Source: Oryzomicrobium sp.
Lineage (GTDB): Bacteria; Pseudomonadota; Gammaproteobacteria; Burkholderiales; Rhodocyclaceae
Direction of reading: 5' to 3'
DNA: 64,000 nucleotides
Assembly (NCBI RefSeq): GCF_021287045.1
Contig: NZ_JAJTBG010000001.1
Coordinates: forward strand, 186,001-250,000
Shown: in pieces, positions 1 to 64,000 of the stretch
Layout: each line of letters opens with the position of its first letter
How positions within the stretch are numbered: the stretch's first letter is position 1
Made by a program: the position numbers and the translations under genes
Notes under the pieces: generated by a model
Databases searched by the model: none
Seen by the model: only the letters and a program-made list of their open reading frames with translations
What the model was told of the DNA's origin: nothing

Positions 1-331
1 AGTACGGGAAATTCATCTCGATGTGGCCGGTTTCGGCCTCCAGGCGGAGCACCATGTCGCTGAGCATGGCGGGGAATGATTCCACCGAGATTTCGCGTTC
101 GCGGGAGTTGAGAATCTCCACGAAGCGGGACATGTGGGTGCCCTTGAAGTTGTGCGGCAGGCCCACGTACATGTTGAAGTTGGCCACGGTGTGCTGCACG
201 TCGCCGCTGCGGTCGCTGATCTTGACCGGGTGGCGGATCGACTTGATGCCGACCTTGTTGATCGCCAGTTGGCGGGTGTCCGCACTGGCCTGGACGTCGG
301 GGATGGCGAGGTGTTGGGGGGTAGCAGTCAT
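1..331 (-). CDS. folE2: GTP cyclohydrolase FolE2 (type IB), 3' end outside window
   Basis: Converts GTP to 7,8-dihydroneopterin triphosphate, the entry step to folate and deazapurines, in the cytoplasm. Only the first 110 codons are present; the gene runs off the left edge. The ATG at 331 opens [14 protein letters not shown], followed by [14 protein letters not shown] and [18 protein letters not shown], which match the N-terminus of the FolE2 family as I know it and not the unrelated zinc enzyme FolE. The start is placed by the lack of any better upstream codon and by a short AGG just before it. In other bacteria folE2 is often Zur-controlled; I see no clear Zur box here, but a small hairpin overlaps the ribosome-binding region. 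Family call is firm; regulation is unknown. Confidence 0.9.
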
Positions 332-338
332 TGTTTTA

Positions 339-356
339 CCTAACGGCTCGGTTAGG
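339..356 (-). promoter_or_regulatory. Leader hairpin overlapping the folE2 ribosome-binding site
   Basis: On the minus strand the leader reads CCTAAC-CGAGCC-GTTAGG, a 6-bp stem, then TAAAACA and the folE2 ATG. The only Shine-Dalgarno-like bases (AGG) lie in the 3' arm, so the hairpin would hide them. A second CCTAAC copy lies just upstream and could pair with the same arm. A regulatory role is inference only. Confidence 0.35.
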
Positions 357-476
357 GGTTAGGGGAGGCTAACATGAGCCAGTTTAAATACCTAAGCAAA
401 ATACTCAACTATTGCCGCCATGGGGGCTGACTATCGGCGGCTATTGGCACCTGTCGGCCGGAGAACCGCGCCAGGG

Positions 477-2318
477 CTAGTTTCCCCGCACGGCGGCAAT
501 GATTCCGGCGGCGTCCAGGCCGACTTCGGCCAGCAGTTGGACCTGGTCGCCGTGGTCGACGAAGCGGTCGGGCAGGCCGAGGCGGATCAGGCGGGGCGTG
601 AGGCCGCGCTCTTCGAGCACCCGGGCCACTTCGCTGCCGGCACCGCCGATGGCGGCGTTCTCCTCGATCACCACCAGGGTGCCGTGGCTGCGTGCCAGCT
701 GCTCCACCAGGTCGGCGTCGAGGGGCTTGATGAAGCGCATGTTGGCCACCGTGGCGTCCAGGGCCTCGGCGGCCTTGAGGGCCGGCGCCACCATGCTGCC
801 GAAGGCCAGCAGGGCCACGTCGTTGCCCTCGCGGCGGATTTCGCCCTTGCCCAGGGGCAGGGGGTCCAGGCTGGCACCCGGGGCCACGCCCAGGCCGCTG
901 CCGCGGGGGTAGCGCACCGCCGCCGGGCCGGGGTAGCGGTAGGCGGTGGACAGTAGGGCGCGGCACTCGGCCTCGTCGGCCGGAGCCATCACCACCATGT
1001 TGGGGATGCAGGCCAGGAACGACAGGTCGAAGGCGCCGTGGTGGGTTGCCCCGTCGGCGCCGACCAGGCCGCCCCGGTCGATGGCGAAGGTCACGTCCAG
1101 ATTTTGCAGCGCCACGTCGTGGACCAGCTGGTCGTAGGCGCGTTGCAGGAAGGTGGAATAGATCGCCACCACCGGCTTGAGGCCCTCGCAGGCCAGGCCG
1201 GCGGCGAAGGTGACGGCGTGCTGCTCGGCGATGCCCACGTCGAAGTAGCGCTTGGGGAACTGCTCGGCGAACTTGACCAGGCCGGAGCCCTCGCGCATGG
1301 CCGGGGTGATGCCCATCAGCTTGTCGTCGGCGGCGGCCATGTCGCACAGCCAGTCGCCGAAGATGGCGGTATAGGTCGGCTTGCCGCCGCTTTTGCCGCC
1401 CTGGATGCCGTTCTCGGTGTCGAACTTGGAGACGCCGTGGTACAGCACCGGGTCGGCCTCGGCCAGCTTGTAGCCCTGGCCCTTCTTGGTCACCACGTGG
1501 AGGAAGATCGGCCCGGTGAGGCTCTTCAGGTTCTCCAGGGTGGGGATCAGGGCGTCCAGGTCGTGGCCGTCGATGGGGCCGAAGTAGGTGAAGCCGAATT
1601 CCTCGAACAGGGTGCCCGGGTTGATCATGCCCTTCATGTGCTCCTCGGCGCGTCGCGCCAGTTCGAGGAGCGGCGGGGCCACGCCGAGGACCTTCTCGGC
1701 GCCGCGCCGGGCAGCGTTGTAGGTGCGGCCGGAGAGCAGGCGCACCAGGTATTTGTTGAGCGCCCCCACCGGCGGCGAGATGGACATCTCGTTGTCGTTG
1801 AGGATGACCAGCAGGTTGGCGTCCGAGACCCCGGCGTTGTTGAGGGCCTCGAAGGCCTGGCCGGCGCTCATGGCGCCGTCGCCGATGATTGCCACGGTAC
1901 GCCGCTCCTCGCCCTTGAGCTTGGCCGCCAGGGCCATGCCCAGGGCGGCGGAGATCGAGGTGGAGGAGTGGCCGACGCCGAAGGTGTCGTACTCGCTCTC
2001 GCAGCGCTTGGGAAAGCCCGACAGGCCGTGGTACTGGCGCAGGGTGGCCATGCGCTCGCGGCGGCCGGTGAGGATCTTGTGCGGGTAGGTCTGGTGGCCC
2101 ACGTCCCACACCAGTCGGTCTTCGGGCGTGTTGAAGACGGTGTGCAGGGCGATGGTCAGTTCCACCGTGCCCAGGTTGGACGACAGGTGGCCGCCGGTGT
2201 GCGAGACCGAATCGAGGATGTAGGCGCGCAGTTCGTCAGCCAGGGCCTTGAGCTGTTTGCGGTCGAGCCGGCGCAGATCGGCGGGCTGGTCGATGGTGGC
2301 GAGAAGGGGGGAGGTCAT
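477..2318 (-). CDS. dxs: 1-deoxy-D-xylulose-5-phosphate synthase
   Basis: Thiamine-diphosphate enzyme that condenses pyruvate and glyceraldehyde 3-phosphate into DXP, the first step of the MEP isoprenoid pathway. It is 613 aa, close to the 620 of E. coli Dxs. The ThDP/Mg motif GDGAMSAG near residue 145 is followed about 27 residues later by NDNEMSI; GHSSTS and the transketolase-type pyrimidine domain ([17 protein letters not shown]) lie where expected. It follows ispA by 48 bp on the same strand, so xseB-ispA-dxs forms the operon commonly seen in proteobacteria and links the first MEP step to prenyl chain building. The start gives a normal N-terminus ([20 protein letters not shown]). Confidence 0.98.
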
Positions 2319-2366
2319 GACCGCGGGGCTGCTGCGTGGGAGGTTGGGTGGCGTGTGCTGCCCGCC

Positions 2367-3287
2367 TCAATAGCGACGGTTGGTGATGAATCCGGTCAGC
2401 TGGCGTAGCCGTTCGGCCCGGGGACCGAACGGTTCGAGGGCCGCCAGGGCGTCGCGCTGCAGGGATTCGGCCAAGTCCTGGGCGGCGGTGAGGCCGAGCA
2501 GGCTGACGTAGGTGGGCTTGTCGGCGGCGGCGTCCTTGCCGGCGGTCTTGCCCAGGGTGGCGGTGCTGGCGGTGCAGTCGAGAATGTCGTCCACCACCTG
2601 GAAGAGCAGGCCGGCGCGCTTGGCGAAGTGGTCGAGGCGCTCCCGTTCGGCGGCGGGCAGGGGCGAGCCGGCCAGGGCGCCGAGCAGCACGGCGGCGCGT
2701 ATCAGGGCGCCGGTCTTCAGCACGTGCATCAACTCCAGCTCGGGCTGGGTGAGGGGCTTGCCCACCGAGGCCAGGTCGATGGCCTGGCCGCCGGCCATGC
2801 CCTGGGAGCCCGAGGCATGGGCGAGCAGGGCGACCATCTCCAGTTGCACCGCCGGGGTGGCGATGGACTCCCGGGCAAGCAGCTCGAAGGCCAGGGTCTG
2901 CAGGGCGTCGCCCACCAGCAGGGCGGTGGGCTCGTCGTATTCGACGTGGCAGGTGGGACGGCCGCGGCGCAGCACGTCGTCGTCCATGCACGGCAGGTCG
3001 TCGTGCACCAGGGAATAGGCGTGGATCATCTCCACGGCACAGGCCGCCACCTCGACCGCCGCAGGGGCGGCGCCGCTCACGTCGCCAGCGGCGAAGGCGA
3101 GCAGGGGGCGCACCCGCTTGCCGCCGCCCAGGGCGGCGTAGCGCATGGCGTCATGGAGCCGGGCGGGCGTCTGGTCGGCGCCGGGCAGCAGGCGGGCCAG
3201 GGCGCGCTCGGTGCGCGCCTGGGCGGCTGCCATCCAGTCGGGGAAGGGAGTGCAGGGAGCGTTGGCGTCGTGCAGCGGGGCGGTCAT
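2367..3287 (-). CDS. ispA: Polyprenyl (farnesyl) diphosphate synthase
   Basis: Head-to-tail prenyltransferase making geranyl and farnesyl diphosphate from IPP and DMAPP. At 306 aa it is slightly longer than E. coli IspA (299). Both aspartate-rich motifs are visible: HDDLPCMDDDVLRRGRP near residue 95 (first) and QVVDDILD near residue 235 (second). GGGKRVRPLL near residue 55 is the usual diphosphate-binding segment. Its ATG overlaps the xseB stop by 4 bp (ATGA), which supports translational coupling, and dxs follows. Farnesyl is the likeliest product length in this context, but chain length is not proven by sequence. Confidence 0.96.
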   Translation of the reverse strand: MTAPLHDANAPCTPFPDWMAAAQARTERALARLLPGADQTPARLHDAMRYAALGGGKRVRPLLAFAAGDVSGAAPAAVEVAACAVEMIHAYSLVHDDLPCMDDDVLRRGRPTCHVEYDEPTALLVGDALQTLAFELLARESIATPAVQLEMVALLAHASGSQGMAGGQAIDLASVGKPLTQPELELMHVLKTGALIRAAVLLGALAGSPLPAAERERLDHFAKRAGLLFQVVDDILDCTASTATLGKTAGKDAAADKPTYVSLLGLTAAQDLAESLQRDALAALEPFGPRAERLRQLTGFITNRRY

Positions 3288-3571
3288 GCCGCGCCTCCGG
3301 GGGCGGGCAGGTCGCGCAGGGCGCCGGCTTCGAGCACCTGGATGCGCTGTTCCGCCTCGGCCAGCTGGCCCTGGCAGAGCTTGAGCAGCTCCATGCCGCG
3401 GCGATAGGCTTCGAGGGAGGCTTCGAGCGGCAGCTGGCCGCCTTCCATGCCCTGAACCAGGCGTTCCAGCTCGGCCAGGGCGTCCTCGAAGGTGGGCGCG
3501 CCGGAGGCGGAAGGCGCCGTGTCGCCGGCCGCTGGCGAGGCTTTCCGGGTGTGGGTGCCGGGTTGATCCAT
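3284..3571 (-). CDS. xseB: Exodeoxyribonuclease VII small subunit
   Basis: Small subunit of exonuclease VII, which binds XseA and degrades single-stranded DNA. It is 95 aa (E. coli 80). The core matches the family: FEDALAELERLVQGMEGG, then LPLEASLEAYRRGMEL, a helical hairpin of about 55 residues. The first 25 residues are Ala/Pro/Thr-rich and look like a poorly conserved tail. It is the first gene of the xseB-ispA-dxs unit and is divergent from the Rieske oxygenase gene at 3727; the 155-bp gap must hold both promoters. Confidence 0.95.
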   Translation of the reverse strand: MDQPGTHTRKASPAAGDTAPSASGAPTFEDALAELERLVQGMEGGQLPLEASLEAYRRGMELLKLCQGQLAEAEQRIQVLEAGALRDLPAPGGAA

Positions 3572-3616
3572 ATCAATGGGACAGGGGAAACCGGGAAACG
3601 TACCGTAAAAAAAGGC

Positions 3617-3645
3617 TTTTGGTCAAATTGGAACCCGGCTAAAAT
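3617..3645 (+). promoter_or_regulatory. Possible sigma70 promoter for the Rieske gene
   Basis: In an AT-rich part of the xseB/Rieske gap, TAAAAT (3640-3645) could be a -10 element. TTTTGG 17 bp upstream, or TTGGTC 15 bp upstream, is a weak -35. The gene's Shine-Dalgarno GGAGG follows at about 3716. Weak evidence. Confidence 0.3.
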
Positions 3646-3726
3646 CCCGCCTCCCTGTTGTTTTAACAGAATTTTTCGGTGTTTCTTCTTGTTTCCGCCT
3701 AGGGCTCTGAATCCGGAGGTCCGGCT

Positions 3727-4839
3727 ATGACCGACATCGCTACCCGCGCACAACTTGCCCCGGCCGTTTCCCAACTGCCGGTGGATTGGTATTTCGACGA
3801 GAAGCTTTTCGAACTGGAGAAAAAGCTCATCTTCGATGCCGGTCCCGGGTACGTCGGCCATCAACTGATGGTGCCGGAAGCCGGCAACTACCGTTCCCTG
3901 GAATGGGCCGACCACGGCCGCATGCTGGTCAACAACGCCGACCAGGGCACCTGGCTGATGTCCAACATCTGCCGCCATCGCCAGGCGATCATGCTGCAAG
4001 GTTCGGGCACCCTCGATTCGACCATCGTCTGCCCGATCCACCGTTGGACCTACGACCGCCAGGGCGAATTGATCGGTGCGCCGCACTTTCCCGAAAACCC
4101 CTGCCTGAACCTGAACAAGGTGCGGTTGCAGAACTGGAACGGGCTGCTTTTCCAGGGCTCTCGCGACGTGGGCGCCGACCTGGCGGGCATGAAGGTGGCC
4201 GGTGAGTTCGACTTTTCCGGCTACAAGCTCGACCGGGTCGAATTGCACGAGTGCAACTACAACTGGAAGACCTTCATCGAGGTGTATCTGGAGGACTACC
4301 ACGTGGTCCCCTACCACCCGGGCCTGGGCAACTTCGTCACCTGCGACGACCTGACCTGGCAGTTCGGCGACTGGTACTCGGTGCAGAAGGTGGGCATCAC
4401 CTCCCTGCTCAAGGAAGGCTCTCCGGTGTACGGCCGCTGGCAGAAGGCGGTGCGCGACTTCTACGCCGGCCGGGGCGAAACCCCGCGCCAGGGCGCGGTG
4501 TGGCTGACCTACTTCCCCAACATCATGGTGGAGTGGTACCCCCACGTGCTGGTGGTGTCCCAGCTGATTCCCCAGGACGTGAACAAGACCCTCAACGTGG
4601 TGGAGTTCTACTACCCGGAGGAGATCGTCGATTTCGAGCGTGAGTTCATCGAGGCCGAGCAGGCCGCCTACATGGAAACCGCCATCGAGGATGATGACAT
4701 CGGCGAGCGCATGGACCGGGGCCGCTACGCCCTGATGAAGGAAGGGCGCAACGAAGTCGGCCCCTACCAGAGCCCGATGGAGGACGGCATGCAGCACTTC
4801 CACGAGTTCTACCGCCAGCTGATCGTTCCCCACCTGTAA
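3727..4839 (+). CDS. Rieske [2Fe-2S] aromatic-ring-hydroxylating oxygenase, alpha-subunit type
   Basis: Mononuclear non-haem iron oxygenase of the RHO alpha-subunit family, 370 aa. The Rieske cluster ligands are CRHRQ near residue 82 and CPIHRW near residue 102 (C-x-H and C-x2-H). The catalytic domain has EVYLEDYHVVPYHPGL near residue 190, giving the Asp and two His of the iron site. No beta-subunit, ferredoxin or reductase gene lies nearby, so electrons must come from elsewhere. The start is set by a GGAGG 7 bases upstream. The nearest remembered relatives are choline/carnitine-type single-component oxygenases, but the substrate cannot be named. Confidence 0.85.
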   Translation: MTDIATRAQLAPAVSQLPVDWYFDEKLFELEKKLIFDAGPGYVGHQLMVPEAGNYRSLEWADHGRMLVNNADQGTWLMSNICRHRQAIMLQGSGTLDSTIVCPIHRWTYDRQGELIGAPHFPENPCLNLNKVRLQNWNGLLFQGSRDVGADLAGMKVAGEFDFSGYKLDRVELHECNYNWKTFIEVYLEDYHVVPYHPGLGNFVTCDDLTWQFGDWYSVQKVGITSLLKEGSPVYGRWQKAVRDFYAGRGETPRQGAVWLTYFPNIMVEWYPHVLVVSQLIPQDVNKTLNVVEFYYPEEIVDFEREFIEAEQAAYMETAIEDDDIGERMDRGRYALMKEGRNEVGPYQSPMEDGMQHFHEFYRQLIVPHL

Positions 4840-4973
4840 GAGGCGCGGCGTGGCGGCGGCGGTTCGCCGCTTCCGCCCCTTCGCGTTCTTGCCCCCCGGG
4901 GCGCCGATGTTCCGGCCGCGCACTGCGATGGCCGTACAATCCGGCGCCCCGTTTCATTTTTGGAGCCCCACCC

Positions 4974-5849
4974 GTGCAATCCCTGTGGATGTTGGCCGCC
5001 AGCCTGCTGTTCGCCTGCATGGGCGTGTGCGTCAAGCTCGCCAGCAGCGCCCACAGCGCTGCCGAGATCGTCTTCTGGCGCTCCCTGCTGTCGTTTCTCT
5101 TCATCTACGCCTACGCCCGCAGCCGGGGGCTGCCCCTGACCACGCCCCACTGGCGTTTCCAGTTGCAACGGGGCGTCTCGGGGCTGCTGTCGCTAATGCT
5201 CTACTTCTACGGCATCGTGATGCTGCCCCTGGCCACCGCCGTCACCCTCAACTACACCTCGCCCCTGTTCCTCGCCCTGTTCCTGGTGGTGCTGGCCGGA
5301 CACCGCCCGCCCCTGATGCTGTGGGTGTCCCTGGGGCTGGGGTTCGTCGGCGTGATCTTGCTGCTGCACCCGGTGTTCTCCGGCGAGCACTGGCTGGCCG
5401 GCAGCCTGGCCCTGGGCTCCGGCGTGCTGGCCGGGCTGGCCTACTACAACGTCAAGGAACTGGGCGCCCTGGGGGAATCGGAGTGGCGCACCGTGCTGTA
5501 CTTCTCCGGCCTGTCCACCGTCGGCGCCGCCCTGTGGCTGGTGCTGAGTGGCGAAGGGTTCGGCGCCTTCGCCCTGCGGGACGGCATCGCCACCCTGGAG
5601 CTGCTTGGCGTCGGCGGCTTCGCTACCCTGGCCCAACTGGCCATGACCCGGGCCTACAAGCGGGGCCGGACCTTCCTGTCGGCCAGCCTGGCCTACTCCA
5701 CCGTGGTATTCGCCAGCCTGTTCGGCGCGCTGCTGTGGGGCGAGCGCATCGGCCCGGATGGCTGGCTGGCGATGGCGCTGATCGCCGCCAGCGGGTTGTT
5801 GGCAAGCCACTACAGCCGGGCCCCCAGCCGGGGCGGAAAACCCGCCTGA
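4974..5849 (+). CDS. EamA/DMT-family transporter
   Basis: Inner-membrane protein of 291 aa with about ten hydrophobic segments arranged as two EamA repeats, the drug/metabolite transporter layout. The N-terminus MQSLWMLAASLLFACMGVCVK is a typical first EamA helix. TAVTLNYTSPLFLALFLVV (repeat 1) and FLSASLAYSTVVFASLFGAL (repeat 2) are the conserved helix-4/5 regions. The substrate is unknown; family members export amino acids, nucleobases or other metabolites. It lies alone, 134 bp after the Rieske gene and 69 bp before the SpoIIAA-like gene. Confidence 0.88.
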   Translation: MQSLWMLAASLLFACMGVCVKLASSAHSAAEIVFWRSLLSFLFIYAYARSRGLPLTTPHWRFQLQRGVSGLLSLMLYFYGIVMLPLATAVTLNYTSPLFLALFLVVLAGHRPPLMLWVSLGLGFVGVILLLHPVFSGEHWLAGSLALGSGVLAGLAYYNVKELGALGESEWRTVLYFSGLSTVGAALWLVLSGEGFGAFALRDGIATLELLGVGGFATLAQLAMTRAYKRGRTFLSASLAYSTVVFASLFGALLWGERIGPDGWLAMALIAASGLLASHYSRAPSRGGKPA

Positions 5850-5918
5850 GCGGTGGAGAACAAGTCCCCGCGCCGGTGTTAGACTGAATCAACCCAATCA
5901 CAACAAGCGGAGGACTCC

Positions 5919-6275
5919 ATGATCGTCACCGACCACCAGAACGGGCGGGTCAGCGTCAACGTCTACGGTGAATTCACCCTGGCCGACTACCGGGAGCTGG
6001 AGGAGCTGGTCGATTACAAGGCGAAGTTCGAAGGGCCGATGGACCTGCTGCTCAACCTGGAAGAGATGGGCGGCTTCACCGTGGACGTGGCCTGGGAAGA
6101 ACTGAAGTTCGCCCGCCAGCACGCCACCGACTTCCGCCGCATCGCCGTGGTGTCCAACAACCAGTGGGTGGCTTGGAGCGCCTGGCTTAACCGCAGCTTT
6201 GTCGAGGCCGAGATCGCCGTGTTCGACAGCGCGAAAGACGCCGAAGCCTGGCTCTCCGCCGTCGACGAGGTCTGA
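5919..6275 (+). CDS. SpoIIAA-like (STAS-fold) protein
   Basis: A 118-aa protein that resembles the SpoIIAA-like family (PF11964 as I recall it). These are small, possibly lipid- or protein-binding domains with no known enzymatic role. Features are an N-terminal beta strand (VSVNVYGEFTLADYRELEEL), a central MDLLLNLEEMGGF and a C-terminal EIAVFDSAKDAEAWL helix. The Shine-Dalgarno CGGAGGA lies just upstream. The rhodanese gene starts 2 bp after its stop, so the two are co-translated, but this does not define a shared function. Confidence 0.75.
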   Translation: MIVTDHQNGRVSVNVYGEFTLADYRELEELVDYKAKFEGPMDLLLNLEEMGGFTVDVAWEELKFARQHATDFRRIAVVSNNQWVAWSAWLNRSFVEAEIAVFDSAKDAEAWLSAVDEV

Positions 6276-6277
6276 GC

Positions 6278-7123
6278 GTGGCGCTGCCGGTAGCCCCCCT
6301 GGTTTCGGTCGCCGACCTGGCGTCTCATCTGGGCGATGCGGCCTGGGTGGCGGTGGATTGCCGCCACGACCTGGCCAAGCCGGATGCCGGCGAGGCCGCC
6401 TACGCTGCCGGCCATCTGCCCGGCGCGGTGTTCGCCCACCTGGACCGGGATTTGTCGGGCCCGATGACCGGCCGCAACGGCCGCCATCCCTTGCCCGATG
6501 CCGCGACCCTGGCGGCCCGTCTGGGCCGCCTCGGCATTGGCCCGGACACCATGGTGGTGGCCTACGACGACGGCCCCGGCATGTTCGCCGCCCGCCTGTG
6601 GTGGCTGCTGCGCTGGCTCGGCCATGAGCGAGTTGCGGTGCTCGACGGCGGCCTGGCGGCCTGGAAGGCGGCGGGCTATCCCCTGGAAACGGCCTGTCCG
6701 CAGCCGGCCGCCAAGGTGCTGCCGTGGAAAGCGGCGCTGGACGTGGTTTCCGCCGGGGAGGTGCTGGAAAACATCGAGCGGCGCGGCTTCCAGCTGGTCG
6801 ATGCCCGGGCGCCGGACCGTTTCCGCGGCGAGAACGAGACCCTGGACCCGGTGGGCGGCCACATCCCCGGGGCGGTGAACCGCTTCTTCCGCGACAATCT
6901 GGGGCCGGACGGGCGCTTCAAGCCGCCCGTCCAGTTGCGGGACGAATGGCTGGCCCTGCTCGGCGCTCGCTCGCCTGGGGCCGTGGTGCACCAGTGCGGT
7001 TCCGGCGTCACCGCCTGCCACAACCTGCTGGCGATGGAAGTGGCGGGGCTGCCCGGCTCGCGCCTTTATGCCGGTTCCTGGAGCGAATGGGTTGGCGATC
7101 CGGCCCGTCCGGTGGCTCGCTGA
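6278..7123 (+). CDS. sseA: Sulfurtransferase, two-domain rhodanese / 3-mercaptopyruvate type
   Basis: Cytoplasmic thiosulfate or 3-mercaptopyruvate sulfurtransferase of 281 aa with two rhodanese domains. The active-site loop of the second domain is CGSGVTAC near residue 246; CGSGVTA is typical of the 3-mercaptopyruvate enzymes. The inactive first domain has DDGPGMFAARLWWLLRWLG at the matching place, and PGAVNRFFRDNL is the interdomain family motif. It starts with GTG at 6278, 2 bp after the SpoIIAA-like stop. The symbol is given for family only. Confidence 0.88.
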   Translation: MALPVAPLVSVADLASHLGDAAWVAVDCRHDLAKPDAGEAAYAAGHLPGAVFAHLDRDLSGPMTGRNGRHPLPDAATLAARLGRLGIGPDTMVVAYDDGPGMFAARLWWLLRWLGHERVAVLDGGLAAWKAAGYPLETACPQPAAKVLPWKAALDVVSAGEVLENIERRGFQLVDARAPDRFRGENETLDPVGGHIPGAVNRFFRDNLGPDGRFKPPVQLRDEWLALLGARSPGAVVHQCGSGVTACHNLLAMEVAGLPGSRLYAGSWSEWVGDPARPVAR

Positions 7124-7195
7124 CGATAACCTGACGACATAAAAGTTGATGTTTTGCCGTCAACCGTGGAATATGGCTGTGCGTTGATAACGCTA

Positions 7196-7228
7196 ACCGG
7201 CGCGGCGCCGCGCCGGTCCTAAATTTTT
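7196..7228 (+). terminator. Perfect GC palindrome followed by a T-run
   Basis: ACCGGCGCG-GCGC-CGCGCCGGT (7196-7217) is a perfect palindrome. It is followed after 5 nt by AAATTTTTTC. It could terminate the rhodanese transcript or be a 5' leader hairpin for the small gene at 7251, whose Shine-Dalgarno (AAAAGGA) follows. The gap before the T-run is longer than in an ideal terminator. Confidence 0.45.
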
Positions 7229-7250
7229 TCGCTTGTAAAAAGGATCCGCC

Positions 7251-7463
7251 ATGAAATTCGCCACCATGCTCCTCGCTGCCCTGTTCGCCTCCGCCGCCAT
7301 CGCGGCCGACGCGCCTGCTCCCGCGGCGGCTCCGGATGCGGCCCCCAAGGCCGAGGCTGCCAAGCCCGCCAAGCATCACGCGAAGAAGAAGGCCAAGAAG
7401 GCGCATAAGGCTCACAAGGCCGCCGCCGCTCCCGCTGCTGGCGCCGAAGCTCCGGCCAAGTAA
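7251..7463 (+). CDS. Small secreted Ala/Lys/His-rich cationic protein
   Basis: A 70-aa protein with a clear signal peptide (MKFATMLLAALFASAAIAADA, cleavage after about residue 19). The mature part is almost only Ala, Pro, Lys and His: HHAKKKAKKAHKAHK forms a basic core between acidic-poor Ala/Pro flanks. Composition resembles acid-shock (Asr-like) or histone-like secreted peptides, but low complexity makes homology unreliable. It has its own Shine-Dalgarno (AAGGA), stands alone between two strong hairpins, and so is probably a monocistronic, abundant transcript. Function unknown. Confidence 0.7.
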   Translation: MKFATMLLAALFASAAIAADAPAPAAAPDAAPKAEAAKPAKHHAKKKAKKAHKAHKAAAAPAAGAEAPAK

Positions 7464-7507
7464 GCCGCTGCCGGTAGGGCCGGGGGGTGGCAGCGCCCCG
7501 GACCGCC

Positions 7508-7547
7508 AAGAAAAAGGGCGATTCCTTCGGGAATCGCCCTTTTTCTT
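7508..7547. terminator. Bidirectional rho-independent terminator, 18-bp stem, TTCG loop
   Basis: Perfect inverted repeat: left arm 7508-7525, loop TTCG, right arm 7530-7547. The A-run on the left and T-run on the right make it work in both directions, ending the small gene at 7251 and the minus-strand queG. Confidence 0.93.
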
Positions 7548-7592
7548 GGATTTGCCGTTGATTGGGAATTGGAGAGGGCGGGGGGCTACGCG

Positions 7593-8675
7593 TCAGCGGC
7601 CGTGGCGGGCCAAGGCCCAGGCCACATGTTCCCGTACCAGATCGGACGGATGGTCGCGCCGGCTTTCCAGGGCTGCTACCACCGCCGGGCTGGTCGGTGC
7701 GTTGCCCAGGGCCACGGCGATGTTGCGCAGCCAGCGTTCCCAGCCGATGCGCCGGATCGGGCTGCCGGCCAGGCGCTGCTCGAATTCCTCGGTGCTCCAG
7801 GCGAACAGGTCGGCCAGGGCGGCGCCGTCCAGGCCGTTGCGCGGGGCGAAGTCCGGGTCGCCGGCGTGGGCGAAGCGGTTCCATGGACAGGCCAGCTGGC
7901 AATCGTCGCAGCCGTAGATGCGGTTGCCCATCAGGGGGCGCAGCTCGGCGGGGATGGGGCCGTGCAACTCGATGGTCAGGTAGGAGATGCAGCGCCGCGC
8001 ATCCAGTTGGTAAGGGGCGGTGATCGCCCCGGTCGGGCAGGCCGGCAGGCAGCGCTGGCAATCACCGCAGTGGCCGCCGCTGTCCGGGTCGGGCTCAATG
8101 GGCAGAGGCAGGTCGGTGAGGATTTCGCCGAGGAAGTGGTAGGAGCCTTGCCGGGTCAGCAACAGGGTGTGCTTGCCGCGCCAGCCCAGGCCGCTCTTGC
8201 TCGCCAGCTCCACCTCCATCACCGGCGCCGAGTCGGAAAACACCCGGTAGCCGTGGGGGCCAGCAGCGGCGCCGATGCGGTCGGCCAGCTTCTGCAGCCG
8301 GTTGCGCACCACCTTGTGGTAATCCCGCCCCAGGGCGTAGCGCGACAGATAGGCCGTTTCCGGCGAGGTGAGCGCCTGCTCCGCCGGAACGGTGCCGCGC
8401 CCCTCGCCCTCGGGCCAGTAGGGCAGCCGCACCGATACCACCGTCAGGGCGCCGGGCACCAGGGCCGCCGGGTCGGCGCGCAGGTCCGCATGGCGCGCCA
8501 TATAATCCATCTCCCCGTGGCGGCCGGCGGCCAGCCAGGCCGTCAGCTTTTCCCGAGCGGCGGGGGAAATCTCGGCCCGGCCGATGTGGGCCGTGGCAAA
8601 ACCCAGTTCCTGCGCCCAGGCGCGAATCTGCCCGGGCAGCGCCGTCAGGGCGGCCTGCCGCGCGGCGTCATCCAT
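7593..8675 (-). CDS. queG: Epoxyqueuosine reductase
   Basis: Cobalamin- and Fe-S-dependent enzyme that reduces epoxyqueuosine to queuosine in tRNA. With this start it is 360 aa, near E. coli QueG (379). Two ferredoxin-type clusters are visible: CGDCQRCLPACPTGAI near residue 190 and YGCDDCQLACPWN near residue 245. A C-terminal HEAT-like segment ends in DLVREHVAWALARHGR. I chose ATG 8675 because MDDAARQAAL leads directly into the usual IRAWAQELGF. The ATG at 8714 is an alternative and would overlap the divergent tsaE start by 6 bp. Confidence 0.92.
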   Translation of the reverse strand: MDDAARQAALTALPGQIRAWAQELGFATAHIGRAEISPAAREKLTAWLAAGRHGEMDYMARHADLRADPAALVPGALTVVSVRLPYWPEGEGRGTVPAEQALTSPETAYLSRYALGRDYHKVVRNRLQKLADRIGAAAGPHGYRVFSDSAPVMEVELASKSGLGWRGKHTLLLTRQGSYHFLGEILTDLPLPIEPDPDSGGHCGDCQRCLPACPTGAITAPYQLDARRCISYLTIELHGPIPAELRPLMGNRIYGCDDCQLACPWNRFAHAGDPDFAPRNGLDGAALADLFAWSTEEFEQRLAGSPIRRIGWERWLRNIAVALGNAPTSPAVVAALESRRDHPSDLVREHVAWALARHGR

Positions 8676-8708
8676 GTGATCCAGATCCGACGAAGGAAAG
8701 TGTTGCCC

Positions 8709-9218
8709 GTGCATAGCCAAGAGTTTAGCGAGTCCCCACTTACCCTGCACCTCGCCCGGGAAGCGGATACCGAGCGCCTCGGCCAGGCGTTGGCGGGCGC
8801 CCTGGCGCCGGGGCTGGTGATCCACCTGGAAGGGGACCTGGGGGCGGGCAAGACCACCCTGACCCGGGCCTTGCTGCGGGCCCTCGGCCATGCCGGCCCG
8901 GTGAAAAGCCCTACCTACGCACTGGTTGAAGTTTATAAACTTTTGAATTTATACTTGTATCACTTTGATTTTTATCGCTTCGAACACCCGGAAGAGTTTG
9001 TCGATGCGGGGTTGGCCGAATATTTCCGCGACGACAGCGTCTGTGTCGTCGAGTGGCCGGACAAGGCGGCGGGCGTGGCGCCCGCCCCCGACCTGCGCAT
9101 CGGCCTGCGCCATGAGGGCGCCGGGCGCCGGGCGGAGTTCGTCCCTGCTAGCCAGAAGGGGGCCCTATGTCTGACTCGACTCGATCCCACACTGATCTCC
9201 CCCCTCCGGGCGAAGTGA
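8709..9218 (+). CDS. tsaE: tRNA threonylcarbamoyladenosine biosynthesis ATPase TsaE
   Basis: ATPase partner of TsaB/TsaD in making the universal t6A37 tRNA modification. It is 169 aa. The P-loop GDLGAGKTTLTR near residue 43 and the family motif SPTYALVEVY near residue 68 are visible, then HFDFYRF and an aspartate-rich DAGLAEYF. GTG 8709 is chosen for an AAGGAAA 8 bases upstream. Its last 52 bp overlap amiC in another frame. Bases 8931-8980 are strikingly AT-rich (39 of 50 by my count) in an otherwise GC-rich gene. The divergent queG begins only 33 bp away. Confidence 0.92.
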   Translation: MHSQEFSESPLTLHLAREADTERLGQALAGALAPGLVIHLEGDLGAGKTTLTRALLRALGHAGPVKSPTYALVEVYKLLNLYLYHFDFYRFEHPEEFVDAGLAEYFRDDSVCVVEWPDKAAGVAPAPDLRIGLRHEGAGRRAEFVPASQKGALCLTRLDPTLISPLRAK

Positions 9219-10600
9219 CCGCTTCCCCGGCGCGCCGCCGCGTCATCGCCGGCGGCGCCTCCCTGCTGCTGCTCTGCTCGCCCTGGGTGCGTGCCGCCGC
9301 CCGCTCCGGCCCGCCGTCGATCCTGGCGGTACGGGTCTGGCCCGCGGCCGACTACACCCGGGTGACCCTGGAGCACGACGCCCCCCTCAAGTATTCCTAC
9401 TTCGCCGTGAAGAATCCGGATCGGCTGGTGGTGGACATCGAGGGCATCGAACTCAACGCCGTGCTCAAGAGCCTGGCCAACAAGATCGGCGCCGACGACC
9501 CGTACATCAAGCTGCTGCGCGCAGGCAACTACAAGCCCGGCGTGGTGCGCCTGGTGATGGACCTGAAGACCGAGGTGGCGCCCCAGGTGTTCGCCCTCAA
9601 GCCCGTGGGCGAGTACGGCCACCGGCTGGTGCTCGACATCTACCCGGCGGTGCCGGCGGACCCGTTGATGTCCCTGCTCGACAAGCGCGAAGTCCAGGGC
9701 GACCCGATGCAGGCTGCCGCCCGGGGCGACGCGCCGACGGCCCCGGAACCGGCGCCGGCACAAACCCAGGCCCAGGTTCGCGGCGAACCGCGCCGGCCCG
9801 TCGAGGCCGCACCCGAGAATCCGCCTCCCCAGCAGCAGGTGGCCCGGGAAGCGCCGCGCAAGGGCGGCAAGCCCATCGTGGACCGCCTGGTGACCGTCAC
9901 CCTCGACCCCGGCCACGGCGGCGAGGACCCGGGGGCGGTGGGGCAGCGCGGCAGCCAGGAAAAGGTGGTGACCCTGGCCATCGCCCGGCGCCTCAAGGCC
10001 AAGCTCGACGCTGAGCCCAACATGCGCGCCGTGCTCACCCGGGATTCCGACTTCTTTGTCCCTCTCGGCACCCGGGTGCAGAAGGCCCGGCGGCTTCAGG
10101 CCGACCTGTTCGTGTCGATCCACGCCGACGCCTGGGTCAAACCGGACGCCCGGGGCTCGTCGGTGTTCGTTCTCTCGGAGCGGGGCGCCTCCAGCGCCGC
10201 CGCCCGCTACCTGGCGCAGAAGGAAAACGACGCCGACCTGGTGGGCGGGGTGAACTTCGGGGTCAAGGACGCGCATCTGGCCCAGACCCTGCTCGACCTG
10301 TCCCAGACCGCCACCAACAACGACAGCCTGAAGCTGGCCAAGGCCGTGCTCAAGGAGATGGGCGGCATCAACACCCTGCACAAGGCCGGGGTGGAGCAGG
10401 CCGGCTTCGCCGTGCTGAAGGCCCCGGACATTCCTTCGATCCTGGTGGAGACCGCTTTCATCTCCAACCCGGAAGAAGAACGTCGCCTGGTGGACGAGGG
10501 CTACCAGGACCAGGTGGCCGAGGCCATCCTGCGCGGCATCAAGGCCTACTTTTCGAAGAATCCGCCCCTGGCCAAGTCCAAGCTGGCCCGGCTGGACTGA
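9167..10600 (+). CDS. amiC: N-acetylmuramoyl-L-alanine amidase (AmiC type)
   Basis: Periplasmic zinc amidase that splits septal peptidoglycan during daughter-cell separation. It is 477 aa. An N-terminal PARRRVIAGGASLLLLC segment looks like a twin-arginine export signal, as for E. coli AmiC. An AMIN domain (about residues 45-165) is followed by a Pro/Ala-rich linker. The amidase_3 domain runs from TLDPGHGGEDPG (about residue 245) through HADAW to SILVETAFISN. Zinc ligands are the His of DPGHGG, a downstream Glu, and the His of SIHAD. It overlaps tsaE by 52 bp. Confidence 0.94.
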   Translation: MSDSTRSHTDLPPPGEVTASPARRRVIAGGASLLLLCSPWVRAAARSGPPSILAVRVWPAADYTRVTLEHDAPLKYSYFAVKNPDRLVVDIEGIELNAVLKSLANKIGADDPYIKLLRAGNYKPGVVRLVMDLKTEVAPQVFALKPVGEYGHRLVLDIYPAVPADPLMSLLDKREVQGDPMQAAARGDAPTAPEPAPAQTQAQVRGEPRRPVEAAPENPPPQQQVAREAPRKGGKPIVDRLVTVTLDPGHGGEDPGAVGQRGSQEKVVTLAIARRLKAKLDAEPNMRAVLTRDSDFFVPLGTRVQKARRLQADLFVSIHADAWVKPDARGSSVFVLSERGASSAAARYLAQKENDADLVGGVNFGVKDAHLAQTLLDLSQTATNNDSLKLAKAVLKEMGGINTLHKAGVEQAGFAVLKAPDIPSILVETAFISNPEEERRLVDEGYQDQVAEAILRGIKAYFSKNPPLAKSKLARLD

Positions 10601-10639
10601 GTCTGAGGGGCTGCGCCGCCTGGTGCGGCGCGATCCCGG

Positions 10640-10668
10640 GCGCCGCCCCAGGGGCGGCGCTTTCCTTT
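10640..10668 (+). terminator. Rho-independent terminator after amiC
   Basis: GCGCCGCC-CCAGG-GGCGGCGC (10640-10660), then TTTCCTTT. It lies 40 bp after the amiC stop. The U-run is interrupted, so strength is uncertain. Confidence 0.7.
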
Positions 10669-10808
10669 ACAATTCAAGGTTTTTTGCGGCGCGATCCGGT
10701 ATTCGGCGGTTGTAGTCTGTAGCCTAGGCAAACCTTGCCTGGCCAGCCGGCGCACCGCTGACGGGCCGTTCGGCACCGAAACCTTTCCTTCGCCCTGATT
10801 CCTCGTCC

Positions 10809-11753
10809 ATGCTGGTCCTGCGCGGTCTTTCCTGTCCTTCGCCCACGGCAACGGTGCTCACCATCGGCAACTTCGACGGCGTGCACCGGGGCCATCGCGC
10901 CCTGCTGGCGCGCCTGCGCGATGCAGCGGACCAGGCCGGGCTGCCGGCGGCGGTGCTCACCTTCGAGCCCCATCCTCGGGAATTCTTTTCCCCCGATTCG
11001 GCCCCGGCGCGCCTGTCGACCCTGCGCGAAAAGTTGGAGCTGCTCGCCGATGCCGGAGTGGACGTGGTGGCGGTGTACCGCTTCGACGCCCCCTTTGCCG
11101 CCCTCAGCGCCGACCAGTTCATCGAAAAGGTGCTGGTCGAGGGCCTGAAGGCCCGTCACCTGCTGATCGGCGACGATTTCCGCTTCGGCACCAAGCGCGG
11201 CGGCGACTTCGCCCTGCTGCAACGGGCCGGCGCCACCTGGGGTTTCGGTGTCGAGGCCATGGGCAGCGTGGTGGAAGGGGGCGAGCGGGTTTCCAGCTCC
11301 GCCGTGCGTGCAGCACTGGCCGGGGGCGACATGGACCACGCGGCGCGCCTGTTGAGCCGCCCCTATTCGATCGACGGCCGGGTGGTGCGGGGCCAGCAGT
11401 TGGGTCGCCAGCTCGGCTTTCCCACTGCCAACATCCGCATCAAGCACGACCCCCTGCCGCTTTGCGGTGTCTTCGCCGTGGAAGTGGCCGGCCTGGGCGC
11501 CCCCGGCCAGCCGCCCATCGCCGGGGTCGCCAACCTGGGCGTGCGTCCCACGGTGGACGGTACCCGCCGGCCGCTGCTGGAAGTGCACCTGTTCGATTTT
11601 TCCGGCGACATCTACGGCCGCCACCTGTCGGTGCGCTTCGTCAAGAAGCTGCGCGACGAGATGCGCTTTGCCGGCCTGGACGCCCTCAAGGCCCAGATCG
11701 CCCAGGATGCCCTGGACGCCCGCGCCTTCTTCGCCGTCCGGTCTCCGCGCTGA
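10809..11753 (+). CDS. ribF: Bifunctional riboflavin kinase / FAD synthetase
   Basis: Phosphorylates riboflavin to FMN and adenylates it to FAD. It is 314 aa (E. coli 313). The N-terminal nucleotidyl-transferase domain shows [16 protein letters not shown] near residue 18 and the second ATP motif [11 protein letters not shown]-like [16 protein letters not shown] near residue 160. The C-terminal kinase domain has [11 protein letters not shown] near residue 200 and [14 protein letters not shown]. It starts the conserved ribF-ileS-lspA-fkpB-ispH cluster, 69 bp before ileS. Confidence 0.97.
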
Positions 11754-11821
11754 TCCGGCCGGCCCCTGCCGCATTCACCTGTTTTGCCGATCCTCAGATT
11801 CTCAGATCCCTCGACTCCGCC

Positions 11822-14617
11822 ATGGCTGACTACAAAGACACGCTGAATCTCCCCGACACCCCGTTCCCGATGCGCGGCGACCTGCCCAAGCGGGAGCCGC
11901 AATGGGTCAAGCAGTGGCAAGAGAAGAAGCTCTATCAGAAGATCCGCGAGATCTGCGCCGGCCGGCCCAAGTTCATCCTGCACGACGGCCCTCCCTACGC
12001 CAACGGCAACCTGCACCTGGGCCACGCCCTGAACAAGATCCTCAAGGACATCATCGTCCGCTCCAAGACCTTGGCTGGCTTCGATGCGCCCTACGTGCCG
12101 GGCTGGGACTGCCACGGCCTGCCCATCGAGCACAAGATCGAGGTCACCCACGGCAAGAACCTGCCCGCCGACAAGGTGCGGGAACTGTGCCGCGCCTATG
12201 CCGCCGAGCAGGTGGACGTGCAGAAGCAGGAATTCATCCGCCTGGGCGTGCTGGGGGATTGGGACAATCCCTACCTGACCATGAACTTCGCCAACGAGGC
12301 CGGCGAGATTCGCGCCCTGGCCGAGATGGTCAAGCAGGGCTACGTCTTCAAGGGCCTGAAGCCGGTGAACTGGTGCTTCGACTGCGGCTCCGCCCTGGCT
12401 GAGGCCGAGGTGGAATACGCCGACAAGAAGTCCCCCTCCATCGACGTGGCCTTCCCGGTCAGCGAGGCCGATGCCCCCAAGCTGGCTGCCGCCTTTGGCC
12501 TCACTGCCCTGCCCAAGCCCGCCTATGCGGTGATCTGGACCACCACCCCGTGGACCATCCCCGCCAACCAGGCGCTTAACGTCCACCCCGAGCACGAATA
12601 CGCCCTGGTGGATGCGGGTGACCGCCTGCTGGTGCTTGCCAAGGAGCTGGTGGCCGACTGCCTGAAGCGCTACGGCCGCGACGGTACGGTACTGGCGACG
12701 ACCCAGGGCAAGGCCCTGGAGCGCCTGGAATTCCGCCACCCCTTCTACGACCGGGTTTCCGTCGTTTATCTGGCCGACTACGTGGGCCTGGATGCGGGCA
12801 CCGGCATCGTGCACTGCGCCCCCGCCCATGGCGTGGACGACTTCAACGCCTGGCGCCATTACGGCCGCGGCAACGACGAGATCATCTCCATCGTCAAGGG
12901 CGACGGCGTCTATGTGGACGACCTGCCCTTCTTTGGCGGCCTCTCCATCTGGAAGGCCAACCAGGCCATCTGCGACAAGCTCACTGAAGTGGGCAACCTG
13001 CTCTCCCACGGCAATGTGGTGCACAGCTACATGCACTGCTGGCGCCACAAGACCCCGGTGATCTACCGGGCCACCGCCCAGTGGTTCGTCGGCATGGACC
13101 GCCTGCCCACGGACGGCAAGTCCCTGCGCGAAAAGGCCCTGGCCGGTGTCGAGGCCACTGCCTTCTATCCTGCCTGGGGAAAGCCCCGCCTGCAGTCCAT
13201 GATCGCCAACCGGCCCGATTGGTGCATCTCCCGCCAGCGCAACTGGGGTGTGCCCATTCCCTTCTTCCTGCACAAGGAGACGGGAGAACTGCATCCGCGT
13301 ACGGTGGAGCTGATGGAAGCCGTGGCCCAGCGGGTGGAACAGGAAGGCATCGAAGCCTGGTTCAAGCTGGATGCTGCCGAGCTGCTGGGCGCCGAAGCCG
13401 CCCAGTACGACAAGATCAGCGACACCCTGGACGTCTGGTTCGATTCCGGTACCACCCATTGGCACGTACTGCGCGGCTCCCATCCCATCGGCCATGCCAG
13501 CGGTCCCTGTGCCGACCTTTACCTGGAAGGCTCGGACCAGCACCGGGGCTGGTTCCATTCCTCCCTGCTCACCGGCGCCGCCATCGACGGGCACCCGCCC
13601 TACAAGGCCCTGCTCACCCACGGTTTCACGGTGGACCAGCAGGGACGCAAGATGAGCAAGTCCCTGGGCAACACCATCCTGCCCCAGGAAGTCTCCGACA
13701 AGATGGGCGCCGACATCCTGCGCCTGTGGGTCGCCGCCACGGACTATTCCGGCGAGCTGGCCATGTCCAAGGAGATCCTGGCCCGGGTGGTCGAGTCCTA
13801 CCGCCGCATCCGCAACACGGTACGCTTCCTGCTCGCCAACACCGCCGACTTCGACATCGCCACCAATGGCGTGGCTCCCGAGCAGCTGTTCGAGATCGAC
13901 CGCTACGCCCTGGCGTTCACCGCCCAGTTGCAAGCGCTGTGCGAGGCCGAGTACGCAGGTTACGAGTTCCACAAGGTGGTCCAGGCCCTGCAGACCTTCT
14001 GCTCCGAGGACCTGGGCGCCTTCTACCTGGACGTGCTCAAGGACCGGCTGTACACCACCGGCGCCGATTCCCTGGCCCGCCGCTCGGCCCAGACCGCCCT
14101 GTGGCACATCCTCCAGGCCCTGACCCGGCTGATGGCGCCGATCCTGTCGTTCACCGCCGAGGAAATCTGGGCGGTGGTGAGCGGCAAGCCCGACGACTCG
14201 GTGATGTTCACCACCTGGCACCCGCTGCCCGTGGGCGGCGATAGTGAGGCCCTGCTGGCCAAATGGGCGGCCCTGCGCGAGGTGCGCGGCGAGGTGATGA
14301 AGGAGCTGGAAGCCCTGCGCGTGGCCGGTTCCATCGGCTCGTCCTTGCAGGCCGAGGTGGAAATCCACTGCGATGGCGAGAAGTACGCGCGCCTGGCTTC
14401 CCTCGGCGACGACCTGAAATTCGTCCTCATTTGCTCCAAGGCCACGGTGGTGAAGTCGACTGAAGACAAGCTGGTGGCCACTCCGAGCGGCCACGGCAAG
14501 TGCGAGCGCTGCTGGCACGTGCGCGAGGACGTGGGCGCCAACACCGAGCACCCGACCCTGTGCGGCCGCTGCGTCGAAAACCTCTACGGTGCCGGCGAAG
14601 CCCGGACCCATGCCTGA
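11822..14617 (+). CDS. ileS: Isoleucyl-tRNA synthetase
   Basis: Class I aminoacyl-tRNA synthetase, 931 aa (E. coli 938). The HIGH signature is [15 protein letters not shown] near residue 57. KMSKS is [10 protein letters not shown] near residue 610. The CP1 editing domain includes [13 protein letters not shown] and [13 protein letters not shown]-terminal zinc site shows CERCW and CGRC in the last 40 residues. The ATG at 11822 gives the usual start [19 protein letters not shown]; upstream in-frame sequence lies inside ribF and is not coding here. The intact zinc finger marks the standard bacterial form. Confidence 0.98.
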
Positions 14618-14632
14618 GCTGGGCACGGCACG

Positions 14633-15193
14633 ATGAGCGACGCGACGACGGCCCGTCCCGGCGATGCCGCCCCGGCAGCGGTCTGGCTGAAATGGCTGCT
14701 GCTGGCCGTGGCGGTGATCCTCTTCGACCAGGCCAGCAAGCTGTGGGTGCTGGACGTATTCACCCTGGGCGAATCCCGGCCGGTGACCGAGTTCTTCAAC
14801 CTGGTGCTGGTGTACAACCGGGGAGCGGCGTTCAGCTTCTTGGCCTCCGCCGGCGGCTGGCAGCGCTGGTTCTTCGTCGTCCTGGCGGCGGCCGTGTCCC
14901 TGTGGATGGGCGCCATGCTGCGCCGCCACGCCGGCCAGCCCGGCCATCGGCCGCTGTGCATCGGGCTCAACCTGGTGATCGGGGGGGCCATCGGCAACGT
15001 CATCGACCGCTTCGCTTACGGGGCGGTGGTGGATTTTCTCGACGTGCACGCCTTCGGCTGGCACTGGCCGGCCTTCAATCTGGCCGACTCGGCCATCTGC
15101 CTGGGCGTGGCCCTGCTGGCCTGGCACGAGCTGCGCCACGGCGGCGGCAAACAGGGGCCGGGAGAAAACGCGGCGGAACGCGGTCAAACCTGA
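14633..15193 (+). CDS. lspA: Lipoprotein signal peptidase II
   Basis: Inner-membrane aspartyl protease that removes signal peptides from lipidated prolipoproteins. It is 186 aa with four transmembrane helices. Conserved segments are FDQASKLWV near residue 34, VYNRGAAFSFLA near residue 60, GGAIGNVIDRFAYGAVVDF near residue 118 (first catalytic Asp) and FNLADSAICLG near residue 148 (second catalytic Asp). It lies 15 bp after ileS. The C-terminal 25 residues are hydrophilic and probably cytoplasmic. Confidence 0.97.
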   Translation: MSDATTARPGDAAPAAVWLKWLLLAVAVILFDQASKLWVLDVFTLGESRPVTEFFNLVLVYNRGAAFSFLASAGGWQRWFFVVLAAAVSLWMGAMLRRHAGQPGHRPLCIGLNLVIGGAIGNVIDRFAYGAVVDFLDVHAFGWHWPAFNLADSAICLGVALLAWHELRHGGGKQGPGENAAERGQT

Positions 15194-15221
15194 CCCTCGT
15201 TTCCGTTTGCCCCGATCTGCC

Positions 15222-15800
15222 ATGAGCGATTCCCGTCCTGCCTACCTGCGTATTCCCCCCGGCCAGCGCCAGGTCCACGACTTTCCCGTTCTCGACCTGG
15301 GCATCCGCCCCGGGCTGACCCACGACGACTGGCGCTTGCGCCTGTTCGGCGAGGTGGAGCGGGAAGTGGTGCTCGATTGGCCCCAGTTGCTGGCCCTGCC
15401 GCAAACCCGGGTGGTGATCGACTTTCACTGCGTCACCACCTGGACCCGGCTCGACATGCCCTGGGAGGGCGTGCTCGCCCGGGACGTGATCGCCCTGGCC
15501 CGGCCCACCCCGGCGGCGCGCCACGTGGTGCTGCACAGCGGTGACGGCTACACCACCAACCTGCCCCTGGCGGCCCTGCTCGACGACGACGTGCTGGTGG
15601 CCCATTCGGTGGAGGATGCGCCCCTGTCCGACGACCACGGCGGCCCGGTGCGCCTGCTGGTGCCCAAGCGCTACGGCTGGAAGAGCGCCAAGTGGCTGAC
15701 CGGCATCGAATTCACCCGGGACGACCACCCCGGCTACTGGGAAGTGCGCGGCTACCATAACGAGGCCGACCCCTGGAAAGAGGAGCGCTACGGCGATTGA
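15222..15800 (+). CDS. Sulfite-oxidase-like molybdopterin oxidoreductase domain protein
   Basis: A 192-aa protein of the oxidoreductase-molybdopterin-binding fold (sulfite oxidase / MsrP / YuiH-like). DFHCVTTWTRLDMPWEGV near residue 70 carries the Cys that binds molybdenum in this family, and KRYGWKSAKWLTGIEF near residue 150 is the other pterin-contact segment. It has no signal peptide and no haem or dimerisation domain, unlike full sulfite oxidases. It sits between lspA and fkpB, an insertion in an otherwise conserved cluster. The ATG at 15222 is preferred over TTG 15207. The reaction is unknown. Confidence 0.85.
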   Translation: MSDSRPAYLRIPPGQRQVHDFPVLDLGIRPGLTHDDWRLRLFGEVEREVVLDWPQLLALPQTRVVIDFHCVTTWTRLDMPWEGVLARDVIALARPTPAARHVVLHSGDGYTTNLPLAALLDDDVLVAHSVEDAPLSDDHGGPVRLLVPKRYGWKSAKWLTGIEFTRDDHPGYWEVRGYHNEADPWKEERYGD

Positions 15801-15863
15801 GCCGTCGCCGCACGTTCCGATCCGCTCATCCGATCCATCCGCAACCTGCGAACCGAACCGACC

Positions 15864-16313
15864 ATGTCCGCTTCCTCCGCCACCGAACCGGTGGTCACCC
15901 CCTCCAGCTTCCTCACCCTGCACTACCGGGTGTCCACCGGCGACGGTACCGAGGTGATCAGCACCTTCGACATGAGCCCGGCCACCCTGCAAATGGGCGG
16001 CGGCCAACTGGCCCCGACCCTGGAGAACAAGCTCCTCGGTCTGCCCGCCGGTGCCCGTCAGACTTTCGAGCTGGCCCCGGGCGAAGCCTTCGGCGAGCAC
16101 AACCCGCGGCTGGTCGAGCGCATCCTGCGCAGCGCCCTGCCAGATGGTCTGGAGCTCAAGGAGAATGCCGTGGTCGAGTTCGCCACCCCGGAAGGGGCCG
16201 AGTTCGCCGGCTTCGTGCGCGAGCTTACCGACAGCCACGCCCTGATCGACTTCAACCACCCCCTCGCCGGCAAGTCGGTGCGCTTCGACGTGCACCTGAT
16301 CGGCGTGCTGTAA
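15864..16313 (+). CDS. fkpB: FKBP-type peptidyl-prolyl isomerase (SlpA/FkpB type)
   Basis: Small cytoplasmic prolyl isomerase and chaperone, 149 aa. The FKBP part begins with FLTLHYRVSTGDGTEV, the insert-in-flap domain begins near LAPGEAFGEHNPRLVERI, and the chain returns to FKBP with DFNHPLAGKSVRFDVHLI, a strong SlpA signature. It lies between the molybdopterin gene and ispH, the usual place for fkpB next to ispH in proteobacteria. Confidence 0.94.
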   Translation: MSASSATEPVVTPSSFLTLHYRVSTGDGTEVISTFDMSPATLQMGGGQLAPTLENKLLGLPAGARQTFELAPGEAFGEHNPRLVERILRSALPDGLELKENAVVEFATPEGAEFAGFVRELTDSHALIDFNHPLAGKSVRFDVHLIGVL

Positions 16314-16347
16314 GCGGGGGCTGATCCCCGTGGGCTGAAACCCCGCG

Positions 16348-16369
16348 CCCCGTGGGCATCTCCACGGGG
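16348..16369 (+). promoter_or_regulatory. Hairpin between fkpB and ispH
   Basis: CCCCGTGG-GCATCT-CCACGGGG, a perfect 8-bp stem with no T-run behind it. It could attenuate or process the fkpB-ispH transcript; no function is shown. Confidence 0.4.
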
Positions 16370-16457
16370 TATGCCCGGAGATGCCCGTCCCTATTGACTC
16401 TTGGGCCTGCCTGCCCGGAGCGCCTTATTCCACGCGCCTTTCGAGATACCCCCCCCC

Positions 16458-17378
16458 ATGCAAGTCATCCTCGCCACCCCCCGCGGTTTCTGTGCCGGCG
16501 TCGAGCGCGCCATTGCCATCGTCGAGCGCGCCCTGGAACTGTTCGGCGCCCCGATCTACGTGCGCCACGAAGTGGTGCACAACCGCTTCGTGGTGGACGG
16601 CCTCAAGGCCAAGGGCGCCGTGTTCGTCGAGGAACTGGACGAGGTGCCGGACGGCGCCACGGTGATCTTCTCCGCCCACGGCGTGGCCAAGGCGGTGCGC
16701 AGCGAGGCCGAGGCCCGGGGCCTCAAGGTGTTCGACGCCACCTGCCCCCTGGTGACCAAGGTGCACCTGGAGGTGGCGCGCATGCGCAAGGACGGCCGCG
16801 AGATCATCATGATCGGCCACAAGGGCCATCCGGAAGTGGAAGGCACCATGGGCCAGGCCGAGGGCGGCATGCACCTGGTGGAAACCCCGGCCGACGTGGC
16901 CGTCCTGGCGGTGCGTGACCCGGCCAAACTCGCCTACGTGACCCAGACCACCCTGTCGGTGGACGATGCGGCGGTGGTGGTGAATGCCCTGCGCGAGCGC
17001 TTCCCCGAGATCGTCGGGCCGAAGAAGGACGACATCTGCTACGCCACCCAGAACCGCCAGGACGCGGTGAAGCTGCTGACGCCGGAATGCGACGTGGTGA
17101 TCGTGGTCGGCTCGCCCAACAGTTCCAACTCCAACCGTCTGCGCGAAGTGGCCCAGTTGCGCGGCGTGCCGGCCTACCTGGTGGACCTGCCCGAACAGAT
17201 CGACGCTAACTGGCTGGCGGGCAAAGCCCGCATCGGCGTCACGGCCGGCGCCTCCGCCCCCGAAGTCCTGGTGGAACAGGTCATCGCCCGGCTGCGCAGC
17301 CTGGGCGCGGGGCAAGTGGCGGTACTCGAAGGCGCCCCGGAAAACGTCACCTTCCCGCTGCCGAAGGAACTGGCGTAG
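16458..17378 (+). CDS. ispH: 4-hydroxy-3-methylbut-2-enyl diphosphate reductase
   Basis: Last enzyme of the MEP pathway; a [4Fe-4S] protein giving IPP and DMAPP. It is 306 aa (E. coli 316). The three cluster cysteines are in [12 protein letters not shown] (residue 12), [11 protein letters not shown] (near 96) and [11 protein letters not shown] (near 194). [10 protein letters not shown] and [12 protein letters not shown] are substrate-site motifs. It is the second isoprenoid locus in the window. Its 3' end overlaps the convergent TonB-like gene by 32 bp, so no terminator can sit between them. Confidence 0.97.
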
Positions 17379-18024
17379 GGGAGGGGACGGTCGCATTGGG
17401 ATCGTGCTCCAACAGCACTTCCACGCGTAGTTGGCTGGCGACAGGAGTGTCGCCCCACTTCCCTGGCTGAAATTTGGCCTGGGCGAATGCGACCCTGGCG
17501 GCTTCTTGGAATGGTGCTGGAAGGTCGCTTTGTTCGACGATGACCCGATCCACCTGGCCATCCTTGCCGATTAGGAGCCGAAGCCCGACGCGGCCGGACA
17601 GGGAGGGTTTGTTGGGTTCGGGAAAGGCGGGTTCGATGGGGCCGATCGGGCTTGGACGCTCGGTCAGCTTTCCCGCGGGCAAGTACAGCAGGTCGTTGAG
17701 TTGCGGTGCGATCGTTTCCGATGCGCTGCCATCACCAGATTTGGTGCTATGGTTCGGGGGCGCTACATCCGCGTTTTCCAGCGATGTTCCGATGGCCTGC
17801 TTAACGGAGTCGCTGGCTGCGCTCGGGTTTTCGCTGCGGCGATTGTTTTGCAGCGTAAGGTTTAACCGAGGTGAAATGTTGCGGAAGCCTCCGGAGGCTT
17901 CATTCAGCCCACAACATTCGCCTGTGCCGCCACCTATGGGAACGGCTAGCATCCCGATATGCAGCAGTGCCGATAACGCGACGGCAGACAGTAGGGATGG
18001 TGAAAAAACGATACGGCCGATCAT
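17347..18024 (-). CDS. TonB C-terminal-domain protein at the end of the pilin operon
   Basis: A 225-aa protein with one N-terminal membrane helix ([20 protein letters not shown]), a Ser/Asn-rich linker of about 100 residues and a TonB-like C-terminal domain: [23 protein letters not shown], then [17 protein letters not shown]. The linker is not Pro-Glu/Pro-Lys rich as in true TonB. It follows pilY1 by 33 bp and lies in the lower-GC pilin segment, so it probably travels with that operon. No exbB/exbD or receptor lies beside it. It may link the membrane to the pilus machinery rather than to a transporter; this is inference. Confidence 0.75.
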
Positions 18025-18057
18025 GAAACTCCCCCGGCTGGCGCCGGGGGTATGTCC

Positions 18058-21000
18058 TTACTGCTGAATGATTTCCCGCCAGGAGATGCGCTGGGCGACG
18101 CCGGAGCCTGGAGCGACGGGGATATTCTGGGTGACCGTTCCACCGCCGGAAGTGCGGATTGCCGCTTTGCCCTGACCGTTGCCAAGTCGGAAGAGGGTTG
18201 CTGTACTGGCGAGGAAATTGCCGAGGCTGATCGATGCCCAGGTGTTACCTGCAACCGCTCCACCTGTTTGGTAGTTGACCGCGTTGAACCAACTGGTACC
18301 GCCTGGTGAGCATACGTCGGAACTGGGGATGTTACTGGTGAACACCAGGGTACCTTGAGAAAGCCCAGGGCTGGTGTTAATGCGCTCGCCAGTTGATGGT
18401 AGATCGATGTACCACCCTTTTTGGGTAGCGTAATTGGGGGTGATGTTGCTTGAGACGCGCTGCGTTGAATTGCTCGTCGATACTGTCAGTGTTTGCCGTT
18501 GCAAGTTACTGCGGAGCGGCGAAATGACAGCATTGGTGCCACTCGGGGTGCTGAGGTCGTCGATCAGGCCGTACATGGACTGGGTGCTGGTCGCAGAAGC
18601 ATACGCACCGCTGGCTCCAGGGATATCCAGATCGCCTAGGTATTGGCCTGTCCCCACGTAAACGAAGCGTTTGCTGACACCAGCGAGGGTTATTTCCCCA
18701 AGCTCAGGTTCGGTTGTTACCGGTTGGGGGTTATTACTATTGTCGACCAGGGTGGCGAGCTTGACCACGCTCCATTGGGAACTGTCCGAATTGGTGAGGT
18801 CGAAGCGCCATACGTTGCCCTGTAGGTCGCCGCCGTAGACATACTGAACGGTGTTGTCTACGTCCACGTTTTCCACATAGCCACTGATTTTGGCTAGGCC
18901 GCTGGGGGTCGTGCTGCTGCCGACGCCGGTGTCGAGGGCCCGGATCAGATCACCGGTTCTGGCGTTGAGCACGAATAGATACCCATGACCGTCGCCACCC
19001 GAGTCGCCTGTCCCGTTGTTGTAACCCGAGGTCACAAGAACGACCCAGCCGGCGGCAGCCGTCTTTGTGATGAGTGGGCGGCCGTAGCTATAACCGACGT
19101 TGTTTTTGACGACGGTATTGGTGCTGCTGTTCGGAAACTCCCAAAGCACCTTGCTGGCGGCATCGGCTTCGCTGGTGGCAGTAGGCGTGGTGACGTCCAG
19201 GGCAAAGAAACCGCGACCACCCTTGCCCAGGCCGCTAGCGAGGATGGTGTGCCAATCCGGATTGCCGCTTCCCCCGCTGGTGTTGGCGAAGTCCACGTCG
19301 CCGACGCTGCCGACGCCATCCACATAGTAGTGGTGGCCGAACCCCGTTTTGAGAGTTAGAAGATTCAGACTGCTCATCACCAAGTTGGGGATGTAGGCCC
19401 AGCTTTCAGCGCCGCTCGATGCGGTGAATGCATGCATCATGCCGTCATTGGCACCTTGGAATAGGACTCGCGTCCGATTGGCCTGAGCATTGCGGAAAGA
19501 TTGGGTGCACTGGCCCGAAACAGTATTGGAGTAGCAGTTGTCAATGTAGTTGGCGATTGGTGGGCGAACCAGCAGGGGCTCCGCATTGATGATGTCACCA
19601 AGCAGGTGGGCCCGGGTTCTGTAGCCACCCGTCGTCAGATTCTCCTGAGAACGGTCGCCTCGCAGGTAAGCTACCACCGCAGATCCGTCCGCGGGACCCG
19701 GAGGTGTGACTGAGCTGTTGAGTAGGGTCTGTTGAGCACTGCTCAACTTAGTGGTCGTCGAGGCGCTGGTTGGCTGGAACTGGCGGCCTTGCCCCGTCCC
19801 ACTGCTGCCAGAGTAGGTCACGATGGAGCGGTTCGCCGAAGTTCGAGAGTCCAATTGGGTTTGTGGACTGCTGGTCCAAACTGGCGTGGTCAGAACAAGA
19901 TTGCCGGTCGTTAGGTCGACAGGGTAGGCAGCGAGATCGCCGGTCCAGTTGCCGGGACTATAGCTCGACTGATAGACAATATTGTCGCCGCTAACGATGT
20001 TGGGGTTGGATACTGTCACGGCTGCTGCGGCGCTGGCCCGGTCCACAATGTTATTGAGGACTTTGATGAGCGAGGATTGAATCGTTGCAGGATCGGCGGC
20101 ACTGAAGTACTGACCATGTCCGTTGACTGCTGTGTGCCAGAGGTCCTCGATGGTTGTTGCAGTATCGGCTACCGGCTTAGGCCAATTGGCTGTGCCTTGG
20201 GTCAGGTTGTAATAAAAACCTGAAGTTGCTGTCAGGTAATCGCTTTGGTACGGCTGCGATCCATTGGCGCCTAGGCCGATGGTGAATGTGGTCATATGCT
20301 GCCAGCTGGCGGGATCGCTGGTGGTGACTGGGACATTGTTGGTGGCGGTGCTGCCGCTGGTACGCAGGTCGGTGACCCAGTAGTAGGCTGCGACGTCGGC
20401 GAGTGTGTCCTTTACGGCGCTTGAGTCGTAGTAAGGGCGTGGCCAGTTCTGCGCAGCGGTAAGGCCAGGGTCGGGGGCCGGATTTAGGGCAGAGGTAGGC
20501 AAGGTAGGGACTTTGGCTCCATCAATATCGCCGGTACTGTTGTAGCTCCCATTCCAGTAGCCATCCGTGGAAAGAATCGCGTAGTTTTGTTGGCAGGAAT
20601 ACTGTACGGGGTCTACAGAAGTATCGTATTTCGATGTGTATCCCATTTTCCCGTTTTGATAGTAATTCCCCGCCTTCTGAAGGGCGCTTTGTAGTGGAGT
20701 TCCTCCGCCGGGGTCAATGCTGTATAGGGTTGAATACCAAGAATTTTTTTGGGTCTGGTTGAAGTCGCTGATGTTAATGAAATTGGCAGCGTTGCTGTTG
20801 GTGTTGCTGCTATTGTCATTGATTGTTGAGAAGCCAACGCGATAGTTGTTATCTAGTGCTGCAAAGACCCGCCCCATGGCAGTCTTCATGGTTTGAATAC
20901 GGGTACGATAGTAGCTGTACCAGTTGGCGAAGTTCTGAATTTCTTCTGCATAGGTGCATGTAGGTGCATTGGCACAATCCGTGCGATTTGGCCGGCCCGT

Positions 21001-21621
21001 ATAGGATGCGGTTCCAGAATTTATTTCTGTTCTGGTGCAGGTGGAGTAGCTGGTACTGCTGCTAGGTGTTGTTTGGGAACAGGTGTTGTAGAAAGCGTAT
21101 GCTTTGACGGCGGTGTTGTATGTCGAGTTTGAGCTGGTTCGGCACGATCCAGTTGAACTGGGGGAAATTGGCAATCCAGGAGCAGAGGCGGCCGAACTTT
21201 TCATATAGCAAGAAGTTGTTAAATCTAAATTCCCGCTGCCAGAAGTATAGGGGTCGTTCGGTGCGTTGGTAGGTGAAACATTACCCATGGACGTCCCATC
21301 TGCATTAACAGGCGGGGGGTATGTTGTGTTTGGGTCGTAATAAAGCCTGTTGATTTTGCTGTAGTAATAATCTATGTAGCTGTTGCTATATTGGGCTGTG
21401 GCATCCAATCCTGTAATTGATCCCCAGGACATACTTCCAGAATTGTCCAGGATGAACATAATATTTGGCTTGGCTGCATTTTTTACAGCCATTGGGATGT
21501 CGGCAATGCTGAGGTTTGTAGCCATCGATGTGCTGATGGTTTGAGTGATTAACAATACTCCAATATTGAAGGAGTAAATGTTTTTAGAAATTCGCGTTCG
21601 TGTGGATGGCAGTTGGGTCAT
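18058..21621 (-). CDS. pilY1: Type IV pilus tip / biogenesis protein PilY1
   Basis: Large exported pilus-associated protein of 1187 aa, needed for pilus assembly and adhesion in relatives. An N-terminal hydrophobic export signal is followed by a von Willebrand A-like region with the MIDAS motif IMFILDNSGSMSW near residue 60. The C-terminal half is the PilY1 beta-propeller, with QGANDGMMHAFTA, FALDVTTPT and VDNTVQYVYGGDLQGNVWRFDL typical of that domain. ATG 21621 is supported by GGAGA just upstream. Base composition is visibly lower in GC than the flanks, and the middle is rich in Ser/Thr/Asn/Tyr, as for variable adhesins. Confidence 0.93.
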   Translation of the reverse strand: MTQLPSTRTRISKNIYSFNIGVLLITQTISTSMATNLSIADIPMAVKNAAKPNIMFILDNSGSMSWGSITGLDATAQYSNSYIDYYYSKINRLYYDPNTTYPPPVNADGTSMGNVSPTNAPNDPYTSGSGNLDLTTSCYMKSSAASAPGLPISPSSTGSCRTSSNSTYNTAVKAYAFYNTCSQTTPSSSTSYSTCTRTEINSGTASYTGRPNRTDCANAPTCTYAEEIQNFANWYSYYRTRIQTMKTAMGRVFAALDNNYRVGFSTINDNSSNTNSNAANFINISDFNQTQKNSWYSTLYSIDPGGGTPLQSALQKAGNYYQNGKMGYTSKYDTSVDPVQYSCQQNYAILSTDGYWNGSYNSTGDIDGAKVPTLPTSALNPAPDPGLTAAQNWPRPYYDSSAVKDTLADVAAYYWVTDLRTSGSTATNNVPVTTSDPASWQHMTTFTIGLGANGSQPYQSDYLTATSGFYYNLTQGTANWPKPVADTATTIEDLWHTAVNGHGQYFSAADPATIQSSLIKVLNNIVDRASAAAAVTVSNPNIVSGDNIVYQSSYSPGNWTGDLAAYPVDLTTGNLVLTTPVWTSSPQTQLDSRTSANRSIVTYSGSSGTGQGRQFQPTSASTTTKLSSAQQTLLNSSVTPPGPADGSAVVAYLRGDRSQENLTTGGYRTRAHLLGDIINAEPLLVRPPIANYIDNCYSNTVSGQCTQSFRNAQANRTRVLFQGANDGMMHAFTASSGAESWAYIPNLVMSSLNLLTLKTGFGHHYYVDGVGSVGDVDFANTSGGSGNPDWHTILASGLGKGGRGFFALDVTTPTATSEADAASKVLWEFPNSSTNTVVKNNVGYSYGRPLITKTAAAGWVVLVTSGYNNGTGDSGGDGHGYLFVLNARTGDLIRALDTGVGSSTTPSGLAKISGYVENVDVDNTVQYVYGGDLQGNVWRFDLTNSDSSQWSVVKLATLVDNSNNPQPVTTEPELGEITLAGVSKRFVYVGTGQYLGDLDIPGASGAYASATSTQSMYGLIDDLSTPSGTNAVISPLRSNLQRQTLTVSTSNSTQRVSSNITPNYATQKGWYIDLPSTGERINTSPGLSQGTLVFTSNIPSSDVCSPGGTSWFNAVNYQTGGAVAGNTWASISLGNFLASTATLFRLGNGQGKAAIRTSGGGTVTQNIPVAPGSGVAQRISWREIIQQ

Positions 21622-21664
21622 GATCCGCTCTCCGGGTTGCATAGCTTTTTTGAGTAGGCGGTTT

Positions 21665-22294
21665 TTATTCAGTGACGATGGCTTGTGTCATACTGATCGT
21701 ATTACGCGGCCCGCTCACTCTAATGGTGATCCGGTAGTAGATCTGTTGTGGATTGGTAAAGCTGGCGCTACCGACTTTTTTTGAGCCACCACCGGCAGAT
21801 GTCCCGGAATAACAAGTACTGGCAATGTTGGTCGTAGTAGTTACGCCGTTACAGAGCCGATCAATGACGTATTGAGTCACGAAGGCGCCGTTTACTGTTT
21901 GGGATGTGGCTACGCTGGCCCAATTGATGGGGGTTGATGTCGCTGTTACATCGAATTGCTCTTGATAGGGTATGCCGTTTGCGTCGGTTTTACGGGTGGT
22001 GGCGTAATAGGTGCAATTCGTTGTGCAATTGGCTGGCTGATTGGTGTTCATGTTGCCGATGAAGGTGTTGCCCAGGTCGAGAAAGGCGCGTTCGACCCCG
22101 TTGTCTGCCGCGTGGAGCGCCGCCTGTTTGAATGCCAAATTGCCTGCAATGACGTTGGTGGTGCTGACGCCCCGTATTAGTGCTAAACCGGCCATGGTCA
22201 TGGCAAACAGACCGATCAATGCGATCAGGAGGACGATACCTCGTTCTCTTTTGAAGGGAAGGTGTTTGCCGGCGGTGGTCAGAGATTGGTCCAT
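21665..22294 (-). CDS. pilX: Minor pilin PilX
   Basis: Minor type IV pilin of 209 aa. The N-terminus has a basic leader ending in KRERG, then IVLLIALIGLFAMTMAGLAL as the hydrophobic helix; like other PilX proteins it lacks the Glu5 of major pilins. AADNGVERAFLDLGN is a PilX-family segment. It overlaps pilW by 16 bp at its start. It is the fifth of six genes that together form the tip-initiation complex with PilY1. Confidence 0.88.
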   Translation of the reverse strand: MDQSLTTAGKHLPFKRERGIVLLIALIGLFAMTMAGLALIRGVSTTNVIAGNLAFKQAALHAADNGVERAFLDLGNTFIGNMNTNQPANCTTNCTYYATTRKTDANGIPYQEQFDVTATSTPINWASVATSQTVNGAFVTQYVIDRLCNGVTTTTNIASTCYSGTSAGGGSKKVGSASFTNPQQIYYRITIRVSGPRNTISMTQAIVTE

Positions 22295-23385
22295 ATGACG
22301 TTCCGCAACGGGATGATGGTCTGGTAGGTTCTGTAGCGGTAGCGCTGCCAATCGGCATTTCCCGATAGGTCGATCGCAGGAGCGGGGCTTGTGGCCGAAT
22401 CGGCTTTCCAGGCGCAAGGACCGTTGTTGATGATGCCGCTATCGGTTGTGCATGTATTGGTGACGTTGGTGGGGGCTATCGCGGTCGTGCGTGTCACAAC
22501 CACGATGCGCAATGCCTTGATGCGCTTGCGGTCGGTGGAAGATGGGGTTGCCCATGTTGAGCCAGTGGCGTCGACCCATTGAGTGACGTTGGTCGAGCCG
22601 GCTGGGGCAATGCCGTATTGGGCTTGAAGGTTGACCACATTTGATACCAGCGGTGTCGTTGTTGAGCTTTGTCCCGCTCCATTCAAAGTGGATTCAACAA
22701 CCTGAAGATTTCCGTTGTTGACGGAATAGGTGTGTGTTACCAGGCCATTGATGTTGAATACTTTGGCACCGGCTATGTAGTCTGGCCAGCCGTTACTGGT
22801 GATATACGCTGAGGCTGGGTTGAGGTTGGGCGAGGATGAGGCTGGCGCATGTGTCAGTGTGGATGCGCTGGAGTCAATAGCGGAAACGTTAAAAAGAGTG
22901 CAATTTGCTCCTTGCACGATCAACGCCAGGTTTGAGGTGGAAAAGCCGAAGGTACGGCTTACCGGGAAAGGACTGGCAGCACTTGTGTCGGCAGTCAGAA
23001 ATGCTGGTAGCGATGAAAGGAAGTTGGTGGTGTAGCGGATGCTGATGGTGTCTGAGGCGCCGGCCCCACCGTCGACAATGGCTACTGGGGCTAAGTTGAA
23101 GCCGGTAATTGCGCCGGAGTTTAGATAAGTATAAAAGTTGGTGCAGTCGAACGGAGAGGGTTCGGCAAGGCCGGATCCTGCGTTGTGAATGTCCTGTTCC
23201 AGCATGGCGATGGAAACAAGACCGTTTTCCTGTGCCTCTGACCCCGAGTTGGTAGTGCGTTTTTGAGCTTCGAAAAGGGACATGGTTTGGACGATGGCCA
23301 ATGAGGCCACGAGACCAACAGCGAGGCCGACCATCAGTTCGACCAAACTGAAGCCCTTATGCCGTGGGTGGATAGTGGGGGGCAT
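22279..23385 (-). CDS. pilW: Minor pilin PilW
   Basis: Minor type IV pilin of 368 aa. The prepilin site HKG/FSLVELMVGLAVGLVAS is clear at residues 10-28, cleaved by PilD before Phe. DIHNAGSGLAEPSPFDC near residue 75 is typical of PilW. A long C-terminal domain includes paired cysteines. It follows pilV by 7 bp. It takes part in priming pilus assembly at the inner membrane. Confidence 0.92.
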   Translation of the reverse strand: MPPTIHPRHKGFSLVELMVGLAVGLVASLAIVQTMSLFEAQKRTTNSGSEAQENGLVSIAMLEQDIHNAGSGLAEPSPFDCTNFYTYLNSGAITGFNLAPVAIVDGGAGASDTISIRYTTNFLSSLPAFLTADTSAASPFPVSRTFGFSTSNLALIVQGANCTLFNVSAIDSSASTLTHAPASSSPNLNPASAYITSNGWPDYIAGAKVFNINGLVTHTYSVNNGNLQVVESTLNGAGQSSTTTPLVSNVVNLQAQYGIAPAGSTNVTQWVDATGSTWATPSSTDRKRIKALRIVVVTRTTAIAPTNVTNTCTTDSGIINNGPCAWKADSATSPAPAIDLSGNADWQRYRYRTYQTIIPLRNVIWTNL

Positions 23386-23392
23386 GGCTGAC

Positions 23393-23827
23393 TCAATTCA
23401 CCTGGGCGATTGCTGTATGTATGTGTTGGCCACTGTTTGGTTGTTGCCAACATAGGCGGACGGTGACGGTATTGGTCGAGGTGTCCACAATGACGCTCCC
23501 CGTCCCCGCTGGCAGGGTATTCGTTACGTCGATCAACCAATTCTGGAGATCGGTATAGGTTGACGCCGTGCCTGTTGGAGCACAGGCCGTGCCGGCGGCA
23601 AGGTGCTGATAGCTGGCAATATTGGATCGGTCGGTCCAAATGCGTGAGATGACTTGGTTGGCAAGGTAGGCGGCATCGGCGCGGTATTTTGCGTCGCTAC
23701 TCGAACTGATGGCTGCGGCCTGCATGCCGACGAGTCCGAGCAGGCCGAGGGAAAAAATGGTAATGGCGACAAGTGCTTCAAGGAGCGAGAAGCCGCGGCA
23801 GTTCTGCGGTGCTGGCGTCAAGGGCAT
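23393..23827 (-). CDS. pilV: Minor pilin PilV
   Basis: Minor type IV pilin of 144 aa. The prepilin site is CRG/FSLLEALVAITIFSLGLLG. QAAAISSSSDAKYRADAAYLANQ is the usual PilV helix continuation. It overlaps fimT by 10 bp and precedes pilW, the standard order fimT-pilV-pilW-pilX-pilY1. Confidence 0.92.
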   Translation of the reverse strand: MPLTPAPQNCRGFSLLEALVAITIFSLGLLGLVGMQAAAISSSSDAKYRADAAYLANQVISRIWTDRSNIASYQHLAAGTACAPTGTASTYTDLQNWLIDVTNTLPAGTGSVIVDTSTNTVTVRLCWQQPNSGQHIHTAIAQVN

Positions 23828-24354
23828 TTGCGCGGATCCCCTGCTGTGGTGATGGATGGGTCGCAGAGCAGCCCCCCGCTGGTAACGCCAAAGACCAGGC
23901 GGCGTGTCATGGTGCCGTTTGCTGATGAGAAATCGATCTGGGTAATCGAGTTGCTGCCATCGGCGTTGGCCGTAACCCGGCCAAATGAGTTAAAGGTGAT
24001 AGTGGCTGCTGCTGTGGGGGTGACGGCAATGGTCACGAAGCCCCCCGTGCCTTCACGGGCAGGCTTGGACTCGATGTTGACACCGGTGTCGGTCTGCACG
24101 ACCCAGGAGGTGTCATTGGAAACGACCAGGCGAACCCTGGCGTTTTGCCGTACGGCTTCCGCTCGCGCTAACTGAAACCCCTGATAGAGGGATTCTGCCG
24201 TGCTGCGAACGGCAGTATTGGCGAGAAATGTACGAAACGAGGGGGCGGCGATTCCAAGCAGGACGGCAAGCACTGCTAGCGCGATCAACATTTCGACAAG
24301 GGTCACCCCTAGCTGAATTGATCGAGAGCGCAAACCAGGGGGTATCGTCAGCAT
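23818..24354 (-). CDS. fimT: Minor pilin, FimT/GspH family
   Basis: Minor pilin or pseudopilin of 178 aa. The prepilin site is QLG/VTLVEMLIALAVLAVLLGI, followed by the GspH signature AAPSFRTFLANTAVRSTAESLYQG and QLARAEAVRQN. In relatives FimT binds DNA or supports natural transformation. It overlaps pilE by 7 bp. Confidence 0.9.
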   Translation of the reverse strand: MLTIPPGLRSRSIQLGVTLVEMLIALAVLAVLLGIAAPSFRTFLANTAVRSTAESLYQGFQLARAEAVRQNARVRLVVSNDTSWVVQTDTGVNIESKPAREGTGGFVTIAVTPTAAATITFNSFGRVTANADGSNSITQIDFSSANGTMTRRLVFGVTSGGLLCDPSITTAGDPRKCP

Positions 24355-24773
24355 GAGTCGCCTGCGCGTTGTATCCAGCAGTTTTTCGTCCCAGAGGCGC
24401 CGGGGAATGCCGTGGTCTGTTTCGTGTTGCTCTGATCAATAGTGAAGGTGAAGCCATTCATGACGCCAATGCCTTGGGCTTGCGCCGTGTAGGTGTCGGC
24501 CGTGAAGGTCGGGCAAGAAAACTGAAAGTATTTGCCCGTGGGGGCAGTGGCTTGGACGCAGGGCGGCGCATTAACGTAGGTTCGGTTGTCTTGGTAATAC
24601 TGTTCCAACTGGACCCGCATATTAGCCAGCGTAGAAGTGGCTTCGGTAATGTTGCCCCGTTGTATGTAGGCGGTATATGAGGGGTACGCAATCGTAGAAA
24701 GCAGGGCGACGATCGCGACCACGATCATCAGTTCGATTAGGGTGAATCCGTGTTGGTTGCGCGGCTGGTTCAT
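24348..24773 (-). CDS. pilE: Type IV pilin PilE (minor or competence pilin)
   Basis: Type IV pilin of 141 aa. The prepilin site is QHG/FTLIELMIVVAIVALLSTI with Glu5 present. The AYPSYTAYIQRGNITEA continuation and DNRTYVNAPPC match PilE/ComP-type proteins. The C-terminal disulfide region includes NCWIQRAGDSC. It is the promoter-proximal gene of the pilin operon. Being next to fimT-pilVWXY1 it is more likely a minor pilin than the major fibre subunit. Start chosen at MNQPRNQHG. Confidence 0.9.
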   Translation of the reverse strand: MNQPRNQHGFTLIELMIVVAIVALLSTIAYPSYTAYIQRGNITEATSTLANMRVQLEQYYQDNRTYVNAPPCVQATAPTGKYFQFSCPTFTADTYTAQAQGIGVMNGFTFTIDQSNTKQTTAFPGASGTKNCWIQRAGDSC

Positions 24774-24936
24774 GGGGAGGTCCAGGATTGATTTTCCCCA
24801 TGATAGTAATGGGTTCGAGAGCAGTGGCCGATTTTGCGACAGAATGACGGTCGGGCGCGACGAGTGGCTTGTGGGTAAAGGTGTACACACGGCCTTTTTC
24901 GTCTCGGGGCATTGTGGTAAAGTTGCGACCCATTTT

Positions 24937-25012
<76 letters not shown>

Positions 25013-25021
25013 GGACAAACA

Positions 25022-25058
25022 CGAGGCCCCGGGGATTCCCCGGGGCCTCGTCGTTTCT
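25022..25058 (+). terminator. Terminator after tRNA-Thr
   Basis: Perfect 13-bp stem: left arm 25022-25034, loop ATT, right arm 25038-25050, then TCGTTTCT. It begins 9 bp after the tRNA. Confidence 0.85.
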
Positions 25059-25152
25059 GCTCCGGCACCCGGAGTCCGTTCAAGAGCGGCGGGGCGGTCG
25101 GAGGGCGGGGGTGGTATGCTCTGCCCCTTTTACAGAGCCGAGGGTTGTTGCC

Positions 25153-27600
25153 GTGGGGGATTGCTACCACTGCGGGTTGCCTGTACCTGCCGACGTTCAT
25201 CTGGCCGTTACGGTCGACGGGGTTGATCGCCAGCTGTGCTGCAATGGCTGCCAGGCCGTTGCCGAGGCCATCGTCGCCAACGGGCTGGAGGACTACTACC
25301 GCCACCGTGATGCCCTGCCCGAATCCCCCCGGGAAGCCCTGCCGGCCATCGTCGGCGAACTCAAGCTCTACGATCACGCCGATTTCCAGAAAAGCTTCGT
25401 GCGCGCCCTTGGGGACAATGAGCGCGAGGCGTCCCTGATCCTGGAGGGCATCACCTGCGCCGCTTGTGTCTGGCTCAATGAGCAGCACGTGGCTAGGCTG
25501 CCCGGGGTGGTGGCCATCGACATCAACTACGCCACTCGCCGCGCCCGGGTGCGCTGGGACGAATCCCGCATCCAGCTTTCCGGCATCCTCGCGGCCATCC
25601 AGGCCATCGGCTATCGGGCCCATCCTTACGATGCCGCGCGCCACGAGGAAATCGCCCGCCGCGAGCGCCGCGACATGCTGTGGCGCCTGTGGGTGGCCGG
25701 GTTCGGCATGATGCAGGTGATGATGTACGCCATTCCCGTCTATATGGCCGGCGATGGCGAGATGACCCAGGATATCGAGGGATTGATGCGCTGGGCCAGC
25801 CTGCTGCTGACCCTGCCGGTGGTGATCTACTCCTCGGCCCCGTTCTTCCGCAACGCCTGGCGCGACTTCCGCTTCCGCCGGGTCGGCATGGACGTGCCGG
25901 TGGCCCTGGGTGTCGGGTCGGCCTTTGTCGCCAGCGTCTGGGCAACATTGGTGGGAACCGGCGAGGTGTATTTCGATTCGGTCGCCATGTTCGTCTTTTT
26001 CCTGCTCGGCGGGCGCTTCCTCGAAATGGTGGCACGGCAGAAGGCCGTTAGCGTCACCGAGGCTCTGGCCAAGCTAATGCCGGCGTTCGCCTTGCGCCTG
26101 CTGCCTGCTGGCGCGGGCGCAACCGAACAGGTGCTGGTGTCGGATTTGCGCCCCGGTGACCGGGTGCTGGTCAAGCCGGGGGAAACCATTCCTGCCGACG
26201 GCATTGTGGTGGAAGGGGTGAGCGCCGCGGACGAGGCGCTGCTCAGCGGCGAAAGCCGGCCGGTGGCCAAACGCCCCGGCGATGTGGTGACGGGTGGTGC
26301 CCAGAACGTGGAAAGCCCCCTGGTGGTGGAAGTTTCCGCCGTGGGCGAGGGGACCCGCTTGTCCGCCATCGTGCGCCTGATGGAGCGGGCAGCCAGCGAA
26401 AAGCCGCAATTGGTGGAAATCGCCAACCGGGCGGCGGGGCGCTTCATCGCCGCCATTCTGCCCATTGCCGCGGCCACGGCCATCGGCTGGGCCTGGTTCG
26501 ATCCGTCCCAGGCATTGTGGATCACCGTTTCGGTGCTGGTGGTGACCTGCCCCTGCGCCCTGTCCCTGGCGACGCCGATTGCTCTGACCGTGGCCAGCGG
26601 CGCCCTGGCCCGGGACGGCGTGCTGGTGACCCGCGGCCATGCCATCGAAACCCTGGCTCGGGCCACCTGTTTCGTCTTCGATAAGACCGGCACCCTGACC
26701 ATGGGGCAGATGCGGGTCGAGCACATTCATCCTGTTTCGGGGTTTGCAGCGGACGATGCGTTGCAACTGGCGGCCTCGCTGGAGCAGGCCTCGGCCCACC
26801 CCATCGCCCGTGCCCTGGCGGGCACGGTGGAACAACGGGGGCGCCCGTTGCTGCCCGTCACCACGGCGGCGGCTGTGGCCGGCCAAGGGGTGAGCGGCTG
26901 GATCGATGGCCGGGAATTGCGCTGCGGTCGTCCCGAGTATGTGGCCGACCTGCACGGGCAGCCGCTGCCGCAAGAGCTTCTGAATGCCGCCGAGGCGTCG
27001 GCCACCCGGGTCGCCCTGGGCGATGCCCGGGGCTGGTTGGCCTTTTTCGATCTGGACGACGACATCCGGCCCCATGCCGATCAGTTGATCGCCCGCCTGC
27101 GCCGCGAAGGGCGCCGGGTAGTACTGCTGTCCGGGGACGCGCCCGCGGCCGTGGCCCGGGTTGCGGCCCAGCTCGGCATCGATGACGTGCGGGCCGGCGT
27201 GTCGCCCCAGGGCAAGCACGACGCCGTGGCCGCCTTGCAGGCCGAAGGTGAAGTCGTGGCCATGATCGGCGACGGGGTCAACGATGCGCCGGTCCTGGCC
27301 CAGGCCCAGGTTTCCATCGCCATGGGCGGTGGTGCGCCCCTGGCCCGGACCCAGGCGGACCTGGTGCTGCTGTCCGACAACCTGAGTCACCTGACGGGGG
27401 CTGTCGTCCTGGTGCGCAAGGCGCTGCGTATCATCCGCGAGAACCTGTGGTGGTCGGTTAGCTACAATGTGGTGGCCATTCCCATGGCTATCGCCGGCTA
27501 TGTCACCCCCTGGCTGGCGGCCATCGTCATGTCGGGAAGCTCGCTGCTGGTCGTCCTCAATTCCCTGCGCCTGCAGCGTGCTGTGGACACGGAGGCCTGA
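25153..27600 (+). CDS. ccoI: Copper-transporting P-type ATPase of cbb3 oxidase assembly
   Basis: P1B-type ATPase that moves copper across the inner membrane for cbb3 oxidase CuB. From GTG 25153 it has 815 aa. N-terminal CYHCGLPV and CCNGCQ, then an HMA-like domain with GITCAACVWLNE near residue 100, are typical of CcoI/FixI. Core motifs are CPCALSLATPIALT (metal channel), DKTGTLTMG (phosphorylation Asp), and GDGVNDAPVLAQA. GTG 25153 has GAGGG 9 bases upstream; an in-frame GTG at 25111 is possible. The 12-bp gap to ccoS and the ccoNOQP genes beyond confirm the role. Confidence 0.94.
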   Translation: MGDCYHCGLPVPADVHLAVTVDGVDRQLCCNGCQAVAEAIVANGLEDYYRHRDALPESPREALPAIVGELKLYDHADFQKSFVRALGDNEREASLILEGITCAACVWLNEQHVARLPGVVAIDINYATRRARVRWDESRIQLSGILAAIQAIGYRAHPYDAARHEEIARRERRDMLWRLWVAGFGMMQVMMYAIPVYMAGDGEMTQDIEGLMRWASLLLTLPVVIYSSAPFFRNAWRDFRFRRVGMDVPVALGVGSAFVASVWATLVGTGEVYFDSVAMFVFFLLGGRFLEMVARQKAVSVTEALAKLMPAFALRLLPAGAGATEQVLVSDLRPGDRVLVKPGETIPADGIVVEGVSAADEALLSGESRPVAKRPGDVVTGGAQNVESPLVVEVSAVGEGTRLSAIVRLMERAASEKPQLVEIANRAAGRFIAAILPIAAATAIGWAWFDPSQALWITVSVLVVTCPCALSLATPIALTVASGALARDGVLVTRGHAIETLARATCFVFDKTGTLTMGQMRVEHIHPVSGFAADDALQLAASLEQASAHPIARALAGTVEQRGRPLLPVTTAAAVAGQGVSGWIDGRELRCGRPEYVADLHGQPLPQELLNAAEASATRVALGDARGWLAFFDLDDDIRPHADQLIARLRREGRRVVLLSGDAPAAVARVAAQLGIDDVRAGVSPQGKHDAVAALQAEGEVVAMIGDGVNDAPVLAQAQVSIAMGGGAPLARTQADLVLLSDNLSHLTGAVVLVRKALRIIRENLWWSVSYNVVAIPMAIAGYVTPWLAAIVMSGSSLLVVLNSLRLQRAVDTEA

Positions 27601-27612
27601 TTCGGAGTCGTC

Positions 27613-27810
27613 ATGGAAAGCCTGTACCTGTTGATCCCCCTCTCCGTGCTCCTGGTGTTCCTCATTGCCCTGATCTTCTGGTGGTCGGTGAAGAGCGGCC
27701 AGTTTGAGGACCTGGAAGGGCCGGCCTACCGGATCCTGATGGATAAGGAGCCGGGGGAAGAGAGAGCCGCCAAGCCGGCTGCCGATTCGACATCGCCGCC
27801 AAAGGCGTGA
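27613..27810 (+). CDS. ccoS: cbb3 oxidase maturation protein CcoS
   Basis: A 65-aa single-pass membrane protein. MESLYLLIPLSVLLVFLIAL and IFWWSVKSGQFEDLEGPAYR are near-invariant in CcoS. It is needed for cofactor insertion into cbb3 oxidase. It follows ccoI by 12 bp; a 465-bp gap then holds a predicted small RNA before ccoN. Confidence 0.95.
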   Translation: MESLYLLIPLSVLLVFLIALIFWWSVKSGQFEDLEGPAYRILMDKEPGEERAAKPAADSTSPPKA

Positions 27811-27870
27811 TCAGGCCCGCAGGAGGTTTAGGGCCATGGATGAGCCGTGCTTTGCCGGGGGCATCGGGGT

Positions 27871-27884
27871 TTGATCTGGGTCAA
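27871..27884 (+). promoter_or_regulatory. FNR box of the predicted small RNA
   Basis: TTGAT-CTGG-GTCAA matches 9 of 10 fixed bases of TTGATN4ATCAA. CATAAT (27907-27912) is a good -10, which puts the start near 27919. The box centre is then at -41.5, the ideal class II activator position. Confidence 0.8.
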
Positions 27885-27918
27885 AATCGAACTTGGGTAC
27901 GTCGGACATAATCCGTCC

Positions 27919-27995
27919 CAGATCGTTGCCTTCGTGGGGCGATCTGATTTGTTTCTCTGTTGGGGTTGGGGTGCGTGGAAACGCACCCTTTTTTT
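27919..27995 (+). ncRNA. Predicted FNR-activated small RNA, about 77 nt
   Basis: From the start predicted by the -10 at 27907-27912, the RNA begins directly with a hairpin (stem CAGATCG 27919-27925 with CGATCTG 27940-27946, inner TTCG-containing loop). A U-rich single-stranded linker of about 22 nt (ATTTGTTTCTCTGTTGGGG) follows, then a strong terminator with seven T's. This is the layout of Hfq-binding regulatory RNAs. No open reading frame with a ribosome site fits inside. FNR-dependent sRNAs are known elsewhere (E. coli FnrS, Neisseria AniS, Pseudomonas PhrS), but I do not recognise this sequence. The position between ccoS and ccoN suggests a role in the switch to low oxygen. Confidence 0.65.
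27969..27995 (+). terminator. Rho-independent terminator of the small RNA
   Basis: GGGTGCGT-GGAA-ACGCACCC (27969-27988) followed by seven T's. It lies 158 bp after ccoS and upstream of the ccoN promoter. Confidence 0.92.
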
Positions 27996-28104
27996 CGTTT
28001 ACGGCCCCGTGCCGTGCAGCGACCTCAGTTTTTCTCTTCCTAGGCTGCCTGCCTAGCGGAACCCCAATGCTGGCGCGGGGTTTGGCTTCCCCTTAGCACC
28101 TGAA

Positions 28105-28139
28105 TTGACCCAGATCAATAGCAGGTTGACCTATGTCAA
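28105..28139 (+). promoter_or_regulatory. Two tandem FNR boxes in the ccoN promoter
   Basis: TTGAC-CCAG-ATCAA (28105-28118, 9/10) and TTGAC-CTAT-GTCAA (28126-28139, 8/10). Their centres are 21 bp apart, two helical turns. The downstream box is 41.5 bp before a start near 28174 if TAGCAT (28162-28167) is the -10; TAAAAT at 28157-28162 is an alternative. Confidence 0.85.
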
Positions 28140-28275
28140 AAAGCCCCCCGGGACCGTAAAATAGCATGCGCATAGCCGCCAAAAGTGGGGGTGAGTGTCG
28201 GTCATGGCATCGGACGAGGCTCATCATCAGGGAGGCGGCGCAAGATTTTTACTTTCTAAAAACTGAGGTGGGTCC

Positions 28276-29706
28276 ATGTCGGAAACGCAAACCACATACA
28301 ACTATAAGGTTGTACGGCAATTTGCCATCATGGCCGTCATCTGGGGCATCGTTGGTATGGCCGTCGGTGTCTTCATCGCGGCTCAGCTTGTCTGGCCCGA
28401 TTTGACGTACGGCATTCCTTGGCTGTCCTATGGCCGTCTGCGGCCGCTGCACACCAACGCGGTAATCTTCGCGTTCGGTGGCTCGGCTCTCTTCGCCACG
28501 TCTTACTACGTGGTTCAACGCACCAGCCACGTTCGCCTGTTCTCCGACGGCCTGGCCGCCTTCACCTTCTGGGGTTGGCAAGTGGTGATCCTGCTCGCCG
28601 CCGTCTCCCTGCCGCTGGGTTTCACCTCCGGTAAGGAATACGCCGAGCTGGAATGGCCGATCGACATCCTGATCACCCTGGTGTGGGTCGCCTACGCAGT
28701 GGTGTTCTTCGGCACCATCGCCAAGCGCACCATTTCCCACATCTACGTGGCCAACTGGTTCTACGGCGCCTTCATCATCGCCGTGGCCCTGCTGCACATC
28801 GTGAACTCTGCCGAGATTCCGGTGAGCCTGACCAAGTCCTACTCCGCCTACGCTGGCGTGCAGGATGCAATGGTGCAGTGGTGGTACGGCCACAACGCCG
28901 TGGGTTTCTTCCTGACCGCCGGTTTCCTGGGCATGATGTACTACTTCGTGCCGAAGCAAGCTGAACGTCCGGTGTATTCCTACCGTCTGTCGGTGGTGCA
29001 CTTCTGGGCCCTGATCTTCACCTACATGTGGGCGGGTCCCCACCACCTGCACTACACCGCGCTGCCCGACTGGACCCAGTCCGTTGGCATGATCTTCTCG
29101 CTGATTCTGCTGGCTCCCTCCTGGGGCGGCATGATCAACGGCATCATGACCCTGTCCGGCGCCTGGCATAAGCTGCGTGACGATCCGATCCTGAAGTTCC
29201 TCGTCACCTCCCTGTCCTTCTACGGCATGTCGACCTTCGAAGGCCCGATGATGTCCGTGAAGACGGTGAATGCCCTGTCCCACTACACCGACTGGACCGT
29301 CGGCCATGTGCACTCCGGTGCCCTGGGCTGGGTGGCCATGGTGTCCATCGGCTCCATCTACTACCTGATCCCCCGCATGTTCGGCCGCAAGGAAATGTTC
29401 AGCATCAAGCTGATCACCGTCCACTTCTGGCTGGCCACCATCGGCGTGGTGCTCTACATCGCTTCCCTGTGGATCTCCGGTGTGATGCAAGGCCTGATGT
29501 GGCGTGCGGTCAACGCCGACGGCACCCTGACCTACAGCTTCGTCGAAGCCGTGAAGAGCTCCTATCCGTTCTGGGCCATTCGCTTCATCGGCGGTCTGCT
29601 GTTCCTCGGCGGCATGTTCGTCATGCTCTTCAACGTGCTCAAGACGGCATCCGGCAACAAGGCAGTGGAAGCCCCGGTGCTGGCCCCGGCCGCTCACCAC
29701 GCCTGA
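28276..29706 (+). CDS. ccoN: cbb3-type cytochrome c oxidase subunit I
   Basis: Catalytic haem-copper subunit of the high-affinity cbb3 oxidase, 476 aa with about 12 transmembrane helices. Haem and CuB histidines are seen in [15 protein letters not shown] (near residue 58), [15 protein letters not shown] (near 205), [15 protein letters not shown] (near 253) and [15 protein letters not shown] (near 342). It reduces O2 in the inner membrane under micro-oxic conditions. It is the first gene of ccoNOQP behind two FNR boxes. Start [16 protein letters not shown] is typical. Confidence 0.98.
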
Positions 29707-29723
29707 TCTGAGGGAGGATCACC

Positions 29724-30344
29724 ATGGTTTCTCAAGACAAAGTTGAAAAGAGCGTAGGCTGGCTGATCGTCCTCACCCTGCTGGTGGTGAGCGTCGGCGG
29801 CCTGCTGGAAATCGTTCCCCTGTTCTTCCAGAAGTCCACCACGACTCCGGTCGAGGGCGTCAAGCCTTACGATGCGGTGCGCCTGGTCGGTCGGGACATC
29901 TACATCCGGGAAGGCTGCTACAACTGCCACTCCCAGATGATCCGTCCCTTCCGCGCCGAGACCGAGCGCTACGGCCACTACTCGGTGGCGGGTGAGTATG
30001 TGTACGACCACCCGTTCCAGTGGGGCTCCAAGCGTACCGGTCCCGACCTGCACCGGGTGGGCGGCCGCTATTCCGACGAATGGCACCGTGCTCACCTGAA
30101 CCAGCCGCGCGACGTGGTTCCCGAGTCCAACATGCCTGCCTACCCCTGGCTGGCTCAGACCAAGGCGCTCGACACTGTCGGCTCCGACGTCGATGCCAAG
30201 ATGAAGGCGCTGCGCAAGATCGGCGTTCCCTACAGCGATGAAGAAATCGCCGGTGCCAAGCAGGCGCTCGAAGGGAAGACCGAGCAAGACGTCCTGATCG
30301 CCTACTTGCAGGGTCTGGGCCTGGCGCTCAAGAACACCAAGTAA
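29724..30344 (+). CDS. ccoO: cbb3 oxidase subunit II (monohaem c)
   Basis: Membrane-anchored monohaem cytochrome c subunit, 206 aa. One N-terminal helix ([21 protein letters not shown]) leads to [15 protein letters not shown] near residue 70, the CxxCH haem site and CcoO signature. The distal Met is probably in SNMPAYPWL. It follows ccoN by 17 bp with Shine-Dalgarno GGGAGGA. Confidence 0.98.
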
Positions 30345-30352
30345 GGGGTCCT

Positions 30353-30529
30353 ATGGACATCAACGATCTGCGATCCATCATGACCGTCGTGTCGCTTGCG
30401 ACTTTCGTCGGGATCATCTGGTGGGCTTTCAGCAAGGGACGCAAGTCTCGGTTCGACGAGGCAGCAAACCTGCCGTTCGCAGATAAGGACGTGGATGAGG
30501 CGGAAACCCGCCTCGTCCGTCGGGACTAA
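30353..30529 (+). CDS. ccoQ: cbb3 oxidase subunit CcoQ
   Basis: Small stabilising subunit of 58 aa: MDINDLRSIMTVVSLATFV, then GIIWWAFSKGRKSRFDEAA and NLPFADKD, the usual CcoQ/FixQ pattern of one membrane helix and an acidic tail. It lies 8 bp after ccoO and 12 bp before ccoP. Confidence 0.95.
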   Translation: MDINDLRSIMTVVSLATFVGIIWWAFSKGRKSRFDEAANLPFADKDVDEAETRLVRRD

Positions 30530-30541
30530 AGGAATGGAATC

Positions 30542-31474
30542 ATGAGCGATTTCGTTAGCGAGTTTTGGAATTTTTATGTGGTGGGCATCGTCCTGGCGAG
30601 CGTGATCGCCTGCGGCGTTGTCCTGTGGAGCCAGAGCAAGGTCAAAGCTGCTCCGGCTGGCAAGGTCGAGACCACCGGTCACGTGTGGGACGAAACCCTG
30701 GAGGAGTACAACAACCCCCTGCCGCGCTGGTGGATGTGGCTGTTTTACATCACCGTGGTGTTCGCCCTGGTGTACCTGGTGCTCTACCCGGGCCTGGGCC
30801 GCTTCCAGGGCATCCTGGGCTGGTCGTCGGTGGGTCAGTACAAGACTGAGGTGCAGAAGGCCGATGCCCAGTACGGTCCGATCTACGACAAGTTCGCCAA
30901 GATGCCCCTCAATGAAGTGGCTGCCAACAAGGAAGCCATGGAAATGGGCAAGCGCCTGTTCCTGACCTACTGCATGCAGTGCCACGGTTCGGATGCCCGC
31001 GGTTCCAAGGGCTTCCCCAACCTGACCGATGCTGATTGGCAGTGGGGCGGCGAGCCGGAAACCATCCAGACCACCATCGCCGAAGGTCGTATGGGCATGA
31101 TGCCGGCTTACGGCGGTCAGCCCGACGTGATCGGCGGCGAAGCCGGTGCCAAGGAAGTGGCCAACTACGTCCGCTCCCTGTCCGGTCTGTCCCACGACTC
31201 CGCCCTGGCAGCCAAGGGCAAGGAGAAGTTTGACAAGGTCTGCGTGGCTTGCCACGGCCCCGAAGGCAAGGGCATGAACGCCCTGGGCGCCCCCAACCTG
31301 ACCGACAAGGTCTGGCTGTACGGCAGCTCTGAAGCCACCATCGTCGAGACCATCACCAAGGGCCGCGCCAACCGCATGCCCGCCTGGAAGGAATTCCTGG
31401 GCGACGCCAAGGTGCACATCCTGGCCGCTTACGTGATGAGCCTCTCCGGCAAGGCTGGCGAGCAGCAGAAGTAA
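30542..31474 (+). CDS. ccoP: cbb3 oxidase subunit III (dihaem c)
   Basis: Membrane-bound dihaem cytochrome c subunit of 310 aa that passes electrons to CcoO and CcoN. The N-terminal FixP domain includes DETLEEYNNPLPRWWMWLFY, the family signature. Two class I haem sites are YCMQCHGSDARG near residue 143 and VCVACHGPEGKG near residue 236. MMPAY and RMPAW are candidate axial methionines. It ends the ccoNOQP unit; a 195-bp gap with an inverted repeat follows. Confidence 0.98.
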   Translation: MSDFVSEFWNFYVVGIVLASVIACGVVLWSQSKVKAAPAGKVETTGHVWDETLEEYNNPLPRWWMWLFYITVVFALVYLVLYPGLGRFQGILGWSSVGQYKTEVQKADAQYGPIYDKFAKMPLNEVAANKEAMEMGKRLFLTYCMQCHGSDARGSKGFPNLTDADWQWGGEPETIQTTIAEGRMGMMPAYGGQPDVIGGEAGAKEVANYVRSLSGLSHDSALAAKGKEKFDKVCVACHGPEGKGMNALGAPNLTDKVWLYGSSEATIVETITKGRANRMPAWKEFLGDAKVHILAAYVMSLSGKAGEQQK

Positions 31475-31562
31475 GTCGTAGCAGCAATCGTCCGGTCCCG
31501 CTATCTCTGCGGGGCCGGCAAAACCCGGGGCGGCGCGTCCGCTCCGGGCCATAAAAAGAAGC

Positions 31563-31584
31563 GATACAAGCACCGACTTGTATC
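31563..31584. promoter_or_regulatory. Inverted repeat in the ccoP-ccoG gap
   Basis: GATACAAG-CACCGA-CTTGTATC, a perfect 8-bp inverted repeat 79 bp after ccoP and 85 bp before ccoG. There is no T-run, so it is not a clear terminator. It could be an operator or an mRNA processing hairpin. Confidence 0.4.
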
Positions 31585-31669
31585 AAAATCGCACGGGTGG
31601 ATTGATCCTTACTGGCAGCTTCGGCGAAGTCCAGTGATGTGTGATTCTGAAACAAGGCAGTGTTCTTAA

Positions 31670-33118
31670 ATGACTTCTCCCCTCGAAAAGGCAGCGGCGC
31701 CCGCCGAAGCCAAATCCCCCGCCACTCAGGCAGCTGCGTCTGAAGCACCGCGCAGTCTCTACCAAAAGCACATCAAGATTTACGCCCGGCCGATCGCCGG
31801 GAACTTCAATAACCTGCGCTGGCTGCTGGTCTTCCTCACTCAGGCCCTTTTCTACGGTCTGTGCTGGTTCGACTGGAACGGCCGCCAGGCGGTCCTGTTC
31901 GACATCCTCCAGCGCAAGTTCTACCTGTTCGGCCTGGTGTTCTGGCCCCAGGACGTGATTTATCTGGCCGGCTTGCTGATCGTCTCGGCCTATGCGCTGT
32001 TCCTGTTCACCGCCATCGCCGGGCGCCTGTTCTGCGGCTACGCCTGTCCCCAGACGGTCTACACTGAAATCTTCATGTGGATCGAGAACAAGATCGAGGG
32101 GGAGCGCAACGCCCGCATGAAGCTCGACGCCCAGGCGATGAGTGCGCGCAAGCTGCGCATCAAGGCCACCAAGTTTCTGGTCTGGGGCCTTCTCGCCTTC
32201 TGGACCGGCCTGACGTTCGTCGGCTACTTCACGCCGGTCAAAGAGCTGACCCACAACCTGGTGACCTGGAACCTGGGTCCCTGGGAAGGGTTCTGGATGT
32301 TCTTCTACGCCGGTTTCACCCTGATGCAGGCCGGTTTCCTGCGCGAGCAGGTGTGCAAGTACATGTGCCCCTACGCCCGCTTCCAGGGGGTCATGTTCGA
32401 TCCCGACACCCTGGTGGTGACCTACGACGAAGAGCGTGGTGAGCCCCGGGGCGGCCGCCGCAAGGGCACGGACTACAAAGGCCAGGGGCTGGGGGACTGC
32501 GTCGATTGCGGCGTCTGCGTCCAGGTCTGTCCCACCGGCATCGACATCCGACAGGGGCTCCAGTACGAGTGCATCGGTTGCGGCCTGTGCGTCGATGGCT
32601 GCAACCAGATCATGGATAAGATGAATTACCCCCGGGGCCTGATCCGTTATTCCACGGAAAACGCCGTGGCGGCGCACTACAACCGGCGCCAGATGCTGGG
32701 CCATGTACTGCGTCCGCGGGTGCTGCTCTACTCCAGCATTCTCGTGATCATCGTCGCCGCCATGGTCTGGTCGATCGCCACCCGCATCCCCCTCAAGGTC
32801 GACGTGCTGCGCGACCGCGCGGTGCTGAGCCGGGAAGCGGAGGACGGCAAGATCGAAAACGGCTACATCCTGCGCATCATCAACGCTGCCGAGCAGCCGC
32901 GGCACTTCGAGATCAACGTCAGCGGCATCGACGGTGCCGAATTGGCCGGCCGCCACGTGGTGGACATGGAGCCGGCCCAGGTTGCGGAACTGACCGTGAC
33001 CGTCCAGGTGCCGGCCGAGTCCCTGCGCCAGGGATCGAACAAACTGTTCTTCGACATCAAGGCCCTGGACGACAGTTCGGTGGCCGTCCATGAAAAAACC
33101 ACTTTCTTGATGCAATAA
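31670..33118 (+). CDS. ccoG: cbb3 oxidase accessory ferredoxin-like protein CcoG
   Basis: Membrane Fe-S protein (FixG/RdxA/CcoG), thought to reduce copper during cbb3 CuB assembly. It is 482 aa. Several membrane helices with CGYACPQTVYTEIFMW near residue 125, then two 4Fe-4S motifs CVDCGVCVQVCP near residue 278 and CIGCGLCVDGC near residue 303. A C-terminal Ig-like FixG domain of about 120 residues follows. The Ala-rich first 25 residues are extra. It belongs with ccoH next to it. Confidence 0.96.
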   Translation: MTSPLEKAAAPAEAKSPATQAAASEAPRSLYQKHIKIYARPIAGNFNNLRWLLVFLTQALFYGLCWFDWNGRQAVLFDILQRKFYLFGLVFWPQDVIYLAGLLIVSAYALFLFTAIAGRLFCGYACPQTVYTEIFMWIENKIEGERNARMKLDAQAMSARKLRIKATKFLVWGLLAFWTGLTFVGYFTPVKELTHNLVTWNLGPWEGFWMFFYAGFTLMQAGFLREQVCKYMCPYARFQGVMFDPDTLVVTYDEERGEPRGGRRKGTDYKGQGLGDCVDCGVCVQVCPTGIDIRQGLQYECIGCGLCVDGCNQIMDKMNYPRGLIRYSTENAVAAHYNRRQMLGHVLRPRVLLYSSILVIIVAAMVWSIATRIPLKVDVLRDRAVLSREAEDGKIENGYILRIINAAEQPRHFEINVSGIDGAELAGRHVVDMEPAQVAELTVTVQVPAESLRQGSNKLFFDIKALDDSSVAVHEKTTFLMQ

Positions 33119-33128
33119 AGGTAATTCC

Positions 33129-33659
33129 GTGAGCGAAGCTTCCCTGCGCACTTCCGGCAAGCCCTGGTTCCGCGAACCATGGCCCTGGATTCTCATGGCC
33201 GGACCGGCGATGGTCATCGTCGCCGGCGCCATTACCGTTTCCCTGGCCATCAAGTCCGACGATGGCCTGGTCGCCGACGACTACTACAAGCGTGGTCTGG
33301 CGGTGAACCAGGACATCGGCCGTGACCGGAAGGCCGCCGAACTGGGGCTGAAGGCTTCGGTGGCCTTCGGCGACGACCGTCAGACCCTGAAGGTGCAGGT
33401 GGAGCACAACAGCAGCGCTCCCCTGCCGCCCAGCGTCAACCTGGCCCTGGTCCACCCGACCCGGCGCGGCCAGGACCAGGTAGTGCCCCTCAGCCTCGAC
33501 GGCAAAGGGACGTACGTGGGAACGCTCAAGGAACCGATAGTCCAGGCCAGCGGTAAGCGCCATCTGGCCCTGGAAGATCCCGAGGCCAGCTGGCGGCTGG
33601 TCGGGGAATGGGATACCGATACATTGGCCGCAAATCTGCAGTCCGAGCCGCAAAAATAA
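33129..33659 (+). CDS. ccoH: FixH/CcoH-family assembly protein
   Basis: A 176-aa membrane protein. One helix (PWPWILMAGPAMVIVAGAIT) precedes the FixH signature SDDGLVADDYYKRGLAVNQD near residue 50, then a periplasmic beta-rich domain. It supports cbb3 assembly with CcoG and CcoI. It lies 10 bp after ccoG. Confidence 0.93.
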   Translation: MSEASLRTSGKPWFREPWPWILMAGPAMVIVAGAITVSLAIKSDDGLVADDYYKRGLAVNQDIGRDRKAAELGLKASVAFGDDRQTLKVQVEHNSSAPLPPSVNLALVHPTRRGQDQVVPLSLDGKGTYVGTLKEPIVQASGKRHLALEDPEASWRLVGEWDTDTLAANLQSEPQK

Positions 33660-33705
33660 AAAGCAGGACGGCACCGGGTTTTCTTCAACGACAGGGAGGT
33701 GAGTT

Positions 33706-33864
33706 ATGGCTTGGCAAGTACTGTTCAGTACCGACGTTGGGCTCCTCAGTCTGGCAGTGATCGTCACTGTTATCCTGATGTCCGCGTACTACGCCTGGTA
33801 TTTCAACAAAAAAATCAATGAAGAATCCCGCAACAAGGGAAACGAGAAGCAAGCAACACCGTAA
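33706..33864 (+). CDS. DUF3149 small membrane protein
   Basis: A 52-aa single-helix protein starting MAWQVLFSTDVGLLSLAVIV and continuing YYAWYFNKKI. The LFSTDVGLLSL start matches the DUF3149 family as I remember it, common in betaproteobacteria and often near respiratory genes. Shine-Dalgarno GGGAGGTGAG lies 6 bases upstream, and a strong terminator follows the stop. Function unknown; it may be an accessory of the cbb3 operon. Confidence 0.85.
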   Translation: MAWQVLFSTDVGLLSLAVIVTVILMSAYYAWYFNKKINEESRNKGNEKQATP

Positions 33865-33866
33865 CG

Positions 33867-33893
33867 AAAAAGGGGCCTTCCGGCCCCTTTTTT
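33867..33893. terminator. Bidirectional terminator between the cco genes and uspA
   Basis: AAAAAGGGGCC-TTCC-GGCCCCTTTTTT, a perfect stem with an A-run on one side and a T-run on the other. It closes the cco/DUF3149 unit and the convergent uspA. Confidence 0.94.
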
Positions 33894-33936
33894 CATGGCT
33901 GATGCCTTGGTGCCGCCCGATGCCGGGCGGCGGCGA

Positions 33937-34380
33937 TCAGCGGTAGACCAGCACGGGGATGGTCGAGTGGGTCAGGACCTTGTTGGTCTCGCTGCCCAGC
34001 AGCAGGCCGGATATGCCCCGGCGGCCATGGGAGGCCATGAAGATCAGGTCGCAGTTGTTGGCCTTGGCCGAGTCGATGATCGCCTCGTAGGGCACGTCGC
34101 TGGTCACCGACAGGGTCTTGCAGACCACGCCCTGGTCGCCGCACAGCTTGGCGACCGAGCCGAGGAATTCCTGGGCCTGCTGTTCGGCCAATTCGGCGAA
34201 TTTCTCTGGTGTGGTGGGGTCGATCAGCGCACCCTCGCCGTAATAGGTGATCGGGTATTCGGGCTTGGCGTAGAACGCGGTCACCTGGGCGCCGATTTCC
34301 TTGGCGAAGCCGACGGCCCGCTGGGCCGCTTCCTGGGAAAGCTCGGAACCGTCAGTGGGAACCAGAATATGCTTGAACAT
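33937..34380 (-). CDS. Universal stress protein, UspA family
   Basis: Cytoplasmic 147-aa stress protein. MFKHILVPTDGSELSQEAAQ is the N-terminal strand-loop; MASHGRRGISGLLLGSETNK with HSTIPVLVYR is the ATP-binding G-2x-G-9x-G(S/T) motif near residues 117-130. So it is an ATP-binding Usp. Many proteobacterial relatives are anaerobically induced, but I see no FNR box in its upstream region. Convergent with the cco operon. Confidence 0.93.
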   Translation of the reverse strand: MFKHILVPTDGSELSQEAAQRAVGFAKEIGAQVTAFYAKPEYPITYYGEGALIDPTTPEKFAELAEQQAQEFLGSVAKLCGDQGVVCKTLSVTSDVPYEAIIDSAKANNCDLIFMASHGRRGISGLLLGSETNKVLTHSTIPVLVYR

Positions 34381-34618
34381 GGTGCCTCCGCAAAATGATT
34401 CGTTCGGGGTTTCTTCCTGACCTATGGTACGCCGCCCAGGCTGTCGGGAAAAGCGGCGTATGGCCCCGGAAGCGGCGCCGGGCGCGGACTTTGCGCCTGG
34501 GGCGCCATGGCCATAACGCTAGCATGGATTTGTGGTATATCCAGAAAAGCGGCCCGGTGCGACGAGTGCCGGGCCCCGTTCGCGTTGGCGCGCGCCTCGC
34601 CTTTCCGCAAGGATTCCA

Positions 34619-36370
34619 ATGATGGCTTCGGCAAAGTCCCCCACACACCGTCACTGCACCGTCGACCTACAAGGGCTCAGCCCGCTGGAGGCCCTGGGCG
34701 AAAAATTCGCCCAGCAGGTGGACCCTTTCGGCATCGCCACCTCCCTGGCCAATGCCCAGATCGCCTGGTGGCTCCACCCCCAGGAAATGGCCCGAGTGGC
34801 GATGGGCCTGTCAGGCGACGCCCTGGCCCTGCAAGCACACATCCTGCGCCGCGCCTGGGGGCTGCCTTCCGAAGATGTGGTCACGCCGGACCCCGGCGAT
34901 GCCCGGTTCAGTGACCCGGTGTGGGCCGAGGCGCCGACCTGGGACATCCTCAAGGAAACCTACCTGGCGATCACCCACCGGCTCCAGGACATGTATTTCG
35001 AAACCCCGGGGCAGTCCGACAAGGAACGCCGCCGGGCCGCTTTCTGGCTACGCAAGTGGTTGAACGCAATGGCGCCGACCAACTTCTTCTGGACCAACCC
35101 GGTGGCCATGCGCAAGTTTGCCGCCAGCCACGGCGACAGCCTCGCCCAGGGCTGTCGCAACTTCCTGGCGGACCTGCGGGCAGGCAATATCCGCATGGTG
35201 GACGAGGATGCCTTCACCGTCGGCAAGGACCTGGCCACCACGGCCGGCCAGGTGGTGTTCCGCAACCGCCTGGTGGAGGTGATCCAGTATTCCCCCCGCA
35301 CCGACCAGGTCCGGGCCATGCCGCTGGTGATCTTCCCGCCCTGGATCAACAAGTTCTACATCCTCGACCTGAACGCCAAGAAGAGCCTGGTGAAATACCT
35401 GGTGGACCAGGGCTTCACCGTTTTCCTGGCGAGCTGGAAGAACCCGACGCCGGATATGGCCGACGTCACCTTCGACAACTACCTCGAAGAGGGCTACCAG
35501 AAGGTCATCGAAGCGGCGACGGCGATCGCCAAGGTGCCCCAGGTCCATGCCGTGGGCTATTGCATCGGCGGCACGGGGCTGACCGCCTACCTGGCCTGGG
35601 CCAACCGCCGCTACGGCGACCCGGCCAAGGTGCCGGTGGCCCACTGGAGCACCTTCACCACCTTGACCGACTTCGCCCACCCGGGCGATATCGAGGTGTT
35701 CCTCGACGAGGGGGCGGTGGAGTGGCTGGAAAAGAAGATGTCCCAGCAGGGCTACCTGGATGGCAAGGACATGGCCTCCTCGTTCCGTATGCTGCGCTCC
35801 AACAGCCTGATCTGGCACTACTGGGTGCACAGCTACCTGTACGGCGAGCCCCTGCCGCCCTTCGACGTGCTGTTCTGGAACAGCGACACCACGCGCATGC
35901 CCATGGCCATGCACAGCTACTACCTGCGCGAGATGTACCTGAAGAACAACCTGGTCAAAAAGGACGCCATCACCCTGGCCGGCGAGTCCATCGACATGGA
36001 GTGCATCGTCCAGCCCCTGTTCGCCGTCACCGCCGAGGACGACCACATCGCGCCGTGGAAGCAATGCTTCCACATCCGCCGCCACATTCCGGCGCCGATG
36101 CGTTTCGTGCTGTCCACCTCCGGCCACATCCTGGGCATCATCAATCCCCCGGTGGATCCGCCCAAGCGGGCCTACTGGATGGCCGACGCCAGCCGCGGCG
36201 AGGGCAGCGACAGCTGGAAGGAGAGGGCGCCGCGCCATGCCGGCAGCTGGTGGCCGGCATGGATCGAATGGCTGGACGAACGGTGCGGCGAACAGGTGGC
36301 GCCGCCCAAATCCCACCGCAGCTATCCGGCCCTGGAAAAAGCCCCCGGCACCTACGTGCTGGAGCACTGA
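34619..36370 (+). CDS. phaC: Class I poly(3-hydroxyalkanoate) synthase
   Basis: Polymerises (R)-3-hydroxyacyl-CoA to PHA on granules. It is 583 aa, normal for class I PhaC. The lipase-like box with the catalytic Cys is VGYCIGGTGL near residue 320. PPWINKFYILDLNAKKSLV and ASWKNPTPDM are PhaC signatures. The catalytic Asp is in TAEDDHIAPW, and the His in SGHILGIINPP. The ATG at 34619 follows AAGGA. No phaA/phaB or phasin gene is in the window. Confidence 0.96.
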   Translation: MMASAKSPTHRHCTVDLQGLSPLEALGEKFAQQVDPFGIATSLANAQIAWWLHPQEMARVAMGLSGDALALQAHILRRAWGLPSEDVVTPDPGDARFSDPVWAEAPTWDILKETYLAITHRLQDMYFETPGQSDKERRRAAFWLRKWLNAMAPTNFFWTNPVAMRKFAASHGDSLAQGCRNFLADLRAGNIRMVDEDAFTVGKDLATTAGQVVFRNRLVEVIQYSPRTDQVRAMPLVIFPPWINKFYILDLNAKKSLVKYLVDQGFTVFLASWKNPTPDMADVTFDNYLEEGYQKVIEAATAIAKVPQVHAVGYCIGGTGLTAYLAWANRRYGDPAKVPVAHWSTFTTLTDFAHPGDIEVFLDEGAVEWLEKKMSQQGYLDGKDMASSFRMLRSNSLIWHYWVHSYLYGEPLPPFDVLFWNSDTTRMPMAMHSYYLREMYLKNNLVKKDAITLAGESIDMECIVQPLFAVTAEDDHIAPWKQCFHIRRHIPAPMRFVLSTSGHILGIINPPVDPPKRAYWMADASRGEGSDSWKERAPRHAGSWWPAWIEWLDERCGEQVAPPKSHRSYPALEKAPGTYVLEH

Positions 36371-36424
36371 GCACGCTGCCTGAAGGATGGCTAAATCCCT
36401 GGCGCAAAAGGAATTGCGCCAGGG

Positions 36425-36438
36425 TTAACCTACGTCAA
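36425..36438 (+). promoter_or_regulatory. Weak FNR-like box before the nitronate-monooxygenase gene
   Basis: TTAAC-CTAC-GTCAA, 7 of 10 fixed bases. TATCGT (36460-36465) as -10 would put the box near -40.5. Degenerate but well placed, 55 bp before the coding start. Confidence 0.5.
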
Positions 36439-36492
36439 AGGCGCCCCGGAGGGCTGTGCTATCGTCGCCGCCACTTCAACGGCGGTGCCCCC

Positions 36493-37649
36493 ATGTCCTT
36501 CCAGCTTCCTTCCCTCAAGATCCGCGGCAAGTCGCTCCTCCCCATCGTCCAGGGAGGGATGGGGGTCGGGGTGTCCGCCCACCGCCTGGCCGGCGCCGTG
36601 GCCCGGGAGAACGCCGTGGGCACCATCGCCAGCGTGGATCTGCGCCGCCACCATCCGGACTTGATGGAAGAAACCGGCCGCTGCCGGGACAAGGCGCGCA
36701 TCGACGCGGCCAACCTGGTGGCCCTGGACCGGGAAATTCAGGCCACCAAGGCCATGGCCCGGGGCCTGGGGCTGGTGGCGGTCAATGTCATGCGCGCCGG
36801 TCCGAATACGCCGCCTGCATCCGCCAGTCCTGCGAATCCGGCGCCGAGGCCATCGTCATGGGGGCTGGCCTGCCCCTGGAACTGCCCGAACTGACCCGGG
36901 ACCATCCCCACGTGGCTCTGGTGCCCATCCTTTCCGACGTGCGCGGGGTGACCGTGGTGCTCAAGAAATGGATGCGCAAGAACGTCCTGCCCGACGCCAT
37001 CGTGATCGAACATCCGGCCCACGCCGCCGGCCACCTGGGGGCGGCGCGCAAGGACGACCTGTCCGATCCGCGCTTTGCCTTCGCGAACGTCATCCCCGGC
37101 GTACTGCAAGCCTACAAGGACCTGGGCATCGAATCGGAGAACATCCCGGTGATTCCCGCCGGTGGCATCAACAGCCACGAGAAGGTGCGCGAGCTGATCG
37201 GCCTGGGCGCCTCGGGCGTTCAGCTCGGCTCGGCCTTCGCCGTCACCGAGGAAGGGGACGCGGATCTGGCCTTCAAGCAGATTCTGGCCGGTGCCGCCCC
37301 CGACGATGTGGTGGAGTTCATGAGCTGCGCCGGGCTGCCCGCCCGGGCGGTGCGCACCCCCTGGCTGGAAAAGTACCTGAAGCGCGAAGACAAGCTCCAG
37401 GCCGCCGCCAGCGGCGAGCATAAGTGCACCCTGGCCTGGGATTGCCTGGTCCAGTGCGGCCTGCGCGACGGCATCGCCAAGTTCGGCCAGTTCTGCATCG
37501 ACAGCCAGCTGGCAGCCGCCTTGCGCGGCGACGTGCAGAAGGGCCTATTCTTCCGCGGGGCGGACAGCCTGCCCTTCGGCGACAAGATCCGGCCGGTGAA
37601 GGAACTAATCCACTACCTGATGACAGGCCAGCGCCCGGTGCTGGCCTGA
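36493..37649 (+). pseudogene. Nitronate monooxygenase-family flavoprotein, frameshifted
   Basis: FMN-dependent nitronate monooxygenase / 2-nitropropane dioxygenase family (PF03060). The first 101 codons (MSFQLPSLKIRGKSLLPIVQ with GGMGVGVSAHRLAGAVA) are in one frame up to VNVMRA near 36798. The rest, from RSEYAACIRQSCESGAEAIV, continues in the frame shifted by one base to the stop at 37649. The total length is one base short of whole codons, which fits a single deletion. The rest is well conserved (VIPAGGINSHEKVRELIGLG, GVQLGSAFAVTEE), so this is either a recent inactivation or a sequencing error. Behind an FNR-like box. Confidence 0.85.
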
Positions 37650-37660
37650 GCCATCCCAGA

Positions 37661-37692
37661 CCAGCCGCCGTCGGTGCGGCTGGCCGGTTTTT
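37661..37692 (+). terminator. Terminator after the nitronate-monooxygenase gene
   Basis: CCAGCCGC-CGTCGGT-GCGGCTGG (37661-37683) followed by CCGG and five T's. It lies 12 bp after the stop. Confidence 0.7.
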
Positions 37693-37946
37693 GCCACGGT
37701 CCAGGCCGTGGCTGGCCGAGTGCCAAGCCGCTCCTTTGGGCGGCCCCGACGCCGGGGAGGGGCGCGGGGTTGCGCCGCCGAACGTGTTGAAGATCGTTCG
37801 GCCGTGCCCTGAAAGTCCGCGCCAGATGCGGACTTTCAGCCAGAGGGGCGGAAGCCCGAGGGCGGGTGCGGGGCTTCGCGGGGGAGGCGCGGAGAAGCCC
37901 GCCCCGCCTGGGGTTTGACGAGACAGGGGAGTGCGGCAGGCGCATT
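37693..37946. other. Gene-free GC-rich stretch with a perfect 11-bp inverted repeat
   Basis: I see no convincing coding region here. It holds TGAAAGTCCGC-GCCAGAT-GCGGACTTTCA at 37810-37838, a perfect 11-bp stem with a 7-nt loop and no T-run. The rest is GC-rich, with G-runs (GGGGCG type). Confidence 0.55.
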
Positions 37947-37960
37947 TTGACAGCCATCAA
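37947..37960 (+). promoter_or_regulatory. FNR box of the hemerythrin cluster
   Basis: TTGAC-AGCC-ATCAA, 9 of 10 fixed bases. GAGAAT (37983-37988) is a plausible -10, putting the box centre at -41.5 and the start near 37995, 32 bp before the first hemerythrin ATG. Confidence 0.78.
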
Positions 37961-38026
37961 GGCGCCTTGCGGGGGGGCTGTCGAGAATCGGCCCACGATT
38001 TTCAGATTCCCAGACAGGGTGCCCCG

Positions 38027-38503
38027 ATGACTGCCTCCCCGACATCCGCTTCTGCCGCGACGACCCTGTCCGGCCTGTTCTCCCAGCACCATCGCCACTG
38101 CGACGAGGCTTTCGCCGCCGCGGAAAAAGCCGTATCCGGCGGCGACTGGGCTGTGGCCGAGACCGCCTTTGATACGTTTTCCACCGACCTGCTGGCCCAC
38201 TTCGCCGCCGAGGAGGAGCAGCTCTTCCCCGCCTTCGAAGCCGCCTCCGGCATGACCGGCGGGCCCACCTCGGTGATGCGCCACGAACACGTGCAGATGC
38301 GTGGCCTGCTGGCCAATGCCCGCCAGGCCCTGGCCGACCGGGATGCGGACGCCTTCCTCGGCGAGACCGACACCCTGCTGATCCTCATGGAGCAGCACAA
38401 CCTCAAGGAAGAAGGCGTCCTCTACCCCATGTGCGACGCCCACTTGGCGCCCCGGGCGGCCGAACTGCTGGAGCGCTGCGCCGCCGCGCTGGGAACGATG
38501 TGA
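38027..38503 (+). CDS. Hemerythrin HHE-domain protein (first of two)
   Basis: A 158-aa four-helix protein of the hemerythrin family that binds a diiron centre. Candidate ligands are HHRHCDEAF near residue 21, HFAAEEEQLFPAF near residue 60 (H-x3-E), RHEHVQMR near residue 87 and EQHNLKEEGVLYP near residue 125. Such proteins sense or repair under O2 or NO stress (YtfE-like). It lies directly behind an FNR box and starts a five-gene unit with DUF2249, a membrane protein, SirB2 and a second hemerythrin. Confidence 0.88.
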   Translation: MTASPTSASAATTLSGLFSQHHRHCDEAFAAAEKAVSGGDWAVAETAFDTFSTDLLAHFAAEEEQLFPAFEAASGMTGGPTSVMRHEHVQMRGLLANARQALADRDADAFLGETDTLLILMEQHNLKEEGVLYPMCDAHLAPRAAELLERCAAALGTM

Positions 38504-38567
38504 CGTCAAGAACGGTCGCATAATTCACCGTTCAGTCAATTCAACGCCCCGTCCGGGGAGATTCGTC

Positions 38568-38807
38568 ATGCCACTCAATTTCGCCAATTTCGACGGCCCC
38601 GTCATCGATGCCCGGGAGCTGGAGCCCCCCGAACCCTTCGTCCGCACCATGGCGGCCCTGGATGACGTGGGGCCGGGCCAGTCCCTCTACCTGGTCCTGC
38701 CCCGGGAGCCCTTTCCCCTCTACAACGCCCTGGCGATGAACGGCTTCACCCACGACACCACCTACAGCGACGACGGCCTGGTGGTGGTGCGCATCTTCCG
38801 ACCATGA
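38568..38807 (+). CDS. DUF2249 (TusA-like) protein
   Basis: A 79-aa protein of the DUF2249 family, a TusA-like beta-alpha fold. VIDARELEPPEPFVRTMAAL and LVLPREPFPLYNAL are the recognisable parts; the C-terminus is VVVRIFRP. DUF2249 domains occur with hemerythrins and nitric-oxide genes in denitrifiers, which matches this context. No catalytic Cys of true TusA is present. Function unknown. Confidence 0.82.
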   Translation: MPLNFANFDGPVIDARELEPPEPFVRTMAALDDVGPGQSLYLVLPREPFPLYNALAMNGFTHDTTYSDDGLVVVRIFRP

Positions 38808-38820
38808 AGGACTGACCCGG

Positions 38821-40149
38821 GTGGCCCGCTCCCCAGCCAGCGCCCTGTCCTACGACCAGGCACCGCCGCTGCACCTGCCGCTGCGCTTTTTCCTCACCGC
38901 CCCCCTGTTCGGGATTCTGGCCGGCGGGCTGCTGCTCGTTCGCGGCGGCGCGGTGTTCGCGTCGCGCTGGACTGGCGAGGCCCTGGCCGCCACCCACTGC
39001 CTGACCGCCGGGTTCATGCTCCAGATCATGCTTGGCGCCCTGGTCCAGTTCCTGCCGGTGGGCGCGGGCGTGGTCTTGCCCGGGCAGCGGTGGTTGGTGC
39101 CCCTGGTGCACGGGGCGGTCACGGCGGGCAGCTTGGCCCTGGTGATTGCCTTCCTCGGTGCGGGGCAGCCGGCCTTTCTGCTGGCCGGGGCGACCCTGGC
39201 CCTGGGCGTTGGCGCCTTTGCCCTGGCCGGGGTCATGGCCCTGCGCCGACGTTTCGCCCTGGTGGGCATCGTGGGGGCGCTGCATCTGACATTCCCGGCC
39301 CTGCTGGCTACCCTGTTGCTGGGGCTGTGGCTGGTCGGCGGCCTGGCCGGCTGGAGCAATCCGCCGGTTTTCCTGGCCACCGCCCTGCACGCGGGCTGGG
39401 GGCTGTTTGGCTGGGCCGGGGGGCTGTTGCTGGGTGTTTCCCTGGTGGTGGTGCCCATGTTCCAGCTCACCCCGGCCTATCCAGGCTGGGTCGGCCGGGG
39501 GTTGGGGCCGCTCCTGACGCTCCTGCTGCTGGGCTGGAGCGTTGCCCGGCTGGGGGCCGGGGAGGGCAGCGGTGTGCAGGTGCTGCCCTGGTCGCTGCTG
39601 CTCGCGGCCGTGGCTTTCGGCTTCTGCCTGGTCACCCTGGGCTTGCAGCGCCGCAGCCGCCGTCCCTGGGGTGATCCGACCCAGCGCTTCTGGCGCCTGG
39701 GACTGGTGGGCCTGGCGGCGGCCGCGCTCCTGTGGGGCACGGGAGAAGCGGGGCGGGGCGTCTGGGGTGTGGGGAACGGCGACCGGCTGGCCCTGTGGAT
39801 CGGGGTGCTGGTCTTGTTCGGCGGGTTCATCCCGGTGATCTGCGGCATGCTCTACAAAATAATGCCGTTCCTGATCTGGCTCGACTTGCAGAACCGGGGA
39901 CGGGGGCGGGTGATTCCGCCCAACATGAAGCGCCTGCTGCCAGAAGCAGGCATGATGCGCCACCTGCGCGGCCACGCGGCGGCCCTGGTGGCGTTGCTTG
40001 CCGCGCCCCTGGCGCCGGATTGGCTGGCGCCCCTGGCCGGTGTCCTGGTGTTGCTCGCCTTTGCTCTGCTCGCCGCCAACCTGCTGGGGGGGCTGCACCG
40101 CTACCGGCACGAATGCCGGCGCATCGCCGACTGCCTCGACCAAGGATGA
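38821..40149 (+). CDS. Polytopic membrane protein, haem-copper-oxidase/NnrS-like
   Basis: A 442-aa inner-membrane protein with about 12 predicted helices. Conserved-looking His residues lie in ATHCLTAGFMLQIMLGALVQ (near residue 60), GALHLTFPALL (near 155) and ATALHAGWGLFGWAGGLLLG (near 190), reminiscent of haem ligands in CcoN-like and NnrS-like proteins. GMLYKIMPFLIWLDLQNRGRG near residue 345 is a further block. GTG 38821 follows AAGGACTGACCCGG. Context (hemerythrins, DUF2249, SirB2, FNR box) suggests a role in NO or oxygen handling. I cannot name the family with certainty. Confidence 0.7.
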   Translation: MARSPASALSYDQAPPLHLPLRFFLTAPLFGILAGGLLLVRGGAVFASRWTGEALAATHCLTAGFMLQIMLGALVQFLPVGAGVVLPGQRWLVPLVHGAVTAGSLALVIAFLGAGQPAFLLAGATLALGVGAFALAGVMALRRRFALVGIVGALHLTFPALLATLLLGLWLVGGLAGWSNPPVFLATALHAGWGLFGWAGGLLLGVSLVVVPMFQLTPAYPGWVGRGLGPLLTLLLLGWSVARLGAGEGSGVQVLPWSLLLAAVAFGFCLVTLGLQRRSRRPWGDPTQRFWRLGLVGLAAAALLWGTGEAGRGVWGVGNGDRLALWIGVLVLFGGFIPVICGMLYKIMPFLIWLDLQNRGRGRVIPPNMKRLLPEAGMMRHLRGHAAALVALLAAPLAPDWLAPLAGVLVLLAFALLAANLLGGLHRYRHECRRIADCLDQG

Positions 40150-40153
40150 GCGA

Positions 40154-40552
40154 ATGACCACTGCCTACCTGATTCTCAAGCACCTGCACGTCACCTGCGT
40201 GGCCCTGTCCGGCCTGGGCTTCCTGCTGCGCGGCGGCCTGATGCTGGCCGATTCGCCCCGGCTCCAGGCCCGGGTGTTGCGCATCGCGCCCCACGTGATC
40301 GATACCCTGCTGCTGGCCAGCGCCCTCAGCCTGGCGGCGCTGCTGCACCAGTACCCCTTCGTGCAGGGCTGGCTCACCGCCAAGGTGCTGGGGCTGCTGG
40401 CCTACATCCTGTGTGGCACCGTGGCCCTGAAGCGCGGTCGGACCAAAGGCGTGCGGATCGTCTTCCTGATCCTGGCCCTGGCCTGCTTCGCCTACATCGT
40501 TTCGGTGGCCCTGACCCGCAATCCCTGGGGCTTCTTCCTTTTCCTCGCCTGA
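40154..40552 (+). CDS. SirB2-family membrane protein
   Basis: A 132-aa protein with four hydrophobic helices. LILKHLHVTCVALSGLGFLL and a central APHVIDTLLLASALSLA with HQYPFVQGWLTAKVLGLLAY are the SirB2 pattern. The two His-containing helices could bind a cofactor. It starts 4 bp after the upstream membrane-protein stop, so the two are translationally coupled. Function unknown. Confidence 0.85.
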   Translation: MTTAYLILKHLHVTCVALSGLGFLLRGGLMLADSPRLQARVLRIAPHVIDTLLLASALSLAALLHQYPFVQGWLTAKVLGLLAYILCGTVALKRGRTKGVRIVFLILALACFAYIVSVALTRNPWGFFLFLA

Positions 40553-40563
40553 AAGTCCGTTCC

Positions 40564-41115
40564 ATGTCCGCATCCCTGCTCGGCCCGGCCGCCCCGTCCT
40601 TCGACGAACCCCTGGAAATGCTCGACGCCTGCCATGGCCGCATCGAAGCCCAGCTGAAGACCCTGGAACGCCTGGTGGAGCACCTGCCCCGCCATGGCGT
40701 CGATACCGCCGCCCGGCAGGCCATCGAGGGGGTGGTGCGTTACTTCACCGTGGCCGCGCCGCACCATCACGAGGACGAGGAAACGGACCTGTTCCCCGCC
40801 CTGAAAACCGCCGTGGCCGGCCAGGAGGCAGCCAGCGGCGAGGTGGAGGCCCTGGTCGGGCGCCTGCTGGCGGACCACCGGCGCATGGACGTGGCCCGGG
40901 ACGCCATGCTCGACCACCTGGGCAAGCTGCTCGCCGGTGGGACGGCGGACCTGTCAGCCGAGATGGTGGCGGGGCTGGCGGCCCTGTACCGGGAGCACAT
41001 CGCCCTGGAAACGGCCGAACTGCTGCCCCTGGCCAAGCGGGTGCTGCCGGAGGAGGTGGCGCATCGCCTGGGCGGGCACATGGCGGCACGGCGCGGGGCG
41101 CCGATGCCGTCGTGA
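40564..41115 (+). CDS. Hemerythrin HHE-domain protein (second)
   Basis: A 183-aa hemerythrin-like protein. Candidate diiron ligands are DACHGRIEAQ near residue 23, PHHHEDEETDLFPALK near residue 70, LLADHRRMDVARD near residue 108 and LYREHIALETAELLPLAKR near residue 148. It differs from the copy at 38027 by longer loops and little identity, so the two are not a recent duplication. It lies 11 bp after the SirB2 gene and is the last gene of the cluster. Probably an oxygen-, NO- or redox-linked diiron protein. Confidence 0.85.
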   Translation: MSASLLGPAAPSFDEPLEMLDACHGRIEAQLKTLERLVEHLPRHGVDTAARQAIEGVVRYFTVAAPHHHEDEETDLFPALKTAVAGQEAASGEVEALVGRLLADHRRMDVARDAMLDHLGKLLAGGTADLSAEMVAGLAALYREHIALETAELLPLAKRVLPEEVAHRLGGHMAARRGAPMPS

Positions 41116-41159
41116 AGCGATGAGGGGGAGATGCCTGGCGATGAGCCCTGAAGGGGCTG

Positions 41160-41903
41160 TCAGACCGGAGTGTGGTTCATCAGGCGCTTCAGGCCCGGGA
41201 TGTCGAGGATGCGGATGTGCTTCTGCTGCACCGCGATCAGCCCTTCTTCCTGGAACTTGGAGAAGGAGCGGGAGACGGTTTCGAGCTTGAGGCCCAGGTA
41301 GCTGCCGATCTCCTCCCGGGTCATGCGCAGGTAGAACTCGGCGGGAGAATAGCCCCGGGCGACGAAGCGCTGCGACAGGTTGAGCAGGAAGGCTGCCAGG
41401 CGCTCCTCGGCGCGCATGGTGCCGAGCAGCATCATTACGCCGTGGTCGCGCACGATCTCCCGGCTCATCACCTTGTGGAAGTGGTTTTGCAAGGTCGGCA
41501 CCTGGCGCGACAGGCGCTCCAGATAGTCGAAGGGGATCAGGCAGACCTCGCTGTCTTCCAGGGCGATGGCGTTGCAGGAGTGGTTTTCGCTGCTGATGCC
41601 GTCCAACCCGAGCAGTTCGCCGGACATCTGGAAGCCGGTGACCTGGTCGCGGCCGTCCTCCATGATCACGTCGGTCTTGAAGAAGCCGCTGCGGATGGCG
41701 TAGAGGGCTTCGAAGGGCTGGCCGGCCCGGTAGAGCAGGTCGCCGCGCTTGACGCGCTTGCGGGTGGAGACGATTTCCTCGAGCTTGGCCATTTCCTGGG
41801 AATTCAGGCCGAGCGGCAGACACAACTCGCGCAGATTGCAGTTGGAACAGGCGGTCTTGATGACCGAAAGATTGACGGTTTTCAGAGCCCGGTTTTCGGA
41901 CAT
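41160..41903 (-). CDS. fnr: FNR-type oxygen-sensing transcription regulator
   Basis: Crp-family activator with an oxygen-labile [4Fe-4S] cluster, 247 aa. Cluster cysteines are in ACSNCNLRELC (residues 18-28) plus a fourth in SENHSCNAIAL near residue 110. The helix-turn-helix ends in GLKLETVSRSFSKFQ near residue 212; the E-SR recognition residues are those of FNR and predict TTGAT sites, which occur six times in this window. It is divergent from hemN, with a shared FNR box between them. Confidence 0.95.
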   Translation of the reverse strand: MSENRALKTVNLSVIKTACSNCNLRELCLPLGLNSQEMAKLEEIVSTRKRVKRGDLLYRAGQPFEALYAIRSGFFKTDVIMEDGRDQVTGFQMSGELLGLDGISSENHSCNAIALEDSEVCLIPFDYLERLSRQVPTLQNHFHKVMSREIVRDHGVMMLLGTMRAEERLAAFLLNLSQRFVARGYSPAEFYLRMTREEIGSYLGLKLETVSRSFSKFQEEGLIAVQQKHIRILDIPGLKRLMNHTPV

Positions 41904-41934
41904 AACGAGTGCGTGCCCCTAGGCAAATTGCGGT

Positions 41935-41948
41935 TTGATCCAGGTCAA
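41935..41948. promoter_or_regulatory. FNR box between fnr and hemN
   Basis: TTGAT-CCAG-GTCAA, 9 of 10 fixed bases. For hemN a -10 of AATACT (41971-41976) would place it at -41.5. For fnr it lies only 31 bp before the start codon, which fits repression of fnr by its own product better than activation. Confidence 0.8.
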
Positions 41949-42003
41949 CGTGAATCTGTTCCTTACAATGAATACTTAGGAACAACCCTCATATTACCCT
42001 GCA

Positions 42004-43437
42004 ATGGCGCTTCCGCTCTCTTTGACCCCCAACGCCTCCAACGTCGTCTTCGATCCCGAGATCATCCAACGTTTCGACATCAGCGGCCCGCGTTACACGT
42101 CCTATCCGACGGCGGACCGTTTCGTCGAAGCCTTCGATGCCGAGGCGCTCAAGGCCTGGCTCGGCAAACGCGAGATCGGCGGTGTGGGCGGGCCGTTGAG
42201 TGCGGCGGGACGTGCGTTGTCATTATACTTCCACCTCCCTTTCTGCAATACCATCTGCTATTACTGCGCCTGCAACAAGATCATCACCAAGGATCACGGG
42301 CGCAGCGCCAAGTACATCAAGTACTTGGGCAAGGAACTGGCCCTCCAGGCCGAGAGCCTGGACGGCAGCCGCGACGTGGCCCAGCTGCACTGGGGCGGCG
42401 GCACGCCCACCTTCCTCTCCCATGACGAGATGCGCCAGTTGATGGTGCTCACCCGCAAGTATTTCCACCTGCTGCCGGACGGCGAGTTCTCCATCGAGGT
42501 AGACCCTCGCAAGGTGGATACCGCCACCGTGGAAGTGCTGGGCGAACTGGGCTTCAACCGCATGAGCATCGGCGTGCAGGACTTCGACGAGCGCGTGCAG
42601 GTGGCGGTCAACCGCATCCAGTCCGAGGCCGAAACCGTCAACGTGGTCGAGGCGGCCCGGGCCAACGGCTTCCAGTCGATTTCCATGGACCTCATCTACG
42701 GCCTGCCGCACCAGACCGTGATGGGCTTCAACCGCACCCTGGAGCGGGTCCTGGCGATGAGCCCGGACCGCCTGTCGATCTACAACTACGCTCACCTGCC
42801 GCACCACTTCAAGCCGCAGCGGCGCATCCTCGAGGCCGACCTGCCCAGCGCCGACGCCAAGCTGCAGATCCTGCAACTGGCGATCAAGAAGCTCACCGAG
42901 GCCGGCTACGTGTTCATCGGCATGGACCACTTCGCCAAGCCCGACGACGAGTTGGCGGTGGCCCAGCGCCAGGGGCGGCTGCACCGCAACTTCCAGGGCT
43001 ACTCGACCCACGCCGACTGCGACATGCTGGCCTTCGGCATCTCATCGATCGCCAAGGTCGGGCCGACCTACAGCCAGAACGTGCGCACCCTGGACGAGTA
43101 TTACGACCGTCTCGACGCCGGCCAGCTGCCGGTGCTGCGCGGCCTGGAACTGACTGCCGACGACATCCTGCGCCGCTCGATCATCCAGGCCCTGATGTGC
43201 CACTTCGAGCTGTCCCTGGAGTCCATCGAGATCGCCCACCTGATCGACTTCCGCAAGTACTTTTCTGCCGAGCTGGAGGACCTGCGCGAGATGGAGCAGG
43301 CCGGCCTGCTCAAGGTGGACGACAAGTGGATCACCGTGCTGCCCCCGGGGCGCATGCTGGTGCGGGTCATCGCCATGGTGTTCGACCGCTACCTGCGCGC
43401 CGACCGGCAGCGCACCCGCTACTCCAAGGTCATCTGA
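42004..43437 (+). CDS. hemN: Oxygen-independent coproporphyrinogen III oxidase
   Basis: Radical-SAM enzyme that makes protoporphyrinogen IX without O2, feeding haem for the cbb3 oxidase. It is 477 aa (E. coli 457). The cluster motif CNTICYYCACNK (C-x3-C-x2-C) is near residue 82. SGPRYTSYPTADRF near residue 28, HWGGGTPTFL and RMSIGVQDF are HemN signatures that separate it from HemW. There are about 20 extra N-terminal residues. Behind an FNR box, so anaerobically induced. Confidence 0.97.
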   Translation: MALPLSLTPNASNVVFDPEIIQRFDISGPRYTSYPTADRFVEAFDAEALKAWLGKREIGGVGGPLSAAGRALSLYFHLPFCNTICYYCACNKIITKDHGRSAKYIKYLGKELALQAESLDGSRDVAQLHWGGGTPTFLSHDEMRQLMVLTRKYFHLLPDGEFSIEVDPRKVDTATVEVLGELGFNRMSIGVQDFDERVQVAVNRIQSEAETVNVVEAARANGFQSISMDLIYGLPHQTVMGFNRTLERVLAMSPDRLSIYNYAHLPHHFKPQRRILEADLPSADAKLQILQLAIKKLTEAGYVFIGMDHFAKPDDELAVAQRQGRLHRNFQGYSTHADCDMLAFGISSIAKVGPTYSQNVRTLDEYYDRLDAGQLPVLRGLELTADDILRRSIIQALMCHFELSLESIEIAHLIDFRKYFSAELEDLREMEQAGLLKVDDKWITVLPPGRMLVRVIAMVFDRYLRADRQRTRYSKVI

Positions 43438-43544
43438 CCGCCCGGCCGGCGGCACCCCTGCCGCCGGCGTTTCCCTGCGCCACCGTTCTCGGCCGCCGCG
43501 TCGTTTCCATCCGGATTCGGCGCCCGGGGTAGTACACTGACGCC

Positions 43545-44237
43545 GTGGATTCCCTGACCCCCGCTTCCCTCCTGCCTTTCCTCATCGTCGGCTTTCTCGG
43601 CGGCCCCCACTGCGTCGGCATGTGCGGGGGCATCGTCGCCGCCCTCACCGCGGGGGGCGGCTCGTCACGGCGCGGTCTGCACCTGGCCTACAACCTGGGG
43701 CGGATCGCTGCCTACGGCCTGGCCGGCGCGGCCATGGGCGCCCTGGGCGGGCTGCTCGGCGGCCATGGCGCCCTGGCCGCCCAATGGCCGCTGCGCACCG
43801 TGCTCTACCTGCTGGCCAGCCTGCTGCTGGTGGGCATGGGCCTGTATCTGCTCGGCTTGCCGCAATTGCTGCTCCCCCTGGAGCGGGGCGGGCAATTCCT
43901 GTGGCGGCGCATCCAGCCCCTGACCCGGCGCTTCGTGCCGGTGCGCTCGGCGGCCCAGGCGCTGCCCCTGGGCTTCCTCTGGGGCTTCCTGCCCTGCGGC
44001 CTCGTCTACAGCGCCCTGGCATCGGCCCTGGCGGCCGGTTCCGCGGCCCGGGGCGGGGCGATCCTGCTGGCGTTCGGCCTGGGCACCCTGCCCAACCTGC
44101 TGGCCATGGGCCTGTTGGCGGTTCGGCTCAAGGACTGGGCGCGCCGCCCGGCGGTGCGCCGCCTGGCCGGTGTGCTGGTGCTGGGGTACGGCGCCTGGGG
44201 ATTGTTCGCCGGCCTGCGGTTACTGGTCGCCAACTGA
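43545..44237 (+). CDS. TauE/SafE-like (CcdA/DsbD-fold) membrane protein
   Basis: A 230-aa inner-membrane protein with six or more helices. GFLGGPHCVGMCGGIVAALT near residue 17 and GFLWGFLPCGLVYSALASAL near residue 145 carry Cys residues, as in the 'sulfite exporter TauE/SafE' group related to the DsbD membrane region. In many proteobacteria a gene like this lies beside cbb3 or hemN genes and may affect copper or thiol supply. GTG start at 43545 with a weak ribosome site. Function uncertain. Confidence 0.8.
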   Translation: MDSLTPASLLPFLIVGFLGGPHCVGMCGGIVAALTAGGGSSRRGLHLAYNLGRIAAYGLAGAAMGALGGLLGGHGALAAQWPLRTVLYLLASLLLVGMGLYLLGLPQLLLPLERGGQFLWRRIQPLTRRFVPVRSAAQALPLGFLWGFLPCGLVYSALASALAAGSAARGGAILLAFGLGTLPNLLAMGLLAVRLKDWARRPAVRRLAGVLVLGYGAWGLFAGLRLLVAN

Positions 44238-44303
44238 GCAATCGCGCTGACGGAAGGTGGATCGGGGTCGGTACCGGCCGGGCTTGTTCTAAAAGTAAAG
44301 CAA

Positions 44304-44343
44304 CAAAACAAACGGGGCACCCTTGGGTGCCCCGTTTGTTTTG
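44304..44343. terminator. Bidirectional terminator, 19-bp perfect stem
   Basis: Left arm 44304-44322 (CAAAACAAACGGGGCACCC), loop TT, right arm 44325-44343. It ends the TauE/SafE-like gene and the convergent FTR1 gene. Confidence 0.93.
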
Positions 44344-44360
44344 CGTGTTGCCGACGCAGC

Positions 44361-45137
44361 TCAGGCGGTGCGCGGGTGGTGCGGGCGGGAGAGCTTTTCC
44401 CGGAGGACCAGCAGGGCGAACCAGGCCAGGGGGATGGCCACCAGGGAATAGGTGATCCACTGGCCGTACTGGCCTTCCGGCCCCCAGGGCTCGGTGACCA
44501 TGTGCCAGTACTCGTTGTCGATGGGCAGCAGGCCGGTCTCGGTGAATTCGTGGAAGGCGTAGAAGACCAGTTGCAGGGCGAACAGGACCAGGAACACCGA
44601 GGTGACCTTGAAGAAGCGGTCGAGGCGGATACGGCTGCCGAAGCGGCCCCAGCCCCAGGCCACCAGGCCGGCCAGCAGCACGCCGAGGACGCCGCCGATG
44701 GCCAGGTCTTCCATGCCCGCGCTGAACAGCACGGCGGAAAGCATCAGGGCGGTTTCCATGCCTTCCCGGGTGATCATCAGCAGGACGAAGGCGAACACGC
44801 CGATCCAGGCGCCGCTACCGGTCTTGAGGCTGGCGGCCTCGATGCGGGCGGCGATGTTGGCGCGCATGTGCTTGGCGGCGGAAAGCATGTACACCACCAT
44901 CGATACCACCAGCACGGCGGCGATGGCGGCCAGGGTGCCTTCCCAGAAGGGCTGGCTTTCCGCCTTGCCGAAGAAGTAGCCGGCGACGACGGAGGCGAGG
45001 ATGCCGGCGCCGGTGCCCCAGTAAACCGCGGAGGTGAGGGCGTGGCGGCCAGTCTGGCGCAGGTAGGCGAGGGTGATGGCGACGATCAGGAAGGCTTCCA
45101 GGCCTTCCCGCAGGGCAATGACAAGGGCTTGCATCAT
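44361..45137 (-). CDS. FTR1-family iron permease
   Basis: High-affinity ferric/ferrous permease (EfeU/FTR1), 258 aa with seven helices. The two iron-binding motifs are LREGLEAFLIVAIT near residue 8 and ITREGMETALMLSA near residue 122. ATG 45137 follows GGAGAAG; the next codon ATG 45134 also fits. No efeO/efeB partner lies beside it. A Fur-like palindrome sits 66 bp upstream. Confidence 0.93.
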   Translation of the reverse strand: MMQALVIALREGLEAFLIVAITLAYLRQTGRHALTSAVYWGTGAGILASVVAGYFFGKAESQPFWEGTLAAIAAVLVVSMVVYMLSAAKHMRANIAARIEAASLKTGSGAWIGVFAFVLLMITREGMETALMLSAVLFSAGMEDLAIGGVLGVLLAGLVAWGWGRFGSRIRLDRFFKVTSVFLVLFALQLVFYAFHEFTETGLLPIDNEYWHMVTEPWGPEGQYGQWITYSLVAIPLAWFALLVLREKLSRPHHPRTA

Positions 45138-45203
45138 GGCGGGCTTCTCCAGGGGCCGTGGGCGCAGGGGGATCGGAGCGCCGGGCAAAGGAATAGTCTA
45201 GCC

Positions 45204-45231
45204 GATAGCCATATTAATGAGAATGGCTATC
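45204..45231 (-). promoter_or_regulatory. Fur-like box before the FTR1 gene
   Basis: GATAGCCAT-N10-ATGGCTATC, a perfect 9-bp inverted repeat. ATTAATGAGAATGGCTATC (45213-45231) matches 13 of 19 bases of the E. coli Fur consensus. It lies between the S4-paralogue stop and the FTR1 start. Confidence 0.7.
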
Positions 45232-45309
45232 GTTTTTGGCTGGGCCCCGAGGGACGTTGCGAGTGCCGGGACCGCCGGCCGGCGTGGGCCCGCCGACGGT
45301 GCAGGGTTA

Positions 45310-45921
45310 TCAGCCGCGCAGGGCGTAGTACTCCACCACCTGCTGCATTTCGATGGGGAAGGGCACGTCCTGGGGGCCGGGCAAATGGCCGACCCGGGCG
45401 CTCAGGGCGGTTTCGTCCCACGCCAGCCACTCGGGGCGGGTCAGGGCGGGTTCGGCCAGGCTGGCGCGGATGGCGTCGAGGGGCTTGTCGCCCCGGTGCA
45501 GGGTGATGGTGTCGCCGACCTTGAGGCGCACCCCGGGCAGGTCGACCCGGCGCCCGTTCAGGCGCAGATGGCCGTGGCGCACCAGTTGCCGGGCCGCCGG
45601 AATGGTGGGGGCGAAGCCGGCGCGGAACACGGCGTTGTCGAAGCGGCGCTCCAGCAGCTCCAGCAGCTTGTCGCCGGTGGGCGTCTTGCTGCGCTTGGCT
45701 TCGCTCACCAGGCGGCGCAGCTGGCCTTCGGTCAGGCCGTAGTTGAAGCGCAGCTTCTGCTTTTCCATCAGCTTGGCGCCGAAATCGGACAGGCGCTGGG
45801 GCTTCAGGCCGTGCTGGCCGGGGCGATGGGGACGGTCGGCAATGGTCTTGCGCGACAGGCCGGGCAGGTCGAGGCCGAGGGCGCGCATCACCTTGAGGCG
45901 CGGGCCGGTATAGCGGGACAT
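45310..45921 (-). CDS. Ribosomal protein S4 paralogue, cysteine-free, iron-locus copy
   Basis: A 203-aa S4-family protein. MSRYTGPRLKVMRALGLDLP, RPGQHG, SDFGAKLMEKQKLRFNYGLT and the S4 RNA-binding domain (PTIPAARQLVRHGHLRLNGR) are clear. The opening and KLRFNYGLTE remind me of cyanobacterial/plastid S4 (MSRYRGPRLRI...) more than betaproteobacterial S4 (MARYTGPKAKL...). It has no Cys at all, and it lies in an iron-gene group, not in a ribosomal operon. I infer a second S4, possibly made when metals are scarce. It is 31 bp after the small gene at 45953-46234. Confidence 0.9.
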   Translation of the reverse strand: MSRYTGPRLKVMRALGLDLPGLSRKTIADRPHRPGQHGLKPQRLSDFGAKLMEKQKLRFNYGLTEGQLRRLVSEAKRSKTPTGDKLLELLERRFDNAVFRAGFAPTIPAARQLVRHGHLRLNGRRVDLPGVRLKVGDTITLHRGDKPLDAIRASLAEPALTRPEWLAWDETALSARVGHLPGPQDVPFPIEMQQVVEYYALRG

Positions 45922-45952
45922 AAAGGGCTCCAGTAGGGCGGCCGGATGGGCG

Positions 45953-46234
45953 TCAGTGGGCGAGGGGCCGGGCGGCTTCGCCGGGGGCGTCGAGGCGGTC
46001 CAGGTCGGCGTAGGCCTGGGCCAGGTCGGCCCAGTGCCGCAGCATCTGCCGGCAGGTATGGCGCAGGGCCGGCGGCACCTGGGGATCGGGCAGTTTGTCC
46101 AGGGCGGCCAGCTTCTGCACGATCAACTGGCACAGATAGGGCTCGCCGCACAGGGCATGCTCGGTCATCCAGGTCATGGCCGCCGAGAGGAGTTCGTTGG
46201 CGTCGCCGGGACGCCGGTCGAGGGGCTCGCGCAT
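45953..46234 (-). CDS. Small conserved-looking protein, paralogue of 46754-47026
   Basis: A 93-aa protein I do not recognise. The pattern M-T-E-H-A, PYLCQL, LAALDKLPDP, MLRHWADLAQ aligns with the divergent gene at 46754 (M-S-E-Y-A, PLLAAL, LAALGRLVDP, MTRRWRALAQ), so the two are homologues. No membrane or export segment. A Fur-like box lies about 150 bp upstream, so it is probably iron-regulated and co-transcribed with the S4 paralogue. ATG 46234 has GGAG upstream but at short spacing. Confidence 0.65.
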   Translation of the reverse strand: MREPLDRRPGDANELLSAAMTWMTEHALCGEPYLCQLIVQKLAALDKLPDPQVPPALRHTCRQMLRHWADLAQAYADLDRLDAPGEAARPLAH

Positions 46235-46382
46235 GGCTCCGCATCCGGTGGGGCGGCGGCCGGAGCCGCCGGTTGCAGGGTTGGGCTGGCGGCCCGGTCC
46301 CTGCATTCCTGGCAGGCGGGGCGTGGCTGGCATCGAGGGGCCGGGTGGGCAGGCTTGGGATAAGCCCTGTCCGGCAATTGAT

Positions 46383-46401
46383 GATAATAGTTCGCATTTG
46401 C
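46383..46401 (-). promoter_or_regulatory. Fur-like box, leftward gene
   Basis: On the minus strand GCAAATGCGAACTATTATC matches 13 of 19 bases of GATAATGATAATCATTATC. It shares the AATGCGAAC core with the box before tonB at 63890-63908. Confidence 0.6.
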
Positions 46402-46648
46402 TTTTGTCGCAACCCGCAGCGGAATTTGTTCTGGGCGTGCAGGCGGTGCGACAGAACAGGGCTCCCGGCAATTGGCGTTGCTGCCGTGCCCTGCCACCCT
46501 GATGCCGTGCGTACCTTATTTCACTGGGGAGGGACGTGCCGAGCTGATCAGGCTGCGCCGCAATTTGGAATTGCCGTTCATTGGCCTACCAGGCGAACCC
46601 TGACAGAGGGCTAGACCGCGAGCGTTGCAATCCAGGGCTTGTCTTTTT

Positions 46649-46667
46649 AATGAGAATAATTATCATT
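46649..46667 (+). promoter_or_regulatory. Fur box, rightward gene
   Basis: AATGAGAAT-A-ATTATCATT, 9-bp half sites with one mismatch. It is the strongest Fur site seen in the window, about 87 bp before the small gene at 46754. Confidence 0.82.
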
Positions 46668-46753
46668 TGATGTGTGTGGGGACTATGCCATGTGCCACAA
46701 CCACCATGCCGCCCGCTTTTACCGACGATCCTTTCACCCCTCGGGAGACCGCC

Positions 46754-47026
46754 ATGAATGCCCTTGCCCAGCCCCTGGTCCAGGATGACGAAGCCGCCAG
46801 CATGGCGGCCAGCCTGCTCTACCTGATGAGCGAATACGCCGCCGAGGACAACCCCTTGCTCGCCGCCCTGGTGGCCGGCGAACTGGCAGCCCTGGGCCGT
46901 CTGGTCGATCCCCGCTCGCCCCTGGCCTACATGGTCCAGCGCATGACCCGCCGCTGGCGCGCCCTGGCCCAGAGCCGCAGCGGCGAAACCCGGGGGCGCG
47001 GCGCCCTGGCGGCCCTGCCGGCGTAA
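46754..47026 (+). CDS. Small protein, paralogue of 45953-46234
   Basis: A 90-aa protein, predicted helical, opening MNALAQPLVQDDEAASMAAS and holding LLYLMSEYAAEDNPLLAALV and LAALGRLVDPRSPLAYMVQR. It is homologous to the divergent 93-aa protein at 45953-46234. It is the first gene behind the Fur box and sits 15 bp before the DUF2325 gene. ATG 46754 is favoured because upstream in-frame residues run through the Fur box. I do not recognise the family; a role in iron limitation is inferred. Confidence 0.7.
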   Translation: MNALAQPLVQDDEAASMAASLLYLMSEYAAEDNPLLAALVAGELAALGRLVDPRSPLAYMVQRMTRRWRALAQSRSGETRGRGALAALPA

Positions 47027-47041
47027 GGTAAGGAGAACGCC

Positions 47042-48394
47042 GTGCCGATCCGCTTTCCCTTGACCAAGCCCGCGCCGGCAGGCGCCGCCGCCGCGGCTCC
47101 CGCCCTCGATCCCGCCGCCCTGGCCCGGGCGGTCGATCCCCTGGCCGCCGGCGAGGATGCCCGGGCCGGCTCCCGGCGCCGCCGCCTGTGGGACGTGAAG
47201 CACCAGTACCACTGCCCGGTGATCGGCACCTGCCTGCCCATGGACGTGCTGCGCCGCCTGGCCGAGAAGGCCCGGGTGAGCGTGGACGGCCTCACCGACT
47301 TCGCCCTGCATACCCAGGCCGTGGGCCACGCCGAAGCCCGCACCCCCTTCGCCGAACTTATGCAGAAGGAGCTGGAACGGCGCCACGCCCTGGCCATCAA
47401 GCGCTTCAACCAGGCCCGGGACGAAGCCGCCCTGTGGCAGCTGTGGTGCGATGCCGTGGCCCGGGGCGAAGTGCCGGGAGCCCTGTGGGCGGTGTGGACC
47501 CACCCCCGCTGCGGCAACGACCTGGCCCACCGCATCTACGGCGAGGTGCACATGATTTCGCACCAGATGGGCGCTGGCCAGACCGCCGACCTGCAACGCC
47601 TGTCCCAACTCGCCGCCACCGTGGCCGAACTGCGCGGCAAGCTCGACGCCCTGACCGAACGGACCGCCGAGCGGTTGGCGGAAAAGGTGGACGAGCTGGA
47701 AGCCCTGCGCCAGCAGGTGGCCACCCTGGAAGCCGCCGCCGCCGAGCGCGACGCCCTGCGCGGCCGCGTCGAGTCCCTGGAAACGGCCACCGGCCAGGCC
47801 GCCGAGCGCATCGACGGCTGGCGGCGCCAGGCCGACAGCCAGTCCCGCCGCGCTGACCGGGCCGAAGCCCGGGCCCGGGCGCTGGAGCGGGCCCTGGCTG
47901 AGGCCCGCGACGAACTGGCCGAGGTCCGCGCCGAGGCCGCCGCCGCCGAAACCGCCCTCGGCGCCTGGAGCGGCGGGTCGGGGGGCGAATCCGGCGGCGC
48001 GACGCCGCCGTCCTGCTCTGCCCCGTGCGCCGCTTCGGCGCCCCGGCTGGCGGGCCAGGCGGTGCTGTGCGTCGGCGGCATTCCGGCCCTCACCGAGGCC
48101 TACCGGCAGATCGTGGAAAAGGCCGGCGGGCGCTTCGTGCATCACGACGGCGGGCTGGAGGACAACCCCCGGGCCCTGGAAGGAACCCTGGCGGCGGCCG
48201 ACGCCGTGATCTGCCAGGCCGGCTGCATCAGCCACGGCGCCTACTGGCGGCTCAAGGACCACTGCAAGCGCACCGGCAAGCCCTGCGTCTATCTCAAGCG
48301 GGCCAGCGTCACCAGCTTCGTGCGCGGCGTCGTCCAGGTGGCCGAGGGGGCTCCGGTCTTGCACACCGGCGAGGATGAGAAGGCGTATCGCTAA
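47042..48394 (+). CDS. DUF2325 protein with long coiled coil
   Basis: A 450-aa cytoplasmic protein. Residues about 45-190 form a helical N-terminal domain with a Cys pair (HQYHCPVIGTCLPMDVLRRL) and PRCGND. Residues 190-310 are a Glu/Arg/Ala-rich coiled coil. The C-terminal DUF2325 domain (340-450) has VLCVGGIPALTEAYRQIVEK, ICQAGCISHGAYWRLKDHCK and KPCVYLKRAS, with several Cys/His that could bind metal. GTG 47042 follows AAGGAGAA. In the Fur-controlled unit with the small gene upstream and bacterioferritin downstream. Function unknown. Confidence 0.8.
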   Translation: MPIRFPLTKPAPAGAAAAAPALDPAALARAVDPLAAGEDARAGSRRRRLWDVKHQYHCPVIGTCLPMDVLRRLAEKARVSVDGLTDFALHTQAVGHAEARTPFAELMQKELERRHALAIKRFNQARDEAALWQLWCDAVARGEVPGALWAVWTHPRCGNDLAHRIYGEVHMISHQMGAGQTADLQRLSQLAATVAELRGKLDALTERTAERLAEKVDELEALRQQVATLEAAAAERDALRGRVESLETATGQAAERIDGWRRQADSQSRRADRAEARARALERALAEARDELAEVRAEAAAAETALGAWSGGSGGESGGATPPSCSAPCAASAPRLAGQAVLCVGGIPALTEAYRQIVEKAGGRFVHHDGGLEDNPRALEGTLAAADAVICQAGCISHGAYWRLKDHCKRTGKPCVYLKRASVTSFVRGVVQVAEGAPVLHTGEDEKAYR

Positions 48395-48499
48395 CGAAAT
48401 GGGCCGGCAACGTTGAAAAGGCCGGGGGGAGCATCCAGAATGGAGGTCCAGACCGCCCGCCGGTCACCCCTTCCCACTTTCCAGACACGGAGCCTGCCC

Positions 48500-48982
48500 A
48501 TGAAAGGCGACAAGAAGATCATTGGTCACCTGAACAGCCTGCTCGCCGGCGAACTGACCGCCATCGACCAGTACTTCATCCACGCCGAGATGTACAAGGA
48601 CATGGGCCTCAACGCTCTGTTCGAGCGCATCAACCACGAGATGGAGGACGAGCGCGAGCACGCCCGCCAGCTGATCGCCCGCATCCTGTTCCTGGAAGGC
48701 GTGCCCGACCTGACCAAGCGCGAGCCGGCCATCAAGGTCGGCAAGGACGTGCCGGGCATGCTGGAAAGCGACCTGGCCCTGGAATACGCCGTGGTCAAGC
48801 ATCTCAAGGACGTCATCGCCGAAACCGAGAAGGCTCAGGACTACGTCACCCGGGACATGCTCGTGGCCATGCTCGACGACACCGAGGAAGACCACACCCA
48901 CTGGCTGGAAAAGCAGCTGCGCCTGATCAAGCTCACCGGCTTGCAGAACTACATCCAGTCCCAGATGGGCAGCGCCGCGTAA
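48500..48982 (+). CDS. bfr: Bacterioferritin, haem-ligand Met replaced
   Basis: Iron-storage protein of 160 aa aligned along its length with E. coli Bfr (MKGDKKIIGHLNSLLAGELT; ARILFLEG; TRDMLVAMLDD; GLQNYIQSQM). Ferroxidase ligands Glu18, Glu51, His54, Glu95, Glu128 and His131 are all present. The residue at 52, the Met that binds inter-subunit haem in E. coli, is Arg here (DEREHAR against DEMKHAD). This resembles the non-haem subunit of two-subunit bacterioferritins. It is 105 bp after DUF2325 and ends with a terminator. The ATG at 48500 matches the universal start. Confidence 0.95.
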   Translation: MKGDKKIIGHLNSLLAGELTAIDQYFIHAEMYKDMGLNALFERINHEMEDEREHARQLIARILFLEGVPDLTKREPAIKVGKDVPGMLESDLALEYAVVKHLKDVIAETEKAQDYVTRDMLVAMLDDTEEDHTHWLEKQLRLIKLTGLQNYIQSQMGSAA

Positions 48983-49004
48983 GCATCGCTCTGCGCCCCA
49001 AACG

Positions 49005-49032
49005 AAAAGCCCCCGCAACGCGGGGGCTTTTT
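49005..49032 (+). terminator. Terminator after bacterioferritin
   Basis: AAAAGCCCCCGC-AAC-GCGGGGGCTTTT, perfect 12-bp stem with T-run, 23 bp after the stop. Confidence 0.93.
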
Positions 49033-49200
49033 CATTGGCGCCGCTGGAGCGGCACTGGCAGCACTAACGGCAGAGCTGCCTGGAGAACCGCTCCCATGGC
49101 CGATCTCCGCGCTGGCATGACGAAGATCGAGTAATGGCGCGGCGTTTCATCGGGTATGCCTGGGAATCGGCCACTGGCGCGGGGTTTCGCGGTGCAGATT

Positions 49201-50607
49201 TCAGCGTCCCGGGATTGAAGCGGCCGAGGGTGCCGTCCGGCGCGGCCCCAGGGGCAGAGCCAGGTATTCGCCCTGGCGGCGCAGTCGCAGCAGGGCGGCC
49301 TCGCCAGCCGGCAGGCGTTGCACCGCCCGGTTGAAGTCCGCCAGGGTCGGCACCGGTTGGCCGTCCAGGGATTCGATCTCGTCCCCCGGTTCCAGGCCGT
49401 TGCCCTCGGCTGTCCCGTAGCTGGCCAGGATGCGCAGCGGGCCAGCCTTGTCCCGGGCGCCCGGTAGGGTCGCCGGCTCTTGCAGGATCAGCCCCAGCTC
49501 CCGGGCCGGGTCCTGGGCGTTTGCGTTGTGGCGCGGCCGGGAGCGGGTCTCCTCTTCCCCCAGGGCCACGGTGACGCGGCGGCGGGACTGGTCGCGCCAG
49601 ACGTCCAGTTCGAGCCGTTCCCCGGGGCTGGAAACCGCCAGGGCCCGGTGCAGGGCGCCCACGTCGGCCAGGGCGGCGCCGCCGATGCCGACCACCAGGT
49701 CGCCGCTTTTCAGTCCGGCCCGGGAAGCCGGCGTACCGGGATGAACCCGGGTGAGCAGGGCGCCCCGCCGCTGGCCGAGGAGCCGGGCGCTGTTCTCGGC
49801 GGGGAAGATGTCGGCGCCCAGCCAGCCGCGTTTCACCTGACGGTCCCGCAGCAGCAGGGCGGCGACGCGCAGGGCCTCGTCGATGGGGATGGCGAAGGCG
49901 ATGCTGGTGTAGCCGCCGGAACGGGAGAAAGCCAGGGAGTTGATGCCGACGATGCGCCCGGCGGCGTCGAACAGGGGGCCGCCGGAATTGCCTGGGTTGA
50001 TCGCCGCGTCGGTCTGGATGAAGGCCACGTGGGGGTTGCTCGGCACGAAACGGCCAGTGGCGCTGACGATGCCGGAGGTCACCGTGTGGGCCAGGCCGAA
50101 GGGGGCGCCGATGGCGAACAGGGCATCCCCCGGGCGCAGGGCCGCCGGGTCGCCGATGGGCGGCGGCGGGGCGGCCAGTACCGGCTCGGTACTCAGCACC
50201 GCCACGTCGGTGGTCTGGTCGCTACCCACCAGGGTGGCGGCGTACTCCCGGCCGTCGTGGCCGATCACGGCGATTTCCCGGGCGTTGCGTACCACGTGGG
50301 CGTTGGTCAGCAGGTGGCCCCGGGCGTCGAAGACGAAGCCCGAGCCGGTCCCACCGGGCAAGGGAGCGGGCTCTATGGCGGGAAATGCCGGGTTCGGCGT
50401 GAGGGCCGCCGGGACGGCGCGGCGCACCTTGATCTGCACCACCGCCGGCAGCCGCGCCGCCACCTGCTCGGCCAAGGATGGCGGAGGGTCGAAGGCCGGG
50501 GTAGCGGCATGGGCGGCGGGAACGTTCAGGGCGCAGGCCAGCAGGATGGCGGTGACGGCAGGCCGGAAGGGGCGGACGAGGCGAGAGGCGGGGGTGTGGT
50601 GGAACAT
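49201..50607 (-). CDS. HtrA/DegP-type periplasmic serine protease
   Basis: Exported trypsin-like protease with two PDZ domains, 468 aa. Signal peptide ILLACALNVPAAHAATPAF. Catalytic His in LLTNAHVV near residue 125, Asp in QTTDVAVLS near residue 155, Ser in INPGNSGGPLF near residue 230. PDZ1 about 290-370 (GTPASRAGLKSGDLVVGIGG), PDZ2 about 390-460 (GNGLEPGDEIESLDGQPVP). It is the last gene of the haem island, 58 bp after the peroxidase. I infer it may process haem proteins or control quality of exported parts. ATG 50607 chosen; an ATG at 50679 lies in the upstream gene. Confidence 0.9.
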   Translation of the reverse strand: MFHHTPASRLVRPFRPAVTAILLACALNVPAAHAATPAFDPPPSLAEQVAARLPAVVQIKVRRAVPAALTPNPAFPAIEPAPLPGGTGSGFVFDARGHLLTNAHVVRNAREIAVIGHDGREYAATLVGSDQTTDVAVLSTEPVLAAPPPPIGDPAALRPGDALFAIGAPFGLAHTVTSGIVSATGRFVPSNPHVAFIQTDAAINPGNSGGPLFDAAGRIVGINSLAFSRSGGYTSIAFAIPIDEALRVAALLLRDRQVKRGWLGADIFPAENSARLLGQRRGALLTRVHPGTPASRAGLKSGDLVVGIGGAALADVGALHRALAVSSPGERLELDVWRDQSRRRVTVALGEEETRSRPRHNANAQDPARELGLILQEPATLPGARDKAGPLRILASYGTAEGNGLEPGDEIESLDGQPVPTLADFNRAVQRLPAGEAALLRLRRQGEYLALPLGPRRTAPSAASIPGR

Positions 50608-50665
50608 CGGTCGGGAATCGTGTTGGCTGGGCTGGCTTTGGCTGGGGGGGATGGGGGGCTGGCGC

Positions 50666-51802
50666 TCACAGCGCTTCAAGGAAGGCGTGCAGGGCGTCGA
50701 TTTCCGCCTCGTCGAGCTGGCGGGCGCGGATCAGGGGCGACTTGCGCGGCCGGTAAGGGTCGGCTGTAGCCGTCTCCTTGGGCGTCAGGTTGCCCATGCC
50801 GGCGTTGTACATGCGCAGCAGGCCTTTCAGGTCGGGAAAAATGCCATTGTGCATCCACGGCCCGGCCCGGGCCACGTTGCGCAGGCTGGGGGTGCGGAAG
50901 GCCCCCAGGTCGGCCTTGTTCCGTGTCACCTCGAAGCGGCCCAGATCCTGGTTGCGCCGGCCGTAGAACGACAGGCCGATGTCGTGAAAGCCATGATCGG
51001 TGAGCAGGGGGCCGTAGTGGCAGTTGAGGCAGCCGGCCTTGGTGCGGAACAGGTGCAGGCCGGTCAGGGCGCCATCGGACAAGGCCGCCGCGTCCCCGGC
51101 GAGAAAGCGGTCGAAGGCCGTGGCCTCGGGGCGCAGGGTGCGCACGAAGGCCGCCAGGGCCTGGGCCAGGGTGGCCTCGTCCGGGCCGGCGGTGCCGAAG
51201 GCGGCCCGCCAGGGCGCCCGGTACTCGTCCAGGCCCTTGATCCGGGCCACGGCCCGGGGCAGGGGATGGTTCATCTCCACCGGGTTGGCGATGGGGCCGA
51301 CCACCTGCTCTTCCAGGGAGCCGGCCCGGCCGTCCCAGAACAGGCGCGGGGCGAAGGGGGCGGCGAGCAGGGGCGGGGTGCGGCGCCGGCCCATCAACTT
51401 GTCCTCGCCCACGGCCAAGGGCTTGCCGTCGGTGAAGGCCTTTTCCGGTCGGTGGCAGCCGGCGCAGGACAGCTCGCCCTTTGCCGACAGACGTGGGTCG
51501 AAGAACAGGCGCCGCCCCAATTCCACCCGGGCCGGCGTGCCGGGATTGCTGGCCGGCGTCGGCGCCACGGCGGGTACTGGCCCCAGCTCCTGCCATGCCA
51601 CGCCCGCCTCCACCTCGGGCGCCGGCCAGGCGGCGGCTGGCGCGGCATAGAGGCGGCGCAGGCAGGCGGCGTCCCAGCCGTTGGCGGTGCGGCAATCGGG
51701 GGCGGCCGGCGCCGGCAGGGCGGTCGGGGCCGCGCTCAGGGCGGCGGCCAGGCAGGCCGCCCGCAGGCCATGGATCGCGTGGGTCCGCGCATGAGTCTTC
51801 AT
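50666..51802 (-). CDS. Dihaem cytochrome c peroxidase / MauG-family protein
   Basis: Exported protein of 378 aa with two covalent haem c sites, CAGCHRPEKAF near residue 112 and CLNCHYGPLLTDHGF near residue 254. MNHPLP near residue 173 and GRFEVTRNKADLGAFRTPSL near residue 290 match the CcpA/MauG family. Signal peptide GLRAACLAAALSAAPTALPA. Typical members reduce H2O2 or oxidise protein side chains in the periplasm. It follows the receptor by 11 bp, so it belongs to the haem operon; it could protect against peroxide during haem release or act on the haem or its carrier (inference). Confidence 0.9.
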   Translation of the reverse strand: MKTHARTHAIHGLRAACLAAALSAAPTALPAPAAPDCRTANGWDAACLRRLYAAPAAAWPAPEVEAGVAWQELGPVPAVAPTPASNPGTPARVELGRRLFFDPRLSAKGELSCAGCHRPEKAFTDGKPLAVGEDKLMGRRRTPPLLAAPFAPRLFWDGRAGSLEEQVVGPIANPVEMNHPLPRAVARIKGLDEYRAPWRAAFGTAGPDEATLAQALAAFVRTLRPEATAFDRFLAGDAAALSDGALTGLHLFRTKAGCLNCHYGPLLTDHGFHDIGLSFYGRRNQDLGRFEVTRNKADLGAFRTPSLRNVARAGPWMHNGIFPDLKGLLRMYNAGMGNLTPKETATADPYRPRKSPLIRARQLDEAEIDALHAFLEAL

Positions 51803-51813
51803 GGTCGCTCCCC

Positions 51814-54606
51814 TCAGAACCGGTAGCCGACTTCGAGCCAGTACTGGCGGCCCTTTTCGTAGACGAGGTCGGTGCCCGTCAGCTCGATGGCGTTGCTGCG
51901 GTTGAGCACGTTGTCCACCGACAGGGTGACGTAGGCCTCCTGTTCGCGCACCGTGGGCATGGACCAGTTGATGCGCATGTCCCAGGTGATGGCCTTGCCC
52001 ACCGTCTGCTTCTCGTAGACGTCGATCTGGGTGCCGTTGTAGTCGGCCTTTTTGCCCGTGGCGACGATCTTTTCGTAGCTCTGGCGGAGCCGGAAGAAGT
52101 TGCCGATGGTCAGGCGGGCCGAGGGGATGACGGTGTTGAAGAGCACCCGGCCGGTCATCGGCCGGTTGTAGTTGTCGGCGGGCCGGTCGATCCAGCGGGT
52201 GACCTTGCCGTTGTAGAGGATCACCTTGTCCAGCTCGTTCTGCAGGTTGCTGATGGTGTCGCTGTAATCGGCGTGGGACGTCTTCACCCGGGTGCGGTCC
52301 AGCCCCAGGGTGACGGTGGTGTAGGTGCCGGCCAGCTTGATCGGCGCCAGGGTCTCGGCGGTCAGGGACCAGGTGTCGGCGCTCGAACTGCCCACGTTGT
52401 CGTAGGCGTAATCGCCGGCCTGGCGCAGGTGCAGGATCACCTCGTCGCGGCCCTTGCGGGTTACGTACTTGAGGTTCCACAGCATGCCCCCGGCCTTCTG
52501 GCTGATGCCCGCCATCTGCTCGTCGGCATAGGGGACTTTCAGCTCCCCCAGGTGGTACATCTTCCAGGTGTTGCTCTGGGTCGGCGTCGGCCAGGCCGTG
52601 AGCACGCCGCCGGAAACCGAGCGGGTCTGCACGGCGGTTTGTAGAGACAGGCGCTCGGCCTGGGTCCGGTAGATCATGAAGTTGCGGCCGTAGTAGCGGT
52701 TGAGGCCCGCCTCGATCCGGGTGGTGCCGTCCCCCAGCACGTCCCAGAACAGGGCGCTGCGCGGCGCCCAGGTGGCCTTGGGCGCCAGGTCGTCGCTGTC
52801 GTAGCGGGCCCCCAGGCGCAGGCGGACCGTGCCCAGGCGCATCTCGTCCTGGAGGAAGAAGGCCCGGCCGGTGTTGTTCACCTCGAACTTGCCGGCGAAG
52901 TAGATCAGGCGACTCCTCAGGTACTGCCCCTGGCCGGCGGGGGCGTTGTAGGGCGTGGACATGGAGCAGTTCTCCGTATCCACCCCGCCGCCGGCGGTGG
53001 CGCAGGTGGTGGTGTTGGTCGAGGCGGTGTATTGCTCGTAGGGCGTCTTGCGCTCGTAGTACGAACGCTGGCGGTCGAGTTCCAGGCCGGCCTGGAGGCG
53101 GTGCTCCAGGCCCAGCAGGGCGAAGGGCTTCCAGTCGCTCTTGAGTTGGTAGGTCAGGTTTTCCTGGGACTGGTCCACATCGCCCCATCCCCCTTCGCCG
53201 CTGTTGCCGTTGGGCTTGCCCCAGTTCTTCTCGGCCGAGTAGCGCCACAGCCGCCAGACGTTGCTGTCGGTGCGGCGCGAGCTGTCCATCTGGCTCCACA
53301 CCAGCCGGTGGGTCAGGGTGGCGCCGCCCAGGGGGTGGTGCAGCCCGAAGTTGAGGCCGATGCCGCCGTTTTCCAGCTCGAAGTAGGAATTCTTGGCGTC
53401 CTTGACGAAGTAGCGGCCGATGCCGGGAGCGTAGAGCACCGAGAAATCCGCCCCCACGTCCTTGCTCGGCGTCCAGAAGCCGCGCAGGAAGTAGTTGTCG
53501 GAAATGCGCTCCTGCTGCTTGCGGTTCTCGTCGCCGCCGCTGGACAGGTTGTTGCTGTAGCCGTTGAGGGGGATCACCGAGGTGCGCCGCACGAAGCTGC
53601 CGATCAGGCCCAGTTCGTCGCTCGGCTTGCCCTGGAGCGCCATGCGGTAGCTCCACTTCTCGAACTTGGGCTGGTAGGTGGCGTCGGCCGAGGACGCGTA
53701 GGCCTGTTCCTGGGCGTCGCTCAACTTGTAGCGGGTCCAGGAGTCCCGGGTGGTTTCCACCGACACTTGGCCGGCGAACGCCTTGGTCGGGGCGCAGGTG
53801 TCCGCCTGTACCACGCCGCCGGAGAAGCGGCCGTATTCGGCGCCGACGTTGGAATCGCGCACCGTCACCCGGCACACCAGGCTGGTGTCGACGGCGAAGC
53901 CCTGACTGGCCGAAGGCGGGCTGGCGTTGTTGTTGGCATTGTTCGGCGTGGCGACGGTGGCGGCCGGATTGATGTCGTTGTTGAAGGACATGCCGTCCAT
54001 CAGGTACAGGTTGCTGTAGAACTTGGCCCCGTTGATGCTGACGTCGGCCGGGGCGATTTCCCCCAGGCGCCCGGTGTGCTGGTCGTTGTTGGCGAATTGC
54101 ACGTTGGGGTTGATCTTGAGCAGGCTGGTGATGTCGCCGTTGCCCAGGGGCATGGCGTCGATCGTGTCCCGGTCCAGGGTCATGGTGCCCAGGGATTCGC
54201 GCTTGCTCAGCACATGCACTTCGGGGAGCTGTTTTTCACCCTGGGCCGCGGCCGGGTTGGGCTGGCGGGCGGCCACGATCACCGCGCCGCTGTCGCCCAC
54301 CAGCCGGTAGCCGAGGCCGCTGCCGGCCAGCAGCCGGTCCAGGGCCTCCAGGGGGGTGAGCGCCCCCGACACGGCGGGGGCGCTGTGTCCCCCCACCAGC
54401 TCCGGGGGGAAGGAAATCGACCAGCGGGTCTGCTCACCCAGGGAAATCAGGGCGCTGCCCAGGGGCTGGGCGGGGATGTGCAGGGCCGGCGGCATGGTCG
54501 ATGGGGCCGATGCGGCGGCCGAGGCCGCCGGGGCAGTCAGGACGAGAGCCACGGCCAGGGCGGAACGGCGCAGCCAGAAGCGGGGAGAAGGAGGGAAACC
54601 GTGCAT
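51814..54606 (-). CDS. TonB-dependent outer-membrane receptor with STN domain
   Basis: A 930-aa FecA-type receptor. Signal peptide LALVLTAPAASA-like (RSALAVALVLTAPAASAAAS). An STN signalling domain (about residues 45-115: IPAQPLGSALISLGEQTRWS, LTPLEALDRLLAG) couples to FecR/FecI. The plug follows (LPEVHVLSKRE to GGVVQADTC) and then a 22-strand barrel ending in YWLEVGYRF with the usual terminal Phe. The ligand is not shown by sequence; hemP and the chelatase in the same island favour haem or a metal chelate. No FRAP/NPNL haem-receptor motif was found. Confidence 0.93.
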   Translation of the reverse strand: MHGFPPSPRFWLRRSALAVALVLTAPAASAAASAPSTMPPALHIPAQPLGSALISLGEQTRWSISFPPELVGGHSAPAVSGALTPLEALDRLLAGSGLGYRLVGDSGAVIVAARQPNPAAAQGEKQLPEVHVLSKRESLGTMTLDRDTIDAMPLGNGDITSLLKINPNVQFANNDQHTGRLGEIAPADVSINGAKFYSNLYLMDGMSFNNDINPAATVATPNNANNNASPPSASQGFAVDTSLVCRVTVRDSNVGAEYGRFSGGVVQADTCAPTKAFAGQVSVETTRDSWTRYKLSDAQEQAYASSADATYQPKFEKWSYRMALQGKPSDELGLIGSFVRRTSVIPLNGYSNNLSSGGDENRKQQERISDNYFLRGFWTPSKDVGADFSVLYAPGIGRYFVKDAKNSYFELENGGIGLNFGLHHPLGGATLTHRLVWSQMDSSRRTDSNVWRLWRYSAEKNWGKPNGNSGEGGWGDVDQSQENLTYQLKSDWKPFALLGLEHRLQAGLELDRQRSYYERKTPYEQYTASTNTTTCATAGGGVDTENCSMSTPYNAPAGQGQYLRSRLIYFAGKFEVNNTGRAFFLQDEMRLGTVRLRLGARYDSDDLAPKATWAPRSALFWDVLGDGTTRIEAGLNRYYGRNFMIYRTQAERLSLQTAVQTRSVSGGVLTAWPTPTQSNTWKMYHLGELKVPYADEQMAGISQKAGGMLWNLKYVTRKGRDEVILHLRQAGDYAYDNVGSSSADTWSLTAETLAPIKLAGTYTTVTLGLDRTRVKTSHADYSDTISNLQNELDKVILYNGKVTRWIDRPADNYNRPMTGRVLFNTVIPSARLTIGNFFRLRQSYEKIVATGKKADYNGTQIDVYEKQTVGKAITWDMRINWSMPTVREQEAYVTLSVDNVLNRSNAIELTGTDLVYEKGRQYWLEVGYRF

Positions 54607-54667
54607 CGGGGGGATGTCCTCGAAAACAGTGTCGATATCCCCAAGACGTCTGTCGCGCCGTTCTCCC

Positions 54668-55654
54668 TCACCTGTTGCCGGATTTTTTTTCGCCGGCCCG
54701 CACCACGAATAGACCGGGCAGCCGGTCCAGGCGCAGACCGGCCCCGTGGGCCAGCAGGGCCAGAGCCTGGTCCGGGCGGGCTGGGTCCACCACCCCGGAC
54801 ACCCTGACGTGGCGGGCTTCGCCCAGGACCAGGATGGGCTGGCGGGTGTAGCGGCTGAGCTGGGACGCGGCCCGGGCGAGGGGCGTCGCTTCGAACACCA
54901 GCATGCCTCGGGTCCAGGCCGGCGATCCGGCCGGTTGCCCCGGTGTGGCCGGGGGCAGGGCGGCATCGTCCGGGCCGACGGCGATGGCATCGCCGGGGCC
55001 GAGCACCCGCTCCGCTTCGGTGTCGGCGCAGGCCGTGCAGCGCACCGCCACCTTGCTCTCGAAGACGGCGACCCGGGTGGTGTCGTCGTCCCGCGCCACC
55101 TCGAAGCGGGTGCCCAGGGCCCGGGCGCGAGCCTGGGGCGTGGCCACGGTGAAGGGCGCCGGGGTGTCGCTGCCGCCCGGCTTGCGGGCCACCTCGAACA
55201 GGGCCCGGCCGCGCAGCAGCCGTATCTCCCGGGCATCGGCTCCCAGGGCGACGGCGATGGCCGAATCGGCGTCGAGGGTCACTGTGGAGCCGTCGGCCAG
55301 GGTGACCGTGCGGATTTCACCGATGCCGCTGGCGTAGTCGGCCTCCTGCTCCTGCCAGAGCCGGGGCGCGGTCGTGCCCAGCAGCAGCGCCAGGCCCAGG
55401 GCGCCCAGGGTGGCGGCCCGGCGGCGGCCGGTGGCGCCGGAAGGGCGCAGGCGCCGGCCGTCCACCTGGCCCAGGCGTTGCCACAGGCCGGCCAGCCGTT
55501 CGTAGGCCGCGGCGTGGGCCGGATCGGCGGCGTACCAGGCGGCGAAGCGGGCCTCGTCCTCGGCGGAAAGGGCGGCGTTGCTGCGCCGCACGACCCAGCG
55601 CGAGGCTTCGGCCTGGAGGCGTTCGGTCGGCGCGTTGGCGGTGGCGGAGGGCAC
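54668..55654 (-). CDS. fecR: FecR-family anti-sigma / signal transducer
   Basis: Inner-membrane regulator of 328 aa. N-terminal cytoplasmic DUF4880-like part (ASRWVVRRSNAALSAEDEAR), one helix near residues 83-100 (ATLGALGLALLLGTTAPRL), then the periplasmic FecR domain (VTLADGSTVTLDADSAIAV, LLRGRALFEVAR) and a C-terminal STN-like repeat. It passes the substrate signal from the receptor to FecI. It starts 4 bp after fecI and precedes the receptor gene by 61 bp. Confidence 0.93.
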   Translation of the reverse strand: MPSATANAPTERLQAEASRWVVRRSNAALSAEDEARFAAWYAADPAHAAAYERLAGLWQRLGQVDGRRLRPSGATGRRRAATLGALGLALLLGTTAPRLWQEQEADYASGIGEIRTVTLADGSTVTLDADSAIAVALGADAREIRLLRGRALFEVARKPGGSDTPAPFTVATPQARARALGTRFEVARDDDTTRVAVFESKVAVRCTACADTEAERVLGPGDAIAVGPDDAALPPATPGQPAGSPAWTRGMLVFEATPLARAASQLSRYTRQPILVLGEARHVRVSGVVDPARPDQALALLAHGAGLRLDRLPGLFVVRAGEKKSGNR

Positions 55655-55658
55655 GGGC

Positions 55659-56156
55659 TCAGGCCTCGTCGAGCACGGCCTGGCAGGCCAGCAGCAGGCG
55701 GATCATGTGTTTTTCCACGGCGCTCACCGAGATGCCCAGTTCGGCGGCCACCTGGGCGTGGGACAGGCCGTCCACCTTGTGGCGCAGAAAGACCTCCACG
55801 GTGCGCGGCGGCTGGGCCAGGATGATGGCCTCCAGGCGCCGGATGGTCTGGCGCAGGGCCGCCAGGTGGGCCGTGTCCGGGGCGCTGGCGTCGGCGACCC
55901 CGGCCAACTGGCCGTAGTCGGCCAGCAATTCGTCCTCCCGGCCGCGCTGGCGGTGCCAGTCCACGGCGATGTTGGCCGCCACGCGGAAGACGTAGCCGCG
56001 CAGGTTGTCCACCGGCTCGGCGGGGCGGGCCTTGCACAGCTTGAACCAGCAATCCTGAGCGCAGTCCTGGGCGGCGTGGCGGCAGCCGGTGCGGCGGGAC
56101 AGGAAGTCCACCAGCTCCCGGTAGTGGTCCAGGTAGATGCGGGTGAGGGCGGTCAT
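55659..56156 (-). CDS. fecI: ECF sigma factor, FecI family
   Basis: RNA polymerase sigma factor of 165 aa. Region 2 shows DFLSRRTGCRHAAQDCAQD, LRGYVFRVAANIAVDWHRQR; region 4 shows FLRHKVDGLSHAQVAAELG, SVSAVEKHMIR, the FecI pattern. It would activate transcription of the receptor (and perhaps the rest of the island) when the receptor is loaded. It lies 12 bp after the DUF2149 gene. Confidence 0.95.
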   Translation of the reverse strand: MTALTRIYLDHYRELVDFLSRRTGCRHAAQDCAQDCWFKLCKARPAEPVDNLRGYVFRVAANIAVDWHRQRGREDELLADYGQLAGVADASAPDTAHLAALRQTIRRLEAIILAQPPRTVEVFLRHKVDGLSHAQVAAELGISVSAVEKHMIRLLLACQAVLDEA

Positions 56157-56168
56157 GGCCGGGGCGGG

Positions 56169-56516
56169 TCAGGGGGCCGGGGCGGCGGTGTCCGCCGGGC
56201 CCGCCTCGGGCACATACACGATCGAGCCGTCCTGCATCCGGTAGGCGGTGCCGGCCTTGGCGCCCTGGCCTTCGCCGATGGCGCCGCTGGCCTTGTACTT
56301 CTCGATCTTCTCGCCCTTCTTCACCACCACTTCCATGGAGGGCTTGCCCGGGTCGGTGATCACCGTCACGTCCTGGTGCGAGAAGGGATTCATCAGCGGG
56401 TTCTTGGCCACGGTGATGAGCAGGGCGGCGATCACCACCAGGAAGATGTCGATCAGGTTCACCACCGACAGGATCGGATCCTCGGTTTCCGGCTCGTGCA
56501 GCAGTTTCAGGGCCAT
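56169..56516 (-). CDS. DUF2149 membrane protein (ExbD-like topology)
   Basis: A 115-aa protein: short cytoplasmic start with EPETEDPILSVVNLIDIF, one membrane helix (FLVVIAALLITVA), then an 80-residue periplasmic tail. This is ExbD-like topology. The opening matches DUF2149, which I know to accompany CobN-like genes and ExbB-like genes (HmuV of the Bacteroidota hmu locus). ATG 56516 overlaps the upstream stop by one base (TGATG), so translation is coupled to the ExbB-like protein. Likely partner in a proton channel. Confidence 0.85.
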   Translation of the reverse strand: MALKLLHEPETEDPILSVVNLIDIFLVVIAALLITVAKNPLMNPFSHQDVTVITDPGKPSMEVVVKKGEKIEKYKASGAIGEGQGAKAGTAYRMQDGSIVYVPEAGPADTAAPAP

Positions 56517-57049
56517 CACGCCACCTCCTGGACCGGATAGGTGGGCAGAGGATGGCCGTGGCCGGCGGGGCCGTTCCGCTTCAGGGCGGCGATCTCCAGC
56601 AGTTCCTCGGCCAGCCAGCGGCGGCGCACGTTCACCACCCAGTAGGTGATGGAGGCGGCGATCAGGGCCAGGATCACGGCGGAAAAGGCCACCGTCAGGT
56701 TCTCCGAGACCTGGGCCAGGTTGCCGTCGGACAGGGATTTCAACGCCGGCCCCATGGGGATCATGGTCGCCACCAGGCCGAGCATGGGGGTCACCCGGCT
56801 GGCGATGCGGCCGTTCTCCAGGGCCTTGTGGGCGGCCAGGTCGAGCTCGTCCTCGGTCAGGTCGGGCTGGGCCAGGTAGGCCCGCAGCAGGGGGCGGCCG
56901 GTCCGGCCCCGGCGGCGCTGGGCGAACTGGCGCAGAAAGCCGCCCAGCACCCAGAAGGCGTAGAGAAAGAGCAGGGCGATGAGGGCCAGGGTGGGCAGCA
57001 GAAAGAGCTGGCCGATCTGGTACATGGAGCCTTCGAGCAGGGTTTGCAT
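56516..57049 (-). CDS. MotA/TolQ/ExbB-family proton-channel protein (second copy)
   Basis: A 177-aa inner-membrane protein with three helices (LFLLPTLALIALLFLYAFWV; MLGLVATMIPMGPALKSL; LTVAFSAVILALIAASITYW), the MotA/TolQ/ExbB fold; GLVATMIPMGPAL is the proton-channel signature. It is distinct from the exbB at 62384 and sits between the CobN-like and DUF2149 genes, as HmuU does in the Bacteroidota hmu locus. I infer it, with DUF2149, uses the proton-motive force to drive or reset the chelatase. Confidence 0.88.
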   Translation of the reverse strand: MQTLLEGSMYQIGQLFLLPTLALIALLFLYAFWVLGGFLRQFAQRRRGRTGRPLLRAYLAQPDLTEDELDLAAHKALENGRIASRVTPMLGLVATMIPMGPALKSLSDGNLAQVSENLTVAFSAVILALIAASITYWVVNVRRRWLAEELLEIAALKRNGPAGHGHPLPTYPVQEVA

Positions 57050-57086
57050 GGCGGTCCTTTGCGAATCGAATGGAGCGGTGGAGGGA

Positions 57087-60000
57087 TCAGGCGGCGCGGC
57101 GCACCGTCAGGGGGCGGTTGGCGGTGAGCGCCCCGCCCAGGGCGGCGGCGAGCACCAGCAGGGCGCCGACCAGGGCCGCCAAGGGCAGGGGCGGCAGGGC
57201 CTTGTCGGGCTCGGGGACTTTTTCCAGCTTCATGCCGCGGATCACCGGGGCGTCGGGCGGGGTGGCCGGGTCGCCAGGATCGGCGGGTTTCTCCACGGGG
57301 GCATCCCGGGAAGCCGCGTCGTTATTGGCGTTTGGCGGCATCGGCTCGGATAGCGAGGCGGGGCGCGGCTTTCCGAGGCCATAGCCGGCGGCCGGGGCTG
57401 CGGCGCCCACGTAGGCGCGGAAGGCGGCGTTGTCGCTCTTCACGTCGTACCTGGCGGCCAGCTCCCGGTAGGTTGCCTTCAGCTCGGCCACGGTCTTGGC
57501 GTCGGCCTGCCAGTAGCCCTGGCGGGCCGCTTCGAGCATGCGTTCAACGGTCTGGGCCAGGGCGTGGGGATTGTTGCGGGCGAACCAGTCGCGCAGCCCC
57601 AGCTGGTGCTTGTCGCGCACGTAGACGTCGGCGAACTCCTGCCACTGGTCGTCGCGCACCACTTCCCGGGCGGTGGCGGTCCAGCCCCAGAAGTTGTTCA
57701 TGGCGTCGAGCACCTGCAAGGTGCCGGCGTAGCCCTCGGCCATCACGTTCTTGATGTAGCCGGGGTGGAAGTTGCGGGTGGCCAGCTCCTTGGCCAGGAA
57801 CTCGGCGGCGCCCTCGGCCCGGCCACCATTGCCACTACCACTAGCCCCGCCGGCGCGCAGGTTGCTGATGTACAGCTCCGGGGCCTTGCCGTCCAGGTGG
57901 CGCACCGCCAGGCCGATGCCGCCCAGGTACTGGAATGGGTCGTCGGTGGTGAGCATGCCGTAGAGGTTGGAAGAGCGGGCCAGCACGGCTCCCTGGGTGC
58001 CCTTGAGCTGTTCGGCGTAGAGGTTGATGCCGCGCAGCGATCCCTGCTGGGCCTGGCCCCAGGTGGCCTCGTCCGGGCCGTAGGCGAACTGCATCTTGCG
58101 CAGGTACAGCTCGGCCAGCTTGCGGTCGCCCTCGGCCTTGCCCTTCCAGGTGTCGGTGGCCAGGGTGGCGTCGTCCAGGCCGGTGCCGTAGTTGCCGGAT
58201 TCTGAGGAGAAGATGCGGGTGCGGGCGGCGTTGCGCCGTTCCGCCTCGGGCACCCCCTGGCGGGCCAGGCGGGCCTCCACCTCCCCGGTGTGGGCGGCCA
58301 CCGGGTTGTCCGGCTCGTCAGCCGCGGCGGCCAGGGCCACGGCCTTGGCCAGCTGGCGCATGGCGTTGGGGAAGTGGTCCCGGTACAGGCCGGTGGCCGA
58401 CAGCACCACGTCCACCCGGGGACGGCCGAGGCGCTCCCGGGGGATCAGGCGCACGTCCTCGACCCGGCCACCGGCGTCCCACACCGGCTCCACCCCCAGG
58501 GCGAGCAGGGCCTGGGCTTCCAGAATGCCCTGGTGGCGCATGGTTTCCACCGACCATAGCGAGAAGGCCAGCTTGTCCGGGTAGCGCCCGGTCTTTTGCC
58601 GGTGCAGGGCGAGCAGGCTGTCCAGGGCCTCCTTGGCGGCGGCGAAGGCGGCCGGGGTGGGCACCCGGGACGGGTCGAAGCCGTACAGGTTGCGTCCGGT
58701 GGGCAGGGCCTCCGGGTTTTTGATCGGGTCGCCGCCGTAGGAGGTGGGCAGGTGGCGGCCGGCCAGCACCGTGAGCAGGCCGGGGATCTCGTTGCCGGCG
58801 GCCAGGTCGGCGGCCAGGGCACGGCCCCGGTCGAGCAGTTCGCGCAGCCGGGCCGGGGCGCCGGCCGGGGGCGGTTCGCCGTTCAGGGCGGCTTCGAGCA
58901 GGCGGTAGGGGCGGCTGGCGGCGAGCTGGCGGTAGTCGCCGACGAAGCTTTCTTCCGGGTCGTCGCCGTCGACCGTGGCCAGCTGCCAGTACTCCTTGCC
59001 CAGGGCCAGCACGGCGGTGCCGATGCGGTGCACCGGGGCCGGGGCGGTGCCGAAGGTGTGCAGCCCTACCGGCTGGGCGGTCTGGGCCAGTTCGTGGAGG
59101 TGGGCGTGCAGGGTGTCGACAAAGGCCGGGAAGTCGGCGGCGATGCGCGCCGCGCTCCAGCCCAGGTCCTTGTCCACCCGCAGGGCCTGGGCGCGGCGCA
59201 GCAGGTCGGCGCGCAGCTTGTCCTTGACCCCGCCTTCGTCCTGCTGCTGCCAGGCGTGCAGCACGTCGTGCAGTTCGTTCACCTCGCCGTGCAGCCCCGC
59301 CGGGGCGAAGGTCGGGGTCTGGTGGCTGACGATGACGGCGCGGCCGCGGCGCTTGGCCTGGAGCGCCTCGCCGATGTTGTCCACGATGTAGGGATAGGCC
59401 ACCGGCACGTCGCCCACGGCGGCCATCGGCCAGTCGAACACCGACAGACCCCGTTCCTTGCCCGGCAGCCATTCCTGGGTGCCGTGGGTGCCGAAGTGCA
59501 CCAGAGCGTCGGAGCGTTGCCGCGCCCACAGGTAGGCGGCCAGGTAGAAGTGGGAGGGATGGGCCTCCAGGGAGTGGTAAATGGCCTTTTCCTTGTCCAC
59601 CCATTTCTCGCCCCGGGGCGCCTGGGGCAGGATCGCCAGATTGCCGGCGAGCAGGCGCGGGATGACGAACACCGGCCCTTCCGGGCGCCGCAGCACCATG
59701 GCCGACTTTTCCGGCTCGCCCCACTGCCGCGCCAGGGCCTGGCGCTGGGCCTCGGGCAGGGTCGCCAGCCAGCGCCGGTAGTCGGCCACCGGCAGGGTGT
59801 CGGCCAGGCCGTCGCGCAGCAGCGAGTCGAGCTGGGCGGCGGTGTCGTCCCGGTAGAAGGGGGCGAGCAGGCGTTGCAGGCTGGCGATCAGCACCGGCTC
59901 GGAGAGGGCCTCGGCGCGGTAGCCGGCGTCCTTGAGGCCCTTCAGGGTGGCCTCCAGGCTGCGCGGCAGGTTCATGAACGAGGCCGACAGGTTCTTTTCC

Positions 60001-61319
60001 CCCGGCGGGTAGTTCCAGACGAACACGGTGACCCGCTTCTCGGCGTTGGCCAGGGTTTGCAGGCGCACCAGCTTCATGGCCTTGCCCACCACCGCCGCGG
60101 CCTGCTCGGGGATCGGCACCACCTGGTCGTCGCCGGCCCGGGTGGCGGCGGCGATCTGGATGTCGGTGACCCCGGCATACTCGGCCTGGGCCAGGTAGAA
60201 GGGCACGTCGGTGAGGCTCACCCCCTGGGGATCGGCGCGCCAGGCGGCGGCGTCGCCCTTGCGATAGGGCATGGCCTGGACGACCGGAATGCCCAGGGCG
60301 GCGAACTCGGCGCGCCGCCCTTCCGGGTTGAGCATGATCTGGGTGTTGATCAGCACGTTGGCCACGGGCCGGCCGGCGGCACTGGTCATGCGCCGCACCC
60401 CGTCCGGGTCCATCACCGGGCCGTAGAAGGGCAGGGCGAGGGCGCCGGCGGCCTCGATGCGGCCGATCAGGTCGTCGATGAAGGCGGTCTGCTCGGCGGC
60501 GATGTAGCCCTGGTGCAGGGCGATGGCCACCACCGGACGGCCCGGCGCGGCGGGATCGACGCCCTTCCAGCGCAGGTAATCGGCCGGGTCGGCGAACACC
60601 AGGCCGGGGGCCTTGGGGTGGTAGATGGCGCTCTTGGGGAAGACGATCGGCGCCGCCGCCGCCTTTTCCACCGCGGCCCAGGGCTGGCCCGCCAGGTGGG
60701 CGGCCAGGGTGGCGAAGAAGCCCTCGAAGTTGGCCCGGCTGCCGTTCACGTAATAGGCGTGCAGGCGCCGGGCCAGCGGATCGGGCAGGCGCTGCCACTG
60801 GGGGGCATTCTCGTGCAGCCACAGGACAGGGGGCGAGGCTGGGGCGTTCAGCCCGGCCAGGGCTTTGGCCAGGCGGGTCTTGGCGAAGTCGCGCAGGTGG
60901 TCCCGGGGGGTGTCGAAGAACACCACGTCGTAGCCGGCGAACAGACTGGCATCGGCCTCCGCCGGCAGCTTCTCGACGAAGCGGCTGTCGGCGGCGATGC
61001 CGTGCCGGCGGGCCAGGGGGGCGAGCATCTGGAACTTGCCGGCGGGCACCGGGCTGGTGGCGAGGAACAGCACCCGGTGGGCGGTGGCTACGGCCGGAGT
61101 CGGGGTAGGGGCGTCGGCCGCCGTGGCGGCCCCGGGGGCCAGGAGCGGCAGGGCCAGCAGGGCGGCCCTGCCCAGGAAGGTCCGGAGGATCGAGAGGGCC
61201 TGGAGGGCCAGGACGGGACCGGGCCGGACAGGTGCGCGGCGTGGATCGTGGCAAGCGGCGGCGCCGGCCGGCGCGGGAGGGGCGGCAAGGCCCGGGAAGG
61301 GCGGAAGGGCAGGGTCCAT
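57087..61319 (-). CDS. Exported membrane-anchored CobN-like chelatase (HmuS-like)
   Basis: A 1410-aa CobN/ChlH-family protein, longer than B12-pathway CobN (about 1275). ILRTFLGRAALLALPLLAPG near residue 50 is a signal peptide or anchor, and PLAALVGALLVLAAALGGAL near residue 1385 is a C-terminal anchor, so the body should be periplasmic. Conserved CobN motifs are present: LVHFGTHGTQEWLPGKERGL near residue 618, TSYGGDPIKNPEALPTGRNL and SSESGNYGTGLDDATL. No cobS/cobT or other cobalamin genes lie near. With hemP and the receptor, haem demetallation is the likeliest reaction, as reported for HmuS; cobalt or zinc handling remains possible. The start is uncertain: a shorter GTG start is possible. 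Confidence 0.88.
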   Translation of the reverse strand: MDPALPPFPGLAAPPAPAGAAACHDPRRAPVRPGPVLALQALSILRTFLGRAALLALPLLAPGAATAADAPTPTPAVATAHRVLFLATSPVPAGKFQMLAPLARRHGIAADSRFVEKLPAEADASLFAGYDVVFFDTPRDHLRDFAKTRLAKALAGLNAPASPPVLWLHENAPQWQRLPDPLARRLHAYYVNGSRANFEGFFATLAAHLAGQPWAAVEKAAAAPIVFPKSAIYHPKAPGLVFADPADYLRWKGVDPAAPGRPVVAIALHQGYIAAEQTAFIDDLIGRIEAAGALALPFYGPVMDPDGVRRMTSAAGRPVANVLINTQIMLNPEGRRAEFAALGIPVVQAMPYRKGDAAAWRADPQGVSLTDVPFYLAQAEYAGVTDIQIAAATRAGDDQVVPIPEQAAAVVGKAMKLVRLQTLANAEKRVTVFVWNYPPGEKNLSASFMNLPRSLEATLKGLKDAGYRAEALSEPVLIASLQRLLAPFYRDDTAAQLDSLLRDGLADTLPVADYRRWLATLPEAQRQALARQWGEPEKSAMVLRRPEGPVFVIPRLLAGNLAILPQAPRGEKWVDKEKAIYHSLEAHPSHFYLAAYLWARQRSDALVHFGTHGTQEWLPGKERGLSVFDWPMAAVGDVPVAYPYIVDNIGEALQAKRRGRAVIVSHQTPTFAPAGLHGEVNELHDVLHAWQQQDEGGVKDKLRADLLRRAQALRVDKDLGWSAARIAADFPAFVDTLHAHLHELAQTAQPVGLHTFGTAPAPVHRIGTAVLALGKEYWQLATVDGDDPEESFVGDYRQLAASRPYRLLEAALNGEPPPAGAPARLRELLDRGRALAADLAAGNEIPGLLTVLAGRHLPTSYGGDPIKNPEALPTGRNLYGFDPSRVPTPAAFAAAKEALDSLLALHRQKTGRYPDKLAFSLWSVETMRHQGILEAQALLALGVEPVWDAGGRVEDVRLIPRERLGRPRVDVVLSATGLYRDHFPNAMRQLAKAVALAAAADEPDNPVAAHTGEVEARLARQGVPEAERRNAARTRIFSSESGNYGTGLDDATLATDTWKGKAEGDRKLAELYLRKMQFAYGPDEATWGQAQQGSLRGINLYAEQLKGTQGAVLARSSNLYGMLTTDDPFQYLGGIGLAVRHLDGKAPELYISNLRAGGASGSGNGGRAEGAAEFLAKELATRNFHPGYIKNVMAEGYAGTLQVLDAMNNFWGWTATAREVVRDDQWQEFADVYVRDKHQLGLRDWFARNNPHALAQTVERMLEAARQGYWQADAKTVAELKATYRELAARYDVKSDNAAFRAYVGAAAPAAGYGLGKPRPASLSEPMPPNANNDAASRDAPVEKPADPGDPATPPDAPVIRGMKLEKVPEPDKALPPLPLAALVGALLVLAAALGGALTANRPLTVRRAA

Positions 61320-61770
61320 CGCATGGCGGGACCGCCCGTGGGCGGCCCCCAGTCCTCGGCTGATTCCTGCCGCCGCGGCGGGATGTGCGCCCAGTCGCCG
61401 GCCCGGAACGGGCGGCCCCGGGGATGAACGGAGCCGGCGGCGCCGGATCGACCGGAAACCGGGCGGCCCGACGGGCGGGGCGCGTGGATGCTGCGGCGAG
61501 GGGCGACCCGATGCGCGGGGCGGTGGGGTCGAAAAGGAGGGCTGGCTGCCGACGCCGGCACCGCCGAGAGGGGGAGCGGCGGGCGAGTGGGTTGCTGGCG
61601 CAAGGCCTCCGGGCTCACGGCCCAGGACGGCGGTACTGCAACGGAAATGGGACGGTGCTGCGGGGCTGCCCGGGGGGCGGCCGGATGGCTGGCGTGACGG
61701 TGGACCGTGCTGGCTGGCTGGACGGATCAGGCGCGGAGCCTGGCCGGAGGCGGCGGGTGTTACCTGGCTG
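61320..61770. other. Gene-free 451-bp leader between hemP and the CobN-like gene
   Basis: Very GC-rich, with no credible open frame. I looked on both strands for a cobalamin riboswitch (GCCACTG, GGGAAGGC, AGYCAGGAGACC) and found only weak partial matches, so I do not call one. It may hold a promoter or a terminator-attenuator separating the tonB-exbBD-hemP unit from the chelatase unit. Confidence 0.6.
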
Positions 61771-61968
61771 TTACTTGGTCAGGATCAGCTTGTTTTCCCG
61801 CGTCAGGCGCAGGATGTAGGACTGGCCGGCGTGCTCGATGCGCACCGTGTTGCTGCCTTGGAACAGCTGGCTGCTGGACAGGACCGGGGCCACGGCCGGG
61901 GCGCCGTGGGCGCCCCCGGCCTGGGAGGCCCGGCTGCCAGCCGCGCAGTCGTTAGCGGTGGTTGCCAT
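61771..61968 (-). CDS. hemP: Hemin uptake protein HemP
   Basis: A 65-aa protein. The C-terminal half SQLFQGSNTVRIEHAGQSYI then LRLTRENKLILTK is the HemP signature. HemP/HmuP proteins accompany haem uptake operons and are needed for their expression in some rhizobia and Burkholderia. It overlaps exbD by 17 bp. It is the best single clue that this island handles haem. The first 30 residues are Ala/Gly-rich and variable. Confidence 0.9.
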   Translation of the reverse strand: MATTANDCAAGSRASQAGGAHGAPAVAPVLSSSQLFQGSNTVRIEHAGQSYILRLTRENKLILTK

Positions 61969-62383
61969 GGGTGTCTCCGGGGAGGGTGATGAAACCGAGT
62001 TTGACCAGTCCGGCTTCCCGGGCGGCGCCCATCACCTCGGCGACGCGCTGGTAGCGGGTCTCCCGGTCGGCGGACAGGTGCAGCTCGGGCTGGGGGGTCT
62101 GGGTGGCGGCCGAGGCCATGCGCGAACGCATCTCGGCGTCGTCCACCGGCTGGTCGTTCCAGTACAGCTTGCCGGCGCCGTCCAGGGCGACCCGCACCGT
62201 TTCCGGCTTGGCGTCGGTGGGCTGGGCGGCCACGTTGGGCAGGTCTACCTTGATCGCCTGGGTCATCAGCGGCGCGGTGACGATGAAGATGATCAGCAGC
62301 ACCAGCATCACGTCCACCAGCGGCGTGGTGTTGATTTCCGCCATGGGGGCCTTGCTGCCCCCGGAAAACGAGCCGAAGGCCAT
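61952..62383 (-). CDS. exbD: Biopolymer transport protein ExbD
   Basis: TonB-complex subunit of 143 aa. One N-terminal helix with MAEINTTPLVDVMLVLLIIF near residue 15 carries the conserved Asp of the proton path; a periplasmic domain follows (LHLSADRETRYQRVAEVMGA). Its ATG abuts the exbB stop (TAAATG). Confidence 0.96.
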   Translation of the reverse strand: MAFGSFSGGSKAPMAEINTTPLVDVMLVLLIIFIVTAPLMTQAIKVDLPNVAAQPTDAKPETVRVALDGAGKLYWNDQPVDDAEMRSRMASAATQTPQPELHLSADRETRYQRVAEVMGAAREAGLVKLGFITLPGDTHGNHR

Positions 62384-63148
62384 TTACGCGGCCTCCGCCA
62401 GGGGACGGCCGGCGGCGTTGGCCGGGGCGCTGTGGCTGGCACCGGTGTGCGGTTCGCCGCCGGAGAGGGGCTTGCCGGTGGTGAAGAAAGCGTGCAGATC
62501 GTGGGCGAAGGCGTCCAGGTCGGCCTCGATGACGCGCACGGCGCGGGTCAGGGCGTTGTAGGCGAGCACCGCGGGAATGGCCACGAACAGGCCGGCGGCG
62601 GTCATGATCAAGGCCTCGCCCACCGGGCCGGCGACTTTGTCCAGGCTGGCCTGGCCGGTGGCGCCGATCATCGCCAGGGCGTGGTAGATGCCCCACACGG
62701 TGCCGAACAGGCCGATGAAGGGGGCGGTGGAGCCCACCGAGGCCAGCAGGGTCAGGCCGTTTTCGAGGCGGGCGCTGGTCTGGGTCAGGCCGGAGCGCAG
62801 GGCCTGGGTGATGAACTCGGCGCCGGACAGGCTGGCGGCCAGGGAGCCCGTGCCGTGGTGGCGCTGGTAGTGGTTGGCGGCCTGGTCGGCGCGGCGGGCC
62901 AGCAGGGCGAAGGCCCGGGCGTTGCCGGCTTCCAGTTCGGCGATGGCGGCGGGCACGCTGCGCGCCTGCCAGAAGGCGGCCAGGGCCGGCGTGGTGGCGC
63001 GGCGCAGGTTCCAGACGCGCCAGCCCTTGGCCAGGATGACGGTCCAACTGCCCACCGAGAGCAGCACCAGCAGCACGGCCACGGCGTGAGAGACGAAATC
63101 GCCGGCCGCCCAGAAGCTGGCCAGGTTCATGTGGGTTTCAGGCTGCAT
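62384..63148 (-). CDS. exbB: Biopolymer transport protein ExbB
   Basis: Inner-membrane motor subunit of the TonB system, 254 aa with three helices. TLLASVGSTAPFIGLFGTVWG near residue 130 and VGEALIMTAAGLFVAIPAVL near residue 175 are ExbB signatures. ATG 63148 is chosen because GGAGA lies 7 bases upstream, overlapping the tonB stop; MNLASF 6 codons later is possible. It energises TonB for the receptor at 51814. Confidence 0.96.
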   Translation of the reverse strand: MQPETHMNLASFWAAGDFVSHAVAVLLVLLSVGSWTVILAKGWRVWNLRRATTPALAAFWQARSVPAAIAELEAGNARAFALLARRADQAANHYQRHHGTGSLAASLSGAEFITQALRSGLTQTSARLENGLTLLASVGSTAPFIGLFGTVWGIYHALAMIGATGQASLDKVAGPVGEALIMTAAGLFVAIPAVLAYNALTRAVRVIEADLDAFAHDLHAFFTTGKPLSGGEPHTGASHSAPANAAGRPLAEAA

Positions 63149-63149
63149 C

Positions 63150-63863
63150 TCAATTCTCCAAACTGAAAGTGATCGGTATTTGCACCCAGGCGGCGACCAG
63201 CTCGCCGCCCTGGCGGGCAGGAACGAATTTCCACTTGCGCACCGCGTCGAGGGCGGCGTTGTCCAGGCGGGTACTGCCGGAAGAGGTTTTCACCACGACG
63301 TCGTCGGCGCTGCCGCTGGGCAGCACGTGGGCGCGCAGCATCACCTTGCCCTGCTCGCCCATACGCCGCGACAGGGGCGGGTAGGCGGGGGCCGGGTTGC
63401 TCAGGTAGTCGGCGTCGAAGCGCGGCGCGGTCACCGGCGCGGGTGTGCCGGAGGGGGCGCTGTGGGTGGCCGGCGCCGCGGCCGACGGGGCGGCGGGGGT
63501 AGCCGGGGCCGAGGGCTGCGGCGCGGCGGCGATGGGGGAAGGGGCGGGCACCACCGGCGCCGGGGCCGGCGTGGGCTTGGCCGGGGTCGGCTTGACCACC
63601 GGCTTGGGCTCGGGCTTGGCGGCGGGCAGGGGTGCCGGCGGCGTGGGGGCCGTTGGGGCGGGCGGCAGGATCGACACCATCAGCGGCGCTGGCGGTTCGA
63701 TAGGGGCCGGCGCCGGGGCCAGCAGGATGGCGGCGGCGATTGCACCGTGGGCCGCCAGGGCGGCGGCGATCCAGCCCAGATTGGTGCCGCGCCACAGCCT
63801 GTCGCCGTCGATGACGGAATACGGCAGGGGGGCGGAAGCGGGCAGTGCGGCGGTAGCGGTCAT
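63150..63863 (-). CDS. tonB: TonB energy-transduction protein
   Basis: A 237-aa protein with one N-terminal helix (NLGWIAAALAAHGAIAAAIL), a long Pro/Ala/Lys linker (PEPKPVVKPTPAKPTPAPAP) across the periplasm, and a TonB C-terminal domain (NPAPAYPPLSRRMGEQGKV, NAALDAVRKWKFVPARQGG). ATG 63863 is preferred over the ATG at 63923 because the Fur-like box lies between them. First gene of tonB-exbB-exbD-hemP. Confidence 0.95.
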   Translation of the reverse strand: MTATAALPASAPLPYSVIDGDRLWRGTNLGWIAAALAAHGAIAAAILLAPAPAPIEPPAPLMVSILPPAPTAPTPPAPLPAAKPEPKPVVKPTPAKPTPAPAPVVPAPSPIAAAPQPSAPATPAAPSAAAPATHSAPSGTPAPVTAPRFDADYLSNPAPAYPPLSRRMGEQGKVMLRAHVLPSGSADDVVVKTSSGSTRLDNAALDAVRKWKFVPARQGGELVAAWVQIPITFSLEN

Positions 63864-63889
63864 GGCAACCCGGCTGGGGTGGAATAAAT

Positions 63890-63908
63890 AAGAACGGTTC
63901 GCATTATC
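63890..63908 (-). promoter_or_regulatory. Fur-like box before tonB
   Basis: Minus strand GATAATGCGAACCGTTCTT, 13 of 19 bases of the Fur consensus, 27 bp before the tonB start. It shares AATGCGAAC with the box at 46383-46401. It would make the whole island iron-repressed. Confidence 0.68.
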
Positions 63909-64000
63909 GAATTCACCTGACAAGTTGTCAAGAAATGTTACGACCTGCCTACGCTAAGGGGCGCGGGCGATTTCGGCCTTGATACAGGTGGCCTTTTACT

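Follow-up and report, generated by a model that had tools for sequence, protein, structure and literature searches.

The stretch at 27919-27995 (+) of the window, by which we mean the whole 64,000-nucleotide piece of Oryzomicrobium sp. DNA analysed here, is predicted to encode a trans-acting small RNA that is activated by FNR and uses its seed to block the translation of mRNAs for aerobic functions; we give this reading a probability of roughly 0.8. Sequence comparison supports placing it in a new family of putative FNR-activated trans-acting sRNAs, which would work like FnrS or AniS and scores under the Rfam threshold of every family, AniS and SorY included. The evidence consists of the sequence parts of the element, their conservation, the covariation of the terminator, the spacing of the promoter and the complementarity to mRNA start regions, together with the link of this complementarity to the presence of the RNA. 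Enterobacteria and Neisseria are known to have sRNAs under FNR control, FnrS and AniS respectively, and the Rhodocyclaceae include denitrifiers and the polyphosphate accumulators of wastewater plants. If the reading is true, a separate family of FNR sRNAs is added, in the Rhodocyclaceae. The finding predicts where the RNA starts, singles out its seed and names candidate targets, and it opens the question of how the logic of FNR, sRNA and sodB arose more than once.

The candidate unit, from the FNR box to the end of the terminator, spans 27871-27995 (+) between ccoS (27613-27810, +; NCBIfam TIGR00847 above cut-off) and ccoN (28276-29706, +; NCBIfam TIGR00780 above cut-off). The FNR box TTGATCTGGGTCAA (27871-27884, +) has one mismatch to TTGATNNNNATCAA, and the -10 hexamer CATAAT (27907-27912, +) lies 22 nt past it. 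The position of CATAAT sets the predicted +1 at about 27919, relative to which the box is centred at -41.5. The predicted 77 nt RNA opens with a 5' hairpin (27919-27946, +), as seen in its fold. The seed UCUCUGUUGGGGUU (27954-27967, +), recognized by its conservation across loci, adjoins the intrinsic terminator (27968-27995, +), which was located by a terminator scan and has the stem GGGGUGCGU (27968-27989) followed by seven T's. The first-pass annotation had described a box one mismatch from consensus, CATAAT, a box centre at -41.5, a hairpin from 27919 and a seven-T stem, and all of these are present at the positions that it gave. The likely activator is encoded in the same window: the fnr gene (41160-41903, -) matches NF008365, 'fumarate/nitrate reduction transcriptional regulator Fnr', with 258.3 bits against a cut-off of 228.

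The limits of the RNA were taken from the promoter spacing, the terminator and the fold. The 77 nt sequence folds with -32.6 kcal/mol, compared with -19.85 ± 2.66 kcal/mol for 200 shuffles (z = -4.79), all of which were weaker. The terminator scan by itself was at chance level (two sites against 1.4 expected), and a simple sigma-70 scan did not have the sRNA promoter, in which the FNR box stands in place of a -35 element, in its list. It is by its conservation that the element rises above chance, both in the blastn matches in other genera and in the offset of the -10 hexamer after the FNR box. Small open reading frames cross the element, but the length and sequence of the region vary among the loci, and a protein-coding reading was rejected.

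Blastn finds the element in other genera with E values as low as 6.9e-14. A search of 61 genomes (the source genome included) returned 30 loci, of which 28 carry the element (L001-L028); the other two (L029 and L030) are chance matches. ccoN adjoins the element in 27 of these 28 (none was found in L023), and ccoS likewise in 27; L005 is at a contig end, and in L009 ccoS lies about 1.2 kb away. The element is also present in 13 of 80 named ccoN loci, two of which duplicate the L005 and L007 stretches, and removal of these duplicates gives a set of 39 distinct loci. Carriers by name include Accumulibacter, Dechloromonas and Denitromonas records. When aligned, the 14 consecutive columns TCTCTGTTGGGGTT are identical in 39 of 39 distinct loci, although the full identity is partly a matter of selection, as the loci were gathered by similarity to a 17-base core with at most one change. 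The conserved part is what had been described as a U-rich linker, plus the terminator (27954-27995), with the sequence of the 5' hairpin lying outside it. The U-rich stretch is where it had been placed, but it is a conserved seed and not a mere linker.

A covariance model (R1) built from the 3' half of the element matches 139 of 150 genomes of the GTDB family at E ≤ 0.1. At E ≤ 1e-8 it matches 117 of the 150 genomes and, by row count, 54 of 68 genera, which leaves 14 genera without a strong match. Thirty R1 loci were fetched and all lie in the cco cluster (ccoN in 29; ccoS/ccoI only in L150); among 20 further loci, mainly the weakest matches, 18 have ccoN, one has only ccoS and one has neither, giving ccoN or ccoS beside the element in 49 of the 50 loci fetched. 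The 14-base seed is intact in 17 of the 20 further loci and GTTGGGG in all 20. The three altered seeds (G019, G139 and G121; L390, L391 and L392) belong to the three weakest R1 matches (38.8-43.2 bits), all with a ccoN context and an FNR box; the altered seed of G121, TCTTTGTTGGGGTT, keeps its pairing through G-U. Outside the family, an order-wide R1 search (250 genomes) yielded a cco context among the loci fetched only in two draft genomes, G320 (6% contamination) and G339. The match in G216, in the order but outside the family, has an E value of 1.4e-9 and, at 41.5 bits, scores close to the weakest family matches, yet it resembles a chance terminator and was rejected, as were the other loci printed. 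In a class-wide search the 273 other genomes gave no match above 32.4 bits. Judged by its sequence, the element is a conserved RNA family. In 12 ccoN loci without a strong R1 match the element is not visible by eye, and most of these have one FNR-like box. In one of the 12, L038, a weak R1 match (25.8 bits; CCTTTGGGGTTACGGGCG) lies upstream of ccoN (2816-2866) and is possibly a decayed or diverged copy. In L046, a Thauera phenolivorans record, ccoN follows what by eye is a tRNA-like stretch and the fetched locus has no R1 match; its ccoS neighbourhood may be rearranged.

The promoter parts recur with the seed. Of the 39 distinct loci, 38 have an FNR consensus box in the 200 nt before the seed, the exception being L009, and so do 19 of the 20 further loci. 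In 34 of these 38 loci a -10-like hexamer is found 21 or 22 nt past the box, a spacing that fits an FNR box centred at -40.5/-41.5; the other offsets (from 5 to 59) each occur at most twice. The predicted RNA is 68-112 nt long in 36 of the 38. A further FNR-like box (at most one mismatch) follows the seed at no more than 330 nt in 37 of the 39 loci (not in L015 or L023). Two such boxes past the terminator had been assigned to ccoN in the window, and both were found, TTGACCCAGATCAA at 28105-28118 (+) and TTGACCTATGTCAA at 28126-28139 (+). Because the upstream box with its -10 hexamer, the terminator and the further downstream FNR box recur, the element would be a unit that starts and ends independently, and ccoN is most likely driven by a separate promoter. 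The recurrence of these parts across genera likewise favours the original proposal of an FNR-activated small RNA that is separate from the ccoN transcript.

The same arrangement could be read as a conditional terminator: ccoN would have a long 5' leader with an attenuator in it, and a single transcript, driven by FNR, would end at 27995 or run on into ccoN. The element does lie upstream of ccoN on the same strand in the loci read, with a strong terminator between promoter and ccoN. The further FNR box past the terminator in 37 of 39 loci, at most 330 nt from the seed, argues against a single transcript, and the 5' part is free to vary in sequence and length, so that no common antiterminator pairing is apparent on a non-systematic look. 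Pairing of the seed with the start region of ccoN is poor (mean -12.0 and best -24.9 kcal/mol over 86 loci), while the conserved stretch matches the start regions of other genes. We consider an attenuator improbable.

The stems of the 5' hairpin and of the terminator had both been expected to be conserved in relatives. For the terminator this is the case: 98.0% of the cells in the stem are paired, both sides have changed at three of eight pairs, and none of 500 shuffles matches either the observed paired-cell share or the covariation score. Most relatives have a 5' hairpin too, but no conserved sequence for it: of 37 loci, 29 have a 5' part that folds better than shuffles at z below -1, and the mean z over all 37 is -2.33. 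The other two of the 39 loci were not counted, as one has no box and the 5' part of the other exceeds 100 nt. As modelled, the 5' stem is a recurrent structure. In the predicted fold the seed is partly open, with UGUU and UU free of pairing for the most part; CUC and GGG are often paired and may form a weak small hairpin. Judged by sequence, the element has the general marks of a trans-acting sRNA: a promoter of its own, a conserved seed and a U-tailed intrinsic terminator.

Candidate targets were sought with the complement of the 14-base seed, AACCCCAACAGAGA, allowing at most one mismatch in the 61 genomes. Away from the element there are 38 such sites (37 were read and one is at a contig end), compared with 24 for the reversed pattern and 18 for a same-composition control; the complement search is weak by itself. 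By an automatic rule, 17 of the 37 sites lie 2-35 nt upstream of the ATG of an open reading frame of at least 90 codons. The same placement is found for 13.7% of random positions, for 15 of 60 occurrences of any CAGAGA and for 6 of 18 of a same-composition pattern ending in CAGAGA. In view of these controls, the enrichment before start codons is only partly specific, and likeness to the Shine-Dalgarno sequence accounts for part of it. One of the 17 start-region sites (L180, in G005) is in a genome without a strong R1 match.

The genes after the sites encode an Fe/Mn superoxide dismutase (sodB-like), three DsrC-family proteins, isocitrate lyase, acyl-CoA dehydrogenase and a ferredoxin-NADP reductase-like protein; an enolase-superfamily gene follows one complement site in the source genome. 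The complementarity at isocitrate lyase was seen in a genus other than the source. Ten more stretches, picked from short blastn rows and a further search, were read, and five have a site before a start codon while the other five are without a convincing start region. Sites before a start codon are found at cydA in G027 (16 nt) and at azoreductase-like and DSBA-family genes in G021. The source genome has an 18-nt perfect complement 28 nt upstream of an acyl-CoA dehydrogenase gene and its sister species has one of 16 nt, although these two start regions are alike and are not independent. The site is absent from the orthologues in seven other genera (-19.1 to -24.8 kcal/mol; G032, with 93% identity, is included) and is kept within the genus only. 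The suggestion that the RNA could silence aerobic functions gains support from this predicted complementarity to the starts of sodB, cydA, isocitrate lyase and acyl-CoA dehydrogenase.

The tests on orthologues are stronger than the complement search. For 30 sodB start regions, the mean pairing energy is -21.5 kcal/mol, against -17.3 kcal/mol for shuffled seeds, and none of 500 shuffles did as well. Taking the best sodB of each genome (58 of the 61 genomes have one), pairing at or below -24 kcal/mol is found in 14 of the 48 that carry the RNA and in none of the 10 that lack it (Mann-Whitney p = 0.0045, ignoring relatedness and including the discovery genome, G023); the regions of the other 34 genomes with the RNA fall short of -24 kcal/mol. 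The p value is 0.0052 to 0.0095 if G019 is dropped or counted as lacking the RNA, or if G023 is dropped too, the value of 0.0095 being the one obtained when G023 is dropped and G019 is counted among the genomes without the RNA. As a yardstick, 11 of 48 sodB regions reach -25 kcal/mol or lower, compared with none of the 273 start regions read for ccoN, ccoS, ccoO and ccoP, a set that includes loci of other families. The predicted duplex with sodB of the source genome has -29.2 kcal/mol and covers CAACGGAGAAC, which is the Shine-Dalgarno region.

The start regions of 11 dsrC-like genes pair with a mean of -27.8 kcal/mol, against -18.5 kcal/mol with shuffled seeds, none of the 500 shuffles doing as well, whereas 19 dsrC paralogs give no pairing signal (122 of 500 shuffles as good). 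Three of the 11 came from the complement search; six of the other eight have z ≤ -1.9. L263 is among these six, with z = -3.5, yet it pairs with only -18.5 kcal/mol, and its genome is without a strong R1 match. L265 is without a site (z = -0.1) though its genome carries the RNA. The dsrC-like genes (L256-L266) form a group separate from the dsrC paralogs of the same genomes, and many have C-rich leaders. Overall, the targets differ genus by genus.

It could also be supposed that the element is a terminator with a conserved site for a protein or a G-rich structure, GGGGUUGGGG binding a fixed partner, and that there is no base-pairing RNA. The near-invariance of the seed stretch while the predicted mRNA partners vary speaks for such a site. 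The complementary starts nevertheless track the RNA, with a signal in the dsrC-like genes but not in the paralogs and with strong sodB pairing only in genomes that have the RNA; in addition, the seed cannot by itself form a four-run quadruplex, as it has just two runs of four G. We assign a fixed-partner site only a small chance.

For the trans-acting sRNA we propose the following mechanism, in which transcription, FNR dependence, chaperone binding and repression are all predicted. As oxygen drops, FNR (41160-41903) would bind the box at -41.5 and turn on the RNA alongside the ccoN operon, as a separate transcript. The RNA would stop at its own terminator, leaving a U tail, the usual handle for a chaperone. 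The stretch UCUCUGUUGGGGUU(GGGG) would then pair at or just upstream of the Shine-Dalgarno region, for example with CCCCAACAGAGA or CAACGGAGAAC, and would block ribosome binding and translation of mRNAs for aerobic functions, sodB being the most recurrent of those tested. Repression of sodB, the dsrC-like genes and acyl-CoA dehydrogenase would act via UCUCUGUUGGGG. A wider and more tentative reading, which we hold to be possible but doubtful, makes the RNA a family-wide low-oxygen hub of the Rhodocyclaceae that shuts down sodB, acyl-CoA dehydrogenases, the glyoxylate shunt and cydA of the competing bd oxidase while the cbb3 oxidase is being turned on, with the genera swapping targets around a nearly fixed seed. 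If this were true, the near-invariance of the seed would stem from many weak targets or from an additional fixed partner.

An Rfam scan of the window brings only a tRNA to its gathering score and no sRNA family; FnrS and S17/bdhR1 (RF02278) are not listed at the element among matches up to E = 10. The predicted logic resembles that of FnrS, an FNR-dependent sRNA of the Enterobacteriaceae, in that aerobic genes are repressed by an RNA which FNR turns on, and SodB is given as a target common to RyhB and FnrS in PMC8595263. FnrS differs in that there is no sequence match, and the element described here sits at the cco genes with its seed adjoining the terminator. AniS of Neisseria is induced in anoxia and is called FNR-controlled in the title of its report (PMC4423775). 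Its model has a 5' hairpin, a U-rich stretch, UUGGG and a terminator, as here, and the FNR box and -10 spacing of the present element would fit a putative FNR-controlled promoter; the GU repeat of AniS has no counterpart here. The logic would therefore be shared with FnrS and, in part, with AniS, the element being a member of neither by sequence.

The best sub-threshold Rfam match is to SorY (RF02651), an alphaproteobacterial singlet-oxygen sRNA of Rhodobacter, with UC-CUGUUGG--UU-GG before the terminator common to both. This resemblance is worth noting, and common descent is conceivable. PMC8307010 and PMC6238624 describe SorY as controlled by alternative sigma factors (RpoE/RpoH network) and as acting on the mRNA of a malate transporter. 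Full-length sub-threshold alignments to SorY occur in 8 of 14 loci with up to 38.6 bits, and the window gives 23.9 bits in a 111-base scan but is unlisted in a 431-base scan; AniS (RF02274) reaches 19.7 bits in the window and 26.4 bits in one of the 14 loci (L006). With gathering scores of 111 bits for SorY and 50 bits for AniS, and with the AniS model above cut-off in 0 of 61 genomes, without any match in the source genome and equally well matched in 5 of 14 control genomes, distant membership of either family is very unlikely.

Two other RNAs were compared by description. S17/bdhR1, a betaproteobacterial sRNA, is reported to have a 27-nt stretch that is 100% conserved across genera including Aromatoleum and to pair at ribosome-binding sites (PMC11722255, a preprint); its locus is beside coq7 in Bordetella, and the comparison here was with the RF02278 model and that description. 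By its description (PMC8632094), the HRC-8-4 motif of the Rhodobacterales resembles the present element in being a terminator-like RNA of the cco region; it differs in its alphaproteobacterial hosts and in its place, which is mostly between ccoP and ccoG. In the literature searched, which had partial coverage and few subscription papers, we found no description of an FNR sRNA in the Rhodocyclales or at ccoN. Two tandem CU-rich RNA-like elements on the minus strand of L163 (G187; about 1378-1608) consist of CUCCUCCCC-UGUU-GGGG with a terminator; they were considered as relatives of the ccoN RNA but are of another kind and were rejected, with weak matches to the CcsR1, ar14 and suhB models.

Other FNR-like boxes are present in the window. 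One, TTGATCCAGGTCAA at 41935-41948, lies between the divergent fnr (41160-41903, -) and hemN-like (from 42004, +) genes, and its position suggests possible self-control of fnr. A perfect FNR box, TTGATCCATATCAA, is found at 3563-3576, about 150 bp upstream of a 370-codon open reading frame (3727-4839, +), which we take to resemble a Rieske-type aromatic oxygenase.
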